Below are positions 1-64,000 of a DNA stretch of 64,000 bases, piece by piece. Within the stretch, counting starts at the first letter, position 1. Every line of letters begins with the position of its first letter. The position numbers and the translations under genes were made by a program. Under the pieces are notes generated by a model. That model saw nothing but the letters and a program-made list of their open reading frames with translations, was not told where the DNA came from and did not search any database. The DNA is from Arthrobacter gandavensis (GTDB lineage: Bacteria; Actinomycetota; Actinomycetes; Actinomycetales; Micrococcaceae). The stretch lies in contig NZ_JADKYW010000006.1 in the NCBI RefSeq assembly GCF_015355785.1, positions 640,936 through 704,935 on the forward strand, given 5' to 3'.

Positions 1-290
1 GAGAGCGCGGAACGGCCCTGGGACGTGATGCTCCACCCGGCGCGGCCTTCCTTCAGGATCCAGCCGGCCTTGACCAGTTTGGTGCTGGCAGTAACCAGCG
101 CCCGTTCACCACGGGCGACGCCGCTGGCCAGCAGCTGCGCTTCGGTTCCTTCCAGCGGCACCTGTTCAAGGGCCAGGCGCAGCACCTCGGCCCGGGATGT
201 CTTCTTCTCCGCTGACGGGTCCTGGCGGGCCAGGACTTCCAGGATGGCTTTGAGCCGCAGGGCAGTGTTTTCAACGCTCTTCTTGGGCAA
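1..290 (-). CDS. Winged-helix domain protein, N-terminal part (runs off window)
   Basis: The reading frame starts at TTG 290, with AAAGGA about 7 nt upstream, and continues past base 1, so only about 96 N-terminal residues are seen. They begin MPKKSVENTALRLKAILEVL and contain the pattern LVKAGWILKEGRAGW, a helix-wing-like arrangement resembling the Mrr_N-type winged-helix domain found at the N-terminus of several actinobacterial proteins. The rest of the protein, and so its function, lies outside the window. A DNA-binding or regulatory N-terminus is an inference from this fold-like pattern only. Confidence 0.6.
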   Translation of the reverse strand, partial: MPKKSVENTALRLKAILEVLARQDPSAEKKTSRAEVLRLALEQVPLEGTEAQLLASGVARGERALVTASTKLVKAGWILKEGRAGWSITSQGRSAL

Positions 291-331
291 CGTGCGGGTC
301 CTTTGCTTGTAATGGCTTGCGCTGCCCGAGC

Positions 332-1102
332 CTAACGGGACTGGGCAGCGGTTGGAAAGACAGTAGTGCCGGGCGCGGCGATTCGCTCCAAGTGCCCGGG
401 ATCTGCCGTGCGGAGCTCTGCGCAGCTGCCGTAGGCGGCAAGCAGGGATGCCTCGGCACCGGCGACGGTGAGCCCTGGATTGAGGTCCTCGGCTGCCCCG
501 GCTGTCGCGGGATCCCAGTCCAGGCCCAGTGCCTCATACACGGCTGTGAGGACTTCGCGCAGCGGTGCGGAGTCCTCGATGACCACTACGGAGGAAAAGA
601 GCCAGGCGCCGGAGACCACGCGCTGCGCGGTGCCCACGAGCTTGATCCGGGCTTCGGTTCCGCCATGCACGCTGTATTCGCCCGGGCAGTACTCGCCGGG
701 GATTTCCCCGACGCCTGCCGGAACCCCGGCATGCCGCAGGGCTCCGGCCAGCAGCTGCGCGAAGTCCGTGAAGCGAGCCAGCGAGTGCCTGACGGCGTCT
801 GCTTCGGGTTCTATGTGGTCAAGGACCAGGCAGCCCTGGTGGTAGGCGGCTGCCCGTCCGCCGGCCTTGCGGACCAAGGGCTCGAAACCCAGGTCCCTGC
901 AGGCGGCAGCTGCGTCGGCAAAACCCGGCAGGCGGGCGTCCCGCTGCCCGAAGGCCACGGTGGGACGCGGCTGGTAGATCCGCAGGGACGGGCCCAGGCC
1001 TCCGCCGCGGGCTGCTGCCAGCAGGTCAAGGGCGTGCTGAAGGTCCCCGGCGGCGCCGAAGGATTGTTCCTGGCGGTAGACGTCCAGCACGCGCGTCTCC
1101 AC
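332..1102 (-). CDS. Lipoate/biotin-protein ligase-like protein (BPL/LplA/LipB family)
   Basis: The protein carries the family signature RKAGGRAAAYHQG (compare RRxSGGGAVYHD in LplA) and a later K-x-x-G-x-A-Q element (IKLVGTAQR), which holds the lysine that contacts the acyl-adenylate. It should therefore transfer a lipoyl, octanoyl or related acyl group to a protein lysine in the cytoplasm. I chose GTG at 1102, just after the stop of the upstream thioesterase gene (1107-1109), with GGGACGGA upstream. The frame stays open to an ATG at 1174, which would overlap the thioesterase gene by 68 nt. Which acyl group and target protein it uses cannot be told from sequence. Confidence 0.8.
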   Translation of the reverse strand: METRVLDVYRQEQSFGAAGDLQHALDLLAAARGGGLGPSLRIYQPRPTVAFGQRDARLPGFADAAAACRDLGFEPLVRKAGGRAAAYHQGCLVLDHIEPEADAVRHSLARFTDFAQLLAGALRHAGVPAGVGEIPGEYCPGEYSVHGGTEARIKLVGTAQRVVSGAWLFSSVVVIEDSAPLREVLTAVYEALGLDWDPATAGAAEDLNPGLTVAGAEASLLAAYGSCAELRTADPGHLERIAAPGTTVFPTAAQSR

Positions 1103-1106
1103 AGGG

Positions 1107-1892
1107 TCAGTTCCGTCCCAGCGGACGGACGGTGAGGATCTGTTCGCTGCGTCCGAAGGGCCCGGACTCGTCATGCAGCACCGAGGATGTCAGGCCTATC
1201 CCGTCAGTGCCGAAACTAACCCGGGTATCCAGGCCCAGCCAATGCCCGGCGGGCCGGCGGTAGAGGTGGATCTGCAGGTCCACATTGGGGAACATCCAGC
1301 TGTCGCCTCCCGGCGGGACGCGGGCGGCAATGCCGTTGGCGGCGTCGACCAGGCCAAGCAGCCGGACCGTCGAGGGCGTCTGCACGCCGTCGAGCATTTC
1401 AAACGGCGAGCGCACCCATACCCGGCCGCGTCCGGGCCGCAGACCGGGAACCGCCCGGAACTCAAGGCCGTTGATGAAGTCCCCTGGCCACGCGGTCATG
1501 CCGTCGAATCCTTGAGCCTGCCCGGGGCCGGGCATCGGCTCGTCTTCCACGGCAGCTACCTCGGTGGTATCTCCCTGCGCGAGGCGCCAGGCCGTGGCAC
1601 GCACGGCAGTCCGTCCGCCGGCCGTCAGCTCGGCCTCCAGCAGTTCGATGGTGCGTCCGGCGCGAATGACCTTGGTGGTGACATCAAAGACACCCTGCGG
1701 AATAACGCCGAGGATTTCGAAGCTCACCCGGGCCAGCCGCATCCCGGGACGGGGATCCGCCTCTTCCAGGCAGTGCACCAGCAGCCCGGCGACCGGCGCC
1801 ATGTGCTGTTCGTCCTCGTTCCACGCACCCTGCGTGTGACGGGTTGATTCGAAAGTCCCCTCACCCAGTGAGCGGTAGTACGATTCGGCCAC
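1107..1892 (-). CDS. Acyl-CoA thioesterase family protein (double hot-dog, TesB/4HBT_3-like)
   Basis: A 261-residue protein with two hot-dog-like halves. The N-half has the YRSLGEGTFESTRHTQGAW start typical of actinobacterial thioesterase-superfamily proteins; the C-half has the SWMFPNVDLQIHLYR and GLDTRVSFG strands. It probably hydrolyses acyl-CoA thioesters in the cytosol; the substrate is unknown. The start is GTG 1892, preceded by GGGAGGATAA. It is followed almost immediately by the ligase-like gene ending at 332, so the two are probably co-transcribed. Confidence 0.8.
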   Translation of the reverse strand: MAESYYRSLGEGTFESTRHTQGAWNEDEQHMAPVAGLLVHCLEEADPRPGMRLARVSFEILGVIPQGVFDVTTKVIRAGRTIELLEAELTAGGRTAVRATAWRLAQGDTTEVAAVEDEPMPGPGQAQGFDGMTAWPGDFINGLEFRAVPGLRPGRGRVWVRSPFEMLDGVQTPSTVRLLGLVDAANGIAARVPPGGDSWMFPNVDLQIHLYRRPAGHWLGLDTRVSFGTDGIGLTSSVLHDESGPFGRSEQILTVRPLGRN

Positions 1893-2066
1893 TTATCCTC
1901 CCGGCGCGTGCTGGAATATGCGTACTCAGGCTATCCTGCCCGCGGCCCCGGCACGGCGCTGGCCCCTTCCCCGTGTCTCCGCGGCGGTGTTCAATGGCCG
2001 TGGAGCAAACCTCTGCAGGATCCTGGCACCTCCGGCCAGGCCCTTCCACCTAGGAACCGAGGAACC

Positions 2067-3035
2067 ATGAAGTACACGCATCTGGGCCGCGCCGGCCTGC
2101 AGGTCTCCCGCCTTTGCCTTGGCACCATGAATTTTGGACCTAAGACCCCGGAGGACGAAGCGCACGGCATTCTGGATTCGGCGCGTGAGTCCGGCATCAA
2201 CTTCTTTGACACGGCGAACGTGTACGGCTGGGAGAACAAGGGCCTGACCGAGGAAATCATCGGCCGCTGGTTCGCCAAGGGCAGCGGACGGCGTGAGTCG
2301 ACCGTCATCGCCACCAAGCTTTACGGCTCCATGGGGCCGGGGCCCAACCAGACTTTCCTCTCGGCGCTGAACATCCGGCAGGCACTGGATGCCAGCCTGA
2401 AGCGGCTGCAGACGGACTACGTGGATCTGTACCAGTTCCACCACATCGACCGGAATACCCCGTGGGATGAGATCTGGCAGGCCATGGAAACCGCCGTCGC
2501 CCAGGGCAAGATCATCTACAACGGTTCCAGCAACTTTGCCGGCTGGCACATCGCCCAGGCCCAGGAGAGCGCCCGGCGGCGCAATTACGCCGGGCTGGTA
2601 TCGGAGCAGAGCATCTACAACCTGGTCAACCGGTCCGTGGAGCTTGAAGTAATTCCCGCTGCGCAGCAGTACGGGCTGGGCCTTATCCCCTGGTCCCCGC
2701 TGCAGGGCGGGCTGCTGGGCGGCATCCTGAAGTCCCAGGACGACGGCGGCAGGCGTGCGGAGGGGCGGGTCCAGGAGCTGCTGGCAAAGCACCGGGAGCA
2801 GATTCAGGCGTACGAGGACCTCGCGGCGGAGCTGGAGATCGAGCCCGGGATCTTCGCCCTGGCCTGGTTGCTGCACCAGCCTGCCGTCAGCGCCCCGATC
2901 GTCGGCCCGCGTGTCATGGGCCAGCTCGACGACGCCCTGGCCGCACTGGAAGTGGAACTGGACGAGAGCACACTGCGGACACTGGACGAGATTTTCCCCG
3001 GTCATCAGCCGGCTCCGGAGGACTACGCCTGGTAA
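2067..3035 (+). CDS. Aldo/keto reductase (first of three in this region)
   Basis: A 322-residue NAD(P)H-dependent oxidoreductase of the AKR TIM-barrel superfamily. The catalytic tetrad is visible: Asp and Tyr in FFDTANVYG, Lys in IATKLYG, His in YQFHHID. The cofactor-binding C-terminal part APIVGPRVMGQL is present. The start ATG 2067 has GAGGAACC in front. It reduces a carbonyl substrate that cannot be named from sequence. It shares little detailed similarity with the two other AKR genes ending at 10448 and 12117, so this is not a recent local duplication. Confidence 0.9.
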   Translation: MKYTHLGRAGLQVSRLCLGTMNFGPKTPEDEAHGILDSARESGINFFDTANVYGWENKGLTEEIIGRWFAKGSGRRESTVIATKLYGSMGPGPNQTFLSALNIRQALDASLKRLQTDYVDLYQFHHIDRNTPWDEIWQAMETAVAQGKIIYNGSSNFAGWHIAQAQESARRRNYAGLVSEQSIYNLVNRSVELEVIPAAQQYGLGLIPWSPLQGGLLGGILKSQDDGGRRAEGRVQELLAKHREQIQAYEDLAAELEIEPGIFALAWLLHQPAVSAPIVGPRVMGQLDDALAALEVELDESTLRTLDEIFPGHQPAPEDYAW

Positions 3036-3063
3036 GCCTTCCGGATCCGGCACGCGTCCGGAT

Positions 3064-3771
3064 CTAGCCCGGTTCCGCAGGCTGGATGAGCTGCGGGCCG
3101 TTGTTCCGCACGGAGTTGACTTCGCTGGAGACTACCCGCGGGCTGAGGACAGGCTCGGGAATTGCGTCCAGCAGGGTTGCGATTGCCTCCGCGTCCGTCA
3201 GCTGCGGGTCCAGCCATGCGGAGTAGAGGTCCGGAGGCACCACCAGCGGAGTCCGGTCGTGAATGTGTCCGAGTTCGTCGGCCGCCTCGGTGGTGATGAT
3301 GGTGACGCTGAGCAGCCATTTGTGCTCGTCGTCGTCGGGCAGGTTGGGATCGGGCCAGAATTCGTAGAGTCCTGCAAAGGCGATCGGATCAGGAACCGTG
3401 GGGGAAAGGTAGGTCGGGATCTTTCCGCCTTCGGTCTTTTCCCACTCGTAGTACCCGTCCGCGGGCACCAGTGCCCGCCTCTTCACCGCAGCCTTGCGGA
3501 ACGCCGGCTTCTCCAGGATGGTCTCCCGGCGTGCGTTGATCATCCTGGCACCAATCCTGGGATCCTTCGCCCACACCGGAACCAGGCCCCATTTGGCCGT
3601 GGCCAGGCGGCGCACGGTGCCGTCCGGGCCGCGGCGTTCCGTGATGATGCGCACATCGTCCGTCGGGGCTACGTTCCAGGACGGCGCCACGTCCTCCCCC
3701 ACCACCTGATCCGCCGCGAAAGCCGAAACCAGGTCCGACGTGGCCCGGGCCATCACATACCGTCCGCACAT
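3064..3771 (-). CDS. SRAP-domain protein (HMCES/YedK family, abasic-site crosslinking)
   Basis: The mature protein begins Met-Cys (MCGRYVMA), which fixes the start at 3771; Cys2 becomes the N-terminal nucleophile that forms a thiazolidine link with abasic sites in single-stranded DNA. Other active-site elements are WNVAPT, GYYEW (Glu) and GHIHDRTP (His). Length (235 aa) is normal. The family shields AP sites during replication. A LexA-type box (3841-3856) lies 70 bp upstream in the divergent promoter region, consistent with SOS control. Confidence 0.92.
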   Translation of the reverse strand: MCGRYVMARATSDLVSAFAADQVVGEDVAPSWNVAPTDDVRIITERRGPDGTVRRLATAKWGLVPVWAKDPRIGARMINARRETILEKPAFRKAAVKRRALVPADGYYEWEKTEGGKIPTYLSPTVPDPIAFAGLYEFWPDPNLPDDDEHKWLLSVTIITTEAADELGHIHDRTPLVVPPDLYSAWLDPQLTDAEAIATLLDAIPEPVLSPRVVSSEVNSVRNNGPQLIQPAEPG

Positions 3772-3840
3772 GGACAGCATTGTGCCGCACTTCGGCGGAG
3801 GAACACAGTGCATCCGCCCCTTCCCGGCCACTCGCAGGAT

Positions 3841-3856
3841 TCGAATGTATGTTCTA
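3841..3856. promoter_or_regulatory. SOS (LexA) box between the SRAP gene and a divergent small gene
   Basis: TCGAATGTATGTTCTA matches 10 of 12 defined bases of the actinobacterial LexA consensus TCGAAC-N4-GTTCGA. Its last ten bases (GTATGTTCTA) are identical to the box before umuD (5693-5708). It lies 8 bp before the ATG at 3865 and 70 bp before the SRAP start, so LexA bound here could control both directions. Confidence 0.72.
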
Positions 3857-3864
3857 CTTAAGGC

Positions 3865-4227
3865 ATGGATCCCCAGGCTGCGGCGCGGCTGGCGGCCAGG
3901 TATGCCAGGCGCGCGGAACCCATCGGACTAACCCCCGAAGAACTTGATTTTGACCACTTTCCCCCCAGCACTTCCATGCCCGCCATCCCAGTCTGGGCAT
4001 GGATCCGTTTTCCCGGCTGCGCGGAGCATGTTGCCGGCGAAACCTGCACGTGGTCAGCGAAAGCAGTGCAGGTGCTTTGGGAAGACGCCGGTACCAGACG
4101 CTCCACTTGGGTGTGGGCATCGGCCGTTTCCCGGCGCTCCTCCGGCCGGTCCCGCACATCCCTCGGCGAAAGGACGCCGACGCCGGGGAGTAAGAATGGA
4201 AGAACCAGTTCCGGTATCCAGCAGTAG
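3865..4227 (+). CDS. Hypothetical protein, probably SOS-controlled
   Basis: A 120-residue protein that I do not recognise. The first ~85 residues look genuinely coding: AAARLAARYARRAEPIGLTP, an acidic stretch, PVWAWIRFPG, and a segment containing WSAKAVQVLWED and STWVWASAV. The last ~30 residues are Ser/Arg/Gly-rich and less convincing, so the true 3' end may have drifted by frameshift. The ATG is 8 bp downstream of a LexA-type box, divergent from the SRAP gene, which suggests a DNA-damage-induced gene. No catalytic motif, signal peptide or membrane segment is visible. Confidence 0.55.
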   Translation: MDPQAAARLAARYARRAEPIGLTPEELDFDHFPPSTSMPAIPVWAWIRFPGCAEHVAGETCTWSAKAVQVLWEDAGTRRSTWVWASAVSRRSSGRSRTSLGERTPTPGSKNGRTSSGIQQ

Positions 4228-4242
4228 AAAGGTTCAAGGCAC

Positions 4243-4389
4243 GTGAACGCCCCGTGCACCTGCATCCGCTGCGCCGATCCTGCAACCGGCCGGATCGGCG
4301 TCGCCGTCTATGACCCCTTTTGCCGCCAGCGGATGCACCGCATCAGCGGCTCCACTCTGCGGGAACCAAGCTATGGTTCCCGGGGCTAG
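4243..4389 (+). CDS. Possible 48-aa Cys-rich small protein
   Basis: The GTG at 4243 opens a 48-codon frame with strongly G/C third positions. It encodes a Cys-rich N-terminus (MNAPCTCIRCADPATG) and a later Cys in YDPFCRQRMHR. The spacing C-x-C-x2-C with a downstream Cys/His resembles a small zinc-binding knuckle. AAGG precedes the start. It follows the small gene ending at 4227 on the same strand and may belong to the same transcript. Without homologues its reality rests on codon bias and motif alone. Confidence 0.4.
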   Translation: MNAPCTCIRCADPATGRIGVAVYDPFCRQRMHRISGSTLREPSYGSRG

Positions 4390-4434
4390 CCTCCCGCCGG
4401 GCGCGTGAGCGGCCCGGGCGCAAACCCAGCGCGC

Positions 4435-4827
4435 TCAGCCCTGGCCCATTGAGGCGATCTGCAGCAGGTTCCCGCACGTGTCGGAGAAGACAGCGGTTGT
4501 CACCGGCCCCATCTGCGCCGGGGGCTGGGTGAATTCGACACCGAGAGCGAGCATCCGCTGGTACTCCCGCGCTACGTCATCCACCGCGAAGGAGTTGAAG
4601 GGAATTCCGTCGCCCGCCAGCGCTTCCTTGAACGGGGCCACGGCAGGGTGCGAGCTAGGTTCGAGCAGCAGTTCGACGCCGCCCTCCTCACCCGGATTTC
4701 CCACCGTCAGCCACCGGGCGCCGCCCGCGGGCTGGTCCTGCCTCTTCTCGAATCCGAGGACTCGGGTGTAAAAATCCAGCGCCTTCTCCTGGTCATCAAC
4801 AAAGATGCTGGCCGTCACGATCCTCAT
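4435..4827 (-). CDS. VOC/glyoxalase-fold protein
   Basis: A 130-residue single-module vicinal-oxygen-chelate protein: MRIVTASIFVDDQEKALDFY is the typical first beta-alpha unit, followed by LGFEKRQ and the closing FSDTCGNLLQI, where metal-ligand residues usually sit. I chose ATG 4827, which has AAGGA 8 nt upstream; the frame extends to 4890 but without family similarity. Members include glyoxalases, dioxygenases and resistance proteins. The substrate cannot be assigned. Confidence 0.85.
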   Translation of the reverse strand: MRIVTASIFVDDQEKALDFYTRVLGFEKRQDQPAGGARWLTVGNPGEEGGVELLLEPSSHPAVAPFKEALAGDGIPFNSFAVDDVAREYQRMLALGVEFTQPPAQMGPVTTAVFSDTCGNLLQIASMGQG

Positions 4828-4959
4828 GGCTATAGTCCTTCCGCTTCGTTCCGTTGGGGCGGCGTGAAGACTGCCTAAGGCCGCATCCATGCGGCAACAA
4901 TAGGCAGCCTGCAGATTGCCTGGAAGGGGTTCGGGCGAAGAAGCTGCGGCCGCCCGGAG

Positions 4960-5109
4960 CTAGGACTGGACGTGGTTCCGGCGGTGGCGGTGCTCCAAGA
5001 GCAGGCGGGCTCCGTTGAGGATCAGGGTCTCCACCGGAACTTCCTGTTCCGCGGCCAGCTCTTCCAGTTCCCGGCCCAGCTTGGGCGGGATGTACACCTC
5101 GACGTTCAT
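4960..5109 (-). CDS. Small ribbon-helix-helix-like protein
   Basis: A 49-residue protein starting at ATG 5109. It has a short N-terminal strand (MNVEVYIPPKLGRELEELA) followed by two helices and a basic tail (EHRHRRNHVQS). This matches the size and plan of a ribbon-helix-helix DNA-binding protein of the Arc/CopG/ParD type, with the strand pairing in a dimer. No toxin gene is adjacent; the neighbour is the uridine-kinase pseudogene. Function is inferred from fold pattern only. Confidence 0.6.
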   Translation of the reverse strand: MNVEVYIPPKLGRELEELAAEQEVPVETLILNGARLLLEHRHRRNHVQS

Positions 5110-5113
5110 GCGC

Positions 5114-5651
5114 TTAACGGTATCTCCGCTGCGGGCCCAGCCCGAACCGGACACCTCCCCGGGCGTGCAGGCCTTCGCCCCACCTGCCGCCCCCTCCGGC
5201 ATTCCGGATGGGCCGGGCCGGAGCCGGACGGACCAGCCGCGGTGCCGCGGCGTCGTTGTAATCCACCAGGATTGACGCGGCGGCACGCGGATTGCAGTCA
5301 GCAAGGTAGATCTGCCGGGCGCCGACGTACCGGCGGTTCGACGGCGCCCGCGGATCAGGATTGGCCCCGTCCCGGAGTTCAATTCTCCGGAAGGATGTCT
5401 TGAACGACACATCCAGGAATATCCAGGAATACCGTCGCGTCCCGGATACCGGACAGTTCGGGCCTGTGCAGGAAGAGTCCGTCAACCAGCACGGCCGCCG
5501 GCGAGGGCGAACGGAGTTCCGGCCCGCTGATCTGCCGGTCGGAGGCGAGGTCGTGGCTGGCTGCACGATAGCGTCCGGAACCGCCGGGGAGCAGTGGATC
5601 CACCGCCAGCCGTCTGAAGGCTGCAGCGTAGTCGGAGGATTCGCACCGCAC
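5114..5651 (-). pseudogene. Uridine-kinase-like (P-loop kinase) pseudogene: 5'-truncated and frameshifted
   Basis: Two overlapping frames together give one protein. The first (5651-5379) encodes SSDYAAAFRRLAVDPLLPGG, SGRYR, AAVLVDGLFLHRPELSG and ATVFLD, typical of the uridine-kinase/phosphoribulokinase-like family. The second (about 5410-5114) continues with RRIELRDGANPDP, RRYVGARQIYLADCNP and ASILVDYND. The break lies at an exact tandem duplication of ATCCAGGAAT (5411-5430). Deleting one copy restores a single frame (TVFLDVSFKT). The N-terminal P-loop segment is missing as well; the gene stops abruptly at the umuD promoter. It cannot make an active kinase. Confidence 0.8.
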
Positions 5652-5692
5652 TCTATCTCTCGCTCGCCCGCACAGTGCTAGGGTTGGATAAA

Positions 5693-5708
5693 TCGAAAGT
5701 ATGTTCTA
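5693..5708 (+). promoter_or_regulatory. SOS (LexA) box of umuDC
   Basis: TCGAAAGTATGTTCTA, 24 bp before the umuD ATG, matches 10 of 12 defined bases of TCGAAC-N4-GTTCGA and shares ten consecutive bases with the box at 3841-3856. The position fits LexA repression of umuDC. Confidence 0.78.
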
Positions 5709-5731
5709 AGAGCAGTGGAGGTGCCCGGCGG

Positions 5732-6145
5732 ATGCCAGTCTTCAATGTCTCCGGCAATTCACGCTCCGCATCGGTGTCCGACGCCGATGCCGCCTCCGGC
5801 TTTCCCAGCCCGTCCCGCGACTATTTCGATGGGCGCATCGACCTCAACCGGCACCTGATCCGGGACGTTACTTCCACCTACATCGTCCGGGTTTCCGGCG
5901 ACTCAATGTCCGGCACCGGAATCAGCGACGGAGACGAACTGATAGTTGACCGTTCCCTCACGCCCCGCGACGGATCAGTGGTAGTCGCCGTACTGGACGG
6001 CGAGCTGACGGTGCGCCGGCTCCGGCTCACCGGCCGGGGCATTGTCCTGGCCGCGGAAAACACGGGGTACCAGGACGTGAGCGTTCCGGACCCGGCAGCG
6101 CTGACCATCTGGGGCGTCGTGACCCGCTGCCTCCACCATGTCTGA
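5732..6145 (+). CDS. umuD: UmuD-like translesion-polymerase accessory protein (S24 family), catalytic Lys replaced
   Basis: A 137-residue LexA/UmuD-type protein (peptidase family S24). The self-cleavage site region [12 protein letters not shown] aligns with CGFPSPAADY of E. coli UmuD, and the catalytic Ser is S58 in GDSMSG. The catalytic Lys would lie 37 residues later, as in E. coli (S60/K97), but here residue 95 is Arg (ELTVRRL). Self-cleavage may therefore be slow, lost, or replaced by another route. The start ATG 5732 follows GGAGGTG. It overlaps umuC by 8 nt and lies behind a LexA box. Confidence 0.88.
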
Positions 6146-7463
6146 TGGTCCGGACGGTGCCGGTGCCCGCTCCCCCTCCGGGCAGCTGCACCGGATCGCA
6201 CTGGTGGACGTCAACAGTTTCTATGTCTCCTGCGAGCGCGCCTTCGACCCGAGGCTGGAAGGCGTGCCCGTCGTCGTTCTGTCAAACAATGACGGCTGTG
6301 TGGTGGCCCGCTCCGACGAGGCGAAAGCGCTCGGCATCAAGACGGGGGAACCCTGGTTCAAACTGGCCGAAGCCGCGCCGCGCCTCGGGCTCATCCAGCG
6401 ATCAAGCAACTACGAGCTCTACGGCGACCTAAGTTCCCGGGTTATGGAGCTGCTGGGCCGGTACGCCCTGTGGCAGGAGGTCTACTCCATCGACGAGTCC
6501 TTTCTGGGCCTGGCCGGTACGGCACGGGAACTGGATACGCAGGGTGCGCGGATCCGTGCCGCTGTGGCCCGCCATACCGGCCTGCCCGTCTGCGTGGGGA
6601 TCGGGTCCACCAAGACGCTCGCCAAATTCGCCAACCGGATCGCGAAGCAGAACGGGCACCTGGGCGGGGTCTGCAACCTGGACACCATGGACCCCGGAAC
6701 CGTGGCGGCGATCATGTCCCGGGTACCGGTCACCGGGCTCTGGGGCGTAGGCGCCAAGCTGGGCAAGCGGCTCGAGGCGATGGGCATCCGCACCGTAGCC
6801 GACCTCAAGGCAGCCGATCCGGCGGTTATCCGCAGCCGTTTCTCGGTCACACTGCAGCGGACCGTCCTCGAACTCAACGGCACGCCGTGCCTGCCGCAGG
6901 AAGAGGAACGCGCCGACCGGCAGCAGCTGATCTTCTCGCGCAGCTTCTCGGTCCCGGTAACGACGCCGGCCGAGATGAGGCAGGTGATGAGCATCTATGC
7001 CCAGCAGGCTGCGTCCCGCCTGCAGCGCGAACACCAGCAGGCACGGGTACTCACCGCCTATGCCGGGACCTCCCACTTCAGCCACAAGGCGGCGTCGTTC
7101 CCTTCCGTTACGGTCAGGCTGCAGAGCCCCACATCGGACCCGGTAGCGCTGACCCGTGCTGCGGTGGCTGCCCTCGAAGACCAGATCGTGGAAGGCGTCC
7201 CCTACACCAAGGCGGGGGTGATGCTCAGCGGCCTTTCCAGTGCGGATGCCCAGCCGGTCTTCGACGCTTTCGTCCCGGAGCAGGAACACCGCCACCTCGG
7301 GGAGCTGCTGGGCAAGGTCGCGGACAAATACGGCTCGGCCAGCATTGGACTTGGCGTTGCCGGGATGCCCAGTGCCCGCCCTGGGTGGACCATGTCCCGC
7401 AAGTACTCCTCGCCGCGCTACACCACGGTCTGGGATGAGCTTCCGGTGGTCACAGCGCGCTGA
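6138..7463 (+). CDS. umuC: Y-family DNA polymerase, UmuC-type (Pol V catalytic subunit)
   Basis: A 441-residue Y-family polymerase with the first catalytic Asp in [17 protein letters not shown] and the second acidic pair in YSIDESFLG. The helix-hairpin-helix/thumb region around [17 protein letters not shown], the little-finger domain, and a C-terminal DUF4113-like tail ending [10 protein letters not shown] are all present. It performs error-prone synthesis across DNA lesions with UmuD. The start overlaps umuD by 8 nt, so translation is probably coupled, and the pair is under the upstream LexA box. Confidence 0.95.
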
Positions 7464-7515
7464 GTCCGGCGCCGGAGGAGCCCGAGTCACGGGCCGAGGC
7501 CCGGCTGCTCCCGGC

Positions 7516-9105
7516 TCAGTCGTCACGGTCCGGCTGGGTGAGCCGCAGTTCTTCCACATCCAGCCGCGTTTCCAGGATCCGGAGCACGCGGTCATCAATA
7601 GTGCGCTTATCCCGAAGTGCCAGCACCACCGTGCGCTTTCGCTCCAGCAGCGCCAGCCGGAGCTCGGTCTCCTGCTGCCAGAGTTCCAGCGCCGGCGCCG
7701 GTTCCCCTGCTCCTTCGCCCCCGGCCCGCAGCACCTCCAGATGGTGCCGGTACTCGTGGACCAGGCGCTCCACGACCCTGCCGTCCGTGCCCAGCCGGGC
7801 CGCGAGTTCCGGCAGGACGGACAGCCCGTCCTCGGCAGCGCGCACCTCTGCCAGCCGGCGCTCTTCCGCAAGCCTCGTGTCTTCCGGCAGCTTCGCCCAC
7901 CGCACGAGCACGGGAAGCAGCGGACCCTGGACGGTCAGCGTCACCAGGATCACCCCGGCCGTGATGAAAATGATCTGTCCGCGGTTCGGGAAAACCGCAC
8001 CGGCGGCCGTCATCGTAGGAACACCGAGGGCCGCGGCCAGGGAGACAGCACCCCGGAATCCGGCCATGCCGCTGAGGATCCGGGAGCGGTTGCTGACCCG
8101 GCGGAGCTTCTGGGACGGCCTGCGGTCAATCAGCCGGATCAGGTACGTCGTAGCGAACAGGAAGACGATGCGCACCAGTACCAGCACCAGGCAGACAACC
8201 GTCACTGCCAGCAGCCCGGCGGCAATCTGCGGCCCGTCGAGCAGCCGCACTGCCACGTGCAACTCAATTCCAATCAGCACGAACAGTGCTGCGTTGAGCA
8301 TGAACGTGGAGAAGGACCAGAAGGCCTGGGACTGGCGGCGGGCCAGCGCCGCGGTCACGCGGGGCCCGGCCTGGCTCATGATCAGGCCCACCACTACGAC
8401 GGCGAGCACGCCGGATCCTCCCGTCTCCTCTGCCAGCAGGAAAGCAGCGAACGGAGTCACGAACGTGGCGACGTTGCCCAGCATTGGATCCTGGATCCGC
8501 CGGCGCACCCAGATCCCGGCCCAGGCCACCACTAGCCCGGCAGTTAGTCCGCCGCCGTAGGCCAGGGCGAGGATTCCTGAGATTGAAAGCGGCGTATACC
8601 CGCCGTCTCCCGCCACGATGCCAACGGCAACGGCATAGATCACCAGTGCCGTGCCGTCATTGATCAGGCTCTCCGCACGCAGCACGGTGACGGTGCGGTG
8701 CGGCAGGCTGCCGGCCAGCGCGGCCACCGCTGTGGCGTCGGTCGGCGCCAGGGCGGCACCGAGAACCCAGGCCGGGCCCCACGGCATCCCCAGGGCATGG
8801 GCGGTGAACGCGACCGCTGCGGCTGTTACAAGGACGAGTCCGGTACCGGACAGCACGATGCCGCGCAGGTTGCTCCGGATTTCCCGCAGGGAAGTAGTGA
8901 GGCTTTCCCAGTAGAGCAGCGCGGGAAGGAACAGCAGCAGCACCACCTCGGAGGGCAGCTCCACCCGACGGAATGCCGGGACGAACCCCAGCACCACTCC
9001 CCCGGCCAGCAACAGCAGCGGCGCCCCGATTCGCAGCCGTTCCGCACCCAGTGAGCAGGCCAGGATGGCGACCCCCAGTGCCACTACAAGTTCCAGACCG
9101 AGCAC
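7516..9105 (-). CDS. Sodium/proton antiporter of the CPA1 (NhaP-like) family
   Basis: A 529-residue membrane protein with about 12 hydrophobic segments. The CPA1 ion-binding motif is clear in ALAPTDATAVAAL (transmembrane ~5) and in SLINDGTALVIYA. The C-terminal ~120 residues are charged and cytoplasmic (RLAEERRLAEVRAAEDG). It exchanges Na+ or K+ for protons across the plasma membrane, serving pH and salt balance. GTG 9105 is favoured by GGAAGG 7 nt upstream; the frame extends to 9168 but that part is not membrane-like. Confidence 0.92.
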   Translation of the reverse strand: MLGLELVVALGVAILACSLGAERLRIGAPLLLLAGGVVLGFVPAFRRVELPSEVVLLLFLPALLYWESLTTSLREIRSNLRGIVLSGTGLVLVTAAAVAFTAHALGMPWGPAWVLGAALAPTDATAVAALAGSLPHRTVTVLRAESLINDGTALVIYAVAVGIVAGDGGYTPLSISGILALAYGGGLTAGLVVAWAGIWVRRRIQDPMLGNVATFVTPFAAFLLAEETGGSGVLAVVVVGLIMSQAGPRVTAALARRQSQAFWSFSTFMLNAALFVLIGIELHVAVRLLDGPQIAAGLLAVTVVCLVLVLVRIVFLFATTYLIRLIDRRPSQKLRRVSNRSRILSGMAGFRGAVSLAAALGVPTMTAAGAVFPNRGQIIFITAGVILVTLTVQGPLLPVLVRWAKLPEDTRLAEERRLAEVRAAEDGLSVLPELAARLGTDGRVVERLVHEYRHHLEVLRAGGEGAGEPAPALELWQQETELRLALLERKRTVVLALRDKRTIDDRVLRILETRLDVEELRLTQPDRDD

Positions 9106-9219
9106 GGGCCAACCTTCCCTCAGGCAGCTTTTCCAGCTGGGCAGCCTCCTTAAGTGTGCCGAGCACAAGCAGCCCCGTCGAGGGCGGACGGCACCCGCCC
9201 GGAGGATTCGCCTGCCGGC

Positions 9220-9795
9220 CTAACCACCCGGGGCGCGCAGCATCGACCAGACCGGCGGGCCGCCGTCAGGCATCTCCGAGACTGCCCAGACGCGGAATCC
9301 AAACCGGCGGTAGAACGCCACGTTCTGCTCTGCCGAGGTCTCCAGCGCTATGCCGCGGTTCGCCCCGGCAGCCAGCATGGTTTCCATCAGCCTGGTTCCC
9401 AGGCCGTTCCCCTGCGCAGCCGGCGCGACGCCGATAGTGGCGAGAGTCCAGGAGCCACGGGGCGGCTGCGGCAGCACGAACTCCAGGTTCCGGGCCGATG
9501 CGCCGTGCAGCGAGAGCAGCTTCTCCTGCAGTTCGGGCGTCAGCGGGGCCAGCTCACCAACTTCGGGAGGCAGCAGGACCGCGACGGCGGAGCGGGCCCG
9601 GTTGGTCCAGACCTCGCCGTGCGGCAGGGCAAGGTGTTCCAGGTAGAACCGCTGGATGGCTCCGATCCGGGCTTCCCGGCGCTCGCGGTCCACGGTCCAG
9701 CGAGTCCAGGCATAGTCCGCGAACGCTTCCGCCAGGACGGCGGACAGGGCGGAGATTTCTGCCGCCGATGCGTGCTCCAGCCGTGCAATACCCAT
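9220..9795 (-). CDS. GNAT-family N-acetyltransferase
   Basis: A 191-residue GNAT protein with the acetyl-CoA pyrophosphate-binding loop (VAPAAQGNGLGTRLM, the Q/RxxGxG/A motif) and the later strand-helix AEQNVAFYRRFGFRVW. The N-terminus (LSAVLAEAFADYAW) is of the type seen in small-molecule or aminoglycoside-like acetyltransferases. ATG 9795 has GAAGGA in front. It is the third gene of a probable run AKR (11437) - DUF1992 (10426) - GNAT. The acceptor is unknown. Confidence 0.88.
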   Translation of the reverse strand: MGIARLEHASAAEISALSAVLAEAFADYAWTRWTVDRERREARIGAIQRFYLEHLALPHGEVWTNRARSAVAVLLPPEVGELAPLTPELQEKLLSLHGASARNLEFVLPQPPRGSWTLATIGVAPAAQGNGLGTRLMETMLAAGANRGIALETSAEQNVAFYRRFGFRVWAVSEMPDGGPPVWSMLRAPGG

Positions 9796-9847
9796 GCTTC
9801 CTTCTCTTTCGTGGCCTGTCGCTGAGGGGTCCCCTTGGCGGCCGCCG

Positions 9848-10426
9848 CTATTCGGACCGGGTCCAGACCCTGCGCCACCAGGGCCGGCGCGGATCCGGGT
9901 CCGGTTCCGGTGCAGGATCCGCGGCACGCCGGTCCAGCCAGCGCTGCACCTCCAGCTCAACGTCCCGCAGTTTCGTAATGACCGGCGGACCGCCAAGCAG
10001 CTGCCGGCGCGCCTCGATGATCCTCCGGTTAAAGTCCTCCACGGTTTCGCGTACCTGCGCGGCGGAGGGCTTGGCGTCCAAGACCGTGTCCAGCTCAGTG
10101 TCTTCGACCCGCAGTAACAGCGCGGGAGGACCCAGACCGCTGATATTTTCGCGTTCGATCAGGCCTTTGACCCACCAGTCCGGATCATTGGCTTCACCGA
10201 GGTTGGGTATGGGCCTGCCGGCGTACTGCAGGTTGTCGAACTCGCCTCGCATCATCGCGTCGCGGACCAGGTAGTCCGCTTTGCTGGCCGGGTCCACCTG
10301 CTCCTTCCGCCGCCGAAGGTCCGCTTCCTCCGCGGTCTCGTCCTGCTGTTCCGGGATGCCAGCGGCCCGTATCCTCGCTGCCCGTTCCATCCGGCGCCGG
10401 TAAGCGTCAGCCCCGCGGTTGCCCAT
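9848..10426 (-). CDS. DUF1992 (DnaJ-homologue subfamily C member 28-like) protein
   Basis: A 192-residue soluble protein containing the DUF1992 core: ADYLVRDAMMRGEFDNLQYA, then GRPIP and DPDWWVKGLIERENIS. The C-terminal half is helical and ends in a Trp/Arg-rich tail. Members occur with or without a J domain; none is present here. Function is unknown. It begins 22 bp after the aldo/keto reductase stop and is probably in that transcript. Confidence 0.85.
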   Translation of the reverse strand: MGNRGADAYRRRMERAARIRAAGIPEQQDETAEEADLRRRKEQVDPASKADYLVRDAMMRGEFDNLQYAGRPIPNLGEANDPDWWVKGLIERENISGLGPPALLLRVEDTELDTVLDAKPSAAQVRETVEDFNRRIIEARRQLLGGPPVITKLRDVELEVQRWLDRRAADPAPEPDPDPRRPWWRRVWTRSE

Positions 10427-10447
10427 TGCTGCTTACCCTCCCAGCCT

Positions 10448-11542
<1,095 letters not shown>

Positions 11543-11575
11543 TCAACAGCTCCGGCACCGTTCCCCGGGAAATCC

Positions 11576-12055
11576 TCAGTCCACCCGGACCACGGCGCCG
11601 CCGGTGAGGCGGACGAGTTCCCCGAGGTCGGTCCGGAACACCGAGTACGGGGTTCCGGCCGCTACCCAGACGTCGGGATAGCCGGCCAGGTCCCGGTCGA
11701 TGACCGTTTCCACCGGCGAGGGATGCCCTATCGGGGCCACACCGCCCACCTGCTGGCCGGTGGCTTCGTGCACCTGCCCAGCCGAGGCACGCTTGACCTT
11801 CTGCTTGTTCAACCGCTGTGCCAGCGCTGCGGTGTCCACACGGTGGGCTCCGCTGGTGATGACCAGGAGCGGAACGCCGTCGGCCATGAACACCAGGGAG
11901 TTGCCAATCGCTCCTACAGCACAGCCCAGGGTCTGTGCTGCCTCGGCAGCGGTGTGTGCCGAGCCGTCCGTGACCACCACCGCCGCAGCCGATCCCAGCT
12001 GCGCCAGCGCGTCCTTGACCCGTGCCGCTGCCGATGCCCACTCCGGATTCTCCAT
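11576..12055 (-). CDS. YbaK/EbsC-type aminoacyl-tRNA deacylase
   Basis: A 159-residue protein of the YbaK/ProX-type editing family: AAEAAQTLGCAVGAIGNSLV, LLVITSGAHRVD and the conserved GVAPIGHPSP loop. Such proteins hydrolyse mischarged aminoacyl-tRNAs in trans. ATG 12055 is used; the frame extends upstream to 12196 into sequence overlapping the next gene and unlike the family. It lies between two AKR genes on the same strand. Confidence 0.88.
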   Translation of the reverse strand: MENPEWASAAARVKDALAQLGSAAAVVVTDGSAHTAAEAAQTLGCAVGAIGNSLVFMADGVPLLVITSGAHRVDTAALAQRLNKQKVKRASAGQVHEATGQQVGGVAPIGHPSPVETVIDRDLAGYPDVWVAAGTPYSVFRTDLGELVRLTGGAVVRVD

Positions 12056-12116
12056 GCCCGCGACACTAGCAAAACCCAGCGGCACGGCGTCGTCATCTGT
12101 CGTCCCGAAGTCCCGC

Positions 12117-12989
12117 CTACCGGGTGATGGCGTGCGGATCCGGTCCGGAGCGGATACCGGTGTCCAGGGCACTGATACGGGAGAGCTCCCCGGCACTGAG
12201 GGAGAAGTCGAACAGGTCGATGTTTTCCGCTATCCGTCTGGGCGTGACCGACTTGGGAATGACGCACATGCCCAGCTGGATCTCCCACCGCAGGATCACC
12301 TGGGCGGCGGTCTTGTGATGTGCCGCCGCGATGTCCAGAAGCACCGGATCATGCAGCGGATCTTTCCCAGCGGTGCCGGAGCCGTGGTTCCGGTAGCGGA
12401 TCACACCGCCGATGGGCGACCACGCCTCCGTCAGGATGCCGCGCTCCAGGTTGAAAGAGCGCAGGTACGGTTGGCTGAAGTAGGGATGTACCTGGATCTG
12501 GTTGACGGCAGGTACGACGTCGGTGCGTGCCAGGAGCTCACTCAGCTCCGCGGTAGTGAAGTTGCTGACGCCAATGGCCCGGACCCTGGCCTGCTCATAC
12601 AGCGTCTGAAGGGCCCGGTAGGAGGCAATGGTCGCCTCGAAGCCGGACGGCAGCGGCTGATGAAGCAGGTATAGGTCCAGCACATCCAGGCCCAGCCTGG
12701 CCATGCTCGCGTCGAACGCACGCAGGGCAGAGTCATAACCGTAGTCTTCCACCCAGAGCTTGGTGGTGATGAAGAGTTCGGCCCGGTCCACGCCGGACTC
12801 GGACAGGGCGGCGCCCACCTCCGCCTCGTTGCGGTATGCGGCTGCAGTATCGATCAGCCGGTAGCCGTTGGCGAGCGCGGTCTCCACCGCTACCGCGGTC
12901 TCCGCCGGAGCGCTTCGGTAAACACCGAATCCCACGGCATCCATTGCTACGCCGTTGTTCAGGGTCAGCCTGGGCATGATGGCGTTCAT
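12117..12989 (-). CDS. Aldo/keto reductase (third; AKR5/2,5-diketogluconate-reductase-like)
   Basis: A 290-residue AKR of the diketogluconate reductase type: TLNNGVAMDAVGFGVYR, then tetrad residues in LIDTAAAYRNEAEVG, TTKLWVED and LYLLHQP, and the cofactor segment CVIPKSVTPRRI. ATG 12989 has AGGAGCTGCG in front, which decides the start over an in-frame extension to 13193. It represents a different AKR subfamily from the genes at 2067 and 11437. Confidence 0.92.
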   Translation of the reverse strand: MNAIMPRLTLNNGVAMDAVGFGVYRSAPAETAVAVETALANGYRLIDTAAAYRNEAEVGAALSESGVDRAELFITTKLWVEDYGYDSALRAFDASMARLGLDVLDLYLLHQPLPSGFEATIASYRALQTLYEQARVRAIGVSNFTTAELSELLARTDVVPAVNQIQVHPYFSQPYLRSFNLERGILTEAWSPIGGVIRYRNHGSGTAGKDPLHDPVLLDIAAAHHKTAAQVILRWEIQLGMCVIPKSVTPRRIAENIDLFDFSLSAGELSRISALDTGIRSGPDPHAITR

Positions 12990-13132
12990 CGCAGCTCCTA
13001 GTGCAGGGTCTGGCTTCCAGAATCCCGCACTCGGAACCCGGTGGACAGTCTTCGTGGCTTTGCCGGGGCCGTCATGGCCGGATACCGGGTGTCCGGTTGT
13101 CCGGCTGCCACACCGGGAAGCCGGCTGTATGC

Positions 13133-13666
13133 TCAGGTCCGGGAAGCCCGGTGCCGACGGACGGCGGCCCGGTTGCCGCAGCGCACCGAGCAAAAACGCT
13201 GCCTGCCGTTGCGCGTGATATCCACCACCACGTTCCGGCAGGCATCCCCGGGCGCCTCACCTGCTTCGCAGCGCCGCAGGCGGGTCATTCCCCGCGTAGT
13301 CAGGTGAAGCGCGGTTCCCACGCTGAAAACCGCAAGCAGCACTTCGGAAAGCGACTGGCCGCCGTCGCGGTAATGCAGATGCCAGCCTTCCTGGTCATGG
13401 TCCGTCAGCCGTGGATATGCCGCAGCGTCCTTCATCAGCACGTTCAGGAGCTCGGCACGCGCGTCCGCGGTGGCCGCATCCACAACCTCCAGCCAGCGCT
13501 GGATCACCCGGTGCACCTGCCGGCAGTCATCCGGTGCTTCCGGAAAAGCCATCGTCATGCCGAAGTCGCGGGCCCGGCGGACGATGCCTGCCCGGGAATC
13601 GGGCCAGTCGTTTGCGAGGGAAGCGGCCAGCAGCACTGCGTACTCGCCGTAAGGGTTGAGATGCAT
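13133..13666 (-). CDS. CGNR zinc-finger / ABATE-domain regulator
   Basis: A 177-residue protein. The N-terminal ~125 residues form the ABATE (RsfA-like) region, beginning NPYGEYAVLLAASLAN. The C-terminus carries the CGNR zinc finger: a first Cys pair (CEAGEAPGDAC), then CSVRCGNRAAVRRHR. The family is probably DNA-binding and regulatory in actinobacteria. ATG 13666 gives the canonical N-terminus. It is divergent from the small gene at 13693, with only 26 bp between the starts, so both share one promoter region. Confidence 0.88.
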   Translation of the reverse strand: MHLNPYGEYAVLLAASLANDWPDSRAGIVRRARDFGMTMAFPEAPDDCRQVHRVIQRWLEVVDAATADARAELLNVLMKDAAAYPRLTDHDQEGWHLHYRDGGQSLSEVLLAVFSVGTALHLTTRGMTRLRRCEAGEAPGDACRNVVVDITRNGRQRFCSVRCGNRAAVRRHRASRT

Positions 13667-13692
13667 AAGAGCATTACAGCATGCTCGGGAAG

Positions 13693-13953
13693 ATGAATAC
13701 AGATGCACTACCGCGGCAGGTTCCCCCGGCAGCCGCCTGCGAGCACGCCTGGGTCACGGTGTCCCGGCATTCGACCTCGCAGGGAACCGTGGCCTACGTG
13801 CGGAGTGTGCGCTGCCGGGTCATGCGGGTGGAACTGGGTACGCCGGGTTCGCCGATGCCTGCCAGTCCGGTGAGCTATCCGGTGACGGTTCCGAGTAGCC
13901 GAGGCACGGTGACTGCCCTGAAAACCGAGCCGTCTGCGGCGGCGGCCGGGTAG
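13693..13953 (+). CDS. Hypothetical small protein (CEHAW... family-like)
   Basis: An 86-residue protein from ATG 13693, with GGGAAG upstream. The segment CEHAWVTVSRHSTSQGTVAY resembles short actinobacterial proteins that read HAW.T.SRHPTS.G...Y.RC.CG, usually with a Cys pair. Here the pair appears partly lost (VRCRVMRVEL), so it may be diverging. The C-terminus is low-complexity. It is divergent from the CGNR regulator. Function unknown. Confidence 0.55.
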   Translation: MNTDALPRQVPPAAACEHAWVTVSRHSTSQGTVAYVRSVRCRVMRVELGTPGSPMPASPVSYPVTVPSSRGTVTALKTEPSAAAAG

Positions 13954-13966
13954 TTCAGGCCGGGAG

Positions 13967-14002
13967 GAGCACCGGAACGGCGGCAACGAAAATCCGGTGC
14001 TC
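13967..14002. terminator. Possible terminator hairpin
   Basis: The 10-bp arms GAGCACCGGA (13967-13976) and TCCGGTGCTC (13993-14002) surround a 16-nt loop. They lie between the convergent small gene (stop 13953) and the carboxypeptidase gene (stop 14163). No clear T-run follows. The remaining ~160 bp up to 14163 show nothing else. Confidence 0.4.
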
Positions 14003-14162
14003 GAAGGGCTCGCTTGGATGATTAAAGCCGCCTAACCCGGCACTCTTCCCCTGGTGCCGGTATCCCCTGCCCAGCTTCCCAACCATCGTTGAGGATCTTG
14101 TCCCGTGAGGTCACAGAAGGAGGCAGGCGTAACGGAGAATGGGAGCGCGCGCCGCTAAACGC

Positions 14163-14852
14163 TCAGTAGTCCGGAGCCGGCGGCAGGCCGGCGAACTCTT
14201 CGAGTGTTTTGCCGGTTTCGTACAGTTCCGCGGCTATTTCCGCACCCACAAACCGCAGGTGCCACGGCTCGTAGGCGAACCCGGTCACTGCTTCACGGCC
14301 CTGGGGATAACGGATGACGAAGCCGTACCGGTGGGCGTTCTCCGCTGCCCAGGCTCCGGCGGGCGTTGCATCGAAACAGGCTTCGAGGGCGCAGGTTCCG
14401 TCCGCATTGGCAATGTCAACGGCCAAGCCGGTCTGGTGTTCGCTGTGCCCCGGCCGGGCGGAAATCCCGTCCGCCTCCTCATCCCCATAGCTGGCGGAGT
14501 AGGAAGCATGGATCCGGGCCTGCTCTTCGGCAGTCCGGAACCCGCTGACCGCGGAAATGCCTACGCCGGCAGCCGCAGCATCAGCAATCAGCCGGCTGTA
14601 GGCGGCGCCGGCCTCTGGACGCAGCAGCACTCCGCCGCCGTCGTACAGTTCCTTCGGTACGTACGCCGGGTCCGCGAGCGGGCGGTCCTTGTTGACGACG
14701 ACGGCGACGCTGGCCGGGGAGTTGAAGTCCAGCTGCGTGGCCAGCGCAGACGCTTGTCCGGCCTGGGACTCAAACCAGGACAGATATCCCAGCAGGCACA
14801 GGCAGACAGACCCGATGAGGGCAATGTGTGTCTTGACGAGCTGGCGCGGCAT
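14163..14852 (-). CDS. D-alanyl-D-alanine carboxypeptidase, VanY/M15 family, membrane-anchored
   Basis: A 229-residue protein with an N-terminal membrane or signal segment (HIALIGSVCLCLLGYLSWF) followed by an extracellular M15 zinc-peptidase domain. Motifs are SGFRTAEEQ, PGHSEHQTGLAVDI (zinc His and Asp) and EPWHLRFVG (catalytic Glu and zinc His). It should trim the terminal D-Ala of peptidoglycan stem peptides outside the membrane. ATG 14852 is preferred because GGAGG lies just upstream; GTG 14864 is the alternative. No van regulatory genes are nearby, so a resistance role is not suggested. Confidence 0.92.
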   Translation of the reverse strand: MPRQLVKTHIALIGSVCLCLLGYLSWFESQAGQASALATQLDFNSPASVAVVVNKDRPLADPAYVPKELYDGGGVLLRPEAGAAYSRLIADAAAAGVGISAVSGFRTAEEQARIHASYSASYGDEEADGISARPGHSEHQTGLAVDIANADGTCALEACFDATPAGAWAAENAHRYGFVIRYPQGREAVTGFAYEPWHLRFVGAEIAAELYETGKTLEEFAGLPPAPDY

Positions 14853-14933
14853 TTCTTCCTCCACGGCAACTTTCCCACAATCCGCACCGCGGAGCAGTAC
14901 CGGCGCGGATATTCTCCGCGCGGGAAGCGGCGC

Positions 14934-16307
14934 CTACAGCGGTTTGGCCAGGACTTCGTAGGGCACCGTTGTTCCGAGAATTCGTTCAGCGGCGCGGTGC
15001 CCCGAGCACAGGGCAGCATTCACCGTGGCAGGATCAGCTTCCCAGGTCGCTTCGCCGGCAAGATGCAGCACGCCGCCGACCGGCTCGGCCAGGCGCGTGT
15101 GGTCGTCTGCGGTGCAGCCGCGCGCCATGTACGCGTAGGCACCTCCAGCCCACTCGTCGTCCTGCCAGTGGGTGATCCGGGCGTGCACGGGGCTGGGTAC
15201 CCGGGAGCCGTAAATCTCCCTCAGCGAGGCCATCACGGAGTCCACCACGAGGCCGTCGGACCATCCCCGGATCGATTGCGCGCATTCCCCGGCCGCGAAC
15301 GTGAGCAGCGTGGGCTCGCCGTAAAGATCAGTTAGGTCGTACCAGGAATGCCACCACTTCGCGGCCTTCCCCTGGCGCCGGATGGCATATACGCCCTCAT
15401 CCCAGAACCGCTCCGGGAAGCGCAGGAAGACCTTTTCGAAGGCATTCATCCTGAACTTGGAGACGGCGTCGGTGACCCCACCGGGCAGCGAGGGGTCAAA
15501 GGCGATGCGTTCAGCCTGCAGCACGCCGACCGGAACGGTAATCACCGTCTGGGCAGCAGTGAAGGTTCCCCGGTCCGTCTCCACCACGACGCCGGACTTC
15601 ACCCCTGCGGCCCCGGCACGAAGGACACGGGTCACCACGTGTTCGAGGCGCACGTCGAGCCCGTCCGCCAGGTTCGCAGCCAGCTCGTCGTACCCGCCGG
15701 GAAAAACCACCTCGTCCCCGACGATGACTTCGTCCTCCAGCCCGTGGGCGTCGAGCAGGTGCGAGTCGGCACCGTACTGCTCTTCGGATCGGTGGTCGAG
15801 GTATTCAACGATGCGCGCGGCGCGCTCCTGGTTCCAGTTTTCAGCCTCGGCCACCTGACCGACGGCGGTACGCGCCGCTTCCGCGTAGCTGGCGCCAGGC
15901 GGCGTGACCTCGATGATGGCAGCAAGCTGGTCTTCCACGCGGGCGGCGTCGGCGATGAACTGGCCGGCGGCGCTGTCGGAGAGCCGGGCGCCGTCGGGCC
16001 CGTAGTACGCGATGGGCCGGCCGCCCGGCTGGTAGCTGCCAACCGTGAACTCGGCGTCCTCCATGCCGAAGGCACGCGTCAGAGCGTGCAGCGGCCCGCC
16101 GTCGATCCCGTGGATCCAGGAGGCGCCGAGGTCCGTGACCCGGCCGTCGAGGCGTTCGGTATGGAGCCTTCCGCCGATCCGGTCCCTCGCCTCAAGTACC
16201 ACCACCCGGTGGCCCCTGGCAGCCAGCAGCCGGGCAGCGGTAAGGCCCGACACTCCTGCCCCCACAACAACCGTGTCGAATTCTTCGGCCGGGATATTCA
16301 CGTTCAA
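14934..16307 (-). CDS. Flavin monoamine oxidase family protein
   Basis: A 457-residue FAD enzyme with the dinucleotide-binding motif VVVGAGVSGLTAARLL near the N-terminus, the second FAD contact ARDRIGGRLHTE, and the C-terminal flavin-binding part LHLAGEATWEADPATV. The overall plan is that of amine oxidases (polyamine or monoamine oxidase, lysine demethylase-like). It oxidises an amine to an imine, producing hydrogen peroxide. No signal peptide is evident. The amine substrate is not predictable. Confidence 0.9.
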   Translation of the reverse strand: MNVNIPAEEFDTVVVGAGVSGLTAARLLAARGHRVVVLEARDRIGGRLHTERLDGRVTDLGASWIHGIDGGPLHALTRAFGMEDAEFTVGSYQPGGRPIAYYGPDGARLSDSAAGQFIADAARVEDQLAAIIEVTPPGASYAEAARTAVGQVAEAENWNQERAARIVEYLDHRSEEQYGADSHLLDAHGLEDEVIVGDEVVFPGGYDELAANLADGLDVRLEHVVTRVLRAGAAGVKSGVVVETDRGTFTAAQTVITVPVGVLQAERIAFDPSLPGGVTDAVSKFRMNAFEKVFLRFPERFWDEGVYAIRRQGKAAKWWHSWYDLTDLYGEPTLLTFAAGECAQSIRGWSDGLVVDSVMASLREIYGSRVPSPVHARITHWQDDEWAGGAYAYMARGCTADDHTRLAEPVGGVLHLAGEATWEADPATVNAALCSGHRAAERILGTTVPYEVLAKPL

Positions 16308-16415
16308 ACTCTCTTTTCAGATTCCGGAAACACTATTCGAACCTCACAGTAGTGCGGCACCCGGCGAGCCTGGCTATTCAGCGCCATCTGTTTTCAGTGG
16401 TTGGGCAACCGGGGC

Positions 16416-16892
16416 TCATCCGTCCGCGGTGAGGTCCACGTAGCGGCCGCCCAGCTGGTAGGCAAGGTCCTTCAGCTCCTTCTCGCCGGGAGCCGCGGTT
16501 CCGGGCCGAGGCAGCACGTGCCAGTTGGCACCCTCAGCCACGCCGAGCGGTCCATTCTGGGCGTTGGGCAGCATGTTAGAAACGGTGATCCGGTCTTCCT
16601 CATTTTCGTAGCGGACAATCTGCAGCCCCTCGGAGCACATGGCGTACTGGGGCAGGTATCCGTCGAAGACGATTGTCCCCGGCTCCGCTGCCGTTTCAGG
16701 ATCGCAGCCATACAGTCCGTTGACGGCGGCCAGCAGCTCATCCGCGGAGCTGAATCGTGACAGCTGCACGTCCGGCGCGGGTTCCCCGGCGGCGCCGGAT
16801 GCGCAGCCCGCGAGCAGCACCGCTGCTGCCAGAAGTGTTCCAGCCACAGAATAACCAGTGTGCCCTCTGCCCATATCCAGCGTCTCCCCCAT
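16416..16892 (-). CDS. Hypothetical lipoprotein
   Basis: A 158-residue protein with a lipoprotein signal: hydrophobic core VAGTLLAAAVLLAGC with the lipobox LAGC, whose Cys30 is the lipidation site. The mature part is about 128 residues with two further Cys (GLYGCDPE and YAMCSEG) that could form a disulfide. It is exported and lipid-anchored on the outer face of the membrane. No enzyme motif is seen. Function unknown. Confidence 0.75.
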   Translation of the reverse strand: MGETLDMGRGHTGYSVAGTLLAAAVLLAGCASGAAGEPAPDVQLSRFSSADELLAAVNGLYGCDPETAAEPGTIVFDGYLPQYAMCSEGLQIVRYENEEDRITVSNMLPNAQNGPLGVAEGANWHVLPRPGTAAPGEKELKDLAYQLGGRYVDLTADG

Positions 16893-17022
16893 GAGATTTT
16901 GGTGCCCTTCGCTGCGGCATGCGCAGCCCCAGGCCTCTGTCGGTCCTCAGCTTAGCCCGCAGGCACAATGGGCACGTGGGTGCCTGACGCAGGCAGCGGA
17001 GTATTCATGCGACGCTGGTGCC

Positions 17023-17445
17023 ATGGACTTACCGGTATCGCCTGCGCTGACGATTCCTGCCGCGGAACTTCAGTGGCGCTTCTCCCGTTCTTCCGGACCA
17101 GGCGGGCAGCACGTGAACACCACGGACAGCCGAGTCGCCCTGTCATGGAACGTTGCGGGTTCGGCGGTGCTGTCCGACGAGCAGCGGGCGGCGCTGCTCG
17201 AGCGGCTGGGGCAACGCCTCATTGCCGGATCCCTGATGGTGACCGCGTCGGAACAGCGGTCCCAGCTGCGCAACCGCGAGATTGCCCTGGCGAAACTCGC
17301 CGAGGCTGTGGCCCGCGGGCTCGAACCCGGCCCCGCCACGCGCCGCCGCACCAAACCCACCCGGGGTTCGAAGGTTCGGCGCCTCGACGCCAAGAAGCAG
17401 CGGTCAGTGACCAGACAGCAGCGGCAGAAGCCCCGGCGGGACTGA
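17023..17445 (+). CDS. arfB: Alternative ribosome-rescue factor ArfB (peptidyl-tRNA hydrolase, YaeJ family)
   Basis: A 140-residue release-factor-like protein lacking codon-recognition domains. The catalytic GGQ is in SRSSGPGGQHVNTTDSRV. The C-terminal tail is rich in Lys/Arg (RRRTKPTRGSKVRRLDAKKQ) and would enter the empty mRNA channel of stalled ribosomes. It hydrolyses peptidyl-tRNA on ribosomes lacking a stop codon. Length and layout are standard. ATG 17023 starts it. Confidence 0.93.
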   Translation: MDLPVSPALTIPAAELQWRFSRSSGPGGQHVNTTDSRVALSWNVAGSAVLSDEQRAALLERLGQRLIAGSLMVTASEQRSQLRNREIALAKLAEAVARGLEPGPATRRRTKPTRGSKVRRLDAKKQRSVTRQQRQKPRRD

Positions 17446-17575
17446 ATTCGCCTCCCTGCCGCTCTCCCGGGAGGGCCGGCCGAACGTATCCCTCAATTGG
17501 TTTGTTGTTCAGCTGCCGGACACGTTCCATCCCTAGGCTCTGGGAATCACCCGTTCTTCCCCTAGGAGTCCTCCC

Positions 17576-20500
17576 TTGCCGCAGTCCCCCTGCCAACCCG
17601 TGCCCGGAAGGTATGGCCGGAATTTGGTTTCCGCCGTGACCGCCGTGTCATTGGCTGCCGCTGTTACAGCCGGCTTGCTGACCACCTCAATGGCCGCCGC
17701 GACAGCTGCCCCGTCATCAGGTGTGCCGGATTTAATGGTCACCGAGATAGCACCGGACAACACTGGATATGACAACTTCGAATTCTTTGAGGTCCTGAAT
17801 ACCACTGGGACCGACATTTCCGTTGGGACTGCCGGAGCGCAGCTCTCCTACACTTATGCCGATTCCGATGACCGAAGCCGTGATGTTCTCCTCGAGGTTC
17901 CGGACGGGACTGTCATCAAGGCCGGACAGGCAGCCGTGTTCTGGGTGCAGTACCAAACTGCGACAGTAGACACAGCCAGCAAAACGGACGCCGAATTCCG
18001 CGCCTACTACGCCTCATTGACCGGATCTGCATCGACCGAGTACCCCTTGGTCCGGGTATCCGGACAGGCCGGACTCGCCAATGGCGGAGAACGCGGCATC
18101 CGCGTCTCCGATACGGCCGGCCGGAGCATCAGCTGGTCCTACTACCCCGCCGGCTCCACTGGCATTGATGTCTCCGCCCATTTCGGGTCCGGGGACAGCG
18201 GCGGCGGCGCCCTCCAGCTTTTCAGTTCCGGAGCCCCGACCCCCGGGATCGTGGATCCAGCCGCACTGGAGCCAACCGGCCCGGCCCCTGAGCCGACTCC
18301 CACCGAGCCGCAGCCAACACCCACTCCGACTGAACCCGAACCTGATCCGTCCCCAACCGGAACGCCTGCGGACCCGAAAACGGCAGCGGGCGCCGAGCTT
18401 CAGATCACCGAACTCCTTGCCGACTCGCCGAATGTGGGAGGCTCTGACGGATTCGAGTTCGTCGAGGTCTACAACCCCACCAGCCAGGCCATCAACTTCA
18501 GCGACTACCAGCTGCGCTATCTCTACCCGCTGGAAGACCTCAGTAACTCCAGCGTTACGGACTGGCCTGCCACCCCCGGCGACGTTGCGATCCCCGCCGG
18601 CGGCACCCTCGTCTTCTGGATTAAGAACGGTCCCAATGACGGCCTGGGCGCCGACGAGTTCAATCGCATCTACGGCACCAGCCTGGCCGCCGGCACCAAC
18701 ATCGTGGAGATCCACACCGGCGGCATGGCGAACGGCAGCGCCCGTGGCATTGAGATCACCACCAAATCCGGAATACCGGTGAACCGGGCGTACTACAACC
18801 TCGGCGGGACCAAAGACGTCGCCGCAGGCCAGGGGCTGCAGTACACAGCGGATCCAGAGGACCGGACGCGCCAGGCGCTGCTCGGCAACGCGGCCCCAAC
18901 GCCGGGTTCAGTATCCGGGCAGCAGGCCGCCAACCCGCTGCAGGTCCTGCCGATCGACGGGGCGGCACCGGAGATCACCGATGCCACAGCGTCCACCTTC
19001 AACGCCGGTACCGAGCTGAGCATCGAGGCTGAGGCCAAGGACGACTCGATAGTCCGCAGCCTCACCCTCTACCTCAAGAGCAGCGCGGACCAGGACTTCA
19101 CCGCCATCAACCTTCAGGCCACCAACACCGGGATACCATCCAGCCTGCAGTTCACCCACAAGGTGGCGACGGCCGACCTTACCGGCAAGAAATGGTATGA
19201 GTACTATCTGGCAGCCAGTGACGGGACCACCACCTCACGGACCGAGCTGCGCCGGATCAACGCTGAAGGCGTGGACAACGCGCCTGTCCGCCTTAACCTC
19301 GAAGATGGCCAGTTCGTCTCCGGTACCACCACGGTGGCGGCTGCGGCGGACCAGTTCCCCTCTCCCGTGCAGCTGGGCATCGACGGGACCGTCGTGGAGA
19401 GCACCGTCCCCGCGCTCGAAGACGAACCGGTTTTCGCGTTTGAGGCAGGCGGCGTTGACACGTTCTTCCGCAACGGTGTCCTTGCGGGGGAAGACGTCCT
19501 GCACATTTTTGACGACGGAATCTATGAGGGCTACGAGACCATCACCGTGCCGGTTCCGCTGTCCAAGGTTTCTCCGGGCCGGGACACTGTCCTGAGCGTG
19601 TACTCGGGCACGAAGGCCGCCCCGGAAATCGATCCGGATGAAAACAACGACGATTTCCAGATCAAGAACCTGAGGATGATCCTGCCGGATGGCCGCACGC
19701 TCTATCCGGCCGGGTACACCGACCCGAACCAGGTGCTGAACATGGGAGACAGCGCCGGGAAACTCGACTTCTTCGATGCTTCCTTCACGGTCCCGGAGAA
19801 CGCCTTCACCGCCCGTTCCTACGCCTGGGACACCACCGCCGTTCCGGACGGCGGCCACACCGTCAGCGCCGAGATCCCGGGATCATCGCTCACCCGCACC
19901 GTCAGCGTTGACAACACCGCCCCCGCGCTGGCAACAACCATCGAGGATGGGCGCGATTACCAGGGCGTCTTCACCATCGACGCTTCTGCCTCGGACGCCG
20001 GATCCGGCGTTGACTCCATCAGCGCGGTCCTTGACGGGGAAACGATCCAGCTTCCCTACGAGACGTCGTCGCTCACTCTCCAGGCGGGATCCCATGACCT
20101 GGCCATTACGGGCGAGGACAAGGCAGGCAACATCGCCGAACGGACCATCCGGTTCACCACCCCGGTGGAGCAGCCCTCCGCTGACGGACTCTCCCCCGCA
20201 GACAACACGGCAATCGACGGCGGTCCCGTGACGTTGAGCGCCCGTGTCACGGACCCCAGCGCAGACCGCCTGGACGTGTGCTTCCGCGAAGGCTACCGCC
20301 TTACTCCCGGAACATCATCCATGGCTTCCTACAGCGGCACCACAAGCACCGCCGCCGGACTGGACCGGTCAGCGAAGACCCTGCTGGATCAGGGCGAACT
20401 GCAGAAGATCCTTGGCTCTGACGGGATCGAATCGGCTGTGTCTTCCAGCAGCGAATTCCCGTACCAGCTCTTCGAAGTCACCGTCCCTCCGGGGGCGGGG

Positions 20501-22258
20501 ACGGACTACACCGCCCGGCTCAAGTGGACCGGATCGGCCAACCCCGAAGCCAAGGTCCTGATGTACGTGCTGAACAGGACCACCGGTGCGTGGGAAGAAG
20601 TGGACCGCCACGTCACCACCAGCGGGGCCGCCGGCGCTGCCGCCTTCGACCTCACGGCCATGGTCCCCGCAGCGGATCACACGGCTGACGGGAAAATGCA
20701 GGTCCTGATCCAGCACTCCGAAGGTTTCGCCGGGGCGGACCGGTCCACCCGTTCCACCGCGGTGGCTCCTGCCCATCCCCAGGACACGCCGCGGAACGAC
20801 TACGACTTCACGCTCGGCTGGGAATCGGACACGCAGTACTACAACGAGACCTTCTACGACCACCAGCTGAACATCCACAAGTATTTCCTGGACCGCCGTG
20901 ATGACCTCAACCTGCAGTACGTTTTCCACACCGGCGACATCGTCGACGAGTCGGACAAGCAGTACCAGTGGGAAAACGCAGACGCCGCCTACCGGCAGCT
21001 GGATGAGGCAGGACTGCCGTACGGGGTGCTGGCCGGAAACCACGACGTCGGACACAAGACGGGAGACTACGGAGCCTTCTCAAACTGGTTCGGCGCCAAA
21101 CGGTTCAGCCAGAACCCCTGGTACGGCGGCACGTACCAGGACAACCGGGGACACTATGACCTCATCACCGCCGGCGGAATCGACTTCATCATGCTTTACA
21201 TGGGCTGGGGACCCGCCGACGAGGAAATCGACTGGATGAACAGCATCCTGGAGAAATACCCCGAACGCACCGCAGTGCTGAACCTGCACGAATACCTTCT
21301 GACGACCGGCGGGCTGGGTCCGGTTCCGCAGCGGATCCAGAATGAGGTAGTTGCAGCGAACCCCAACGTGTACATGGTCTTCTCCGGGCACTACCACGAT
21401 GCCTACACCCGGGTGGACGAATTTGATGACGACGGCGACGGCACCGCCGACCGGAAGGTCCAGCAGATCCTGTTTGACTACCAGGGTCTGCCCGAAGGCG
21501 GTCAGGGCTTCCTGAGGCTCCTGCACTTCGACAACGCCGCAGGGAACGTCACTGCCCGCACGTACTCACCATCGCTGGACCAGTACAACTCGACGGATCC
21601 TTCGCTGGAACCCCAGCATCAGGAATTCACCATGAGCTACGCTGACCTGGGCATCGAGATCCGTGCCAAGGAACTGGCCACCGATGCGTTCTCCGTGGAC
21701 GTTCTCACCACTGCAGACATCAGCTGCCAGACCGAGGTTGAGAGCGGGTCGGTTGTCACTGCCGCCTGGGCCACCCCGGGCGAAGGCGGGCGGGGCTGGT
21801 ACGTCGAGACCCGCGACCCCCACGGTGCCGTGCATTACTCCCCGGTAAACCTCCTGGCGCTCAACCCCGGGCCGGTACCCGATCCCACCGATCCTGCTGA
21901 TCCCCCCGTTCCCGGCGACGGGAACGGGACCGGCGACGGGAACGGCGGCGGCCAGACGCCCGGTACGGGCACTGGCGGTACTGGTACTGGCGGTACTGGT
22001 ACTGGCGGTACGGGCCAGGCGCCTGGGACCTCCGGGCCCGGCACGGCGGGGGCTGGCACGGACTCCGGCAGCGGCGACTCCGGGCCGGCTGGCAGTAACC
22101 CGTCGGCTGCGGACCCGGACGCAGCGAACGGCAAGGGCACACTGGCCGCAACCGGGGTCCAGCGTGGCTGGATGCTTGCAGCCGGAGCAGGGGCACTGCT
22201 CATAGCCGCAGGCGTTGTCCTGCGGTTTGCCAAGCGGGGCCGCGCAGCTCAGCACTGA
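17576..22258 (+). CDS. Large secreted lamin-tail / calcineurin-like phosphoesterase protein, LAATG cell-wall anchored
   Basis: A 1560-residue exported protein from TTG 17576 (AGGAG upstream). Order: signal peptide (~1-45, ending ATAA), lamin-tail domain 1 (~50-200), Pro/Thr/Glu linker (~225-265), lamin-tail domain 2 (~270-415), Ig-like modules (~460-930), and a calcineurin-like phosphoesterase (~1075-1300). Metal motifs are ESDTQYY, HTGDIVDE, AGNHDVG and SGHYHD. Next come a Gly/Thr-rich linker with GTGGTG repeats (~1460) and the sorting signal LAATG (~1522), a hydrophobic helix and a basic tail. LAxTG fits class E sortase substrates of actinobacteria. It probably acts on extracellular phosphoesters, perhaps nucleic acid or teichoic acid; the substrate is unknown. 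Confidence 0.88.
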   Translation: MPQSPCQPVPGRYGRNLVSAVTAVSLAAAVTAGLLTTSMAAATAAPSSGVPDLMVTEIAPDNTGYDNFEFFEVLNTTGTDISVGTAGAQLSYTYADSDDRSRDVLLEVPDGTVIKAGQAAVFWVQYQTATVDTASKTDAEFRAYYASLTGSASTEYPLVRVSGQAGLANGGERGIRVSDTAGRSISWSYYPAGSTGIDVSAHFGSGDSGGGALQLFSSGAPTPGIVDPAALEPTGPAPEPTPTEPQPTPTPTEPEPDPSPTGTPADPKTAAGAELQITELLADSPNVGGSDGFEFVEVYNPTSQAINFSDYQLRYLYPLEDLSNSSVTDWPATPGDVAIPAGGTLVFWIKNGPNDGLGADEFNRIYGTSLAAGTNIVEIHTGGMANGSARGIEITTKSGIPVNRAYYNLGGTKDVAAGQGLQYTADPEDRTRQALLGNAAPTPGSVSGQQAANPLQVLPIDGAAPEITDATASTFNAGTELSIEAEAKDDSIVRSLTLYLKSSADQDFTAINLQATNTGIPSSLQFTHKVATADLTGKKWYEYYLAASDGTTTSRTELRRINAEGVDNAPVRLNLEDGQFVSGTTTVAAAADQFPSPVQLGIDGTVVESTVPALEDEPVFAFEAGGVDTFFRNGVLAGEDVLHIFDDGIYEGYETITVPVPLSKVSPGRDTVLSVYSGTKAAPEIDPDENNDDFQIKNLRMILPDGRTLYPAGYTDPNQVLNMGDSAGKLDFFDASFTVPENAFTARSYAWDTTAVPDGGHTVSAEIPGSSLTRTVSVDNTAPALATTIEDGRDYQGVFTIDASASDAGSGVDSISAVLDGETIQLPYETSSLTLQAGSHDLAITGEDKAGNIAERTIRFTTPVEQPSADGLSPADNTAIDGGPVTLSARVTDPSADRLDVCFREGYRLTPGTSSMASYSGTTSTAAGLDRSAKTLLDQGELQKILGSDGIESAVSSSSEFPYQLFEVTVPPGAGTDYTARLKWTGSANPEAKVLMYVLNRTTGAWEEVDRHVTTSGAAGAAAFDLTAMVPAADHTADGKMQVLIQHSEGFAGADRSTRSTAVAPAHPQDTPRNDYDFTLGWESDTQYYNETFYDHQLNIHKYFLDRRDDLNLQYVFHTGDIVDESDKQYQWENADAAYRQLDEAGLPYGVLAGNHDVGHKTGDYGAFSNWFGAKRFSQNPWYGGTYQDNRGHYDLITAGGIDFIMLYMGWGPADEEIDWMNSILEKYPERTAVLNLHEYLLTTGGLGPVPQRIQNEVVAANPNVYMVFSGHYHDAYTRVDEFDDDGDGTADRKVQQILFDYQGLPEGGQGFLRLLHFDNAAGNVTARTYSPSLDQYNSTDPSLEPQHQEFTMSYADLGIEIRAKELATDAFSVDVLTTADISCQTEVESGSVVTAAWATPGEGGRGWYVETRDPHGAVHYSPVNLLALNPGPVPDPTDPADPPVPGDGNGTGDGNGGGQTPGTGTGGTGTGGTGTGGTGQAPGTSGPGTAGAGTDSGSGDSGPAGSNPSAADPDAANGKGTLAATGVQRGWMLAAGAGALLIAAGVVLRFAKRGRAAQH

Positions 22259-22271
22259 CCGCCTCCGCAGG

Positions 22272-22327
22272 AAACCGCAAGGGCCGTCTATCCGGGAATT
22301 TCCCCGGATAGACGGCCCTTGCGGTTT
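22272..22327. terminator. Strong bidirectional terminator (25-bp perfect stem)
   Basis: Perfect inverted repeat of 25 bp (22272-22296 and 22303-22327) with a 6-nt loop. The outer ends are AAACCGC/GCGGTTT, giving a short T-run on both strands. It separates the convergent secreted-protein gene (stop 22258) and nrdF (stop 22359). Confidence 0.9.
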
Positions 22328-22358
22328 GCCGAAAGGAACTCGCTCCAGCAGTGCCGGG

Positions 22359-23372
<1,014 letters not shown>

Positions 23373-25511
23373 CTACAGCATGCAGCTGACGCAGCCCTCA
23401 ACTTCGGTGCCTTCCAGGGCGAGCTGGCGCAGGCGGATGTAGTAGATGGTCTTGATGCCCTTGCGCCAGGCGTAGATCTGCGCCTTGTTGATGTCACGCG
23501 TGGTGGCGGTGTCCTTGAAGAACAGCGTCAGGGACAGGCCCTGGTCCACGTGCTGCGTGGCAGCGGCGTAGGTGTCGATGATCTTCTCGTAGCCGATTTC
23601 GTACGCATCCTGGTAGTACTCCAGGTTGTCGTTGGTCAGGTACGGAGCCGGGTAGTAGACACGCCCCAGCTTGCCTTCCTTGCGGATTTCGATCTTCGAC
23701 GCCACCGGGTGGATGGAAGAGGTGGAGTTGTTGATGTAGGAAATCGAACCGGTCGGCGGAACAGCCTGCAGGTTCTGGTTGTAGATGCCGTGCTCCATGA
23801 CCGAAGCGCGCAGCGCAGCCCAGTCGGCCTGGGTGGGGATGTGCACGCTCTCGAACAGTTCACGCACACGCTCGGTCTGCGGAACCCATTCGCCGTTCAC
23901 GTACTTGTCGAAGAACTCGCCGGAGGCGTACTTGGACTTCTCGAAGCCTGCGAACGTGCGGCCGGTTTCGATGGCCAGCAGGTTCGAGGCGCGCACGGCG
24001 TGGTAAACCACCGTGTAGAAGTAGATATTCGTGAAGTCGATGCCTTCAACGGATCCGTAGTGGACCCGCTCGCGGGCAAGGTAGCCGTGGAGGTTCATCT
24101 GGCCCAGGCCGATGGCGTGCGACTGGTCGTTGCCCTTGGCGATGGACGGAACCGAACCGATGTGGCTCATGTCCGAGACAGCGGTCAGCGCACGGATAGC
24201 TGTCTCGATGGTGAGGCCGAAGTCCGGCGAATCCATGGTCTTCGCGATGTTCAGCGAGCCCAGGTTGCAGGAGATGTCCTTGCCGGTCTGGTCGTAGGAC
24301 AGGTCATCGTTGTACGTGGTGGGCTGGGAAACCTGGAGGATTTCCGAGCACAGGTTGGACATGATGATCTTGCCGTCGATCGGGTTTTCCCGGTTCACCG
24401 TGTCCTCGAACATGATGTACGGGTAGCCGGATTCGAACTGGATTTCGGCCAGTGTCTGGAAGAACTCGCGGGCCTTGATCTTGGTCTTCTTGATCCGGGA
24501 GTCATCGACCATCTCGTAGTACTTCTCGGTGACCGAGACGTCGGAGAACGGCATGCCGTAGACCTTTTCGACGTCGTACGGGGAGAACAGGTACATGTCC
24601 TCGTCGCGCTTGGCCAGCTCGAAGGTGATGTCCGGAATAACGACGCCGAGGGAGAGGGTCTTGATGCGGATCTTCTCGTCCGCGTTCTCCCGCTTGGTGT
24701 CCAGGAACCGGTTGATGTCCGGGTGGTGGGCGTGCAGGTACACGGCACCGGCGCCCTGGCGGGCACCGAGCTGGTTCGCGTAGGAGAAGGAATCTTCCAG
24801 GAGCTTCATCACGGGGATGACGCCGGAGGACTGATTCTCGATCTGCTTGATCGGGGCACCCACCTCGCGGATGTTGGTCAGCGCGAAGGCAACACCGCCG
24901 CCGCGCTTGGAGAGCTGCAGTGCGGAGTTGATGGACCGGCCGATCGACTCCATGTTGTCTTCGATGCGCAGCAGGAAGCAGGAGACCAGCTCGCCGCGCT
25001 GCTTCTTGCCGGCGTTGAGGAAGGTGGGGGTGGCGGGCTGGAAACGGCCCTCGATGATCTCGTCCACCATCTGGGTAGCCAGCTGCTCGTTGCCGCGGGC
25101 CAGGTGCAGGGCAACCATGCAGACGCGGTCTTCGTAGCGCTCCAGGTAGCGCTTGCCGTCAAAGGTCTTCAGCGTGTAGGAGGTATAGAACTTGAAGGCG
25201 CCAAGGAAGGTTTCGAAGCGGAACTTCTTCTTGTAGGCGCGGTTGTAGAGCTCACGGATGAAGTTCATCGTGTACTGGTCAAGCGTCTCGCGCTCGTAGT
25301 AGTCGTTCTTGACCAGGTAGTCCAGCTTCTCTTCCAGGTCGTGGAAGAACACGGTGTTGTTGTTGACGTGCTGAAGGAAGTACTGGCGTGCAGCCGCGCG
25401 GTCGGCGTCGAACTGGATTTCACCGTCCTTGCCGTAGAGGTTCAGCATGGCGTTGAGCTCGTGATAGCCCAGGCCCTTGTAGGCTTCCGGCAGCTCCTTG
25501 GAGTCCGTCAT
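23373..25511 (-). CDS. nrdE: Ribonucleotide reductase class Ib, alpha (catalytic) subunit
   Basis: 712 residues of NrdE, reducing ribonucleoside diphosphates to deoxy forms in the cytosol. Characteristic parts are [17 protein letters not shown] at the N-terminus, [32 protein letters not shown], and the C-terminal redox pair EGCVSCML that receives electrons from NrdH. ATG 25511 overlaps the nrdI stop (ATGA), indicating translational coupling; a TTG at 25538 is in frame but lies within nrdI. Confidence 0.97.
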
Positions 25512-26056
25512 GCCGGCTTCTGCGACTGATGTGTCCAAAACTCTTCCAATCCTTGGTTTACCGTGGCAGCGTCCTCCGACGTGCCCATGAGTTCAAATCG
25601 ATACAAAACGGGGACCTGGCACTTGGCGGAAATGATGTCCGCCGCCAGGCAGTAGTTCTCGCCGAAGTTTGTGTTGCCCGCGCCGATCACACCCCGGATA
25701 AGTGCCCGGTTTGATTCGACGTTCAGAAATTTGATGACCTGCTTGGGAACCGCGCCCTTGGCTGCGGCTCCCGGCTGCGCTGCCGTTCCGCCGTAGGTGG
25801 GAAGCAACAGCACGTATGGCCTGCGTGCCAGCAGCGTCGGCGCTGAGGTCAGCAGCGGAATCCGTGCGGAAGGCCGGTCCAGCTTGGCCGCGAACCGTCC
25901 GGTGTAGCCGGATGCGGAGGTGAAGAACACCAGGTCTGCGTCGGTAACCGGATGGGACTCCGGGAAATCCGGGTCCCCGGCAGAATGGCCCGGGACATGC
26001 AGCGTACCGGAGCCTGAGGCGGCTCCGGCTCGCTGATTCACGGTTCCCAATGTCAT
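25508..26056 (-). CDS. nrdI: NrdI flavodoxin-like protein
   Basis: A 182-residue NrdI, the flavoprotein that supplies oxidant for assembling the NrdF dimanganese-tyrosyl cofactor. The flavin-binding region is [19 protein letters not shown], followed by LLLPTYGG and [12 protein letters not shown]. About 40 residues precede the conserved core, longer than most NrdI proteins (usually ~130-150 aa). The true start could be internal, but the only obvious in-frame Met codon is the one used. Its stop overlaps the nrdE start. Confidence 0.93.
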
Positions 26057-26103
26057 TGCATCCTGCTTCTTTGACAGCGGTCTGGCTTCCTGGCTGCTGC
26101 GCC

Positions 26104-26173
26104 TGTACTGAATTGCCCGTACTTAATTGCTTGTACTGAGTTACCCGTACTGAGTTACCCGTACTGAGTTACG
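26104..26173. repeat. Five tandem 14-bp repeats between nrdH and nrdI
   Basis: Five head-to-tail 14-bp units start at 26104, 26118, 26132, 26146 and 26160. Units 3 and 4 are identical (GTACTGAGTTACCC), unit 5 differs in the last two bases, and units 1 and 2 are more diverged (GTACTGAATTGCCC, GTACTTAATTGCTT). They fill nearly half of the 172-bp nrdH-nrdI spacer. Function unknown. Confidence 0.9.
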
Positions 26174-26228
26174 GCTGCCGTCCCTTATGCCTTCCTGGCC
26201 GGAACCGGCAGCGTGCGTCTAGTCCAGG

Positions 26229-26474
26229 CTAGGCGACGGAGGTGACGCTTGCCTGTGCCAGTTCCTCGATCTTGTCCGGGCGGAAGCCGGACCAGGAGTC
26301 CTGGTCCGTGATGACCACGGGAGCCTGCATGTAGCCCAGTGCCCGTACGCGCTCGAGAGCTTCCGGGTCCTGGGACATGTCAACACTCTGGTACGCGATG
26401 CCCTTCTTGTCGAGGGCGCGGTAGGTGGCGTTGCACTGTACGCACGAAGGCTTGGTGTAAACCGTAACGGTCAT
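26229..26474 (-). CDS. nrdH: Glutaredoxin-like protein NrdH
   Basis: An 80-residue thioredoxin-fold redoxin, electron donor of class Ib ribonucleotide reductase. The redox pair is CVQC in TKPSCVQCNATYRALDKKG, and the C-terminal WSGFRPDKI motif is the NrdH signature. ATG 26474 follows AGGGGAGA. It heads the nrdHIEF transcript; candidate NrdR boxes lie 52-100 bp upstream. Confidence 0.96.
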   Translation of the reverse strand: MTVTVYTKPSCVQCNATYRALDKKGIAYQSVDMSQDPEALERVRALGYMQAPVVITDQDSWSGFRPDKIEELAQASVTSVA

Positions 26475-26525
26475 GGTGGTCTCCCCTAGGTAATGCTGAA
26501 GTCTGTCCATTGATACTACATCCAG

Positions 26526-26541
26526 CCACTACATCTAGTGC
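26526..26541 (-). promoter_or_regulatory. Candidate NrdR box 1 upstream of nrdH
   Basis: CCACTACATCTAGTGC is a near-palindrome (CACTA-N4-TAGTG) matching most positions of the NrdR consensus acaCwAtATaTwGtgt. It lies 52 bp upstream of the nrdH start, with its centre 31 bp from a second, weaker match at 26557-26572. That is the three-helical-turn spacing usual for paired NrdR boxes. Confidence 0.62.
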
Positions 26542-26556
26542 GACAGCCAGCGCCCT

Positions 26557-26572
26557 ACCCCTAGATGATGTA
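26557..26572 (-). promoter_or_regulatory. Candidate NrdR box 2 upstream of nrdH
   Basis: CCCCTAGATGATGTAT is a weaker match to the NrdR consensus, placed with its centre 31 bp from box 1. The spacing argues for it more than the sequence does. Confidence 0.42.
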
Positions 26573-26819
26573 TTACAAGTATGTCATTCCACACGTCCGT
26601 CGTCCACAGTTTCTGCACAGGCAACGCCGTTGATTTACGTGGATTTCCGCTGGGAATCGGAGACTTCTCCACAGCCTGTGGAGGCCGGGTGCACAGGCTG
26701 TGGGGCCAGTTGAATGAGCGCGTGTCGCCCCTGCTGGGCGTGTCGCGCGTAGTAGCTGTCACCACTAGATATTGTGGTCGACGTCGATTCGACGCACCAC
26801 AGAGGGGAAAACGACGGCC

Positions 26820-27782
26820 GTGGTCAACCCGATCCATCTCAAGACACTGCTGGAAGTCATGCGCCGGGGATCCTTCGCTGCGGCCGCAGTGCACCTGGGC
26901 TACACCGCCTCAGCCGTTTCGCAGCAGATGTCGGCACTGGAGCGCGAAACCGGAACCATTCTCTTCCAGCGGTCAGCGCGCGCAGCAGTACCGACGGAAG
27001 CCGCCGTCGTGATGTCCCGCCATGCCTCAAAGGTGCTGACTGATATGGATGCACTGCTGGCAGCCGCGGCCCGCGCCGAAGCGGGCACCGGACACGAACT
27101 GCGCCTGGGCATTTTTCCCAGCCTCGCTACGTTCGCCCTCCCCCGCCTGGTGGGGTCCCCGGATTGGAAGGACCTGGGGATCGACCTGAAGATCTTCGTT
27201 GCCGAACCCGGACAGACTATCCAGGGGCTCCGCAGCGGCGGGGAACTGGATGTTGCGCTGGTATTCCAGGTGGGACAGGGAGGCTTGGCCTGGCCCGGAA
27301 CCGTGAGCCGGCAGTGGCTTGGGGATGACAACTTCCGGGTAGTTCTTCCGGAGGCGTGGGGAATCCGTCCGGGCGCCAAGGTCACCGCTGAACAGCTCTC
27401 TGACATGCCGTGGATCATGCATCATCCGGGCACTCCGGATGCGCTCGTCATCGAACGGCTGTTCGCCGGATGCAGCCTCCACCCGAGGGTCGCGGCCTAC
27501 TGTGACGACTTCAACGCGAGCCTGGGGATGGCCGCGGCGGGCATAGGAGCTGCACTGGTTCCGGAACTTGCCATGCTTAACGGCAGCCGCGGCGTCGTTG
27601 TCCTTGATGTCCCGGAGATACGCCTTGCCCGCAGCATCTTTGCCCTGGTCATCAATGACCGGCAGGGCCCGCGCACCCGGGTCTTCCTGGACCGGCTGGC
27701 AGACGTGCTGGAGGGCATCAGCATCTCGCCCTCCCCCGGACCGCCGCCCGCGCCGCGAAACCGGGCTGCCGGCCCCGGATAG
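26820..27782 (+). CDS. LysR-family transcriptional regulator
   Basis: A 320-residue regulator with the N-terminal LysR helix-turn-helix (LKTLLEVMRRGSFAAAAVHL and GYTASAVSQQMSALERE), then an effector-binding periplasmic-protein-like domain beginning around residue 92 (LRLGIFPSLATFALPRLV). GTG 26820 is the best start, with GAGGGG about 12 nt before it. The target is not evident; the divergent neighbour is nrdH. A near-perfect palindrome at 26761-26778 just upstream may be its own binding site. Confidence 0.88.
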   Translation: MVNPIHLKTLLEVMRRGSFAAAAVHLGYTASAVSQQMSALERETGTILFQRSARAAVPTEAAVVMSRHASKVLTDMDALLAAAARAEAGTGHELRLGIFPSLATFALPRLVGSPDWKDLGIDLKIFVAEPGQTIQGLRSGGELDVALVFQVGQGGLAWPGTVSRQWLGDDNFRVVLPEAWGIRPGAKVTAEQLSDMPWIMHHPGTPDALVIERLFAGCSLHPRVAAYCDDFNASLGMAAAGIGAALVPELAMLNGSRGVVVLDVPEIRLARSIFALVINDRQGPRTRVFLDRLADVLEGISISPSPGPPPAPRNRAAGPG

Positions 27783-27845
27783 CCCCGGATAGTGGGACAG
27801 GTCGCATAAATCGACGGTCCGGCGGGCAGCAGGCATACTGGCCAA

Positions 27846-28940
27846 ATGGCTCTGCGAGGCAAGACCCTGCCCAAACCCTCCCTGGCGGCTGTATCCAACC
27901 GGCTCACCGGAATGCTGCGGTACACCCGGTTCCAGCTGGCCGTTAAGGCGGCCGTAGCAGTCGGCATCGCCTGGAGCCTGGCCCCACTGGTGCCCGGGGT
28001 CGCCGCTGAGTATCCCTACTACGCCCCCCTTGGCGCGCTGGTCAGCATGTACCCCACGGTGGCCGGCACGGCGCGGGCCGGAATACAGACCCTGATCGGT
28101 CTCGTCAGCGGAATCGGCCTGGCCCTGATCGCCCTCTTCTTCGGCGGGCCCACGGTGTGGACCATCTCCCTGATTGTTGGCCTTGGCGTGCTCCTCGCCG
28201 GCATCCCCCGGCTCGGCGCAGGACGGGACTACCTGCCGGTCGCCGCTCTCTTTGTGCTGGTCCTGGGCGGAGACAACGCGGACGGTTACTCCTACGGCTA
28301 CGCCGTGCAGATGCTCGTGGGGGTGCTGGTGGGACTGACCGTCAACGCAGTGCTGTATCCGCCGCTGCACCTCAACGGAGCCGTGGACGGGCTGGCCTCG
28401 CTTCGGCTGACCCTCGCCCGTCAGCTGCGGGAGATGGGCATGGCAGTTGGCGAGTCCTGGCCCCCGGAACACGAAGACTGGTCCAATCGCCGGACTGAGC
28501 TCATCTCCTTCAGCCGCGAAGTCCGCGAAGCGGTGCAGCTGGCCGATTCAAGCCGTCACGGCAACCTGCGGCGGCGGCGCCACCAGCGTGATCTCAATGC
28601 CGACTTCCGTGCACTGCGCGCCATGGAACGTGTCACGCTCTATGTGGAGGACATGACGGAGGTCCTCGCCACCGCGATCTGGAGCTCACCGGAGGAGACA
28701 CCGGTTCCGGAAGCGGTTGCCGATGCACTTGAACGCGCCATGCTGGCCTCCGCAGAGGCCGTAGAAACCTGGGATGCGGATACCGAGGAATACACCGAGG
28801 CCGTCAACGCCGTCCAGGAGCTGGTTACCACTATGAACGGCCAGGCATCGCCGGATTCACCTATTGATGCCACGGCGTCGCTGGCGATGAGCCTTCGGCG
28901 GATTATGCGCACCATCCGCACCGAGGAAGACCAGCCCTAG
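27846..28940 (+). CDS. FUSC-family (aromatic acid exporter-like) membrane protein
   Basis: A 364-residue protein. The N-terminal half has about six closely packed hydrophobic segments (e.g. LIGLVSGIGLALIALFF, TISLIVGLGVLLAGIP, MLVGVLVGLTVNAVLYP). The C-terminal ~190 residues are a charged helical cytoplasmic domain (RRRRHQRDLNADFRALRAM). This matches the FUSC/ArAE family, which exports aromatic or other organic acids. The substrate is not deducible. It is convergent with the App1 gene, the stops nearly touching (overlap of 4 bp). Confidence 0.85.
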   Translation: MALRGKTLPKPSLAAVSNRLTGMLRYTRFQLAVKAAVAVGIAWSLAPLVPGVAAEYPYYAPLGALVSMYPTVAGTARAGIQTLIGLVSGIGLALIALFFGGPTVWTISLIVGLGVLLAGIPRLGAGRDYLPVAALFVLVLGGDNADGYSYGYAVQMLVGVLVGLTVNAVLYPPLHLNGAVDGLASLRLTLARQLREMGMAVGESWPPEHEDWSNRRTELISFSREVREAVQLADSSRHGNLRRRRHQRDLNADFRALRAMERVTLYVEDMTEVLATAIWSSPEETPVPEAVADALERAMLASAEAVETWDADTEEYTEAVNAVQELVTTMNGQASPDSPIDATASLAMSLRRIMRTIRTEEDQP

Positions 28941-30025
28941 CCGGCGTCGGGCAGCAGCCCCTGTTCCATCAGCTGGCGGGACATGCCCGCGCCGTCCGGA
29001 GCGTAGATCCATGGGATATCCCGGGGAGGTGCCCCCGGGCCGGAGGACCGTCCGCCGGCCAGGACGGCCTCGCTCGGGGAAAGCTGCCGGATGGCCACGG
29101 CCCGGACATTCTGCGGATGGGTTCGGCTGAACTCCGCGTAGATCGCCTCGTCGTGCTGGCCGTTATCTCCGATGAGCAACCAGCTGATGTCAGGGAATTC
29201 CCTGGCCAGGCGCTCAAGCTGGGTGCGCTTATGCTCCGGCCCGCTGCGGAACCAGCGGTCACGGGTGGGACCCCAGTCAGTGAGCAGCAGCGGTCCGGCC
29301 GGGTACAGGTTGCGGGTGATGAAGCGTGTCAGGGTCGCAGCAACGTTCCATGCCCCTGTGGAGAGGTAGAAGACCGGCCCGCCTTCGTTCTCCCGCGTCA
29401 GCCGGTCCATCAGCACTGCCATGCCCGGAGTTGGAGTCCTGGCATGCTCGTCAAGCACAAAGGTGTTCCATGCTGCCAGCAGGGGACGCGGCAGTGCCGT
29501 GACCATGATCGTGTCGTCAATATCGGATATGACACCGGTCTTGGCCGCTGGATCCACGATGTACACCGGCGAAGCAACCGGCACGGCGTCGGGCTCTGCC
29601 TCCGGACGCAGCGTGATGCTCTGCCAGCCCGGAGCAAGGGATGCAGGCAGCACCGTGTCGATGACTCCTCCGCGGTCCGCGGTGACCAGGTGTTTTTCCT
29701 CGCCGATCCCGACGCAGACCACGGCGTCGTTGACCGGCGGGCTGATGAAGTTGCGCCAGCCGCGCACCCCGTCCCGCAGTGCCTGGGCGGAACCGGTGCG
29801 GGCCGAGAGCTTGCCTGGCTTGGCCAGCACCACTCGTCCCAGCACCCGCACCCAGGACGTCGAGCCGTAACCCGTGAAGGACAGGACCGTCTGCACTCCC
29901 CCGCGTTTGCGGGCAGCGTTCATCCGGGTGGAGTGGATCCGGTCCTCGAGCCGGGCACCAATGTGCATTGCCTGGTCCTTGGTGCGTTTGACGGCGGGCA
30001 GTCCGGGTACAGAAGTTGAAGGCAT
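28937..30025 (-). CDS. App1-type phosphatase (DUF2183, HAD-like catalytic motif)
   Basis: A 362-residue protein of the phosphatidate phosphatase App1 family. The HAD-type nucleophile motif DIDDTIMVT lies near residue 167. Downstream motifs are GPVFYLSTGAWNV and LLIGDNGQHDEAIYAEF, which supply the Thr/Ser, Lys and acidic metal-binding residues. The N-terminal ~150 residues are the beta-rich part common in the bacterial members. It probably dephosphorylates a lipid or small phosphate ester in the cytoplasm. ATG 30025 gives MPSTSVPGLPAVKRT. Confidence 0.88.
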   Translation of the reverse strand: MPSTSVPGLPAVKRTKDQAMHIGARLEDRIHSTRMNAARKRGGVQTVLSFTGYGSTSWVRVLGRVVLAKPGKLSARTGSAQALRDGVRGWRNFISPPVNDAVVCVGIGEEKHLVTADRGGVIDTVLPASLAPGWQSITLRPEAEPDAVPVASPVYIVDPAAKTGVISDIDDTIMVTALPRPLLAAWNTFVLDEHARTPTPGMAVLMDRLTRENEGGPVFYLSTGAWNVAATLTRFITRNLYPAGPLLLTDWGPTRDRWFRSGPEHKRTQLERLAREFPDISWLLIGDNGQHDEAIYAEFSRTHPQNVRAVAIRQLSPSEAVLAGGRSSGPGAPPRDIPWIYAPDGAGMSRQLMEQGLLPDAG

Positions 30026-30160
30026 GCCCCCAGTCTCGCAGACAGTCAGTGCACTTTATATCCGGCCTTGGCCGGGGATGACGCAAAAGGACGGCCCCGG
30101 TCCTGAACTGCTCCCCGAAAGTTGGACTGAGAAATCAGTTCACTCTCGGGGAGCAGTTCT

Positions 30161-30649
30161 ATGCACAGCAGCAGTTCATTGTCGGAAGAGCAGCGTGAGG
30201 CAGCGGTAGCCTTATTTGAGCTGGGTTGGGGGTACAAGTCGGTAGCCATGAAGCTTGGCGTGAGCAAGAAGGCTGCAAACGGGTTATACGACCGCTGGAG
30301 AGTGCGCGGAGGGACAACACTATTGGCCAAGCCAACCAAGCGTAAGTTTTCGTTTGAGTTCAAGCTCATGGTTGTTCAGCGCTTTCTTGCAGGAGAAACG
30401 AAGGTCGCCTTGGCTCAGGAGTTCCAGCTGTCCTCACCCAATCTCATCAAGGCGTGGGTCAGTAAGTACCGCAGCGAAGGCGAAGAGGGCTTGCGTCCTA
30501 AACCGAAGGGCCGTCCGAAAGCGCTGACCGAAGCTCCTGCGCGGCCGGTGTCGGAGCTTGAACGGTTGCGTAGGGAGAACGAGCGGCTGCGGGCAGAAGT
30601 AGCCTTCCTGGGAAAAGTTCAGGCCTTGAGGGGAAAGGAACGGCGCTAA
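30161..30649 (+). CDS. IS3-family transposase, OrfA
   Basis: A 162-residue DNA-binding part of the transposase. It has two helix-turn-helix units (LGWGYKSVAMKLGVSKKAAN, then FLAGETKVALAQEFQLSS), as in the IS150 group, and a leucine-zipper-like helix (ELERLRRENERLRAEVAFL) for dimerisation. GGGGAG lies 7 nt before ATG 30161. OrfB is read in the -1 frame; a slip at AAAAG (30613-30617) would fuse both. Confidence 0.93.
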   Translation: MHSSSSLSEEQREAAVALFELGWGYKSVAMKLGVSKKAANGLYDRWRVRGGTTLLAKPTKRKFSFEFKLMVVQRFLAGETKVALAQEFQLSSPNLIKAWVSKYRSEGEEGLRPKPKGRPKALTEAPARPVSELERLRRENERLRAEVAFLGKVQALRGKERR

Positions 30650-31500
30650 AAGTCCGCGCTGTCATCGCCCTCAAGGCCGAGCACCGTCTGGACTTGCTCC
30701 TTGACGTGGCCGGCTTGGCTCGGTCAACGTTTTTCTACCACCAAGCCCGCTTACAGAACCCGGACCCACAAGCTGAGCTCAAAGCCGCAGTCCGGGAAAT
30801 CTTCGAGAAGAACCATGCCCGGTACGGTCACCGCCGCATCCACACGGTACTGGTCAAGCAGGGTTGGACCGTGGCGAAAAAGACCGTCTTGAAGCTGATG
30901 CGCTCTCTTCGGCTGGTCTGTAAAGTCCGGCGCAGGAAACGCTACGCCTCTTACCGCGGCGAGCAAGGTGTAGTGGCGCCGAACCTGTTGAACCGGGAAT
31001 TCGAAGCTGCTGCACCAAACCAGAAATGGGTTACGGACGTGACTGAGTTCAGTGTCGGTGACCGCAAGCTCTATCTTTCACCGGTGATGGATCTCTACGA
31101 CCGGCAGGTAGTGTCTTTTTCGGTCGGGGACTCCCCGAACCTGGAGCTCACGAATTCGTGCCTGCGCGATGCCCTGGCCAGCCTAAGGTCTGGTGAAGCG
31201 CCGATGGTTCATTCGGATCAGGGCTTCCAGTATCAGCACCGGTCCTGGCGTGCTCTGCTCAATGATGCCGGCGCAGTCCAGTCAATGTCGCGCAAAGGTA
31301 ACTGCTACGACAACGCGGTGATGGAGAACTTCTTCGGTCATCTGAAGGAAGAGCTGTTCCACCGGGTCCGGTTCCTGAACACCGATGCCCTGGCAGCGCA
31401 GCTCCGCGAGTACATCGGCTGGTACAACAATGAACGCATCTCGACAAAGCTCGAGGGCCTGAGCCCGGTGCAATACCGTGCTCAGGCCCTCGCGGCCTAG
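30616..31500 (+). CDS. IS3-family transposase, OrfB (DDE integrase domain, made by -1 frameshift)
   Basis: The frame is open from the presumed slip site; the first internal start codon is TTG 30694. It has the HTH_21-like region (ARYGHRRIHTVLVKQGW) and an rve integrase core with D-D-E residues in WVTDVTEF, MVHSDQGFQY and NAVMENFFGHLKEEL. The end YNNERISTKLEGLSPVQYR is typical. All catalytic residues are present. Expression as an OrfAB fusion by -1 frameshifting is the family rule. Confidence 0.93.
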   Translation, partial: SSGLEGKGTALKVRAVIALKAEHRLDLLLDVAGLARSTFFYHQARLQNPDPQAELKAAVREIFEKNHARYGHRRIHTVLVKQGWTVAKKTVLKLMRSLRLVCKVRRRKRYASYRGEQGVVAPNLLNREFEAAAPNQKWVTDVTEFSVGDRKLYLSPVMDLYDRQVVSFSVGDSPNLELTNSCLRDALASLRSGEAPMVHSDQGFQYQHRSWRALLNDAGAVQSMSRKGNCYDNAVMENFFGHLKEELFHRVRFLNTDALAAQLREYIGWYNNERISTKLEGLSPVQYRAQALAA

Positions 31501-31541
31501 GATCTTATTTGGCCAGTCCAACTTTCGGGGAGCAGTTCATC

Positions 31542-31556
31542 CCGGAGCCGTCCTTT
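31542..31556 (-). terminator. Right half of an intrinsic terminator split by the IS
   Basis: The arm CCGGAGCCGTCCTTT (31542-31556) pairs with AAAGGACGGCCCCGG (30086-30100) on the other side of the IS; removing the IS and one TCC restores a 14-bp stem with one mismatch, a 4-nt loop and a TTTT run for the minus strand. It was probably the terminator of the desaturase gene ending at 31586. Confidence 0.75.
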
Positions 31557-31585
31557 GTTGCCTGTCTCTTCCGGCAGACGTTTGC

Positions 31586-32656
31586 CTAGCGGTACTGGGA
31601 CCGCACCGGGCAGTCGAACGGATCGCGGGCGGAGAGGCCCACGCGGTTCAGGTAGCGGACCACGATGGCGTAGGACTGCGTGAGCGTTGCCTCCGTGTAC
31701 GGAATCTTGTGCTTGGCGCAGTGCTCTTTCACGATTTCCGAAGCGCGGGCCAGGTGCGGGCGCGGCATGCTCGGGAACAGATGGTGCTCAACCTGGTAGT
31801 TCAGTCCGCCCATGAACGTGTTCATGCCGCGGCCGGTGATGTTGCGCGAGGTCAGGACCTGGCGGCTGAGGAAATCGACCTTGGAGTCACGCGGGATCAG
31901 CGGCATGCCCTTGTGGTTCGGCGCGAAGGACGCGCCCATGTAGACACCGAAAACGCCGAGCTGGACGCCCAGGAAGGCAAATGCCATGCCCACTGGCAGG
32001 AAGAAGAAGACCGCAGCCACGTAGAGGCCCAGGCGCAGGAAGACCATGGTGATTTCCGTGTAGCGTCCCTTGACCTTGTTCCTGGAGAACAGGTGCCGGA
32101 TGGACGTGGCGTGCAGGTTGATGCCTTCAAGCAGCAGCAGCGGGAAGAACAGCCAGCCCTGGCGGCGGGTCAGCCAGGCCATCAAACCCTTCCGGGTCTC
32201 GGCCTGCTCAACCTGGAACGAGATGGCGTCCATCTCGATGTCCGGGTCCTTACCCACGGTGTTGGGGTTGGCATGGTGCCGGGTGTGCTTGTTCATCCAC
32301 CACTGGTAGCTGATGCCCACGACGGCGTTGGCGAGGAATCGTCCGGCGCGGTCGTTCGCGGGGCCGGATTCGAAGACCTGGCGGTGGGAGGCTTCATGGG
32401 AAATAAAGGCAAGCTGCGTGAACAGGATGCCCAGGGCTGCCGCAATCAGCAGCTGGAACCAGCTCTCCCCGATCAGGAAGAAGCCGGTGCCGGCAGCGAT
32501 GAGGCCGGCACAGAGGAACACGAAGGTCGTGATGTAGAAGGCACGGCGCCGCTTGAGCAGGCCTTCGTCGCGGATAATCTTCAGCAGCGCTGAGTAGCTG
32601 CTGGCGACAGCGTTCTCGCGGTTCCTGGTAGTACGTGGTTGTGCAGCAATGCTCAT
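31586..32656 (-). CDS. Membrane fatty-acid desaturase
   Basis: A 356-residue desaturase with the three histidine boxes of the membrane di-iron family: HEASHRQ, HTRHHANP and QVEHHLFPSMPRPHL. Hydrophobic segments lie between them (FLCAGLIAAGTGFFLIG, VAAVFFFLPVGMAFAFLG). It introduces double bonds into acyl chains of membrane lipids or acyl-CoA, often in response to cold. ATG 32656 (MSIAAQPR) is chosen; upstream in-frame sequence is not family-like. Its terminator is interrupted by the IS3 element. Confidence 0.93.
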   Translation of the reverse strand: MSIAAQPRTTRNRENAVASSYSALLKIIRDEGLLKRRRAFYITTFVFLCAGLIAAGTGFFLIGESWFQLLIAAALGILFTQLAFISHEASHRQVFESGPANDRAGRFLANAVVGISYQWWMNKHTRHHANPNTVGKDPDIEMDAISFQVEQAETRKGLMAWLTRRQGWLFFPLLLLEGINLHATSIRHLFSRNKVKGRYTEITMVFLRLGLYVAAVFFFLPVGMAFAFLGVQLGVFGVYMGASFAPNHKGMPLIPRDSKVDFLSRQVLTSRNITGRGMNTFMGGLNYQVEHHLFPSMPRPHLARASEIVKEHCAKHKIPYTEATLTQSYAIVVRYLNRVGLSARDPFDCPVRSQYR

Positions 32657-32882
32657 AAGCGCCTCTGAAGTCTCTTCGACTTCCCAGCCGCGAAGTAGAG
32701 CAAATGCCCTATGGATGTGGCAAGCGTAACCCGGAATACTGGTAGTTCGCTGTGACCGCTGCTTAACAATCAGCTTCCGGCCTTTGCCGGACCGTTCGGG
32801 CGCGCACCGTTGACCGCGGACTGACCAGGCGGCAAGCATGGCTTCCACGCACCGCCGCGCCAGTCACAAACCGGGAGCTGCA

Positions 32883-33221
32883 ATGATCCGAGTCCTTTCC
32901 ATTGACGGCGGCGGAATCCGCGGAATCCGCGGAATCCTCCTTGAATCCAACGCGGTCTCGCAGCTGGCTCACCCCGCCCAGCTCACTGCCATGGAACCGG
33001 TCATCGAGTCCCTGTACGGAGCACCCGGCCGCCTCACCCGGAACCTGCTGGGCCTTGCCCTGGGCGAGCGATACGTTCGTCTGCATACTCCGCTGCTTCC
33101 CGGCGTCGGCCACGCACTGGATGATGCCGGCCCCGCGAACATCGCCGGCCTGCTCCGAACCGCCAAGGCACTCGCGGCGACTGGCCGGCTTCGGAGCCTC
33201 GCGGAGCAGCTGGGCGGCTGA
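32883..33221 (+). pseudogene. Patatin-like phospholipase remnant with internal deletion
   Basis: The 112-residue frame begins with the patatin N-terminus, RVLSIDGGGIRGI, the oxyanion-hole glycine loop. It then passes directly into a C-terminal tail (VIESLYGAPGRLTRNLLGLA, then RYVRLHTPLLPG). The GxSxG serine and the DGG/A aspartate motif, normally 40 to 200 residues downstream, are absent, and the length is a third of usual (~300 aa). Three tandem copies of GCGGAATCC (32911-32937) sit at the glycine loop, near the presumed junction. The reading frame is intact but the lipase should be dead. Confidence 0.75.
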
Positions 33222-33226
33222 ACCGT

Positions 33227-33257
33227 TTGACATTGACGCTGCGTCAACCCCTAGCGT
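33227..33257 (+). promoter_or_regulatory. MerR-type promoter with operator inside a 19-bp spacer
   Basis: The -35 TTGACA (33227-33232) and a -10-like TAGCGT (33252-33257) are 19 bp apart. The perfect palindrome TTGACGCTGCGTCAA (33233-33247) lies between them. This is the classical geometry of MerR/TipA-regulated promoters. The ATG at 33264 lies 7 bp after the -10, so the mRNA is probably leaderless. Confidence 0.75.
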
Positions 33258-33263
33258 TGCAGC

Positions 33264-34049
33264 ATGAGCACGAACAACCGGGAACCGGCACGTGAGTTCA
33301 GCGTCCAGGACGTGGCGCGCCAGGCCGGCATCACCAGCCGGACCCTTCGCCACTATGACGCGATTGGCCTCCTGCCCCCTGCGCGGACCGGCAGCAACGG
33401 CCACCGCTACTACGGACGGGATTCGTTGGTACGGCTGCAGCGCATCCTGCTGCTGCGCGAACTCGGTCTGGGACTGCCCGGGATCGCGGGCATCCTGGAG
33501 CGCCGCGAAGACCCCGCTGAGGAGCTGCGGAACCACCTGTCGTGGCTGGAAAAGGAACAGGACCGGCTGCTGCGGCAGGCCGCGTCGGTCCGGAGAACCA
33601 TCGCAGCACTGGAGAAAGGACTGCAGATCATGCCCGAGGAAACCTTCGACGGATTCGACCACACCCGGTACAGGGACGAGGTTGAAAGCAGATGGGGGAG
33701 CCAGGCTTACGCGCGCTCCGACGAATGGTGGAGGAACATGGACGACGGCGAGCGCACAGCCTGGCAGGAGCAAACCCAGGAGCTGGGACGCGCTTGGTCA
33801 GAGGCCGCTGAACAGGGAGCTGATCCCGCCGGCCCCGTGGCACACGGACTCGCGGAACGGCATATCGCGTGGCTGAAGAGCGTCCCGGGAGCTCCCACGG
33901 GTGCGGGCGAGCTGGATGGCTACGTCCGTTCCCTGGCGGAAATGTATGTGGCTGATCCGCGGTTCGCCGCGAACTACGGCGGGGCCGGTGGCGCGGCTTT
34001 CGTCCGGTCTGCCCTCCTTGCCTATTTGGGCAGCGAACCTCAGCCCTAA
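33264..34049 (+). CDS. MerR-family regulator with TipAS-like effector domain
   Basis: A 261-residue regulator. The N-terminal MerR winged helix is seen in FSVQDVARQAGITSRTLRHY and NGHRYYGRDSLVRLQRILLL. A coiled helix follows (LEKEQDRLLRQAASVRRT). The C-terminal ~140 residues start EETFDGFDHTRYRDEVESRW, the TipAS domain that binds drug-like ligands covalently or tightly in Streptomyces TipA. The promoter with its internal palindrome (33233-33247) implies autoregulation. No separate transporter is in the same transcript. Confidence 0.93.
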   Translation: MSTNNREPAREFSVQDVARQAGITSRTLRHYDAIGLLPPARTGSNGHRYYGRDSLVRLQRILLLRELGLGLPGIAGILERREDPAEELRNHLSWLEKEQDRLLRQAASVRRTIAALEKGLQIMPEETFDGFDHTRYRDEVESRWGSQAYARSDEWWRNMDDGERTAWQEQTQELGRAWSEAAEQGADPAGPVAHGLAERHIAWLKSVPGAPTGAGELDGYVRSLAEMYVADPRFAANYGGAGGAAFVRSALLAYLGSEPQP

Positions 34050-34077
34050 ACGCGCTGCCCGCCGCTAGGATCCAGGC

Positions 34078-35364
34078 ATGGAAGATACAGATTCCTCCCC
34101 CGACCTCCTGCGTTCCCGCCCGGACGGCACGGTGCTGGACCTGGCCGCCGTCACCGCCGCCGAACCGTGGCGGAACCCGGATGTCTACTGGGCGTCGCTG
34201 ACCCGCGCGGTCGAGGAGATCCCAGCGCCGGCCGCGGTGCTGGAGCTCGATGCCCTCCGGTGGAATACCCGTGACCTGCTGCGCCGCGCCGGCGGTGTGC
34301 CCCTGCGGATCGCCAGCAAGTCCCTGCGGGTGCGCGGGGTACTGGAGTCGCTGCAGCAGGTGCCGGGAATTTCCGGAATCCTCGCCTTCACCCTCGAGGA
34401 AGCGCTGTGGCTCGCCAGGGACTTCGACGACGTGGTGGTGGGTTACCCGACGGCGGACCGGCAGGCACTGCGCCGCCTTGCCGGGGACGAACTGCTGGCC
34501 TCCCGGGTCACGCTGATGGTCGACGGCGAGGAGCAGCTGGACCTGATCGATGCTGTCCTGCCGCCGGGCAGCCGCTGCACGCTGCGGATCTGCCTGGACG
34601 CCGATGCGTCCTGGCGGTCACGGATGCTGGGGTTCATTGGTACCCGCCGCTCTCCCCTGCATACGCCTGCGCAGGCTGCAGTGCTTGGCAGCACGGTCGT
34701 TGCCCGTCCCGGCTTCCAGCTGGTGGGCCTGATGATGTATGAAGCCCAGGTGGCCGGCGTCGGGAATGCAGTTCCGGGCGCAGCGGTCCGCAACCGTCTG
34801 ATGCGCCTGGTCCAGGGCCGGTCGATGGCAGAACTCACCGCCAGGCGCGCCCGGATCGTGCAGGCACTGGGCGAGCTGGCTGACCTTGAGTTCGTCAACG
34901 GCGGAGGCACGGGTTCAGTTGAAGCCACTGCAGCGGATGCGTCGGTCACTGAGATCACGGCCGGATCGGGGGTCTTCGCCGGGCACCTGTTCGGCACCTA
35001 CCGTTCCTTCACTCCGGCGCCGGCAGCCGCAGTCGCGCTGGATGTGGTTCGCCGGCCGGACCCTGGGTTCGCCACGGTGCTGGGCGGAGGGTGGATCGCC
35101 TCCGGCCCTCCCGGTCCCAGCCGTGTCCCTCAGGTGGCGTGGCCCCGGGGCCTGCGCCTGCTGCCGCGGGAGGGGGCAGGCGAGGTACAGACGCCGCTGG
35201 CGGGACCGGCAGCGGCCGGTCTCCGGCCAGGGGACCGGATCTGGCTGCGGCACGCGAAGTCCGGAGAACTGTCCGAACGGGTGAATGAGTTCCACATCGT
35301 TAAGAACGGGCAGGTGGCAGCCGTCCTGCCCACCTACCGCGGCGAAGGCAAGGCATTCCTGTGA
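34078..35364 (+). CDS. PLP-dependent amino-acid deaminase/aldolase-like protein (alanine-racemase N-terminal fold)
   Basis: A 428-residue protein of fold-type III PLP enzymes, the D-threonine-aldolase/D-serine-dehydratase-like group. The PLP lysine is in PLRIASKSLRVRG, the TIM-barrel continues through FQLVGLMMYEAQVAG, and GGGTGSVEATA is the phosphate-binding loop. The C-terminal domain resembles metal-dependent D-amino-acid enzymes (RIWLRHAKSGELSERVNEF). It probably cleaves or deaminates a D-amino acid or hydroxy-amino acid. The stop overlaps the next gene by 4 nt (GTGA). Confidence 0.85.
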   Translation: MEDTDSSPDLLRSRPDGTVLDLAAVTAAEPWRNPDVYWASLTRAVEEIPAPAAVLELDALRWNTRDLLRRAGGVPLRIASKSLRVRGVLESLQQVPGISGILAFTLEEALWLARDFDDVVVGYPTADRQALRRLAGDELLASRVTLMVDGEEQLDLIDAVLPPGSRCTLRICLDADASWRSRMLGFIGTRRSPLHTPAQAAVLGSTVVARPGFQLVGLMMYEAQVAGVGNAVPGAAVRNRLMRLVQGRSMAELTARRARIVQALGELADLEFVNGGGTGSVEATAADASVTEITAGSGVFAGHLFGTYRSFTPAPAAAVALDVVRRPDPGFATVLGGGWIASGPPGPSRVPQVAWPRGLRLLPREGAGEVQTPLAGPAAAGLRPGDRIWLRHAKSGELSERVNEFHIVKNGQVAAVLPTYRGEGKAFL

Positions 35365-36707
35365 ACCCGTTTTCGCGGGGAGTTGGCGGCCTCCGCCTGC
35401 CGGTGCGGAGACGGAGCTGGCAGAACTGGGCCCGGACCGTCCGGGTGCGTCCGAGCAGGATGGAACGTCCGACGTCGGTCGCTTCCCTCCAGCGGGCCGT
35501 TGCCGGCGCTGCGGCGGGAGGGCAGCGGGTCAAGGCCGTGGGCGCAGGTCATTCCTTTACCGGAATCGGGGCCGCTCCAGACGTTCTCCTGGACCTCTCC
35601 CGGCTGCAGGGCCTGGTGAGCGCCGATCCGGGAACGGGCCGGGTGACGCTGCTGGCCGGCACCCGGCTGCATGCGGTGCCGCGCCTGCTGGCCCCCTACG
35701 GGCTGGCGATGCCGAACCTGGGCGACATCGACCGGCAGTCGATCGCCGGCGCCATTTCCACCGGCACCCACGGCACCGGGGCTGGCTTCGGCGGACTGTC
35801 CACCCAGGTCTGCGGCTTGGTGCTCATTCAGCCCGACGGCGGGCGCCTTGCCTTGGCGGACGGGGACCCGCTCCTCCCGGCGACTGCACTGGGACTCGGG
35901 GCCCTGGGAGTTATTGCCGAGGTCACGCTGCAGTGCGTGCCGGCGTTCCTCCTGCGGGCCGAGGAACGTTCGGAGCCCCTCGAGTCAGTTCTGTCCGGCC
36001 TGGGGAACCGGGTGAAGGAAGCGGACCACTTCGAGTTCTATTGGTTTCCGCATACCGGCCGGGCGGCCACCAAGACCAACACGCGGCTTCCTGCAGCCTC
36101 TCCCCTGGCGCCGCTGCCTCCGCTGCGCCGATGGGTCGATGATTCGCTGCTCGCCAATACGGTGTTCCGGACTGCCTGTGCCGCCGGCACCGCGGTACCG
36201 GCAATGATTCCTGCCGTGAACCGGGTCGCTGCCGCCGCGCTCGGCGGCCGCGAGTACACGGACCGCTCCCCCCGGGTCTTCACGCAGCGCCGGACCGTGC
36301 GGTTTCGGGAAATGGAGTACGCGGTTCCGGCGCAGCTGCTGCCCTCGGCGTTTGCCGGGCTGCGGCAGCTGCTGGAGGACAGCCCGCACTGGCGGCTCTC
36401 CTTTCCGGTGGAAGTCCGCTGGGCGGCCGCCGATGACCGCTGGCTCTCCACGGCGTATGCCCAGGACACCGCGTACATTGCCGTGCACCGCTATTACCGC
36501 GAAGACCCCGGCGAATACTTTGCAGCTTTCGAAGCACTGATGCTGGCCCACGGAGGCCGGCCGCACTGGGGCAAGGAGCACAGCCTGGGTGCCGCCGGAC
36601 TCTCCGAGCGCTACCCGCTCTTTGACCGGTTTATTCGGCTGCGCGACCGGATGGACCCGGGCCGGGTCTTCGCCAATGCCTATCTGGACCGGGTGCTCGG
36701 CCCCTGA
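35361..36707 (+). CDS. FAD-dependent sugar-lactone oxidase (D-arabinono-1,4-lactone/L-gulonolactone oxidase-like)
   Basis: A 448-residue VAO-family flavoprotein with the FAD-binding segment VKAVGAGHSFTGIGAAPDVL, then AIAG-like SIAGAISTGTHGTGAGFGG, and a C-terminal ALO domain with GGRPHWGKEHSLG (the HWGK motif). Such enzymes oxidise aldonolactones or alditols to keto forms with O2. Translation from GTG 35361 overlaps the PLP enzyme by 4 nt, so the two are made together. The same pairing is frequent in actinobacteria, but the joint pathway is not established. Confidence 0.9.
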   Translation: MNPFSRGVGGLRLPVRRRSWQNWARTVRVRPSRMERPTSVASLQRAVAGAAAGGQRVKAVGAGHSFTGIGAAPDVLLDLSRLQGLVSADPGTGRVTLLAGTRLHAVPRLLAPYGLAMPNLGDIDRQSIAGAISTGTHGTGAGFGGLSTQVCGLVLIQPDGGRLALADGDPLLPATALGLGALGVIAEVTLQCVPAFLLRAEERSEPLESVLSGLGNRVKEADHFEFYWFPHTGRAATKTNTRLPAASPLAPLPPLRRWVDDSLLANTVFRTACAAGTAVPAMIPAVNRVAAAALGGREYTDRSPRVFTQRRTVRFREMEYAVPAQLLPSAFAGLRQLLEDSPHWRLSFPVEVRWAAADDRWLSTAYAQDTAYIAVHRYYREDPGEYFAAFEALMLAHGGRPHWGKEHSLGAAGLSERYPLFDRFIRLRDRMDPGRVFANAYLDRVLGP

Positions 36708-36711
36708 CCGC

Positions 36712-38199
36712 CTAGTGGCTTCCTGCCGGTTCAGCGGGGGCTGCGTTGTTCGGGCGGCGAACCAGGAAGGACACCGCCAGCGCGCCGACTGACACCACAG
36801 CACCCCAGAAGAAGGCAGTGTGTACGCCGGCGGCTGCGGCCTCAATGGCGTCCGCACCGTTGCTGAGCGCATCGGCGGTTCCAGTGGTCATGAGGGTGAT
36901 GAAAACCGCCGTTCCGGCGCCGCCGGCCAGCTGCTGCAGCGTGTTGAGGATGGCGCTTCCGTGGGAGTAGAGGGAGCGGTCCAGGGACCCGAGGGAGGAC
37001 GTGAACAGCGGCGTGAAGATGAACCCAAGTCCGGCGTTCAGCAGGCAGTGCAGGGCGATCACCAGTGCAACCGGGGTGGCCTGGTCCAGCATGGTCAGTC
37101 CCCACAGGGCGGTGGTCAGCACCAGGGCACCGGGAATCACCAGCGGACGGGGGCCAACGCGGTCATAGAGCCGGCCCACGATCGGTGACAGGACAGCCAT
37201 GACGACGCCGCCGGGCAGCAGGAGCAGGCCGGTATCCAGGGCGGTCAGGCCCAGAACGTTCTGGAGGTAGAGGGGAAGGACGATCAGGGCGCCGAAGAGG
37301 GCCATCATGCTGATCAGGACCATTATGATCGCGACGACGAACGGCCGGCTGGCGAACGTGCGCAGGTCCATCAGGGCACGGTCGGTGCGCTGCAGGACGA
37401 GCTGCCGCGCCACGAAGGCGGCCAGGGAGAGGGCGCCCAGGGCCAGCGGAATCCACACCGGCACAGGTGCCTCGCCCGCTGCGGCCTCCCCGATGCTACT
37501 GAGGCCGAAGATCAAGCCGCCGAAGGCGACCGTGGACAGCAGGATGGAGAGCACGTCAAACGGCGTCCGCCTGGTCTCGGTCAGGTTCTGTACCTTCAGC
37601 GCCCCCAGTCCCAGCGCCAGCAGCGCGATGGGCAGGACGATCCAGAACATCCAGCGCCAGCCCAGCACGCTGAGGATAAGGCCTGACACGGTGGGCCCGA
37701 TCGCCGGAGCCACGGCGATGACAATCGAGATGGTACCCATGACGGTGCCGCGCCGGTGGACCGGGACGGTGTTCAGCACGGTTGTCATCAGCAGCGGAAT
37801 CATGATGGCGGTGCCGCTGGCCTGGATAATCCTGCCGCCCAGGAGTGCTCCGAAACCCGGGGCGAGGGCTGCCAGGAGCGTGCCTGCGCTGAAGAGGGAC
37901 ATGGCGGCCAGGAAGAGGGCCCGCATGGTGAAGCGCTGGAGCAGGTAGCCCGTAGCCGGAATGACCACAGCCATGGTCAGCATGAAGCCGGTGGTGAGCC
38001 ACTGGGCGGTGGGGGCAGTGATCTGCAGGTCCGCCATGAGCCGGGGCAGCGCCACGCTCATGATGGTCTCGTTCAGAATCACCACGAAGGAGGAGACCAG
38101 CAGCAGTCCGATCACTGTCTTGGTTCTTGCATCCAGGCGGTCCGTGCCGGGGCTGCGGTCATTTGCCCGGCGCAGTGCCGGGCGGGTTTCGGTACTCAA
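36712..38199 (-). CDS. DHA2-family MFS multidrug exporter (EmrB/QacA-like)
   Basis: A 495-residue transporter with 14 predicted membrane helices. The MFS signature in loop 2-3 reads FTMRALFLAAMSLF, and motif C in helix 5 is AVAPAIGPTVSGLIL, typical of drug/proton antiporters. The first helix is KTVIGLLLVSSFVVILNETI. TTG 38199 is a tentative start; the frame extends to 38349 over non-membrane sequence. It exports hydrophobic compounds using the proton gradient. No regulator is adjacent. Confidence 0.9.
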   Translation of the reverse strand: MSTETRPALRRANDRSPGTDRLDARTKTVIGLLLVSSFVVILNETIMSVALPRLMADLQITAPTAQWLTTGFMLTMAVVIPATGYLLQRFTMRALFLAAMSLFSAGTLLAALAPGFGALLGGRIIQASGTAIMIPLLMTTVLNTVPVHRRGTVMGTISIVIAVAPAIGPTVSGLILSVLGWRWMFWIVLPIALLALGLGALKVQNLTETRRTPFDVLSILLSTVAFGGLIFGLSSIGEAAAGEAPVPVWIPLALGALSLAAFVARQLVLQRTDRALMDLRTFASRPFVVAIIMVLISMMALFGALIVLPLYLQNVLGLTALDTGLLLLPGGVVMAVLSPIVGRLYDRVGPRPLVIPGALVLTTALWGLTMLDQATPVALVIALHCLLNAGLGFIFTPLFTSSLGSLDRSLYSHGSAILNTLQQLAGGAGTAVFITLMTTGTADALSNGADAIEAAAAGVHTAFFWGAVVSVGALAVSFLVRRPNNAAPAEPAGSH

Positions 38200-38229
38200 G
38201 GGTGGAGATATCCTCTGCAGGGGTTCTGG

Positions 38230-38607
38230 ATGCTGGCTAAGGCACCGGGGCACCTCAGGAGTAACGCACGTACCAGTGCTTTCATTCCTGCGGCGGAAAA
38301 CCGGCTCCCCCAGCCGTCGTGGCGCAGCACGACACGGCAGCACCCGCACGCCCTGGCCGCCGCCGTCGCCCTTTACGGGGCAGTGCTGGGCGGAACGGCG
38401 GCAACCGCAGCGCGCTGCAGTCCGCTCATCGCCTCCGGCGGTGTGCTCTTCCTTGCCTCGGACACCATTCTTGCCTTCCGCATCTTCATGCCTGAATCGA
38501 TGCCGGACATCACCAGCGCGCTGGTCATGCTGACCTACTGCGCCGGACAGGGCATGATCGTGGCGGGTTTCCTCCGCTCGTTGGGCGGCACGGGGAGCCG
38601 CGTCTAG
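38230..38607 (+). pseudogene. YhhN-family (lysoplasmalogenase-like) C-terminal fragment
   Basis: The last ~80 residues read like the C-terminal membrane part of YhhN/TMEM86 proteins: helix ALAAAVALYGAVLGGTAATA, SGGVLFLASDTILAFRIF, and ALVMLTYCAGQGMIVAGF. The normal length is about 200-230 residues with eight helices. Here the frame from ATG 38230 gives only 125, and the first ~40 are not membrane-like. The 5' half has been lost where the fragment meets the MFS gene start. Confidence 0.62.
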
Positions 38608-39506
38608 GACTCAAGCCAGGCGCGCAGTTCCCCGGCATCGGTCACCCGGGCGCCCAGTGCCCGGCAGGTATCGGCCAGTGCCCGGTCACTGGTGGCGACG
38701 CTCACCGTCCGGCCCTCTGCCCGCAGGCTCCGTACGGCCCCCGCGACGGCGTCGTCCCCGGAGCCTTCGGCGCGGATGATCTCCATGCCGCCTGTGTCCC
38801 TGGCCGTGCGTGCCCGGCCCTCCAGCACCACGGTGATCGCCGGGTACCAGAGGTCCTCAGGGAACCCCAGCAGGTCTGCCGGAATCCCCGTTCCCGACCG
38901 TCGGGACAGCGAATCCAGGATCCGTTCGGCTGCCGCGCAGCGGTCCTCCCACCAGCCGTCGGGGACGGTTCCCATGACATTCGCCGCATCGACAACAAGC
39001 GCGGGCCGGAACCGAAGGAGCGGCCGCAGCCGCTCCCATGCCTCGGCAAATGCGGGATGGAGTGGAAGATCATTGACTTTGTCCGGCTCCACCCATGCCA
39101 GTTCCACGCTCTCCTGATCGCTGATCACCGGTTCAAACGGTGTTTCAACGTCGGCTATGAGCGTGGCATAGGACCAGATGCCCAGATCGAGGATGCTCAT
39201 TAACCGGGGGCGCAGTGCGGCGGGAGGAACACCGGCTTCCTCAGCCGACTCCCGCAAAGCGGCATCAAGTGCTGACTCTCCCTGATGCCGGGCCCCGCCG
39301 GGCAGCGCCCAGGTACCGCCATGATGGCTCCACGAGACCCTATGCTGAAGCAGAACCCCGCGGCCCGGATCGCAGGCAAGCAGCCCTGCTGCACCAAACC
39401 TTCCCCAGTAACGCTGGCCGTCCGGGGCAACAACCCAGGCGTCGCCGGGGTCACGTGGTCCATGCGGGCGGCGCGGCTCGCCGGGAGCCGGGGGTTCAAT
39501 CTTCAC
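38604..39506 (-). CDS. NUDIX hydrolase fused to NYN/PIN-like nuclease domain
   Basis: A 300-residue two-domain protein. The N-terminal half has the NUDIX box (GGARHQGESALDAALRESAE followed by EAG), which cleaves a nucleoside diphosphate linked to another group. The C-terminal half starts LVVDAANVMGTVPDGWWEDR and has GSGDDAVAGAV and VATSDRALADTCRAL, the acidic-residue pattern of NYN/PIN-type ribonucleases. The fusion suggests coupled clean-up of RNA ends and nucleotides; that is inference. GTG 39506 is chosen on homology-like N-terminus. Confidence 0.8.
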   Translation of the reverse strand: MKIEPPAPGEPRRPHGPRDPGDAWVVAPDGQRYWGRFGAAGLLACDPGRGVLLQHRVSWSHHGGTWALPGGARHQGESALDAALRESAEEAGVPPAALRPRLMSILDLGIWSYATLIADVETPFEPVISDQESVELAWVEPDKVNDLPLHPAFAEAWERLRPLLRFRPALVVDAANVMGTVPDGWWEDRCAAAERILDSLSRRSGTGIPADLLGFPEDLWYPAITVVLEGRARTARDTGGMEIIRAEGSGDDAVAGAVRSLRAEGRTVSVATSDRALADTCRALGARVTDAGELRAWLES

Positions 39507-39655
39507 CCCACCCACCCTGCCACACCGGGCCCGGGCCCCGTTGAACCCGGCCGTTCCAGTCCCGCTGCGTGCCGGTGCGGCTAGACTTCGCCCGTGGGCT
39601 GCGCTGACCCGCCGGGTTGCCGCCCAGGGAGGACCCCCTGAGCCTGGAGGAACAC

Positions 39656-40750
39656 ATGACAGCCAAGATCGTCGTATTCGGAGCCTCCGGCTACACCGGC
39701 CGGCTGGTGGTCGCCTCGCTCCTGGCCCGCGGGGTGCAGCCCGTCCTCGCCGGGCGCCGCGCCGCGGCACTGCAGGCCCTTGCCGCCCCGCACGGCCTCG
39801 CCTGGTACACGGCCGATGTCACCGACCCCGCGACGGTCCGGGCCCTGGTGGAGACCGGAGACGTACTCGTCTCCACGGTTGGGCCGTTCACCAGGTTCGG
39901 CGAGGCCGCTGCAGCTGCCGCGGCGGACGCAGGCGCCCACTACGTGGATTCGACCGGTGAAGTCGACTTTGTCCAGCGTCTGCAGGAGCAGGTCTCCTCC
40001 AAGGCCGCCGGCAGCGGTGCCACCATGGTTCCGGCCTTTGGCTACGATTACGTGCCCGGATTCCTGGCCGGCGCCCTGGCTGCGCAGGCAGCGGGAACAC
40101 CCGGCGGTCACCTGCGCATCGGTTATTTTGCCCTGGGATCGCTGCGGCGCGGTATCAGCGGGGGAACGCGGGCAACGCTCGCTGAAGCGCTGACCCGTCC
40201 GGCATCCGTCTACCACTCCGGCTCGCTGCGGACCCGCCGGATGGGCAGCGCGAGATACGAGTTCAGGGTCCAGGGCCGCGGGAGGCAGGCCTTCCTCGCG
40301 ATGGGCACGGAGGTACTGTTCCTGCCGCAGACCTATCCCGGCCTCGCCGCCGTGGAAGTCTACAACGGCTGGTTTCCCGCACTTAGCCGCGTGGCTGGAC
40401 CGCTCACGCGTGCCGCCGGTGCCCTGCAGCGGCTGCCGGGCGGCCGAAAGGCCCTGGCCAAGGCCGCGATGCTGGGCGGAGCGCCGGGCGGCGGACCGGA
40501 CGAGGGTGAGCGGTCCGGATCCGGAAGCTACGCGGTGGCGAACCTCTCGGACAGCCGCGGCTACACCGCCGTCGAAGTCCATGTCCAGGGTCCCAACGTT
40601 TACACCCTGACCGGAGAACTGCTCGCCGAGGCTGCCGTTGCGCTGCGGGACGGACACGCCGCCGCGTCCGGAGTGCAGGGGCCGGTGGGCGCGTTCGGCC
40701 TTCCGGGGCTGACGGCCCTCAGTGCGCGGGCCGGCCTGCGGGTCGTCTGA
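39656..40750 (+). CDS. Saccharopine-dehydrogenase-like / trans-acting enoyl-reductase-like NAD(P) protein
   Basis: A 364-residue protein with a Rossmann fold at the N-terminus (IVVFGASGYTGRLVVASLLA) and the family segments DVLVSTVGPFTRFG and HYVDSTGEVDFVQRL. It belongs to the saccharopine dehydrogenase NADP-binding superfamily that includes mycobacterial trans-acting enoyl reductase; a metabolic role in reduction of an enoyl or keto group is possible but not shown. ATG 39656 follows GGAGGAACAC. Confidence 0.82.
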   Translation: MTAKIVVFGASGYTGRLVVASLLARGVQPVLAGRRAAALQALAAPHGLAWYTADVTDPATVRALVETGDVLVSTVGPFTRFGEAAAAAAADAGAHYVDSTGEVDFVQRLQEQVSSKAAGSGATMVPAFGYDYVPGFLAGALAAQAAGTPGGHLRIGYFALGSLRRGISGGTRATLAEALTRPASVYHSGSLRTRRMGSARYEFRVQGRGRQAFLAMGTEVLFLPQTYPGLAAVEVYNGWFPALSRVAGPLTRAAGALQRLPGGRKALAKAAMLGGAPGGGPDEGERSGSGSYAVANLSDSRGYTAVEVHVQGPNVYTLTGELLAEAAVALRDGHAAASGVQGPVGAFGLPGLTALSARAGLRVV

Positions 40751-40764
40751 GGGCCCCGCCGTAA

Positions 40765-40806
40765 AATTCACGATACCCCGGTCCGAGGACCGGGGTATCG
40801 TGAATT
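40765..40806 (-). terminator. Terminator of the tRNA-Ala transcript, abutting the tRNA 3' end
   Basis: A 19-bp perfect stem (40765-40783 and 40788-40806) with loop CGAG. In minus orientation it is followed by TTTTAC. Its right arm ends at the last base of the encoded CCA of the first tRNA (40806), so there is almost no spacer between tRNA and terminator. Confidence 0.85.
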
Positions 40807-40881
40807 GGTGGAGCTGAGGGGACTCGAACCCCTGACCCCCTGCATGCCATGCAGGTGCGCTACCAGCTGCGCCACAGCCCC
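40806..40881 (-). tRNA. tRNA-Ala (GGC), CCA encoded
   Basis: In minus orientation it starts GGGGCTGTGGCGCAGC. It has D-loop GCTGGTAGCGC, anticodon stem-loop CCTGCAT-GGC-ATGCAGG and T-arm GGGGTTCGAGTCCCC, and ends GCTCCA with an encoded CCA. Anticodon GGC reads GCC/GCU. The 73-nt body is identical to the second copy at 40951-41023. Confidence 0.95.
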
Positions 40882-40950
40882 AATTCAGTTGAAAGTTCCA
40901 CCGTATGCAATCATCCGGCCCTAGACCCCGGCTGCCCGGCGATCTATCGG

Positions 40951-41023
40951 TGGAGCTGAGGGGACTCGAACCCCTGACCCCCTGCATGCCATGCAGGTGC
41001 GCTACCAGCTGCGCCACAGCCCC
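40951..41023 (-). tRNA. tRNA-Ala (GGC), second identical copy, no encoded CCA
   Basis: Same 73-base body as the copy at 40809-40881, 69 bp upstream of it on the same strand. After the discriminator A the DNA reads CCGAT, so CCA is not complete in the gene and must be added. Probably a tandem duplication sharing one transcript with the first copy. Confidence 0.94.
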
Positions 41024-41164
41024 GAAATTGCCGCACGATAAGTGCGGGCAGTTGTTCGGATGTTTTCCTCGGTCCGGTTCTTGCCCTCCGGGCCGAAGCA
41101 ACTCCTCTACTTTAGTACAGATGCGCCACGGTGCAAAATCAAACTACACGGATGGAATTCAACC

Positions 41165-41199
41165 GGTGCGGAGCAGTTCCGGCGGTTCTGCTCCGCACC
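41165..41199 (-). terminator. Probable terminator hairpin after rsfS
   Basis: The 12-bp arms GGTGCGGAGCAG (41165-41176) and CTGCTCCGCACC (41188-41199) have an 11-nt loop and lie just past the rsfS stop. There is no T-run, so termination may be weak or the hairpin may protect the RNA end. The 140 bp from here to the second tRNA show nothing else. Confidence 0.5.
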
Positions 41200-41207
41200 C
41201 GGGCGGA

Positions 41208-41594
41208 CTATTCCTGCCCGGAAGCCGATTCGGTGTCGGGCAGCTGGAGGTCCACGGACGGGCAGTCCTTCCAAAGCCGCTCGAGCGCATAGAAGACGCG
41301 GTCTTCCTCGTGCTGCACATGCACCACGACGGTGGCGTAGTCAAGCAGTACCCAGCGGCCTTCGCTGCGGCCCTCCCGGCGGACGGGCTTCAGCCCTTCC
41401 TTGGCAAGTTCCTCTTCGATGCCGTCCACGATCGCGTTGACCTGGCGTTCGTTGGAGGCCGAGGCGATGAGGAAGATGTCCGTGATGGCCAGCCGCTCGC
41501 TCACGTCGATCGCTACGATGTCCTCGGCCAGCTTGTCCGAGGCCGCTTTGGCTGCGGTCCGGGCAATACTCATTGATGATTCGGTGGCGCTCAC
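41208..41594 (-). CDS. rsfS: Ribosomal silencing factor RsfS
   Basis: A 128-residue RsfS/Iojap protein that binds ribosomal protein L14 and blocks subunit joining when nutrients are scarce. Recognisable parts are AIDVSERLAITDIFLIASA, NERQVNAIVDGIEEEL, EGRSEGRWVLLDYATVVVHV and FYALERLWKD. It lies downstream of nadD, as in most actinobacteria, separated by one hypothetical gene. The start ATG 41594 is 18 bp after the previous stop. Confidence 0.95.
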   Translation of the reverse strand: MSATESSMSIARTAAKAASDKLAEDIVAIDVSERLAITDIFLIASASNERQVNAIVDGIEEELAKEGLKPVRREGRSEGRWVLLDYATVVVHVQHEEDRVFYALERLWKDCPSVDLQLPDTESASGQE

Positions 41595-41612
41595 ATGTCT
41601 CCTAGTTTGGTA

Positions 41613-42983
41613 TCAGCTGCCAAAGCCGCCGACGATCATTAGTACTCCGAGGGTGAGGGCAATGAGCCCCGCGCCCACGATTCCCAGGGATACAAACCGT
41701 ATTCTCCGGGTGCGGCCGAGGCCTGCAGTCATTACATCCAGGGGATCCAGTCCGAAGGCGCTGCGGGCACCCACGGGCTTGGCGCCCTGGTCAGCTTCCA
41801 GCGGTGCATTCAACAGTGCATCGGCACGGGCCAGGATCTTGGCATGGCGCACTTCGGCATGGGCAGCGGGGGCGGATTCCTCCAGCTTTGCGGGCCGGCG
41901 TTCGGTGCCTGGCCTCGTCTTCCCAGGGGACATCCGGCCTGCGGCGGGCACCTTGCGCGCTGCGGGGTTCGACGACGTGACGACGGGCACGTGCGAGGTG
42001 GCCGGCGGCCTCATCACCGGTCGTTCCAGGCCGGGAACCTCCACGAATTCGAGGGGCGTCACCATGGCCAGGTTGTGCGCAGTGGTGGGGTCCGAAGGTG
42101 ATGAGCGGCGCTGCTCGTTCTCCTGGGCCAGCCGCTGGATATTCTGCGTCCTCCGGTTGAGCACCGCCGCGCGTTCAGCGAGTGCCCGCTGCTGTGCCAG
42201 CAGTTCAAGGTCCACAGCATGCGGGTCGGACTGCTGAATCGCTTCCATTGCCGCAACCTGGTTGCGCGCCTGGTGCTTCAGTGCTTCCCGGGCTGCCAGG
42301 GCCTGCTCAACCGTCATGTTGGCGACGTCTGCGTTCGGCTCGGAACCGGACGCTTCCCCTTCCCCCGGCTGCATACCCGTCGACGGCTCTTCCCGGACTG
42401 CAGGAGCACGCATCGGAGCGGGAGTGAGGGGTTTGACGACAGGCGCATGCTGAGCGGATGGCTCCGCAGCTTTTGGCTCGGCTGGGGCCGTTTTCCCGGC
42501 TGGGGCCTGATCGGACGATTCAGACCTCCCGGGGGCAGGCTGGCCGGCGGGCGCTTCCGGCTGGCGTGCAGGCTGTGCTGCTGCGGCGCGCCTGCGTTCC
42601 CGCCGGGTACCGGGCTGCGGCAGGGATTCACTGCCGGCAGCCGGTTGGTGCCTGCTGGCCTGCCGGGACGCTGAACCGTCTTGTCGCGGCCCTTCCGCAG
42701 ACTGCTGCGGAGACGCCGGTTCCGCAGCAGGGGCATCGTTGCGGGCGGCTGCCTGCTGGGCAGCTGCCTGCTGCGCGAGGCGGAGCTGCCGGCGCGTCGG
42801 GGGGCTGGCATCTGCCGGCTCAGGCCGGGGCTGGCTGTCTGTCAGCGCCTTGTAGGCGCGCAGTGCTTCCCGGTCCCTGGCCCGCTGCTGGGACTCCCGT
42901 TCCTGCGCTCCGGCAGCTGACCCGGTGCCGGCCGAGCGGCGGCTGCGTCGGGGTGCGTCTGCGGACTCTGGACCGTTCGTCAT
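41613..42983 (-). CDS. Hypothetical protein with Ala/Pro/Gln-rich body and C-terminal membrane helix
   Basis: A 456-residue protein, not recognised. The N-terminal ~230 residues are low-complexity (Ala, Pro, Gln, Arg). A helical, probably coiled segment around 225-290 follows (MTVEQALAAREALKHQARNQ and LLAQQRALAERAAVLNRRTQ). A single hydrophobic helix lies at the very C-terminus (FVSLGIVGAGLIALTLGVLM). The topology would leave nearly all of it cytoplasmic, tail-anchored. It sits between nadD (26 bp after it) and rsfS, so it is in their transcript. Confidence 0.72.
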   Translation of the reverse strand: MTNGPESADAPRRSRRSAGTGSAAGAQERESQQRARDREALRAYKALTDSQPRPEPADASPPTRRQLRLAQQAAAQQAAARNDAPAAEPASPQQSAEGPRQDGSASRQASRHQPAAGSESLPQPGTRRERRRAAAAQPARQPEAPAGQPAPGRSESSDQAPAGKTAPAEPKAAEPSAQHAPVVKPLTPAPMRAPAVREEPSTGMQPGEGEASGSEPNADVANMTVEQALAAREALKHQARNQVAAMEAIQQSDPHAVDLELLAQQRALAERAAVLNRRTQNIQRLAQENEQRRSSPSDPTTAHNLAMVTPLEFVEVPGLERPVMRPPATSHVPVVTSSNPAARKVPAAGRMSPGKTRPGTERRPAKLEESAPAAHAEVRHAKILARADALLNAPLEADQGAKPVGARSAFGLDPLDVMTAGLGRTRRIRFVSLGIVGAGLIALTLGVLMIVGGFGS

Positions 42984-43008
42984 TTCCTACCCATCAGGTG
43001 TTGATTGC

Positions 43009-43665
43009 TCAGGATACTGGCTCAGTGGTGGCGGGCCTCGTCTGCTGCTGAGCAGGGGTGTACAGGTTGTGCTTCGCGATGTACTGGACGACGCCGTCCG
43101 GCACCAGGTACCAGACGGGCTCCGACGCCGCCACGCGCGCCCGGCAGTCCGTCGAAGAGATGGCCATCGCCGGGACTTCCAAAAGGCTCACGTCGTCGCG
43201 GCCCATGTTCTGCAGTTCATGTCCTGGTCTCGTGACGCCCACGAAGTGGGCCAGGGACCACAGTTCCTGGACGTCCTTCCACGAAAGGATCTGCGCCATC
43301 GCATCAGCGCCGGTGATGAAGAACAACTCGGCATCCGGGCGCGCATGGCGCAGATCCCTCAGCGTATCAATCGTGTAGGTGGGACCCGGACGGTCGATGT
43401 CCACGCGGCTGACCTTAAAACGCGGATTCGACGCAGTGGCAATGACCGTCATGAGGTACCGGTGTTCAGCGGGCGTGACTTCCTGCGCCGATTTGTGCCA
43501 CGGTTCGCCGGTGGGCACGAAGACAACCTCATCCAGGTCGAAGACCGAGGCCACTTCACTTGCGGCCACGAGGTGGCCGTGGTGGATGGGATCAAATGTC
43601 CCGCCCATCACACCCAGCCGGTAGGGGCGCGGGGTCTTCACCGGCTCCTGTTTTGCGCTTTCCAT
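43009..43665 (-). CDS. nadD: Nicotinate-nucleotide adenylyltransferase
   Basis: 218 residues of NadD, joining nicotinate mononucleotide and ATP to deamido-NAD in NAD synthesis. The nucleotidyltransferase motif [18 protein letters not shown] includes the GxFDPxHxGH signature. Near the C-terminus [12 protein letters not shown] is the second ATP-binding motif (SSTxIR-like). ATG 43665 gives a normal length. It follows a small membrane-protein gene by 31 bp and is followed by the hypothetical gene and rsfS. Confidence 0.95.
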
Positions 43666-43696
43666 GGTCCCAGCCGGTTCCAGCAGCTCCCGATGC

Positions 43697-43930
43697 CTAT
43701 TCGGGAATGCCCTGGCCGTGGTCGTGCTTGTTCGGGAACTGGCGCTGGGGATCAACATGTTCCGGCACAGCCTCGTGGCGGTGACCAAGGCTGGTGAAGG
43801 CCATGGTCGCGAACATCAGCACCATGAAAATCCCAAAGATAACTCCGCCGTACACGAACGGTGACGTTTCGGCGTGTTCTTCGGCAACTTCGGCCGCCAT
43901 CAGAGCAGCACTCGAAAGCTGGATCAGCAT
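43697..43930 (-). CDS. Small single-span membrane protein upstream of nadD
   Basis: A 77-residue protein with one hydrophobic helix ([20 protein letters not shown]) and a His/charged C-terminal tail ([14 protein letters not shown], ending HDHGQGIPE). AGGGAG precedes ATG 43930. Small proteins of this kind are common beside nadD in Micrococcaceae; function unknown. The N-terminal ~20 residues are weakly hydrophobic and acidic. Confidence 0.75.
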
Positions 43931-44036
43931 GAATCTCCCTAAATCAACCGCCGGGCAGACCGGCGGAGCATCGTTTCTAGATCAATGGTACGCGTACGGG
44001 GCGATAACTCCGCAGTCAGCGCCCGTGCAGCATTGC

Positions 44037-45353
44037 CTAGCCGCGCACCTGGCCATCTCCCTGGATGATCCACTTGGTGGTGGTCAGTTCCTTCAGCCCC
44101 ATGGGTCCGCGTGCATGCATCTTCTGGGTGGAAATGCCCACCTCAGCGCCGAGTCCCAGTTCACCGCCGTCGGTAAACCGGGTGGAGGCGTTGACGATCA
44201 CGGCTGCCGAATCGATTTCCGCGATGAAACGCTCGGCGTTCGCGAGGTCATTGGTGATGATCGCCTCGGTGTGGCCGGTGGAGAAAGTCCTGATGTGCTC
44301 CAGGGCTTCGTCCATCGAGTCCACCATGGCGACCGCGAGGTCCAGATCCATGTATTCCCTGCCCCAGTCCTCCTCCGTCGCTTCGAACGCCTCCGTTCCT
44401 TCCGGAAGGATTCCGCGGATCCGCTCGTCCGTGTGCAGCCGGACGCCCGCGGCCGCCAGTGCTGACAGTACTTCGCGGGCAGCAGCAGAGTTGGCGTGCA
44501 CCAGCAGTGTCTCCACGGTGTTGCAGACACTGGGCCGCTGGGTCTTGGCGTTCAGGAGAATGTCCACCGCCATCTCCTCGGGAGCGGTTGCGTCCAGATA
44601 GATGTGGACGTTGCCTTCTCCGGTTTCAATGACGGGCACCGCCGCGTTGGTCACCACGTTCTGGATCAGGTCGCGTCCACCGCGCGGAATCAGTACATCC
44701 ACCTTGCCGCGGGCCTTCATCAGGAAGTTCGCTCCGGGGCGGCCGTAGTTGTCGATCGTCTGGACGGCGTCTGAGGGCAGGCCAACGGTGTCCAGGGAAT
44801 CACGGATCAGGTTCACGAGCACGGTGTTCGTGGCTGCTGCCGCGCTGCCGCCGCGCAGGATCACCGCGTTGCCGCTCTTCAGTGCCAGTCCGGCGATATC
44901 CAGCGTGACGTTGGGACGGGCCTCGTAGATTGCGCCGACGACGCCGAGGGGCACGTGCACCTGGCGCATCCGCAGACCGTTGGGCAGGGTCTGGCCGCGT
45001 GCCACTGACCCAACGGGGTCAGGAAGTCCGGCGAGGTTGCGCAGGGCCGTAGCCAGGGCATCAATCCGTTCCGGAGTGAGCGTCAGGCGGTCCAGAAGCG
45101 CCTCTGACGTGCCGTTGGCGCGTCCGCGCTCCACGTCCTTGGCGTTGGCGGCCAGCACGGCGTCGCGGCGGGCCACCACGTCCTGTGCGATCTGCTCGAG
45201 GGCCAGGTCCTTCCACGCCCGGTTCGCGCGGGCCATCCGGCGGGAGGCGGCCCGGGCCCGGTCCGCGATGCGGTGGACTCCGGCTTCAACTTCCTCCTGC
45301 GAGGGCACGGTTTCAGCGTTGCGGTTCACGGAAGCGGTGTCTTGGACGGTCAT
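44037..45353 (-). CDS. proA: Gamma-glutamyl phosphate reductase (proline biosynthesis)
   Basis: 438 residues of ProA, reducing gamma-glutamyl phosphate with NADPH to glutamate semialdehyde. The catalytic Cys is in RPSVCNTVETLLVH; other family segments are GVVGAIYEARPNVTLD, VLIPRGGRDLI and VNASTRFTDGGELGLGAEVG. Its ATG overlaps the proB stop by 4 nt (ATGA), so both enzymes of the pathway are translated together. Confidence 0.97.
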   Translation of the reverse strand: MTVQDTASVNRNAETVPSQEEVEAGVHRIADRARAASRRMARANRAWKDLALEQIAQDVVARRDAVLAANAKDVERGRANGTSEALLDRLTLTPERIDALATALRNLAGLPDPVGSVARGQTLPNGLRMRQVHVPLGVVGAIYEARPNVTLDIAGLALKSGNAVILRGGSAAAATNTVLVNLIRDSLDTVGLPSDAVQTIDNYGRPGANFLMKARGKVDVLIPRGGRDLIQNVVTNAAVPVIETGEGNVHIYLDATAPEEMAVDILLNAKTQRPSVCNTVETLLVHANSAAAREVLSALAAAGVRLHTDERIRGILPEGTEAFEATEEDWGREYMDLDLAVAMVDSMDEALEHIRTFSTGHTEAIITNDLANAERFIAEIDSAAVIVNASTRFTDGGELGLGAEVGISTQKMHARGPMGLKELTTTKWIIQGDGQVRG

Positions 45354-46591
45354 GCTCCAAGTGTAGCGGCGGCGCCGTCGTCCTGAACGGTACGTGACGC
45401 TGCCGGAACCGCAGAGGAACCGTGCGGCTGGAGGAGGACGAGGTCATTGACGTGCACCACGGAACGTTCGTAGCCGCGGCCCAGTTCCTTTGCCAGCTCC
45501 CTGGTGGAACGGCCCAGCATCCGGGGCAGCTCATCGGAGGCATAGTTGGTCAGCCCGTGCGCCAGGACCCGGCCGGATGTATCAGCCAGCGCCACCGGAT
45601 CCCCGGGTTCGAAATGGCCTTCAACGGCCACGATTCCGGCCGGGAGCAGGGACCTGCGCCGCTCCCCCACCGCGCGTGCTGCGCCGTCGTCCAGGACAAG
45701 CTTTCCCTGGATCCGGGCCAGGTGGGCCAGCCACAGCAGGCGGATGGGCTGGCGTACGCCGCGGGTGGTGAACCACGTGCCAACGTCTTCGCCTGCCAGC
45801 GCTGCTGCGGCGTTTTCGGTGGAGGTGACCAGGGCGGGGATACCGGACTGGGCTGCGATGGTGGCCGCCTCAACCTTGGTGACCATGCCTCCGGTACCGA
45901 CGCCGGCCTTGCCAACCTTGCCAATCCGGACGTCTTCCAGGTCCTTCATCCCCGTGACCTCCGGGATTCGGCGGGCGCCGGCCGACGGCGGGCCGTCGTA
46001 GAGGGAATCGACGTCGGAGAGCAGGATCAGCGCATCCGCCTTGACCAGGTGCGCCACCAGCGCGGCCAGGCGGTCGTTGTCGCCAAAGCGGATTTCGTGG
46101 CTGGCCACGGTGTCATTTTCATTGACGATGGGCACCACGCCGAAGTTGAGGAGGCGTTCGAGTGCCCGGTGCGCGTTGGCGTGGTGCGTCCGCCGCATCA
46201 GGTCTTCGACGGTGAGGAGTACCTGGCTGACGGTGACGCCGTGGCGTCCGAAGGCTTCGGTGTATCGGGCCATCAGCAGGCCCTGCCCAACACTGGCAGC
46301 GGCCTGCTGGGTGGACAGCTGGGCCGGCCGTTTGGAAAGCCCCAGCGGCGCGAGTCCGGCGGAGATGGCGCCGGAGGACACGAGAATGATCTCCGTTCCC
46401 TGCCGTCGCCGCGCTGCGAGAACGTCCGCCAGGGAGGTCAGAGCCTCGTCGGAAATGCCGCCGGCCACGGAAGTCAGGGAGGAGGATCCCACCTTGACGA
46501 CGACGCGGCGTGCACGGGCCAGCCCGGAACGGGACATCAGGGGGCGCTTGGGTGCGGTGGTGGTCTGTTCTACAGCGTTTTCTTTCCTCAT
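45350..46591 (-). CDS. proB: Glutamate 5-kinase
   Basis: 413 residues: an amino-acid kinase domain (VVVKVGSSSLTS at the start, ILVSSGAISAGLAPLG, VPIVNENDTVA, ILLSDVDSLYDGPP) followed by a C-terminal PUA domain (ARAVGERRRSLLPAGIVAVE). It phosphorylates glutamate as the first proline step and is usually feedback-inhibited by proline. The frame begins at 46591; an internal ATG (MSRSGLARAR) is an alternative. It is 52 bp downstream of obg. Confidence 0.97.
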   Translation of the reverse strand: MRKENAVEQTTTAPKRPLMSRSGLARARRVVVKVGSSSLTSVAGGISDEALTSLADVLAARRRQGTEIILVSSGAISAGLAPLGLSKRPAQLSTQQAAASVGQGLLMARYTEAFGRHGVTVSQVLLTVEDLMRRTHHANAHRALERLLNFGVVPIVNENDTVASHEIRFGDNDRLAALVAHLVKADALILLSDVDSLYDGPPSAGARRIPEVTGMKDLEDVRIGKVGKAGVGTGGMVTKVEAATIAAQSGIPALVTSTENAAAALAGEDVGTWFTTRGVRQPIRLLWLAHLARIQGKLVLDDGAARAVGERRRSLLPAGIVAVEGHFEPGDPVALADTSGRVLAHGLTNYASDELPRMLGRSTRELAKELGRGYERSVVHVNDLVLLQPHGSSAVPAASRTVQDDGAAATLGA

Positions 46592-46643
46592 GACAGATCC
46601 AGCCTATGCCCAGGCGGGTCCGTCCTCCGCGTCTGTGAAGCGA

Positions 46644-48579
<1,936 letters not shown>

Positions 48580-48672
48580 TTTCTAATCCTGCCTTTGCTA
48601 TGACTGATTTTGATGCCTAGGTGCGGGCACAATTCCCGCGGTCTGGAACCGCGTGGTTCCAGACTTTAGGAA

Positions 48673-48984
48673 TCAGGAGTTGATGGAGGTGACCTTGACC
48701 TTGGTCAGCGAGGAGCGGTAGCCCTGACGCTTCTTGTAACCGGTCTTGTTCTTGAACTTCTGGATGACAATCTTCGGACCCCGGAAGTTTTCGATAACTT
48801 CTGCCGTAACCGTAACCTTGGCCAGGTCCTCAGCGGCAGAGGTGACCTTGTCGCCATCAACCAAAAGCAGGGCAGGCAGCTCAAAGGTGCTACCGGCTCC
48901 ACCGGGGACGCGGTCCAGGGTTACGAGGTCTCCGACGGAAACCTTTTCTTGGCGGCCGCCAGCGCGGACAATCGCGTACACCAC
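48673..48984 (-). CDS. rplU: 50S ribosomal protein L21
   Basis: 103 residues read from GTG 48984, giving [20 protein letters not shown] as in related L21 proteins; GTG 48996 would add four residues. The C-terminal RNA-binding part is [20 protein letters not shown]. It starts the L21-L27 operon. Confidence 0.95.
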
Positions 48985-49332
48985 TTGGGAACTCACTTCT
49001 CTCGACGTTTAATACTTGGATGCGCACTTCCCGGACAGACTAGGTGTCCGGCTTGCGCCATGCAGTCACGCCCTGTACCGAATAACGGCTTAGAAGGCGT
49101 TCGCACCGAATTTCAAGGCTACGCTAAGGGACCCATATGCCGCAAATGCACGGCAGGTACAGCGTGCCATCCTCCGGCCGTACTGGGGACGTCACTGCGC
49201 TTAGCACCATTCTATAGCACTCCCGGACCGGGGCTGACCGGTTCCCCTGCCGCCGGGCGGCAGCCCAGCAGCACCGGTAATGCAGTTCAGCTCCCGGCCG
49301 CACCGGCCGGGAGCTGAACTGTACGTGGACTG
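48985..49332. other. rplU leader / rne 3' region (348 bp, no gene)
   Basis: It contains the hairpin at 49283-49321 that ends rne and the presumed promoter and leader of rplU. I see no clear -35/-10 pair and no conserved L21-leader structure that I can recognise. Bases 49020-49280 hold nothing else evident. Confidence 0.6.
49283..49321 (-). terminator. Terminator after rne
   Basis: An 18-bp perfect stem (49283-49300 and 49304-49321) with a 3-nt CAC loop, 11 bp past the rne stop. No T-run follows. Confidence 0.72.
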
Positions 49333-52300
49333 CTAGAGGTCCGACGCCGGAACACCGACGCCGAGAATCACCGGAGCCGAGGCCTCCGTGCGCGGGGCAG
49401 CGGGAGCAGCGGCGGCTGCGGTGGTGCTGCTGCCCTGCGCCCCTGATGCATCCTCGGGGCCTGCCTTGATGATCTGTGCGTCAGCCGAGCCCTGCGGGCT
49501 GCGGGCTGCACGGCGCCGGCGCGGCCTGCGGGCCGGCTCAGCGCCATTGGAACCGATTTCCCGGCAGTCCGGGATGCCGTGGCCCGCTGCAGGTTCGCTG
49601 CCGCCCTCGGGTGCTTCCGGCTCCCGGACCTCCGGTTCGGAAGCTTTCGGCGACACCTCGTTGAACGCCTCGGTGAGGCTTTCCAGCGTCAGCTGAACGT
49701 CCTGGCGGACCGGGCGGCGACGCTCGCGGCGCGGAACCACTACGGTCTCGCCCTGGATGCGCAGGACGGCGCCGGCCTCGGCCGGTACGTCGTCCTTGGG
49801 CTCGCGGATGAGCGGCTTATCTTCACCACCGGCACCAGCGCCGGCGCTGCCGTCTTCCCCTGCGGAGGGCGCGGCCTCCGTGGTGCCGCCCTCCGCGTGC
49901 GGTGCGTCGGCGTCGTGGGCCGCTGCGGTGGCTGCCGCGATGCTCGCGAGGGCAGCGCGGGCGGCCTCGGCCTTGGCGGCGCGCTCGGCGTCGTCCGCGT
50001 GCGGTTCTTCAACCTTGGACTGTTCCACCGGAGCGGCCGGAGGCTGCGGGTTCTGCTGCTGATTCTGGCCCTGGTTAGCTCCCCGGTTGCGGCGCTTGCG
50101 TTCCCCGCGGGAAGCCTTCTCCTGCTTCAGGTGCTGGGAATGGTTGTCATCAGAGACCGCGTGGCTCGTGCTGCGGCGGTGCTCCACGGGGATGTCGTGG
50201 GTGATCACGCCGCGTCCGGCGCAGTGCTCGCACTCTTCGCCGAAGACTTCCAGGAGGCCGGTGCCCATGCGCTTGCGGGTCATCTGTACCAGTCCAAGCG
50301 ACGTGACCTCGGCAACCTGGTGCTTGGTGCGGTCCCGGCCCAGGCACTCGACCAGCCGGCGCAGCACAAGGTCACGGTTGGCCTCGAGCACCATGTCAAT
50401 GAAGTCGATGACGATGATGCCGCCGATGTCCCGCAGACGCAGCTGGCGGACTACTTCCTCGGCCGCTTCAAGGTTGTTCTTGGTGACGGTCTCTTCGAGG
50501 TTGCCGCCGCTGCCGGTGAATTTGCCGGTATTGACGTCCACCACGGTCATGGCTTCGGTACGGTCAATGACCAGCGAGCCGCCGGAGGGCAGGAAGACCT
50601 TGCGGTCCAGCGCCTTGGCGATCTGCTCGTCGATGCGGCTGGCCGAGAAGATGTCCTCGTCCTTAGTCCACTTCTCCAGGCGTCCCACCAGGTCCGGAGC
50701 TACGTAAGTGACATACGCCTCGATGGTGTCCCACGCTTCCTCGCCGGAGACGATCAGCTTGGAGAAGTCTTCGTTGAAGACGTCGCGGACAACCTTGATG
50801 GTGAGGTCCGGCTCGCCGTAGAGCAGTTCGGGCGGAAGCGTCTTGGTGGACTTCGCCTTCGCTTCGATGTTTTCCCACTGGGCGCGGAGGCGGTTGATGT
50901 CATTCATCAGCTCCTCCTCCGAGGCACCTTCGGCTGCGGTGCGGACAATGACGCCGGCGTTCTGCGGAAGGTGGTCCTTGAGGATCTTCTTAAGCCGGTT
51001 GCGTTCCACGTCCGGGAGCTTGCGTGAGATGCCGGTCATGGAGCCGCCCGGCACGTAGACAAGGTAGCGGCCGGGAAGGGAGATCTGGCTGGTCAGCCGG
51101 GCGCCCTTGTGGCCCACGGGGTCCTTGGTGACCTGGACCAGCACGGAGTCCCCCGACTTCAGTGCAAGTTCAATGCGGCGCGGCTGGCCGTCCAGGCCTG
51201 CGGCATCCCAGTTGACTTCGCCGGCGTAGAGCACCGCGTTGCGGCCGCGGCCAATGTCGACGAACGCTGCTTCCATGCTGGGCAGCACGTTCTGGACCTT
51301 GCCGACGTAGACGTTGCCAATCAGAGAATCCTGCTGAGTGTTGGAAACGAAGTGCTCGGCCAGGACGCCGTCCTCGAGCACGCCGATCTGGATCCTGTCA
51401 TCGCGCTGGCGAACAATCATCTGCCGGTCCACGGATTCGCGGCGGGCCAGGAACTCGGCCTCGGTGATGACGTGGCGGCGCCGGCCCGACTCACGGGATT
51501 CGCGGCGGCGCTGCTTCTTGGCCTCCAGGCGGGTGGAACCCTTTACGGAAGTAACGCGGTCACTCGCCGGCGCCTCTGCATGCGCCCGCGGGGCACGGAC
51601 ACGGGTCACGGTGTTGGGCGGATCGTCGTCGGACCCGCCGGTCAGCTCGAGGTCCGCGTCTCCGCGGCGCCGGCGCCGGCGCCGGCGGGAGGTCACGCCT
51701 TCGGGGTTCTCTTCGTCGGCGTCGCCCGACTCAGTGCCCTCGCGTTCGACTGCAACTTCGTCTTCGCTGCGGGTGCGTCCGCGGCTGCGGCGGCGACTGC
51801 GGCGGGACCGGTTGGTCTCCCGGCCTTCCTCCTCGGCACCTTCGTCCTCATCGCTCCCGGCGGCCGCGGCTGCGGTTGCGGCTGCCTGCACGGCAGTGAG
51901 GTCCGGTGCGTGGAAGAGCACGGAGGTGGGTGATTCAGGAATGGCGAACGGGTCAAGCACGGCAGACTGTGCGGGCTTGGTTTCTTCCTCCCCCGCGGTG
52001 TCCTGGCCTGGCTCAACGGCTTCGGTCTTGGCCTCACCGGAATCGGACGGTTCCGCGGCGGCGGGGCCGGCCTTGGATGTTGCGCGGCGGCGTGACCGGG
52101 TTTTGGCCGGGGCAGGGGCCGCTTCTTCCGCGGCAGTTGCTTCAGAGGCAGTTGCTTCAGCGGCAGCCTTTTCGGCGGGAGCAGCTTCGGCAACGGCTTC
52201 CTGTGCGGGCACAGCGTCGGGGCCTGCAGCGGCTTCGGCTCCTTCGGGTGCCGTCTTTTTCGCGGACACACGGCGGCGCCGGACAGTCTTGGCAGGCGCC

Positions 52301-52692
52301 TCAGCTTCGGCGGACGTTTCCGCAGCGGGGGCAGCCGCGGCCTCAGCCTTTTCGGGCACGCCGTCCGAGGGCGCCGTTTCCTCGGCCTTCGGCTCCGAAG
52401 TGGCCTTGCGGCGCGGAGCGCGGGTGCGCTTGGGCTCTGCTGCCGGCTCTGAAGCCGCTGCTTCGGCAGCTTCCTGTTCGGCCGGGGTCTCCGTCAGGGC
52501 CGGCTCCTGCGTATCGCCCGCGGGCGTTTCCACGGCTGCCGGCTTTCGGCGGGCGCGCGGTGCCCGCTTTGCGGGAGTCTTGGCCGGCGCTTCCGTTTCC
52601 GTTGCCTCGACGGCTGCCGAGACCGGCTCGACTGCAGCCTGGACCTCTGCGGCCGGTTCGACTGCTTCTTCTGTTGTGCGGTCAGTATTCAT
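49333..52692 (-). CDS. rne: Ribonuclease E/G family endoribonuclease
   Basis: 1119 residues. A ~400-residue Ala/Glu/Pro-rich N-terminal extension precedes the catalytic core, which starts around MIVRQRDDRIQIGVLEDGVL. The S1 domain contains GNVYVGKVQNVLPSMEAAFV and the RNase core has the metal aspartates in AMTVVDVNTGKFTG and GIIVIDFIDM. The zinc-link motif CEHCAGRG allows tetramer formation. The C-terminal ~270 residues are again low-complexity and rich in RR and Ala. It cleaves AU-rich single-stranded RNA and initiates mRNA decay and rRNA processing. N- and C-terminal extensions flanking the core are typical for actinobacterial RNase E. Confidence 0.96.
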   Translation of the reverse strand: MNTDRTTEEAVEPAAEVQAAVEPVSAAVEATETEAPAKTPAKRAPRARRKPAAVETPAGDTQEPALTETPAEQEAAEAAASEPAAEPKRTRAPRRKATSEPKAEETAPSDGVPEKAEAAAAPAAETSAEAEAPAKTVRRRRVSAKKTAPEGAEAAAGPDAVPAQEAVAEAAPAEKAAAEATASEATAAEEAAPAPAKTRSRRRATSKAGPAAAEPSDSGEAKTEAVEPGQDTAGEEETKPAQSAVLDPFAIPESPTSVLFHAPDLTAVQAAATAAAAAGSDEDEGAEEEGRETNRSRRSRRRSRGRTRSEDEVAVEREGTESGDADEENPEGVTSRRRRRRRRGDADLELTGGSDDDPPNTVTRVRAPRAHAEAPASDRVTSVKGSTRLEAKKQRRRESRESGRRRHVITEAEFLARRESVDRQMIVRQRDDRIQIGVLEDGVLAEHFVSNTQQDSLIGNVYVGKVQNVLPSMEAAFVDIGRGRNAVLYAGEVNWDAAGLDGQPRRIELALKSGDSVLVQVTKDPVGHKGARLTSQISLPGRYLVYVPGGSMTGISRKLPDVERNRLKKILKDHLPQNAGVIVRTAAEGASEEELMNDINRLRAQWENIEAKAKSTKTLPPELLYGEPDLTIKVVRDVFNEDFSKLIVSGEEAWDTIEAYVTYVAPDLVGRLEKWTKDEDIFSASRIDEQIAKALDRKVFLPSGGSLVIDRTEAMTVVDVNTGKFTGSGGNLEETVTKNNLEAAEEVVRQLRLRDIGGIIVIDFIDMVLEANRDLVLRRLVECLGRDRTKHQVAEVTSLGLVQMTRKRMGTGLLEVFGEECEHCAGRGVITHDIPVEHRRSTSHAVSDDNHSQHLKQEKASRGERKRRNRGANQGQNQQQNPQPPAAPVEQSKVEEPHADDAERAAKAEAARAALASIAAATAAAHDADAPHAEGGTTEAAPSAGEDGSAGAGAGGEDKPLIREPKDDVPAEAGAVLRIQGETVVVPRRERRRPVRQDVQLTLESLTEAFNEVSPKASEPEVREPEAPEGGSEPAAGHGIPDCREIGSNGAEPARRPRRRRAARSPQGSADAQIIKAGPEDASGAQGSSTTAAAAAPAAPRTEASAPVILGVGVPASDL

Positions 52693-53113
52693 ATACAGCT
52701 ATGCTCCGGCCCCCGCGGCACTGGCCACATTCCAATGCCCGGAGGGCAATGTATCGGCTGTGCGGGGGCATCGGAGCCTGCGCCAGCCGGAAGTCGTCTA
52801 AATGTCTTCCAAGGTCGCACCATCGTGAGGGCACGGCATCACTTGCAAGACCAGCGGCGCTTTTCCTGCTACCTGCTCGGAACGGCTAGGCGTTTGGGCT
52901 GTGGTAGGGCTGTTCGGCGGATTCCCCTGCCCCATCCGGATTGATGGGCATTCCTTCTTGGGAAGCATCGCCAACAGCACCGGAAGCCTGTCGCTGGACC
53001 GGTGGCGGAATGTGGATCCGACACCAGCCACAGCCATTATCTCACACGGAGGTCATTTAGGTATCTGGAACACATAGAATCGGACCACCGATACCCGGCA
53101 AAAGGAGCAGCAC
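52693..53113. other. Divergent intergenic region rne / VKOR (421 bp, no gene)
   Basis: It holds the promoters and the long 5' leader of rne in minus orientation and the promoter of the VKOR gene in plus orientation. A -10-like TAGAAT lies at about 53085. No convincing small frame, hairpin or known RNA motif was found. Confidence 0.5.
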
Positions 53114-53764
53114 GTGCCTTCCAGTTCCACCAGCACTACCAGCGGGGCCGATTTGGGCGGGAGGACCGGCGAAGCAGGACTTGCCCGCTCCCTTCAGCAG
53201 AAACCGTTCGCATGGCTGGTGCTCATCACCTCGGTCATCGGCTGGCTTGGCTCGGCAATCCTGGTCATGGAGCGTCTGAAGGTGTATGCCGATTCCAGCT
53301 ATATTACGAGCTGCGACATCAGTCCGTGGGTTTCCTGCGGGACCGTCTTCCAGACCTGGCAGGCTTCGCTCTTCGGGTTCCCGAACCCGCTCATCGGCAT
53401 AGTGGCCTTCGCCGTCATGATCACCGTAGCCATGTCCATGCTCGCGGGGGCCCGTTTCAGCCGCTGGTACTGGGCTGCGGTGCAGGCCGGCGTCACGCTG
53501 GGTATGGTGTTCGTGGTCTGGCTCTGGAGCCAGGCCCTGTTCGACATCTACGTCCTGTGCATCTACTGCATCGTTGTGTGGACTGCCATGATCCCGCTGT
53601 TCGTCTTCACCACAGTGCGTAACCTGGCGCACGGCGTGATTCCGGCGCCGGCGGGCCTCGTGCGGTTCGTATCAGAGTGGGCGTGGGCCATCACGGCCCT
53701 TATCTGGGTCGCGACGGCCGCCTCGATCTTCTTCCGGTTCATGAACGCATTCCTTGGCAGCTAG
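53114..53764 (+). CDS. Vitamin K epoxide reductase (VKOR) family membrane protein
   Basis: A 216-residue protein with about five membrane helices. The loop cysteines lie in SCDISPWVSCGTV and the redox CxxC in YVLCIYCIVVW, the four conserved cysteines of VKOR. In actinobacteria it replaces DsbB, reoxidising a DsbA-like thiol oxidase by passing electrons to menaquinone, so that exported proteins can form disulfides. There is no fused thioredoxin domain and no DsbA gene adjacent. GTG 53114 follows AAAGGAG. Confidence 0.93.
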   Translation: MPSSSTSTTSGADLGGRTGEAGLARSLQQKPFAWLVLITSVIGWLGSAILVMERLKVYADSSYITSCDISPWVSCGTVFQTWQASLFGFPNPLIGIVAFAVMITVAMSMLAGARFSRWYWAAVQAGVTLGMVFVVWLWSQALFDIYVLCIYCIVVWTAMIPLFVFTTVRNLAHGVIPAPAGLVRFVSEWAWAITALIWVATAASIFFRFMNAFLGS

Positions 53765-53782
53765 TTTCCCGCCGGGCCTTGC

Positions 53783-54424
53783 TCACCCCAGGGGCAGCCC
53801 CCAGCCGAGTACAGCAGGTTCGCGCTGTCCCTCCCACGTGCCCACCAGCGACGGCGGCGGCGCGGCCCGTCCGCCCAGGTCAAGCACCCGGACCAGGGAC
53901 AACTCCCAGCCATCGCGGTGCATGAGGGTGGCAGTCCATCCCGCCGGTTCGCGATCGGGAGCTTCCACGAGTTCTTCGCCGTCGGGCATGCCGCTGGTTT
54001 CAAGCTCCATTGACTGGGGCAGTTCGCGGCGCACCCCGTCTTCCTCGACGTAGAGCGGGGCCTGGTCCATGCCGTCGACCACCGCCGCAGCGAAAGCACT
54101 GACATACACCGGATCCCCGCACCCGTCGTACACCCAGCGGCGGCCCAGGACAGAATGCTCCATGGTGCCCACCAGGTAGCCCTCACCGCCCTCCAGCGGC
54201 TCAGCCCGGTAGGTCAGCGGAACCTGCACCGTGAGGTCCCCGCTGCGCACAATGTGCGTTTCCATGCCCACCTGGCCTTCGGGATCATCGAAACGGTACG
54301 CCGCCAGCGGCTCAGCCTGGTTCCCCATGCCGCCCGCTGCGGTGAACCAGGGCGCCGTTGGAAGCCAGCCGGAGATCAGTTCCATCTTGGTCGGTTTCAG
54401 GTCTGCCTTATGGATGAGTGCCAT
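53783..54424 (-). CDS. Maltokinase N-terminal-cap-like domain protein
   Basis: A 213-residue protein starting IHKADLKPTKMELISGWLP, a signature of the N-terminal cap domain of actinobacterial maltokinases and of the related CG0192-like family. The rest (QVPLTYRAEPLEGG, LVGTMEHSVLGRRWVYDG) is beta-rich and shows no kinase domain, so it is a stand-alone cap. Function unknown; perhaps a sugar or glycogen-linked binding protein. It follows ndk behind a terminator. Confidence 0.72.
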   Translation of the reverse strand: MALIHKADLKPTKMELISGWLPTAPWFTAAGGMGNQAEPLAAYRFDDPEGQVGMETHIVRSGDLTVQVPLTYRAEPLEGGEGYLVGTMEHSVLGRRWVYDGCGDPVYVSAFAAAVVDGMDQAPLYVEEDGVRRELPQSMELETSGMPDGEELVEAPDREPAGWTATLMHRDGWELSLVRVLDLGGRAAPPPSLVGTWEGQREPAVLGWGLPLG

Positions 54425-54457
54425 GAGCCCCAGCCTAGCCAGCGAGCCCCGAATGTA

Positions 54458-54494
54458 CAGGAGGCCGGCACCCGTGGCGGGTGCCGGCCTCCTG
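54458..54494 (-). terminator. Terminator after ndk
   Basis: A 16-bp perfect stem (54458-54473 and 54479-54494), loop GTGGC, 26 bp past the ndk stop. The tail is T-poor. Confidence 0.75.
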
Positions 54495-54519
54495 CGGAAC
54501 TGCTGCGGGTCCAGTGGTC

Positions 54520-54939
54520 TTAGTTGCCGAACCAGATGCCGATCTCGCGCGCGGCGGACTCGGCCGAATCCGAGCCGTGGACGAGGTTCTGCTGCACCTT
54601 GGTGCCCCAGTCGCGGCCGAAGTCGCCGCGGATGGTTCCGGGCGCCGCGGTGGTGGGTTCGGTGGCGCCGGCCAGGGACCGGAAACCTTCGATGACGCGC
54701 TGGCCTTCAAAGACCGCCGCGACGATCGGACCGCTGAGCATGAACTCAACCAACGGCTCGTAGAACGGCTTGCCGACGTGCTCCGCGTAGTGCTCTTCGA
54801 GCAGTTCCCGGGTGGCGTCCATCTTCTTCAGCTCGGCCAGGGCGTAGCCCTTGGCTTCGATGCGGGCCAGGATGGCGCCGGTCAGGTTCCGCTTGACGCC
54901 GTCCGGCTTGATCAGGACGAGAGTGCGCTCGGTGCTCAC
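54520..54939 (-). CDS. ndk: Nucleoside diphosphate kinase
   Basis: 139 residues, the standard NDK length. The N-terminal TLVLIKPDGVKRNLTG, the active-site His in QQNLVHGSDSAESA and the closing REIGIWF are all conserved. It balances nucleoside triphosphate pools by a phospho-His intermediate. GTG 54939 has AAGGAG in front. It is the last gene of ileS-folC-DUF4233-ndk. Confidence 0.97.
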   Translation of the reverse strand: MSTERTLVLIKPDGVKRNLTGAILARIEAKGYALAELKKMDATRELLEEHYAEHVGKPFYEPLVEFMLSGPIVAAVFEGQRVIEGFRSLAGATEPTTAAPGTIRGDFGRDWGTKVQQNLVHGSDSAESAAREIGIWFGN

Positions 54940-54992
54940 GCTTGGTTTCTCCTTGGAGGTTGGATGGGAATGCGGTTCAGCTGTTCCTAAGC

Positions 54993-55451
54993 CTAACTGC
55001 TGGTTTCGCCGGAGTCCGTACCGGCCGGGTGGGCTGCTTCCCACTCCGCCTGTTCACGGTCCCTCTGCCGGTTCTCCCTATCGAGGCGGGCACCGGCACG
55101 CAGTCCGTACCACCAGGTTCCAGCGAACAGGACTCCCACCAGGAACATCATGGGTTCCAGGAAGCCGGTGGCAATGATGGCCAGCTGCAGGATCCAGCCG
55201 ATCGCCGGGCCTGCGGGCTTGGACAGAAACGCGCAGGTCGCTATCAGGGCGGCCGCCAGGACGATCCCGCCAGCCAGGATGGCCACGGGCGCCACGCGGT
55301 CCCGCTGCAGGCCAAAGACAGCGAGCGTGCCAAAGAGCACCACGAAGGCTTCCAGGCTCAGGACAGTGGATGCGAACATCACGCGGATGGACCGGCGTTT
55401 CTTGGGCATGCCCGGACGCCATTCGCGCTGGGCCTTGGTCATTCGTGCCAT
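54993..55451 (-). CDS. DUF4233 membrane protein
   Basis: A 152-residue protein with four hydrophobic helices (FASTVLSLEAFVVLFGTLAV, VAILAGGIVLAAALIATCAF, AIGWILQLAIIATGFLEPMM, FLVGVLFAGTWWYGL) and a charged C-terminal tail. This is DUF4233, which is regularly found between folC and ndk in actinobacteria. Function unknown. ATG 55451 is just beyond the folC stop (55456). Confidence 0.9.
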   Translation of the reverse strand: MARMTKAQREWRPGMPKKRRSIRVMFASTVLSLEAFVVLFGTLAVFGLQRDRVAPVAILAGGIVLAAALIATCAFLSKPAGPAIGWILQLAIIATGFLEPMMFLVGVLFAGTWWYGLRAGARLDRENRQRDREQAEWEAAHPAGTDSGETSS

Positions 55452-55455
55452 GTGC

Positions 55456-56835
55456 TTACTTTCCGAGAAGGGTGCGCGCTTCCGCGACCACCGTGATGGA
55501 GCCAATCACCAGGACACCGCCGCCGAGGTCGTTGTTTTCCTCGGCCTTGGCCACGGCCCACTCAATGGCATCATCGAGGGCCGGTTCAACCTGGATGTCC
55601 TCATCTGCGAAGCCTGCGTCCACCGCGTCCTGCACCAGTTCGCCGGCCGGAATGGCGCGCGGGGAACTGGACTGGGTGAGGCATACACCGGAGACAATGT
55701 CGCCGAGCACTTCACGCAGCTCAGCCAGGATGCCGACGGCGTCCTTCTCGCCCAGGATGCCCACCACCAGCACCAGGGAGGACAGATTGAACGCTTCAAG
55801 CACCGCCTGGGCGCTTGCCTTCGCTCCGGCCGGGTTATGCGCCGCGTCCACGATGATAGTGGGGGCGGTGCGCACCACCTCCAGGCGTCCCGGCGAGGTG
55901 ACGGTCTGGAAACCGGTACGCAGCAGCTTCGCGTCCAGTTCCTTGGCCCCTCCTCCAATGAAGGCTTCCAGCGCCGCGACGGCGACGGCCGCGTTCTGTG
56001 CCTGGTGTTCGCCGTGCAGCGGAACTAGGAGGTCCTCGTAGCGTCCGGCGAGTCCGTTGACGGTCACCATCTGCCCCCCGACAGCCATGGTGCGGGATTC
56101 GACGCCGAATTCAATGCCTTCGAAACGGAACGGAACTCCTGCTTCGGTGGCCTTCTCCAGCAGCACCTGTGCGGCCTCGACTGGCTGCGCAGCGCTGACC
56201 AGGAAGCCGTTTTCCTTGATAATTCCGGCTTTCTCAAAGGCGATGTCGGCGACGTCGTCTCCCAGCAGCTCGGTGTGGTCCAGCGAAATCGGGGTCACCA
56301 CGGAGACGGTCCCGTCCCCCACGTTGGTAGCATCGGTGATGCCGCCAAGGCCCACCTCGATCACGGCCACATCCACTGGTTCATCCGCGAAGACCGCGAA
56401 CGCCAGGATGGTCACACACTCAAAATACGTCAGGCGCGGTTCCCCCGCAGCGTCGAGTTCGGCGTCGACCATTTCAAGGTAGGGGCGGATTTCGTCCCAG
56501 ATGCGAACAAACGTCTCATCAGCAACGGGTTCACCGTCGATGCTGATCCGTTCAGTCACCTTGCTCAGGTGCGGGCTGGTGTAGCGGCCGGTGCGCAGCC
56601 CGTAGGCGCGCAGGCCGCCTTCGATCAGCCGCGCCGTCGAGGTTTTGCCGTTGGTACCGGTGATGTGGATGATCGGGAATGCCTTGTTGGGCTCGCCCAG
56701 GATTTCCATGGCACGGAAGAGCGGAGCCATGCGCGGCTCCATCTTGTTTTCCGGGGCCCGGCTGAGCAGTTCGGCGTAGACGCTCTCCACGGAGAAGCCG
56801 TCGATTGACCCCGAGGGGCCGTCTTGGGTGCTCAT
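55456..56835 (-). CDS. folC: Folylpolyglutamate synthase / dihydrofolate synthase
   Basis: 459 residues of the Mur-ligase-like FolC family, which adds glutamate residues to folates using ATP. The P-loop is HITGTNGKTSTARLIEGGL and the following folate-specific segments are GRYTSPHLSKVTERI, YFECVTILAFAVFAD, VIEVGLGGITDATNV and SLDHTELLGD. Its start overlaps the ileS stop (TGATG), pointing to coupling. Confidence 0.96.
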   Translation of the reverse strand: MSTQDGPSGSIDGFSVESVYAELLSRAPENKMEPRMAPLFRAMEILGEPNKAFPIIHITGTNGKTSTARLIEGGLRAYGLRTGRYTSPHLSKVTERISIDGEPVADETFVRIWDEIRPYLEMVDAELDAAGEPRLTYFECVTILAFAVFADEPVDVAVIEVGLGGITDATNVGDGTVSVVTPISLDHTELLGDDVADIAFEKAGIIKENGFLVSAAQPVEAAQVLLEKATEAGVPFRFEGIEFGVESRTMAVGGQMVTVNGLAGRYEDLLVPLHGEHQAQNAAVAVAALEAFIGGGAKELDAKLLRTGFQTVTSPGRLEVVRTAPTIIVDAAHNPAGAKASAQAVLEAFNLSSLVLVVGILGEKDAVGILAELREVLGDIVSGVCLTQSSSPRAIPAGELVQDAVDAGFADEDIQVEPALDDAIEWAVAKAEENNDLGGGVLVIGSITVVAEARTLLGK

Positions 56836-59800
56836 CAGATCTTCTCCACGGTCACGGTGAAAGCTTCGGTGTCATTGTCCGGGGTTTCCGGGGAAACCGT
56901 AACCACCAGCTCGCCGGTCAGTGTCTCGGCCTTGACCAGGTCCGCGTTGGTCTCCAACGCGGCAGCTTCCCCGGCCCCGGTGCTCACCGTGGTGCGGATA
57001 CGGTCACTGATGTGCAGGTCTGCGTCGCGGCGCGCCTGCTGGATGGCGCGGATCGCATCGCGGGCAGTGCCCTCTGCGGCCAGCTCCGCGGTGACCTCCG
57101 TGTTCAGGACCAGGAAGCCGCCGCCGGGCAGGACCGCGACTGCCTTCGCGGACTCACCCTCGCGGGATTCGACGACGGTCTCCAGGGTGTATTCATGCGG
57201 TTCCAGATCCAGGCCGCCGGCCGTTACCGTGCCGTCCTCCGCTACGGACCAGTCCCCCGTTTTGGAGGCCTTGATGGCCGTCTGCACGTTCTTGCCCAGC
57301 CGCGGACCGGCGGCCCGGGCGTTGACGACAAGCTTCTGAGTGATTCCGAACTCGGCGGGGTCAGCGGAGCCCGCCTCAACCAGGCGCACGGACTTCAGGT
57401 TCAGTTCATCCGCGATGATCGCCGCGAACTGGCCCTGCAGAGCCTCGGCGTCAGGTGCCACCACGGTCATCTCGGACAGCGGCAGCCGCACCCGGAGGTT
57501 GGCGGCCTTGCGCAGCGAAGACCCGACGGACGCGATCTTCCGGGTCAGGTCCATGCGGGCCACCAGGTCCGGAACCCGGGGGAAGGCGCCGGCTTCGGGC
57601 CAGTCCGTCAGGTGCACGGAGCGCCCGCCAGTCAGCCCGCGCCAGATCTCCTCCGTGACCAGAGGCAGCAGCGGGGCAGCGACGCGGCAGAGCGCTTCGA
57701 GGCAGGTGTAAAGGACGTCGAAGGCCTGGGTGTCTTCTTCGAAGAAGCGGGTGCGGCTGCGGCGGACGTACCAGTTGGTGAGCGTGTCCATGTAGGCGCG
57801 CAGCATTTCGCAGGCGACGGACACGTCATAGGTGTCCAGCGCCGTCGTCATGTTCCGGATGAGGTCGCCGGTGGCGGCCAGCATGTAGGTGTCCAGCGGT
57901 TCGGTGGATTCGTGCCGGAGGGTTGCCTCGTAACCGGTGCCGCTGTTCGCGGCGTTGGTGTAGAGCGTGAAGAAGTGCCACACGTTCCACAGCGGCAGGA
58001 TGACCTGGCGGACGCCGTCGCGGATTCCCTGTTCGGTGACAACCAGGTTGCCTCCGCGCAGGATCGGCGAAGCCATCAGGAACCAGCGCATGGCGTCGGA
58101 ACCGTCACGGTCCAGGACTTCGGACACGTCCGGGTAGTTCTGCAGCGACTTGGACATCTTCTGTCCGTCCGAGCCGAGGACGATCCCGTGGCTGATGACA
58201 TTACGGAACGCCGGGCGGTCGAAGAGCGCCGTGGCAAGGATGTGCAGGGTGTAGAACCAGCCGCGGGTCTGGCCGATGTACTCCACGATGAAGTCGCCCG
58301 GGTTGTGGTGCTCGAACCAGTCGGCGTTCTCATGCGGGTAGTGCACCTGGGCGTACGGCATCGAGCCGGAGTCGAACCAGACGTCCAGCACGTCCTCGAC
58401 GCGGCGCATGGTGGACTTGCCGGTCGGGTCATCCGGGTTGGGGCGCGTCAGCTCATCGATGAACGGGCGGTGCAGGTCCGGCTGGCCTTCCTTGTTCAGC
58501 GGCAGCCGGCCAAAGTCCGCTTCCATCTCCGCGAGGGAACCGTAGACATCCGTGCGCGGATACTTGGGGTCATCCGAAATCCATACCGGGATGGGGCTGC
58601 CCCAGTACCGGTTGCGGCTGATCGACCAGTCACGGGCGTTCTCCAGCCACTTGCCGAACTGGCCGTCCTTGACGTTCTCCGGGATCCAGTTGATCTCCTG
58701 GTTCAGCTCGATCATGCGGTCCTTGATCTTGGTGACCTCGACGAACCAGGAGGAAACAGCCTTGTAGATCAGCGGGTTCCGGCAGCGCCAGCAGTGCGGG
58801 TAGGAGTGCTCATAGCTGGCCTGGCGCAGCAGGCGGCCCTCGGACTTCAGCTCGCGGGTGATCGGCTTGTTGGCATCGAAGACCTGCAGTCCGGCGATTT
58901 CAGAGAGCGGTCCCTCACCGAACATGGGCAGGAACTTGCCGCCCTCATCCACGGAGAGGATGACGGGGATGCCGTTGGCTTCGCAGACCTTCTGGTCATC
59001 CTCACCGTAGGCCGGAGCCTGGTGGACGATGCCGGTGCCGTCGGTGGTGGTCACGTAGTCGGCCACGACGATCCGCCAGGCATTCGCGGTGCCCCACTTG
59101 TCGGCGTCGGCGTAGTAGTCCCAGAGCGGAACGTAGCGCAGGCCTTCGAGTTCCTTGCCGGTGTGCACGGCAGTGACAGCGGCACGCGCGGCATCGGCGT
59201 CGGCGTACCCCAGGTCCTTGGCGTAGGAGGCAACCAGGTCCTCAGCCAGCAGGAAGCGGCCTCCGGCGGCCGTTCCCTGATCCAGCAGGGTGCCGTTGGG
59301 TCCGGCGGGCACGACGGAGTAGCGAACGTCCGGCCCGACGGCGAGGGCCATGTTGGTGGGCAGGGTCCACGGGGTGGTGGTCCAGGCGATCGCGTTGACG
59401 CCCTCGAGCTCGGCGGAGAGCACGTTGTCCCCGGCGATGATCGGGAAGGTTACCGTGACGGTCTGGTCCTGGCGCATCTTGTAGACGTCGTCGTCCATGC
59501 GCAGCTCGTGGTTGGACAGGGGCGTCTCGTCCTTCCAGCAGTACGGGAGCACCCGGAAGCCGCTGTAGGTGAGGCCCTTTTCATGCAGGGTCTTGAACGC
59601 CCAGATGACCGACTCCATGTACTCGACGTTGAGCGTCTTGTAGTCATTCTCGAAGTCCACCCAGCGGGCCTGGCGGGTCACGTAGTCCTGCCACTCGCCG
59701 GCGTACTTCATGACCGAGGCGCGGCAGGCATCGTTGAACTTGTCGATGCCCATCTTCTCGATCTGGACCTTGTCGCTCATGCCGAGCTGCTTCATGGCCT

Positions 59801-60131
59801 CAAGTTCGGCGGGCAGGCCGTGGGTGTCCCAGCCAAACCGGCGCTCGACGCGGTGTCCGCGCTGGGTCTGGTAGCGGGCCACCAGGTCCTTGACGTAGCC
59901 GGTCAGCAGGTGGCCGTAGTGCGGCAGGCCGTTGGCGAAGGGAGGGCCGTCGTAGAAGACGAACTCGTTGGAGCCGTCTTCGCCCGCGGGCCGGGCATCG
60001 ATGGAGGCCTGGAAGGTGCCGTCCTGATCCCAGTACTTCAGGACCCGCTCTTCGATCTCGGGGAACCTGGGTGAGGAGGCTGCTGCTTCGGCGGAATCGC
60101 CCGTGGAGGCCTTGGGGTAGATCTGTGGCAT
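56835..60131 (-). CDS. ileS: Isoleucine--tRNA ligase, long HYGH-type
   Basis: A 1098-residue class I synthetase with the HIGH-type motif as HYGH in [18 protein letters not shown] and KMSKS in [13 protein letters not shown], plus an editing domain and a long C-terminal anticodon domain. The HYGH variant and the length place it in the eukaryote-like IleRS type 2, which as a group is naturally insensitive to mupirocin. ATG 60131 (MPQIYPKAS) follows AGGA at 8 nt; ATG 60140 is close and also possible. A T-box leader lies upstream. Confidence 0.96.
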
Positions 60132-60395
60132 GTTCGTCATCCTGGTAGCGGCAAGTGAATCTGGCTGTAAAGACAGGATGCAAGGGCGAACTTTTCCTGC
60201 GCGAACGCCGGGGATAAGCCGCGGTACCACCTCGCTTGCCGCCGTCGTACTCCCGTTGCTGGCGGGTGGGCGACGGCTGCCGCTCATTGACTGCTGTGAC
60301 GGGCTTACCCGTCCGGTTCTACTGGGCGCCGGGATCGGCACTGTTCTTCCGGAAGCTCACCGGTGATGGCCGGGTCAAAGCTGCTTGGGCCAGTT
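60132..60395 (-). promoter_or_regulatory. T-box riboswitch leader of ileS
   Basis: In minus orientation the conserved T-box core AGGTGGTACCGCGG lies at 60232-60219. Upstream are the Stem I features: an Ile codon ATC at 60335-60333 as likely specifier, then CAGTAGAACCGGACGGG, the T-box signature that follows the specifier. It senses uncharged tRNA-Ile. The core is ~90 nt from the ATG and no clear intrinsic terminator with T-run separates them, so control is probably at translation, as in other actinobacterial ileS T-boxes. Confidence 0.88.
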
Positions 60396-60440
60396 TAGGC
60401 CACGGCCGGGGCGTCTGTCGAAGCCCCGGCCCGCCGCGGC

Positions 60441-61184
60441 CTAGCGGCGGATGACCTTGTGCTGCGCGGCCTGTGCCACCGGGCGGATGACTACCTGGTC
60501 AAGGTTGACGTGGTGCGGCGCGTTCAGGGCGTAGGCCATGACGTCCGCGACATCCCCGGCCGTGAGCGGCTTTGCGACGCCGGCGTAGATCTTCTCGGCC
60601 GCAGCGGGGTCGCCGAGCCGGTTCAGGGAGAACTCTTCGGTCTTGACCATGCCGGGCAGAATCTCGATGACGCGCACGTTGTGCTGGGCCTCTTCCAGCC
60701 GCAGTGCCTGGGTCAGTGCTTCTTCTCCGGCCTTGGCAGCACAGTAGCCCGCTCCGCCTTCGTAGGCTGCGAGAGCGGCGGTGGAGGTCAGCATGAGGAT
60801 GGATCCTTCGCCGTTTTTCCGCAGCGCGGGCAGGAAGGCCTGCGTGACGTTCAGCGCGCCAAGGACGTTGACGTTGTACATCCGGACCCAGTCCTCCGGA
60901 TTGCCGGTGGCCACCGGGTCCATTCCGAATGCGCCGCCTGCGTTGTTCACGATGGCGTCCACTCCCCCGTCGGCCAGCACGGTCTGGGCCATGGCATCCA
61001 CGGACTCACGGTCGGTGACGTCGCAGGCGATGACCCGGGCGCCGGTTTCCTCTGCGAGGTCTTTCAGCCGGTCTTCCCGCCGGGCGACGGCGACTACGTC
61101 CCAGCCTGTCTGCCGCAGGGCACGGACCGCTGCCGCACCGATTCCCGAGCTTGCTCCGGTTACTACCACGCGCTTGTTTGTCAT
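60441..61184 (-). CDS. Short-chain dehydrogenase/reductase (classical SDR)
   Basis: 247 residues with the cofactor motif VVVTGASSGIGAAAVRAL, the NNAG strand (VDAIVNNAGGAFG), the catalytic Ser in MLTSTAALAAYEG and the YxxxK in GYCAAKAGEEAL. It reduces or oxidises an alcohol/ketone using NAD(P)(H); YdfG/serine-dehydrogenase-like members are close in plan, but the substrate is not known. ATG 61184 is preferred to in-frame upstream sequence that runs into repeats. Confidence 0.9.
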   Translation of the reverse strand: MTNKRVVVTGASSGIGAAAVRALRQTGWDVVAVARREDRLKDLAEETGARVIACDVTDRESVDAMAQTVLADGGVDAIVNNAGGAFGMDPVATGNPEDWVRMYNVNVLGALNVTQAFLPALRKNGEGSILMLTSTAALAAYEGGAGYCAAKAGEEALTQALRLEEAQHNVRVIEILPGMVKTEEFSLNRLGDPAAAEKIYAGVAKPLTAGDVADVMAYALNAPHHVNLDQVVIRPVAQAAQHKVIRR

Positions 61185-61266
61185 GACGGCTACCCTAGCG
61201 AACCGCCGTCCCGTTGACGTGGCTGCGCGTCGTGCTGTGTCGCGGCCGAGGTGTTCTGCGTGGCAC

Positions 61267-61414
61267 GGTTTCCCAGCCACCGTTGCTGGTGTGGCCGCCG
61301 GGGTCCGCGCCCGCGCGGTTTCCCAGCCACCGTTGCTGGTGTGGCCGCCGGGGTCCGCGCCCGCGCGGTTTCCCAGCCTCCGTTGCTGGTGTGGCCCTCG
61401 GGGGTCCCATCCGT
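61267..61414. repeat. 50-bp tandem repeats (2 full units plus a related third)
   Basis: Units start at 61267, 61317 and 61367, each beginning GGTTTCCCAGCC. The first two are identical over 50 bp; the third diverges near its end and reads on to CCCATCCGT at 61414. Each unit contains the short hairpin CCAGC-N7-GCTGG. The repeats fill most of the 297-bp gap between the SDR and DUF559 genes; no reading frame in them looks like a gene. Confidence 0.9.
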
Positions 61415-61481
61415 AGCCATGCTTAACGACGGTTGGGATTCAGTGCGCGCTGTGGGTCCGCGCGACTCAGGAACTGAGGAT

Positions 61482-62303
61482 TCAGGCTCGGGCCAAGGCG
61501 GCACGGACCAGACGGATGAACTCTTCCGGGCTGCGCAGGATCATCTCCGCTGTGATGCGCAGGGTTTTGTATCCACGGGCGGTGGCCTGGTTCCATCGGG
61601 CCCGGTCATTCCGGTACTCAGTACGGCCGCTGTGGAACTCGTACCCGTCCAGCTCGATGATGAGCCGGCCTCCGACCAGGAAATCCACACGTCCTACGCC
61701 GTCGACCAACACCTCTCTCTGGACCGGGAACCCCGCTGCGCACAGATGGTAGCGGGCACAAACTTCCAGCGGAGAGGCCGTCTTCCGGCTTATTCCCTCC
61801 AGAAGTGCACGAACCCGCCAGTCCTGAGGCCGGTCGAAGGCATGGATGAGGGCGGCCTTCGAGACAGCGTTACGGGCGACGGCTGATTCGGCTATCACCA
61901 GGGCCTGCAGCGGAGGAAGACACCGAAAGGCGTCCAGGACGACGGCCGTCGGTAAACACACCAGTCTCGCCGCCGACCTTCTACCCCGATGCAGCCGGAT
62001 TTCGGGAACGTCGACCATCTTGTCTGCCCGCAGGTGGAGCACCTCCGGCGGTTCCAGAACCCACCAGCCTTGAAGTTGCGCAGCGGAGACACAGGTCAGG
62101 GAGGTACCCAGCGAGGCGGCGGCAACCAGCTCAGCCGGTGCGCCTTCTAGCCTGTAGTACCCGCGGCCAGCGCGCTGCAGGACGCCACCGCGATGTACAG
62201 CCGCAACCTTCGAACGGCCAAACCCGTTGGCTGCGAGCGCACCGACGCTGACTACCCCGTAGTGCGCCCGGCACACTGCTTCTATCGGATCTACCGTTTC
62301 CAT
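61482..62303 (-). CDS. DUF559 (Vsr-like endonuclease) protein with AbiEi-type N-terminus
   Basis: 273 residues. The N-terminal ~90 resemble the winged-helix/AbiEi-type part of type IV toxin-antitoxin antitoxins (VSVGALAANGFGRSKVAAVH, YYRLEG). The C-terminal domain is DUF559, a PD-(D/E)xK-like fold related to very-short-patch-repair endonucleases: GVGRVDFLVGGRLIIELDGY, followed by EFH and EYRNDRARWN. The Asp and E-x-D residues are intact. No toxin partner is adjacent. The role is unknown; defence or DNA repair are guesses. It is flanked by the 48-bp related repeats at 61367 and 62444. Confidence 0.75.
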   Translation of the reverse strand: METVDPIEAVCRAHYGVVSVGALAANGFGRSKVAAVHRGGVLQRAGRGYYRLEGAPAELVAAASLGTSLTCVSAAQLQGWWVLEPPEVLHLRADKMVDVPEIRLHRGRRSAARLVCLPTAVVLDAFRCLPPLQALVIAESAVARNAVSKAALIHAFDRPQDWRVRALLEGISRKTASPLEVCARYHLCAAGFPVQREVLVDGVGRVDFLVGGRLIIELDGYEFHSGRTEYRNDRARWNQATARGYKTLRITAEMILRSPEEFIRLVRAALARA

Positions 62304-62443
62304 CGCCTGCACCGTCCCAGCCTGACCGACTGAACGGTCCCGTGCGCCGTCGGGCGGCCTTGTGTGGATTGCCAGGGCATTCCGGCCCGAAGGAGACCGT
62401 CTGTGCAGGGACGGAGGACGCCGATACGGGGCTCAAACTTCAC

Positions 62444-62491
62444 GGTTTCCCACCGCTGGTTACGTGTGCCGGCAGGCGGGACCCCATCCGT
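62444..62491. repeat. Diverged 48-bp copy of the repeat unit
   Basis: It begins GGTTTCCCA and ends CCCATCCGT, as does the third unit at 61367-61414, with the same 48-bp length and orientation and a variable interior. The two copies bracket the DUF559 gene as direct repeats. Confidence 0.55.
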
Positions 62492-62577
62492 CCCGGCCGC
62501 AACGAGGACGGGGAACCTGCGCAAGCCTGCTTGGAAGCCAGCATGGTCACCCCGTGCCCTCGGCCGCAGGACGCCCT

Positions 62578-62685
62578 GACCGGACACCGGCACCGGACCG
62601 GACCGGACCGGACCGGCACCGGACCGGACCGGCACCGGACCGGCACCGGCACCGGCACTGGACCGGACACCGGCGCCGGACCACG
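62578..62685. repeat. Low-complexity tandem array of GACCG / GCACCG units
   Basis: About 20 units of 5 and 6 bp alternate irregularly over ~105 bp (e.g. CCGGACCGGACCGG, CCGGCACCGGCACCGG). The array could fold into long imperfect hairpins because CCGG is self-complementary. Confidence 0.85.
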
Positions 62686-62789
62686 GGGAACCTGCGCCCG
62701 CCGGCACGGGTCCCCCTCACAGTCGGCTCGGGACGCCGGAACCGGACCCCGGAACCGGACCAGGGAGAACGCTGTGCGAAGCTTGTTCC

Positions 62790-63233
62790 ATGCCGCGCGC
62801 CGACAAAATCCCAGCCTGGGCCCGCCGCACGGGCATTGAAGTTTCCGGCTGGACCCTGATCGCTCTCGGCGCTGCCGCTCTGGTCTTGCCTGGTCCCGGC
62901 CTGCTGATGCTCGTCGCCGGGCTTGCGATCCTTTCCCTGCGTTACGCCTGGGCTGACAGGTGGCTGCACCCGGTGAAGGTCCAGGCCTACCGCGCTGCTG
63001 AACAGGGCGTGCGGTCCTGGGTCCGGATCGTGATCGCGCTCGCCGGTGCCCTGACCCTGATCGCCGCCGGCATCACCTGGGGCCTCTGGCGCAGTGTTCC
63101 CGCCTGGTGGCCGCTGGAAGAGCGCTGGTGGCTCCCGGGCGGCTGGACCACCGGCACCGCCCTCATCCTCTCCGGCTGCATCGCCATTGCCCTAGTGGGC
63201 TACAGCTATGTGAGGTTCAGGCCCAGCAAATAG
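62790..63233 (+). CDS. PGPGW-family (TIGR02611-like) membrane protein
   Basis: A 147-residue protein with four hydrophobic segments. The first pair has the family motif LVLPGPGLLMLVAGLAILSL; the third is IVIALAGALTLIAAGITWGL and the last ALILSGCIAIALVGYSYV. Short, membrane-embedded; function unknown. ATG 62790. Its 3' end overlaps the convergent DUF488 gene by 28 bp. Confidence 0.82.
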   Translation: MPRADKIPAWARRTGIEVSGWTLIALGAAALVLPGPGLLMLVAGLAILSLRYAWADRWLHPVKVQAYRAAEQGVRSWVRIVIALAGALTLIAAGITWGLWRSVPAWWPLEERWWLPGGWTTGTALILSGCIAIALVGYSYVRFRPSK

Positions 63234-63562
63234 CTCCTCAGCACCAGTGCCTGATTTTCCTGCTCATTCCGGGCGCCGAAGAGAAGCACGGTATCCGGCC
63301 GGGAAGCGCAGGCGGCAGCGAAGCCGACTACCGCACCGTTGCCTTCCAACTCCCGGACATACCGCCCGGTGAAGCCTTGCCAGCGCTCGGGCCGGTGCCC
63401 GAACCATTCCCGCAGCCCGGTACTCGGGGCCGCATCCTTGAACCACTCGTCAAGCTCCGCCCGTTCCTTGGAGACCCCGCGGGGCCAGAGCCTGTCCACC
63501 AGCACCCGGAAGCCGCCGTCGGGCTCTGCGTAGATGCGCCGCGCGCGCCTGGGACGGATCAA
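63206..63562 (-). CDS. DUF488-family protein
   Basis: Residues RIYAEPDGGFRVLVDRLWPR then GVSKERAELDEWFKD are the DUF488 signature; later FGHRPERWQGFTGRYVREL and TVLLFGARNEQENQALVL complete the domain. Usual length is ~115-125 residues. The start is uncertain: TTG 63562 gives 118 residues, but upstream in-frame GTG codons (63637, 63658) are possible and no ribosome site decides. The stop overlaps the PGPGW gene by 28 bp, tail to tail. Function unknown. Confidence 0.82.
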   Translation of the reverse strand: MIRPRRARRIYAEPDGGFRVLVDRLWPRGVSKERAELDEWFKDAAPSTGLREWFGHRPERWQGFTGRYVRELEGNGAVVGFAAACASRPDTVLLFGARNEQENQALVLRSYLLGLNLT

Positions 63563-63676
63563 TTTCAGCCATGTAACGGACGCTAGGCCGTCCCGCCAGC
63601 ACCCGGAAGGGAAGCAGACTTCCGCCGCCCGCGACACAGACGACGGCGGCACCGGCACCCATGGGAGAATGGCACC

Positions 63677-64000
63677 ATGGCTGACAATATCCCGGGCACA
63701 GACACGCCCGCTGCGACCGTTTCCGTACCTGACAAACCCGCCCTGGAGGGGCTGGAAGAGACCCTGAGCCGCCGCTGGCGCGAGGAAGGCACCTACGCCT
63801 TCAACCCGGACACCGTCCGGGACGAGGTCTACTCGATCGACACGCCCCCACCGACCGCTTCCGGTTCACTGCACGTGGGACACATGTTCTCCTACACCCA
63901 GACCGACGTCCTGGCCCGCTACCAGCGCATGAAGGGAAAGAACGTCTTCTACCCCATGGGGTGGGATGACAACGGCCTGCCCACCGAACGCCGGGTGCAG
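63677..64000 (+). CDS. valS: Valine--tRNA ligase, N-terminal part (runs off window)
   Basis: The first 108 residues of ValRS. After a short variable start come [17 protein letters not shown], the ATP-binding motif [17 protein letters not shown] (HVGH, the HIGH box) and [19 protein letters not shown], typical of actinobacterial ValRS. ATG 63677 with GGGAGAA upstream. The remainder lies beyond the window. Confidence 0.95.

Follow-up and report, generated by a model that had tools for sequence, protein, structure and literature searches.

The insertion sequence (IS) in the window analysed here, a 64,000-nucleotide stretch of the Arthrobacter gandavensis genome, lies precisely at the middle of a gene-end hairpin, as do nearly all of its copies and those of many relatives; in the choice of site, palindromic shape seems to matter more than sequence. 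We consider it very probable that the transposase of this IS150-group element directs insertion to the symmetry axis of strong palindromes, mostly terminator-like hairpins at the 3' ends of genes, with selection and the element's own end hairpins as further parts of the same account. Most often, transposons are guided to their targets by a short sequence or through a partner protein, or show hardly any choice. With its single, unrelated terminators as targets, a DDE element such as this one offers a clean system for studying how a transposase reads DNA shape, and each copy of the IS marks a natural gene-end hairpin.

The element spans positions 30104-31539 (+ strand, 1436 bp) and is bounded by perfect 26-bp terminal inverted repeats (TIRs; 30104-30129 and 31514-31539), outside which a target site duplication (TSD), TCC, is present in two copies (30101-30103 and 31540-31542). 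Both features are those of the IS3 family: the TIRs read TGAACT...AGTTCA, with 5'-TG and CA-3' termini, and the TSD falls within the range of 3-5 bp. The + strand encodes orfA (30161-30649), a helix-turn-helix (HTH) protein of 162 amino acids matching Pfam HTH_28 and HTH_Tnp_1, and, in a 308-codon open frame (30574-31500), the integrase-type transposase OrfB with its Pfam rve domain and DD(35)E signature. A predicted -1 frameshift at the heptamer G_GGA_AAA (30610-30616, in frame with orfA), which is followed by a strong predicted hairpin (arms 30622-30632 and 30668-30678), would yield an OrfAB fusion of 447 amino acids. The transposase is intact, with the catalytic triad spacing D-35-E, and its score of 323.8 bits against NCBIfam NF033516 (cut-off 160; E=1.6e-96) assigns it to the IS3 family. 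Over its full length, OrfB is 47-50% identical to the proteins of IS150, ISKpn1 and ISKpn8, figures that may be compared to 29-36% for other IS3 elements. An OrfB tree, in which IS150 and ISKpn1 pair, agrees with placement in the IS150 group; since the named references in it were labelled by default and left unscored, and two rows were badly extracted, no claim of a single origin is drawn from it. The genome contains four copies of the IS, 100% identical at the DNA level, indicating that it has moved recently; a phylum-wide search found no additional close copies. Judged from its sequence, the window element is an intact, recently multiplied member of the IS150 group of the IS3 family.

The hairpin interrupted by the window copy belongs to a fatty acid desaturase gene (31586-32656, - strand, the start at 32656 being picked by eye; Pfam FA_desaturase, E=8.7e-42), downstream of which, on the same strand, lies a gene for an APP1-type phosphatase (28937-30025; Pfam APP1_cat, E=2e-49). 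The two hairpin arms, AAAGGACGGCCCCGG (30086-30100) and CCGGAGCCGTCCTTT (31542-31556), are 15 nt each and 93% complementary, with one C.A mismatch; base 31542 is shared between the right arm and the right copy of the TSD. Removal of the IS and one TCC in silico restores, around 30 nt past the desaturase stop codon, a terminator-like hairpin, AAAGGACGGCCCCGGTCCCGGAGCCGTCCTTT, which folds at -22.4 kcal/mol as the + strand and more stably, at -25.9 kcal/mol, as the strand of the desaturase. Its loop is the 4-nt sequence GTCC, inside which the TCC lies. The initial annotation, which had placed an IS3-family element in the loop of a terminator with the duplicated TCC inside that loop, is borne out on both points. 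On the other side of the desaturase, positions 32838-33221 hold an ORF of 127 amino acids that contains MIRVLSIDGGGIRGI, reminiscent of a patatin-type N-terminus, and seems to be disrupted after this point; it adjoins a MerR-like regulator at 33264-34049.

All four of the identical genome copies are found at the centre of a terminator-like hairpin, and the four stems are mutually unrelated. The TSDs are TCC, TGG, AAC and CCT, and the hairpins holding the other three copies begin GACCCGGCC, GGGTGCCCCTGCC and GGCCGGCAGCC. The hairpins at these four sites lie 28-45 nt from stop codons and have A-run/T-run ends, the U tracts being short; each site has the sequence make-up of an intrinsic terminator, namely a GC-rich 3'-end hairpin with a U tract. 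Empty orthologous sites, in relatives lacking the IS, carry an uninterrupted hairpin at all four loci. On the desaturase side it is whole in four genomes (G010, in which the desaturase ortholog is 99% identical, G004, G014 and G001) and, for the remaining three loci, in 16 further site-spanning alignments. Since relatives without the IS carry them whole, the hairpins pre-date the insertions. Stems at the empty sites vary between species with their pairing kept, as would be expected of conserved terminators, and each target corresponds to a separate orthologous gene end rather than to a member of one repeat family (PU/REP). Hairpin loops also hold five of five copies in another genome, G026, and those of the two most closely related species that carry the IS. 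Two expectations of the initial annotation, that hairpins would flank other copies of the IS and that an empty site in a relative would carry one, are therefore realised: the first at 3/3 further copies in this genome, in both of these closest species and in most relatives, the second at every one of the four loci.

Relatives were gathered through OrfB from species representatives and from the genus and family. Of 132 copies delimited, 87 were kept, these combining a TSD of 3 bp or more with a minimum of 18/26 TIR matches and spanning 48-100% OrfB identity; L195, a chance IS150-group match, was left out. Palindromes were scored as the number of pairs over 12 stem positions, a pass being at least 9/12 with a centre no more than 5 nt from that of the TSD. 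By this measure 62 of the 87 copies (71%) pass. In two nulls the pass rate is 6.7% (right flanks exchanged among copies) and 4.3% (offset positions within these loci). At 11 or more of the 12 pairs the corresponding figures are 52%, 0.2% and 0.5%. At 85% OrfB identity and above, nine of nine copies pass, and the modal offset between palindrome centre and TSD centre is 0. The 25 copies without a palindrome by this score include most copies of the G301 elements and several single sites in other genomes, the G301 elements being less similar (around 62% identity), the hairpin fraction being lower in some groups; some of the non-passing copies lie 7-9 nt off a hairpin axis (for example L023, L024 and L186).

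Background palindromes were counted in two 400-kb samples, which contain one strong palindrome every 5.1-5.6 kb (79 in 400 kb of this genome). They are so sparse that a random site in this genome would qualify with a probability of about 0.2%, and with 4/4 of its own copies qualifying, a chance palindrome can be rejected. As a control, 28 multi-copy IS insertions were delimited in related genomes. Members of other IS3 groups or of IS256 make up 27 of these, and none of the 27 passes the palindrome score; the sole passing insertion, L365, bears the TGAACT...AGTTCA ends of the present clade. The preference for palindrome centres extends across a whole clade, the targets being of unrelated sequence. 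In two other genomes, copies L022-L024 and L153, L182 and L183 are found in repeated REP-like palindromes (beginning CGCTCTATCAC and TGGAGGTGATGACACC), some of them several nt off the axis.

The position of the targets relative to genes was assessed for 42 hairpin sites in high-GC genomes, with approximate gene calls based on ORFs whose third-position GC is high. Only 5% of these sites fall in predicted coding sequence, where 75% of random positions lie. A stop codon is found no more than 60 nt upstream of 81% of the sites, but of just 8% of random positions. Targets away from gene ends are also seen: L034 lies between divergent genes and L193 is 467 nt from a stop. Convergent gene pairs flank 28 of the 36 sites with known neighbours; among background palindromes the share is 34/103 (p = 4e-6). 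Confining the background to stems no shorter than 16 bp gives 28/36 to 25/53 (p = 0.0045): stems between convergent genes are longer, which explains part of the convergent bias and weakens a preference for convergent genes as a mechanism. Every insertion splits a terminator, and so is predicted to alter the transcripts of the neighbouring, often convergent genes, except where hairpins of the element itself act as substitutes.

The contribution of structure and sequence can be compared at 59 hairpin sites. Their stem positions pair in 85-98% of cases, compared with 30-43% expected from composition, and sequence information amounts to 3.2 bits in total over 12 positions. We infer that the dyad, or a cruciform formed from it, is the main targeting signal. 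The IS circle or the transposase complex would be guided by the dyad, most likely as an extruded cruciform or through a bent, loop-prone centre, and the sequence preference of the transposase would be weak. Purifying selection would remove insertions in coding sequence and enrich those between convergent genes.

A transposase dimer might instead read a loose palindromic motif in the duplex, as a repressor reads its operator and with no need for a cruciform; duplex reading of a dyad has been proposed for REP-targeting IS (PMC1525189). OrfA does carry HTH domains, and the targets of close relatives (at least 70% identity) contain 5.9 bits, compared with 3.5 +/- 0.6 for an equal number of strong palindromes drawn at random from the hosts, which points to a modest preference of sequence or composition and to recognition that is not purely structural. 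However, the information is far below that of a 12-bp operator, loops of 3-8 nt are tolerated at the hairpin targets, and the element's own four sites have unrelated stems, so that we regard duplex reading as possible but unlikely. Less probable again, and in our view rather improbable, is guidance of the transposase by RNA polymerase or by the terminator RNA hairpin and not by DNA shape. The 81% of hairpin sites located just downstream of a stop codon would be in keeping with such a coupling to termination, but the targets off gene ends (L034 and L193), and the relatives found in repeated REP-like palindromes (L024 and L153, L182 and L183), argue against it. Survivor bias, with insertion occurring anywhere intergenic, copies persisting near gene ends and hairpins as bystanders, could account for the rarity of hairpin sites in coding sequence (5% versus 75%) and for the enrichment of convergent gaps, but it cannot put the duplication within 1-2 nt of the palindrome axis, and other IS groups in related genomes, exposed to the same kind of selection, gave 0/27; as the sole explanation it is rejected on these grounds, and we consider it highly improbable. 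Finally, the idea that the palindromic flanks, which do make inverted repeats outside the TIRs, are part of the mobile element or are produced by transposition is practically untenable, since the flank sequence differs at every copy and the hairpins are present in relatives without the IS.

Returning to the choice of targets by palindromic shape, the element that splits these hairpins itself carries one near each end. At the left, the hairpin (30105-30159, + strand) forms between the TIR and an inverted copy further inside, which contains the Shine-Dalgarno sequence of orfA, GGGGAG. Many relatives add a T run to this long hairpin (for example GGGGAGCAGTTTTTG, or GGGGTGCTTTTTTT in ISEnfa3), so that the left end looks like a terminator. 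Comparison of 29 distinct left ends reveals compensatory changes, affecting both sides, in 10 of 26 pairs (39 cells against 10.5 when shuffled). The right-end hairpin is an inverted-repeat pair within the 3' end of orfB (31452-31492), 48-88 bp inside the right end of the IS. It keeps compensatory changes despite the coding constraint of orfB, with both-side changes in 7 of 17 pairs (26 cells against 7.5 when shuffled). Transcription that reaches the IS from genes whose terminators it has broken is probably kept out, or in part terminated, by the end hairpins, which would thereby shield transposase expression from it and stand in for the broken terminator. The initial annotation had raised the prospect of desaturase transcripts running antisense through the transposase; such readthrough may be limited, because the transcript would meet the conserved right-end hairpin. 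A more general proposition, which we offer tentatively and with some doubt, is that a widespread IS3 clade selects its targets by DNA secondary structure (a cruciform or hairpin axis) and mostly irrespective of sequence, that gene-end hairpins serve it as safe havens, and that it has evolved hairpins at both of its ends that replace the destroyed terminator and block translation of the transposase from incoming transcripts.

Insertion into palindromic units is described for IS1397 and ISKpn1 in PMC1525189, which cites Clement 1999 and Wilde 2001 and 2003. The connection to ISKpn1, suggested in the initial annotation, is substantiated by an OrfB similarity of 49.5% over the full length, a similar element length and a TSD of 3-4 bp; IS1397 is likened to the present element from its published description rather than its sequence. 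Among the copies inspected, one of ISKpn1 (L200) lies in a hairpin loop, ISKpn1-like elements of Citrobacter and Rahnella lie in terminator-like hairpins (11 and 9 pairs, respectively), and an ISKpn1-like copy in E. coli lies within the hairpin after ugd. Two more ISKpn1 copies, in apparent palindromic units, score only 7, since those stems are bulged. The palindrome-centre insertion typical of IS1397 and ISKpn1 is thus found here too, but the reported targets of those elements belong to one repeat family (PU/REP) per host, whereas the present targets are single unrelated terminator-like hairpins. ISPsy8 of Pseudomonas syringae, compared by description, is likewise an IS3-family element with a 3-bp TSD, and in 5/5 copies the insertion lies on the symmetry axis of the hairpin predicted for a REP (PMC1525189); it differs in occupying a fixed position in one repeat sequence. 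The REP-targeting elements IS621, ISPpu9 and ISPpu10, which also insert in extragenic palindromes (PMC1525189), are of the IS110 family and have a transposase of another family. The window element is an IS150-group member working like ISKpn1 and ISPsy8, and is filed as a variant in target range because its targets are unrelated single hairpins, mostly at gene ends. A search of the open-access full-text literature turned up no account of terminator targeting by IS3 elements.

IS150 and ISKpn8 resemble the window element in belonging to the IS150 group by OrfB (around 47% identity) and in their length of 1443 bp, but are without the long left-end hairpin. None of the IS150 and ISKpn8 sites examined is at a strong palindrome, the best for IS150 having 8/12 pairs, near ibsA. 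That ibsA site is a bulged terminator-like hairpin, and IS150 in E. coli repeatedly adjoins type I toxin genes, namely hokA, hokE, mokC, plasmid hok and ibsA (L202 and L225-L232).

Follow-up and report, generated by a model that had tools for sequence, protein, structure and literature searches.

The locus lies in a window of 64,000 nucleotides of Arthrobacter gandavensis DNA, which is the whole stretch that was analysed, and it consists of a nuclease gene placed between two imperfect palindromes, E1 and E2 (Table 1). The gene specifies a protein of 276 residues, whose closest named homologue, from Arthrobacter koreensis DSM 16760, is 85% identical. An earlier sequence-only reading had described a DUF559 gene with an AbiEi-like N-terminus, and both parts of this description hold: the protein matches Pfam DUF559 with 25 bits (cut-off 20.6), and PADLOC assigns residues 2-67 to AbiEi. 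(The match to the Pfam family MTES_1575 is 30.2 bits, which is below the cut-off of that family.) Among 20 aligned orthologues, all 20 match MTES_1575 and DUF559 and 16 match AbiEi_4 (E up to 1), and the nuclease-core residues show no variation, with a conserved E, D, E-x-D, and H (alignment A3). The best PDB matches of an AlphaFold2 model of the protein (pLDDT 89) are the AbiEi antitoxin 6y8q and the I-Bth0305I catalytic domain 3r3p (TM-score 0.80 over the target for 3r3p_B); Vsr comes next and is weaker. The gene is free-standing between other genes, with no intron or intein around it, and no AbiEii toxin partner is present among the three neighbours tested, which specify SDR, PGPGW, and DUF488 proteins.

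Table 1. Features of the nuclease locus and the third palindrome copy (positions in the window)
Feature	Position	Strand	Remarks
Short-chain dehydrogenase (SDR), conserved neighbour	60441..61184	-	context
Left half of E1, two additional tandem units of 50 bp	61263..61362	+	tandem-repeat analysis
Palindromic element E1 (full copy)	61362..61447	+	3' side of nuclease gene; R2 65.4 bits; alignment A1; fold
Nuclease gene	61482..62312	-	AbiEi-like N-terminal part and Vsr/I-Bth0305I-like (DUF559/MTES_1575) domain; start GTG 62312 or ATG 62303
Palindromic element E2 (full copy)	62439..62523	+	5' side of nuclease gene; R2 64.1 bits; direct orientation with E1
PGPGW membrane protein, neighbour	62790..63233	+	context
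Third element copy	14068..14153	+	between two genes, far from nuclease gene; R2 54.4 bits

The sequence-only reading had reported two 48-bp segments, at 61367-61414 and 62444-62491, which agree in length and orientation and have the common ends GGTTTCCCA and CCCATCCGT, and it had placed the left one in a 50-bp tandem array. These observations are accurate, the left segment being the last of three tandem units (61263-61412). What was misjudged is the extent of the repeat: because the segments are just the left parts of imperfect palindromes of ~85 bp, the 48-bp unit is not a natural one. For the end GGTTTCCCA the window has 5 occurrences where 0.51 are expected, a count that none of 100 shuffles reaches; CCCATCCGT occurs twice (0.79 expected), which by itself is not significant because 21 of 100 shuffles equal this count. 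Alignment and folding give the palindrome consensus GCACGGTTTCCCAGCC..CGTT ... AACGACGG.TGGGAA..CC, in which the arms are GCACGGTTTCCCAGCC..CGTT and AACG..GG.TGGGAA.CC.GTGC, and the elements have a common shape, an outer palindrome together with an inner GTGGG..CCCAC dyad. A covariance model built from 61 element copies (R2) finds three full elements in the window, E1, E2, and a third copy that was unexpected, and a weak match of 19.7 bits (61262-61328) overlaps the first 50-bp tandem unit. When the 48-bp ends were searched in 29 congeneric genomes, the exact pair was found twice, both times at this locus (reversed control, 0). The ~85-bp palindrome belongs to a genus-wide family.

No known RNA family reaches the gathering score in Rfam at the nuclease locus, and around the third copy even a more lenient threshold reveals none. 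The imperfect-palindrome shape suggested integron attC sites, a possibility that was set aside, as the ends, judged by eye, do not appear to match the attC consensus. The window also holds repeats of other kinds. A different conserved repeat of ~80 bp, with ends ATTAAAGCCGCCTAACCCGG, lies at 13959-14041; it has many copies genus-wide, is present also in palindrome-free genomes, is often close to palindromes, and matches no Rfam family at the gathering score. Directly past E2 there is a low-complexity, ACCGG-based tandem array (62578-62682), and about 5 copies of the 14-bp unit GTACTGAGTTACCC form a tandem repeat at 26105-26172.

The palindromes and the nuclease gene within Arthrobacter

The locus was compared in 29 Arthrobacter genomes, 21 with the nuclease gene and 8 without it. 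The position of the gene is constant, with the SDR gene to one side and DUF488/valS to the other, and in all 21 gene-bearing genomes an element adjoins it on at least one side, usually the 5' side; the corresponding interval of the gene-less genomes contains an element in one case of eight (Fisher p=5e-6, with phylogeny ignored). In the gene-less genome G001, the SDR-valS interval keeps one full element and partial ones. Within 13-18 kb of the locus (29 genomes, 422 kb) there are 108 model hits, and by visual comparison all of them fall in the SDR-valS interval. Over 800 kb of G020 and G021, 10 of 13 element hits adjoin the nuclease gene, and a 400-kb comparison of insertions between these two genomes shows almost no elements apart from the locus.

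Genome-wide, the gene-bearing genomes have 13-82 element hits each, and the gene-less ones have 0, 0, 0, 1, 1, 4, 28, and 54, so that elements are near-absent in six of the eight. (In these R1 counts both strands of one palindrome are counted, and up to 150 candidates were scored per genome.) By count, the gene and the abundance of the element are strongly associated (p=6e-5); this is not significant once phylogeny is considered, because the genus tree offers just 3 independent gene/no-gene contrasts. G018 (54 hits) and G001 (28 hits) are rich in elements without having the gene, and elements therefore outlast it. In G020, the gene has suffered a deletion and a frameshift, and about 46 residues holding the nuclease core are gone; with 13 hits, this genome has the fewest elements among the gene-bearing ones. 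The best of the dispersed copies is closer to the gene-flanking element of another clade than to that of its own in five genomes (G019, G026, G004, G005, and G011).

On a tree of ileS, SDR, and valS, the presence of the nuclease gene changes 4 times. In G004 and G011 (L058, L059) the orientation of the gene with respect to its conserved neighbours is reversed. The flanking DNA of G004 is 91-95% identical to that of its sister G014, and the two nucleases are 61% identical; the G004 nuclease groups instead with that of G011 (83% identity). Since the region in which homology breaks down includes the gene together with both elements, the cassette has been exchanged as a block between species. The sequence-only reading had considered that the interval might prove to be ordinary chromosomal DNA conserved in all relatives. 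It is indeed syntenic in 21 of the 29 genomes, but the absence of the gene from 8, the core deletion in G020, the inverted block in G004 and G011, and presence/absence polymorphism rule out an ordinary immobile interval.

This polymorphism, which had been proposed as a check, affects both the gene cassette and single elements at orthologous sites, and is a likeness to MITEs and other non-autonomous transposons. Where the third element of the window lies, G000 carries it beside another repeat, and in its sister G010, which has the same left neighbour, the two genes abut; an element is also present in G004 and missing from G001, G005, G011, and G012, which share the left neighbour. At the G018 site L299, flanks that are about 160 bp apart are joined within 2 bp in G006 and within 33 bp in G007. 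(The search for empty counterparts of G018 sites used 7 of 12 sites; both flanks were found only at L299, L305 has both outer flanks together with other differences, and the remaining sites have one flank or none.) Comparison of the orthologous sites resolved neither the exact junctions of the insertions nor any duplication of target sites.

Half and full elements also form long mosaic arrays with common sequence at the G000 contig ends L129, L130, L131, and L132. Arrays lie in long repeat tracts, and 5S rRNA is found near the C5-end array of G000 and near an array that begins a contig of G011. A general link of the arrays with rrn operons was set aside as weakly supported: of 15 own-genome loci one has 5S rRNA nearby, and of 20 others also one.

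Homologous loci outside the genus

When 245 genomes of the family were searched with a profile of the 20 orthologues, 106 of them, from 16 of 32 genera, contained relatives. For 55 of the 56 best-scoring places outside Arthrobacter in this search, the 500 bp on each side of the match were compared, with the 95th percentile of mismatched left-right pairs as the threshold. The left and right flanks match at 35 of the 55 loci (permuted mean 3.6, maximum 11 in 5000 permutations) and do not match at 20; windows 700 bp further out pass at 5 of the 55. The sequence-only reading had raised the question of whether other DUF559 genes are accompanied by the same repeats; the homologous loci with matching flanks are bracketed, each by a repeat sequence of its own. 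At the 22 of the 55 loci inspected, many of the common flank pieces are imperfect palindromes, such as CCCAGGCCCGTCCAAT..ATTGGACGGGCCTGG in G138, CCCAGTTGTCCCATTGAGTG..CACTCAGTGGGATAACTGGG in G152, and AACTTATGC..GCATAAGTT in G036. Of the 34 cases without a tie, 28 have flank copies in direct orientation. Matching flanks also occur at more distant loci, in Cellulomonas and Actinomyces (clearly at two of five; L149 and L150 lay outside the test). Phage and plasmid records contain few, distant homologues; one of four plasmid-labelled records, from Actinomyces oris, shows matching flanks, and those from Tsukamurella, although labelled 'plasmid', seem to be chromosomal.

The repeats are specific to their genomes. 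When 14 elements, picked for strong left-right similarity, were compared as one joined query with 11 genomes, 147 of 149 hits fell in the genome of origin, and the other 2 in G054, which is congeneric with two of the source genomes. Ten of the 14 are present at further places besides the nuclease locus, as counted by eye among the best candidates scored (up to 38 per genome); for the remaining 4 no such copy was seen in the 11 genomes. The dispersed places among the scored candidates number about 23 for one G138 element, 17 in G152, and 11 in G081. G138 has five nuclease homologues, at least three of them with different element pairs.

All 19 dispersed G138 copies that were inspected are full-length and have constant ends (L383, element 2, stands outside the alignment). 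In an alignment of 17 of the 19 with two gene-flanking copies (A5; L379 and L381 left out for length), 90.7% of stem positions form standard pairs, compared with 88.6% in shuffled alignments, of which 2 in 500 reach the observed level, and there are 13 double-sided changes that keep the stems, compared with 7.9 in shuffles (7 of 500 as high). This pairing supports selection on symmetry, which would act either on a hairpin or on a dimeric binding site.

Alternative explanations

The main rival to a mobile unit is that an AbiEi-like autoregulator binds the palindromes at its own gene, the dispersed copies being the sites of a regulon. AbiEi antitoxins of type IV toxin-antitoxin systems bind inverted repeats and autoregulate, as outlined in PMC7319586; the N-terminal part of the nuclease has the AbiEi fold and may share this recognition, and the usual location of the element within the genus, 5' of the gene, would suit an operator. 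The protein differs from an AbiEi antitoxin in its added nuclease domain and in the lack of AbiEii among the tested neighbours, and the distribution of the palindromes speaks against regulation: copies lie 3' of the gene as well, matching pairs bracket the gene at the 35 loci outside the genus, and the 31 element-containing gaps with gene calls on both sides are 15 convergent, 14 same-direction, and 2 divergent, compared with 8 divergent among 27 other gaps (Fisher p=0.03, with crude gene calls). Moreover, the elements are long (77-110 bp), have constant ends, and come and go between sister species. An operator is thus an unlikely explanation.

A free-standing homing nuclease would cut, at its own locus, alleles that lack the cassette, and repair would spread the cassette; the palindromes would then protect occupied sites or be by-products. 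That the nuclease domain resembles the fold of the Vsr-like homing endonuclease I-Bth0305I most closely is in keeping with this, as are the swapping of cassettes between species at one locus and the existence of gene-less alleles. The nuclease differs from such enzymes in lying outside an intron or intein, in its AbiEi-like fusion, and in its palindromic bracket, and homing by itself does not explain the many full-length palindromes at unrelated, gene-less sites, which leaves this explanation rather improbable.

Ordinary host palindromes of REP type, spread by something else and merely near nuclease genes, would agree with the retention of repeats in G018 and G001 and with arrays in long repeat tracts, two of them near 5S rRNA. 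Given the cognate pairing this explanation is already disfavoured, and we regard it as quite improbable: in many genera the repeats to the left and right of homologous genes match each other and differ from those of other genomes, and the 29 genomes of the genus have no Y1 transposase. A solitary defence gene with palindromes that mark self DNA is very unlikely; the sequence-only reading had also proposed a defence cassette, and apart from the PADLOC match to AbiEi and the nuclease fold nothing found shows defence, the chromosomal neighbourhood being conserved and the tested neighbours including no AbiEii partner.

A nuclease and its palindrome compared with REP/RAYT systems

REP-like palindromes are common bacterial repeats, and to our knowledge their sole dedicated partner is the RAYT transposase. 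The sequence-only reading had likened the repeat family and its endonuclease to such a system, and this likeness is well supported and holds beyond the genus: as with REPs or REPINs and RAYT (TnpA-REP), the palindromes are dispersed between genes, are sometimes clustered, bracket the partner gene, and lie mostly in convergent or same-direction gaps. The partner, however, is not a RAYT. A RAYT-type Y1 transposase (PF01797) was found in none of the 29 Arthrobacter genomes (positive controls were detected in 5 of 14), and in place of a Y1/HUH enzyme there is an AbiEi-Vsr-like fusion. The elements, ~75-110 bp, are also longer than tagged REPs, which as outlined by Di Nocera (2013, PMC3733652) measure 20-40 bp and have a terminal GTAG or CGTC tag that the consensus lacks. 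Lacking the defining transposase, and with repeats that are longer and carry no tag, the system is not a member of the REP/RAYT group. The same census describes CGTC-type repeats for which it gives no known enzyme; these resemble the present elements as palindromic repeats without a RAYT partner, and differ in sequence, in size, and in that a candidate dedicated enzyme exists here. The sequence-only reading had counted repeats found at random without DUF559 against a link to the gene; palindromes do occur away from DUF559, and so do REPs away from RAYTs.

Taken together, the loci are best read as a class of actinobacterial unit in which one nuclease gene lies between two imperfect palindromes of ~75-110 bp, mostly direct. 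By analogy, a palindromic repeat is here probably paired, in the manner of REP/RAYT, with a cognate nuclease whose fold is unrelated. More tentatively, it could be a new class of mobile palindrome in actinobacteria, driven by a cognate AbiEi-Vsr-like nuclease with no transposase, in which each nuclease lineage would own a single type of palindrome (with several types per genome in some species) and spread it between gene ends, and in which the palindrome-gene-palindrome unit is exchanged between species. The anatomy, the specificity of repeats to genomes, their association with the gene, the polymorphism, and the exchange of cassettes are observations; binding, cleavage, and copying belong to the proposed model. 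That the nuclease may move the palindromes is suggested by REP/RAYT systems, where the anatomy is the same, and its steps can be pictured on the same model. The AbiEi-like part would recognise the cognate palindrome; the nuclease would nick or cut at the palindrome or at the recipient site; and repair or copying would leave a new palindrome there. The gene with its bracket would be the driver, and single palindromes its non-autonomous offspring. Several observations weigh against this reading: the gene-less but repeat-rich genomes G018 and G001, the 20 of 55 loci whose flanks do not match, the 4 of 14 elements for which no dispersed copy was seen, the five genomes in which the best dispersed copy is nearer to an element of another clade, the small number of independent contrasts on the genus tree, and the lack of a resolved insertion junction.

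This reading of a nuclease-driven palindrome predicts one palindrome for one protein. If it is true, a nuclease that is not a transposase and has its own palindrome would provide a second, testable route for the spread of REP-like repeats, and a role would be found for a large family of actinobacterial proteins annotated as DUF559 or AbiEi. Titles and the opening parts of abstracts yielded no link of DUF559 to repeats or transposons, and no such pairing; most subscription papers and all bioRxiv preprints lie outside this scope, so that absence in print is not established.

BOX elements and BIMEs are modular, with tandem half-units and full palindromes. The stretch 61263-61447 is likewise made up of modular half-units and a full palindrome, a likeness of layout, and it differs from them in its dedicated nuclease gene.
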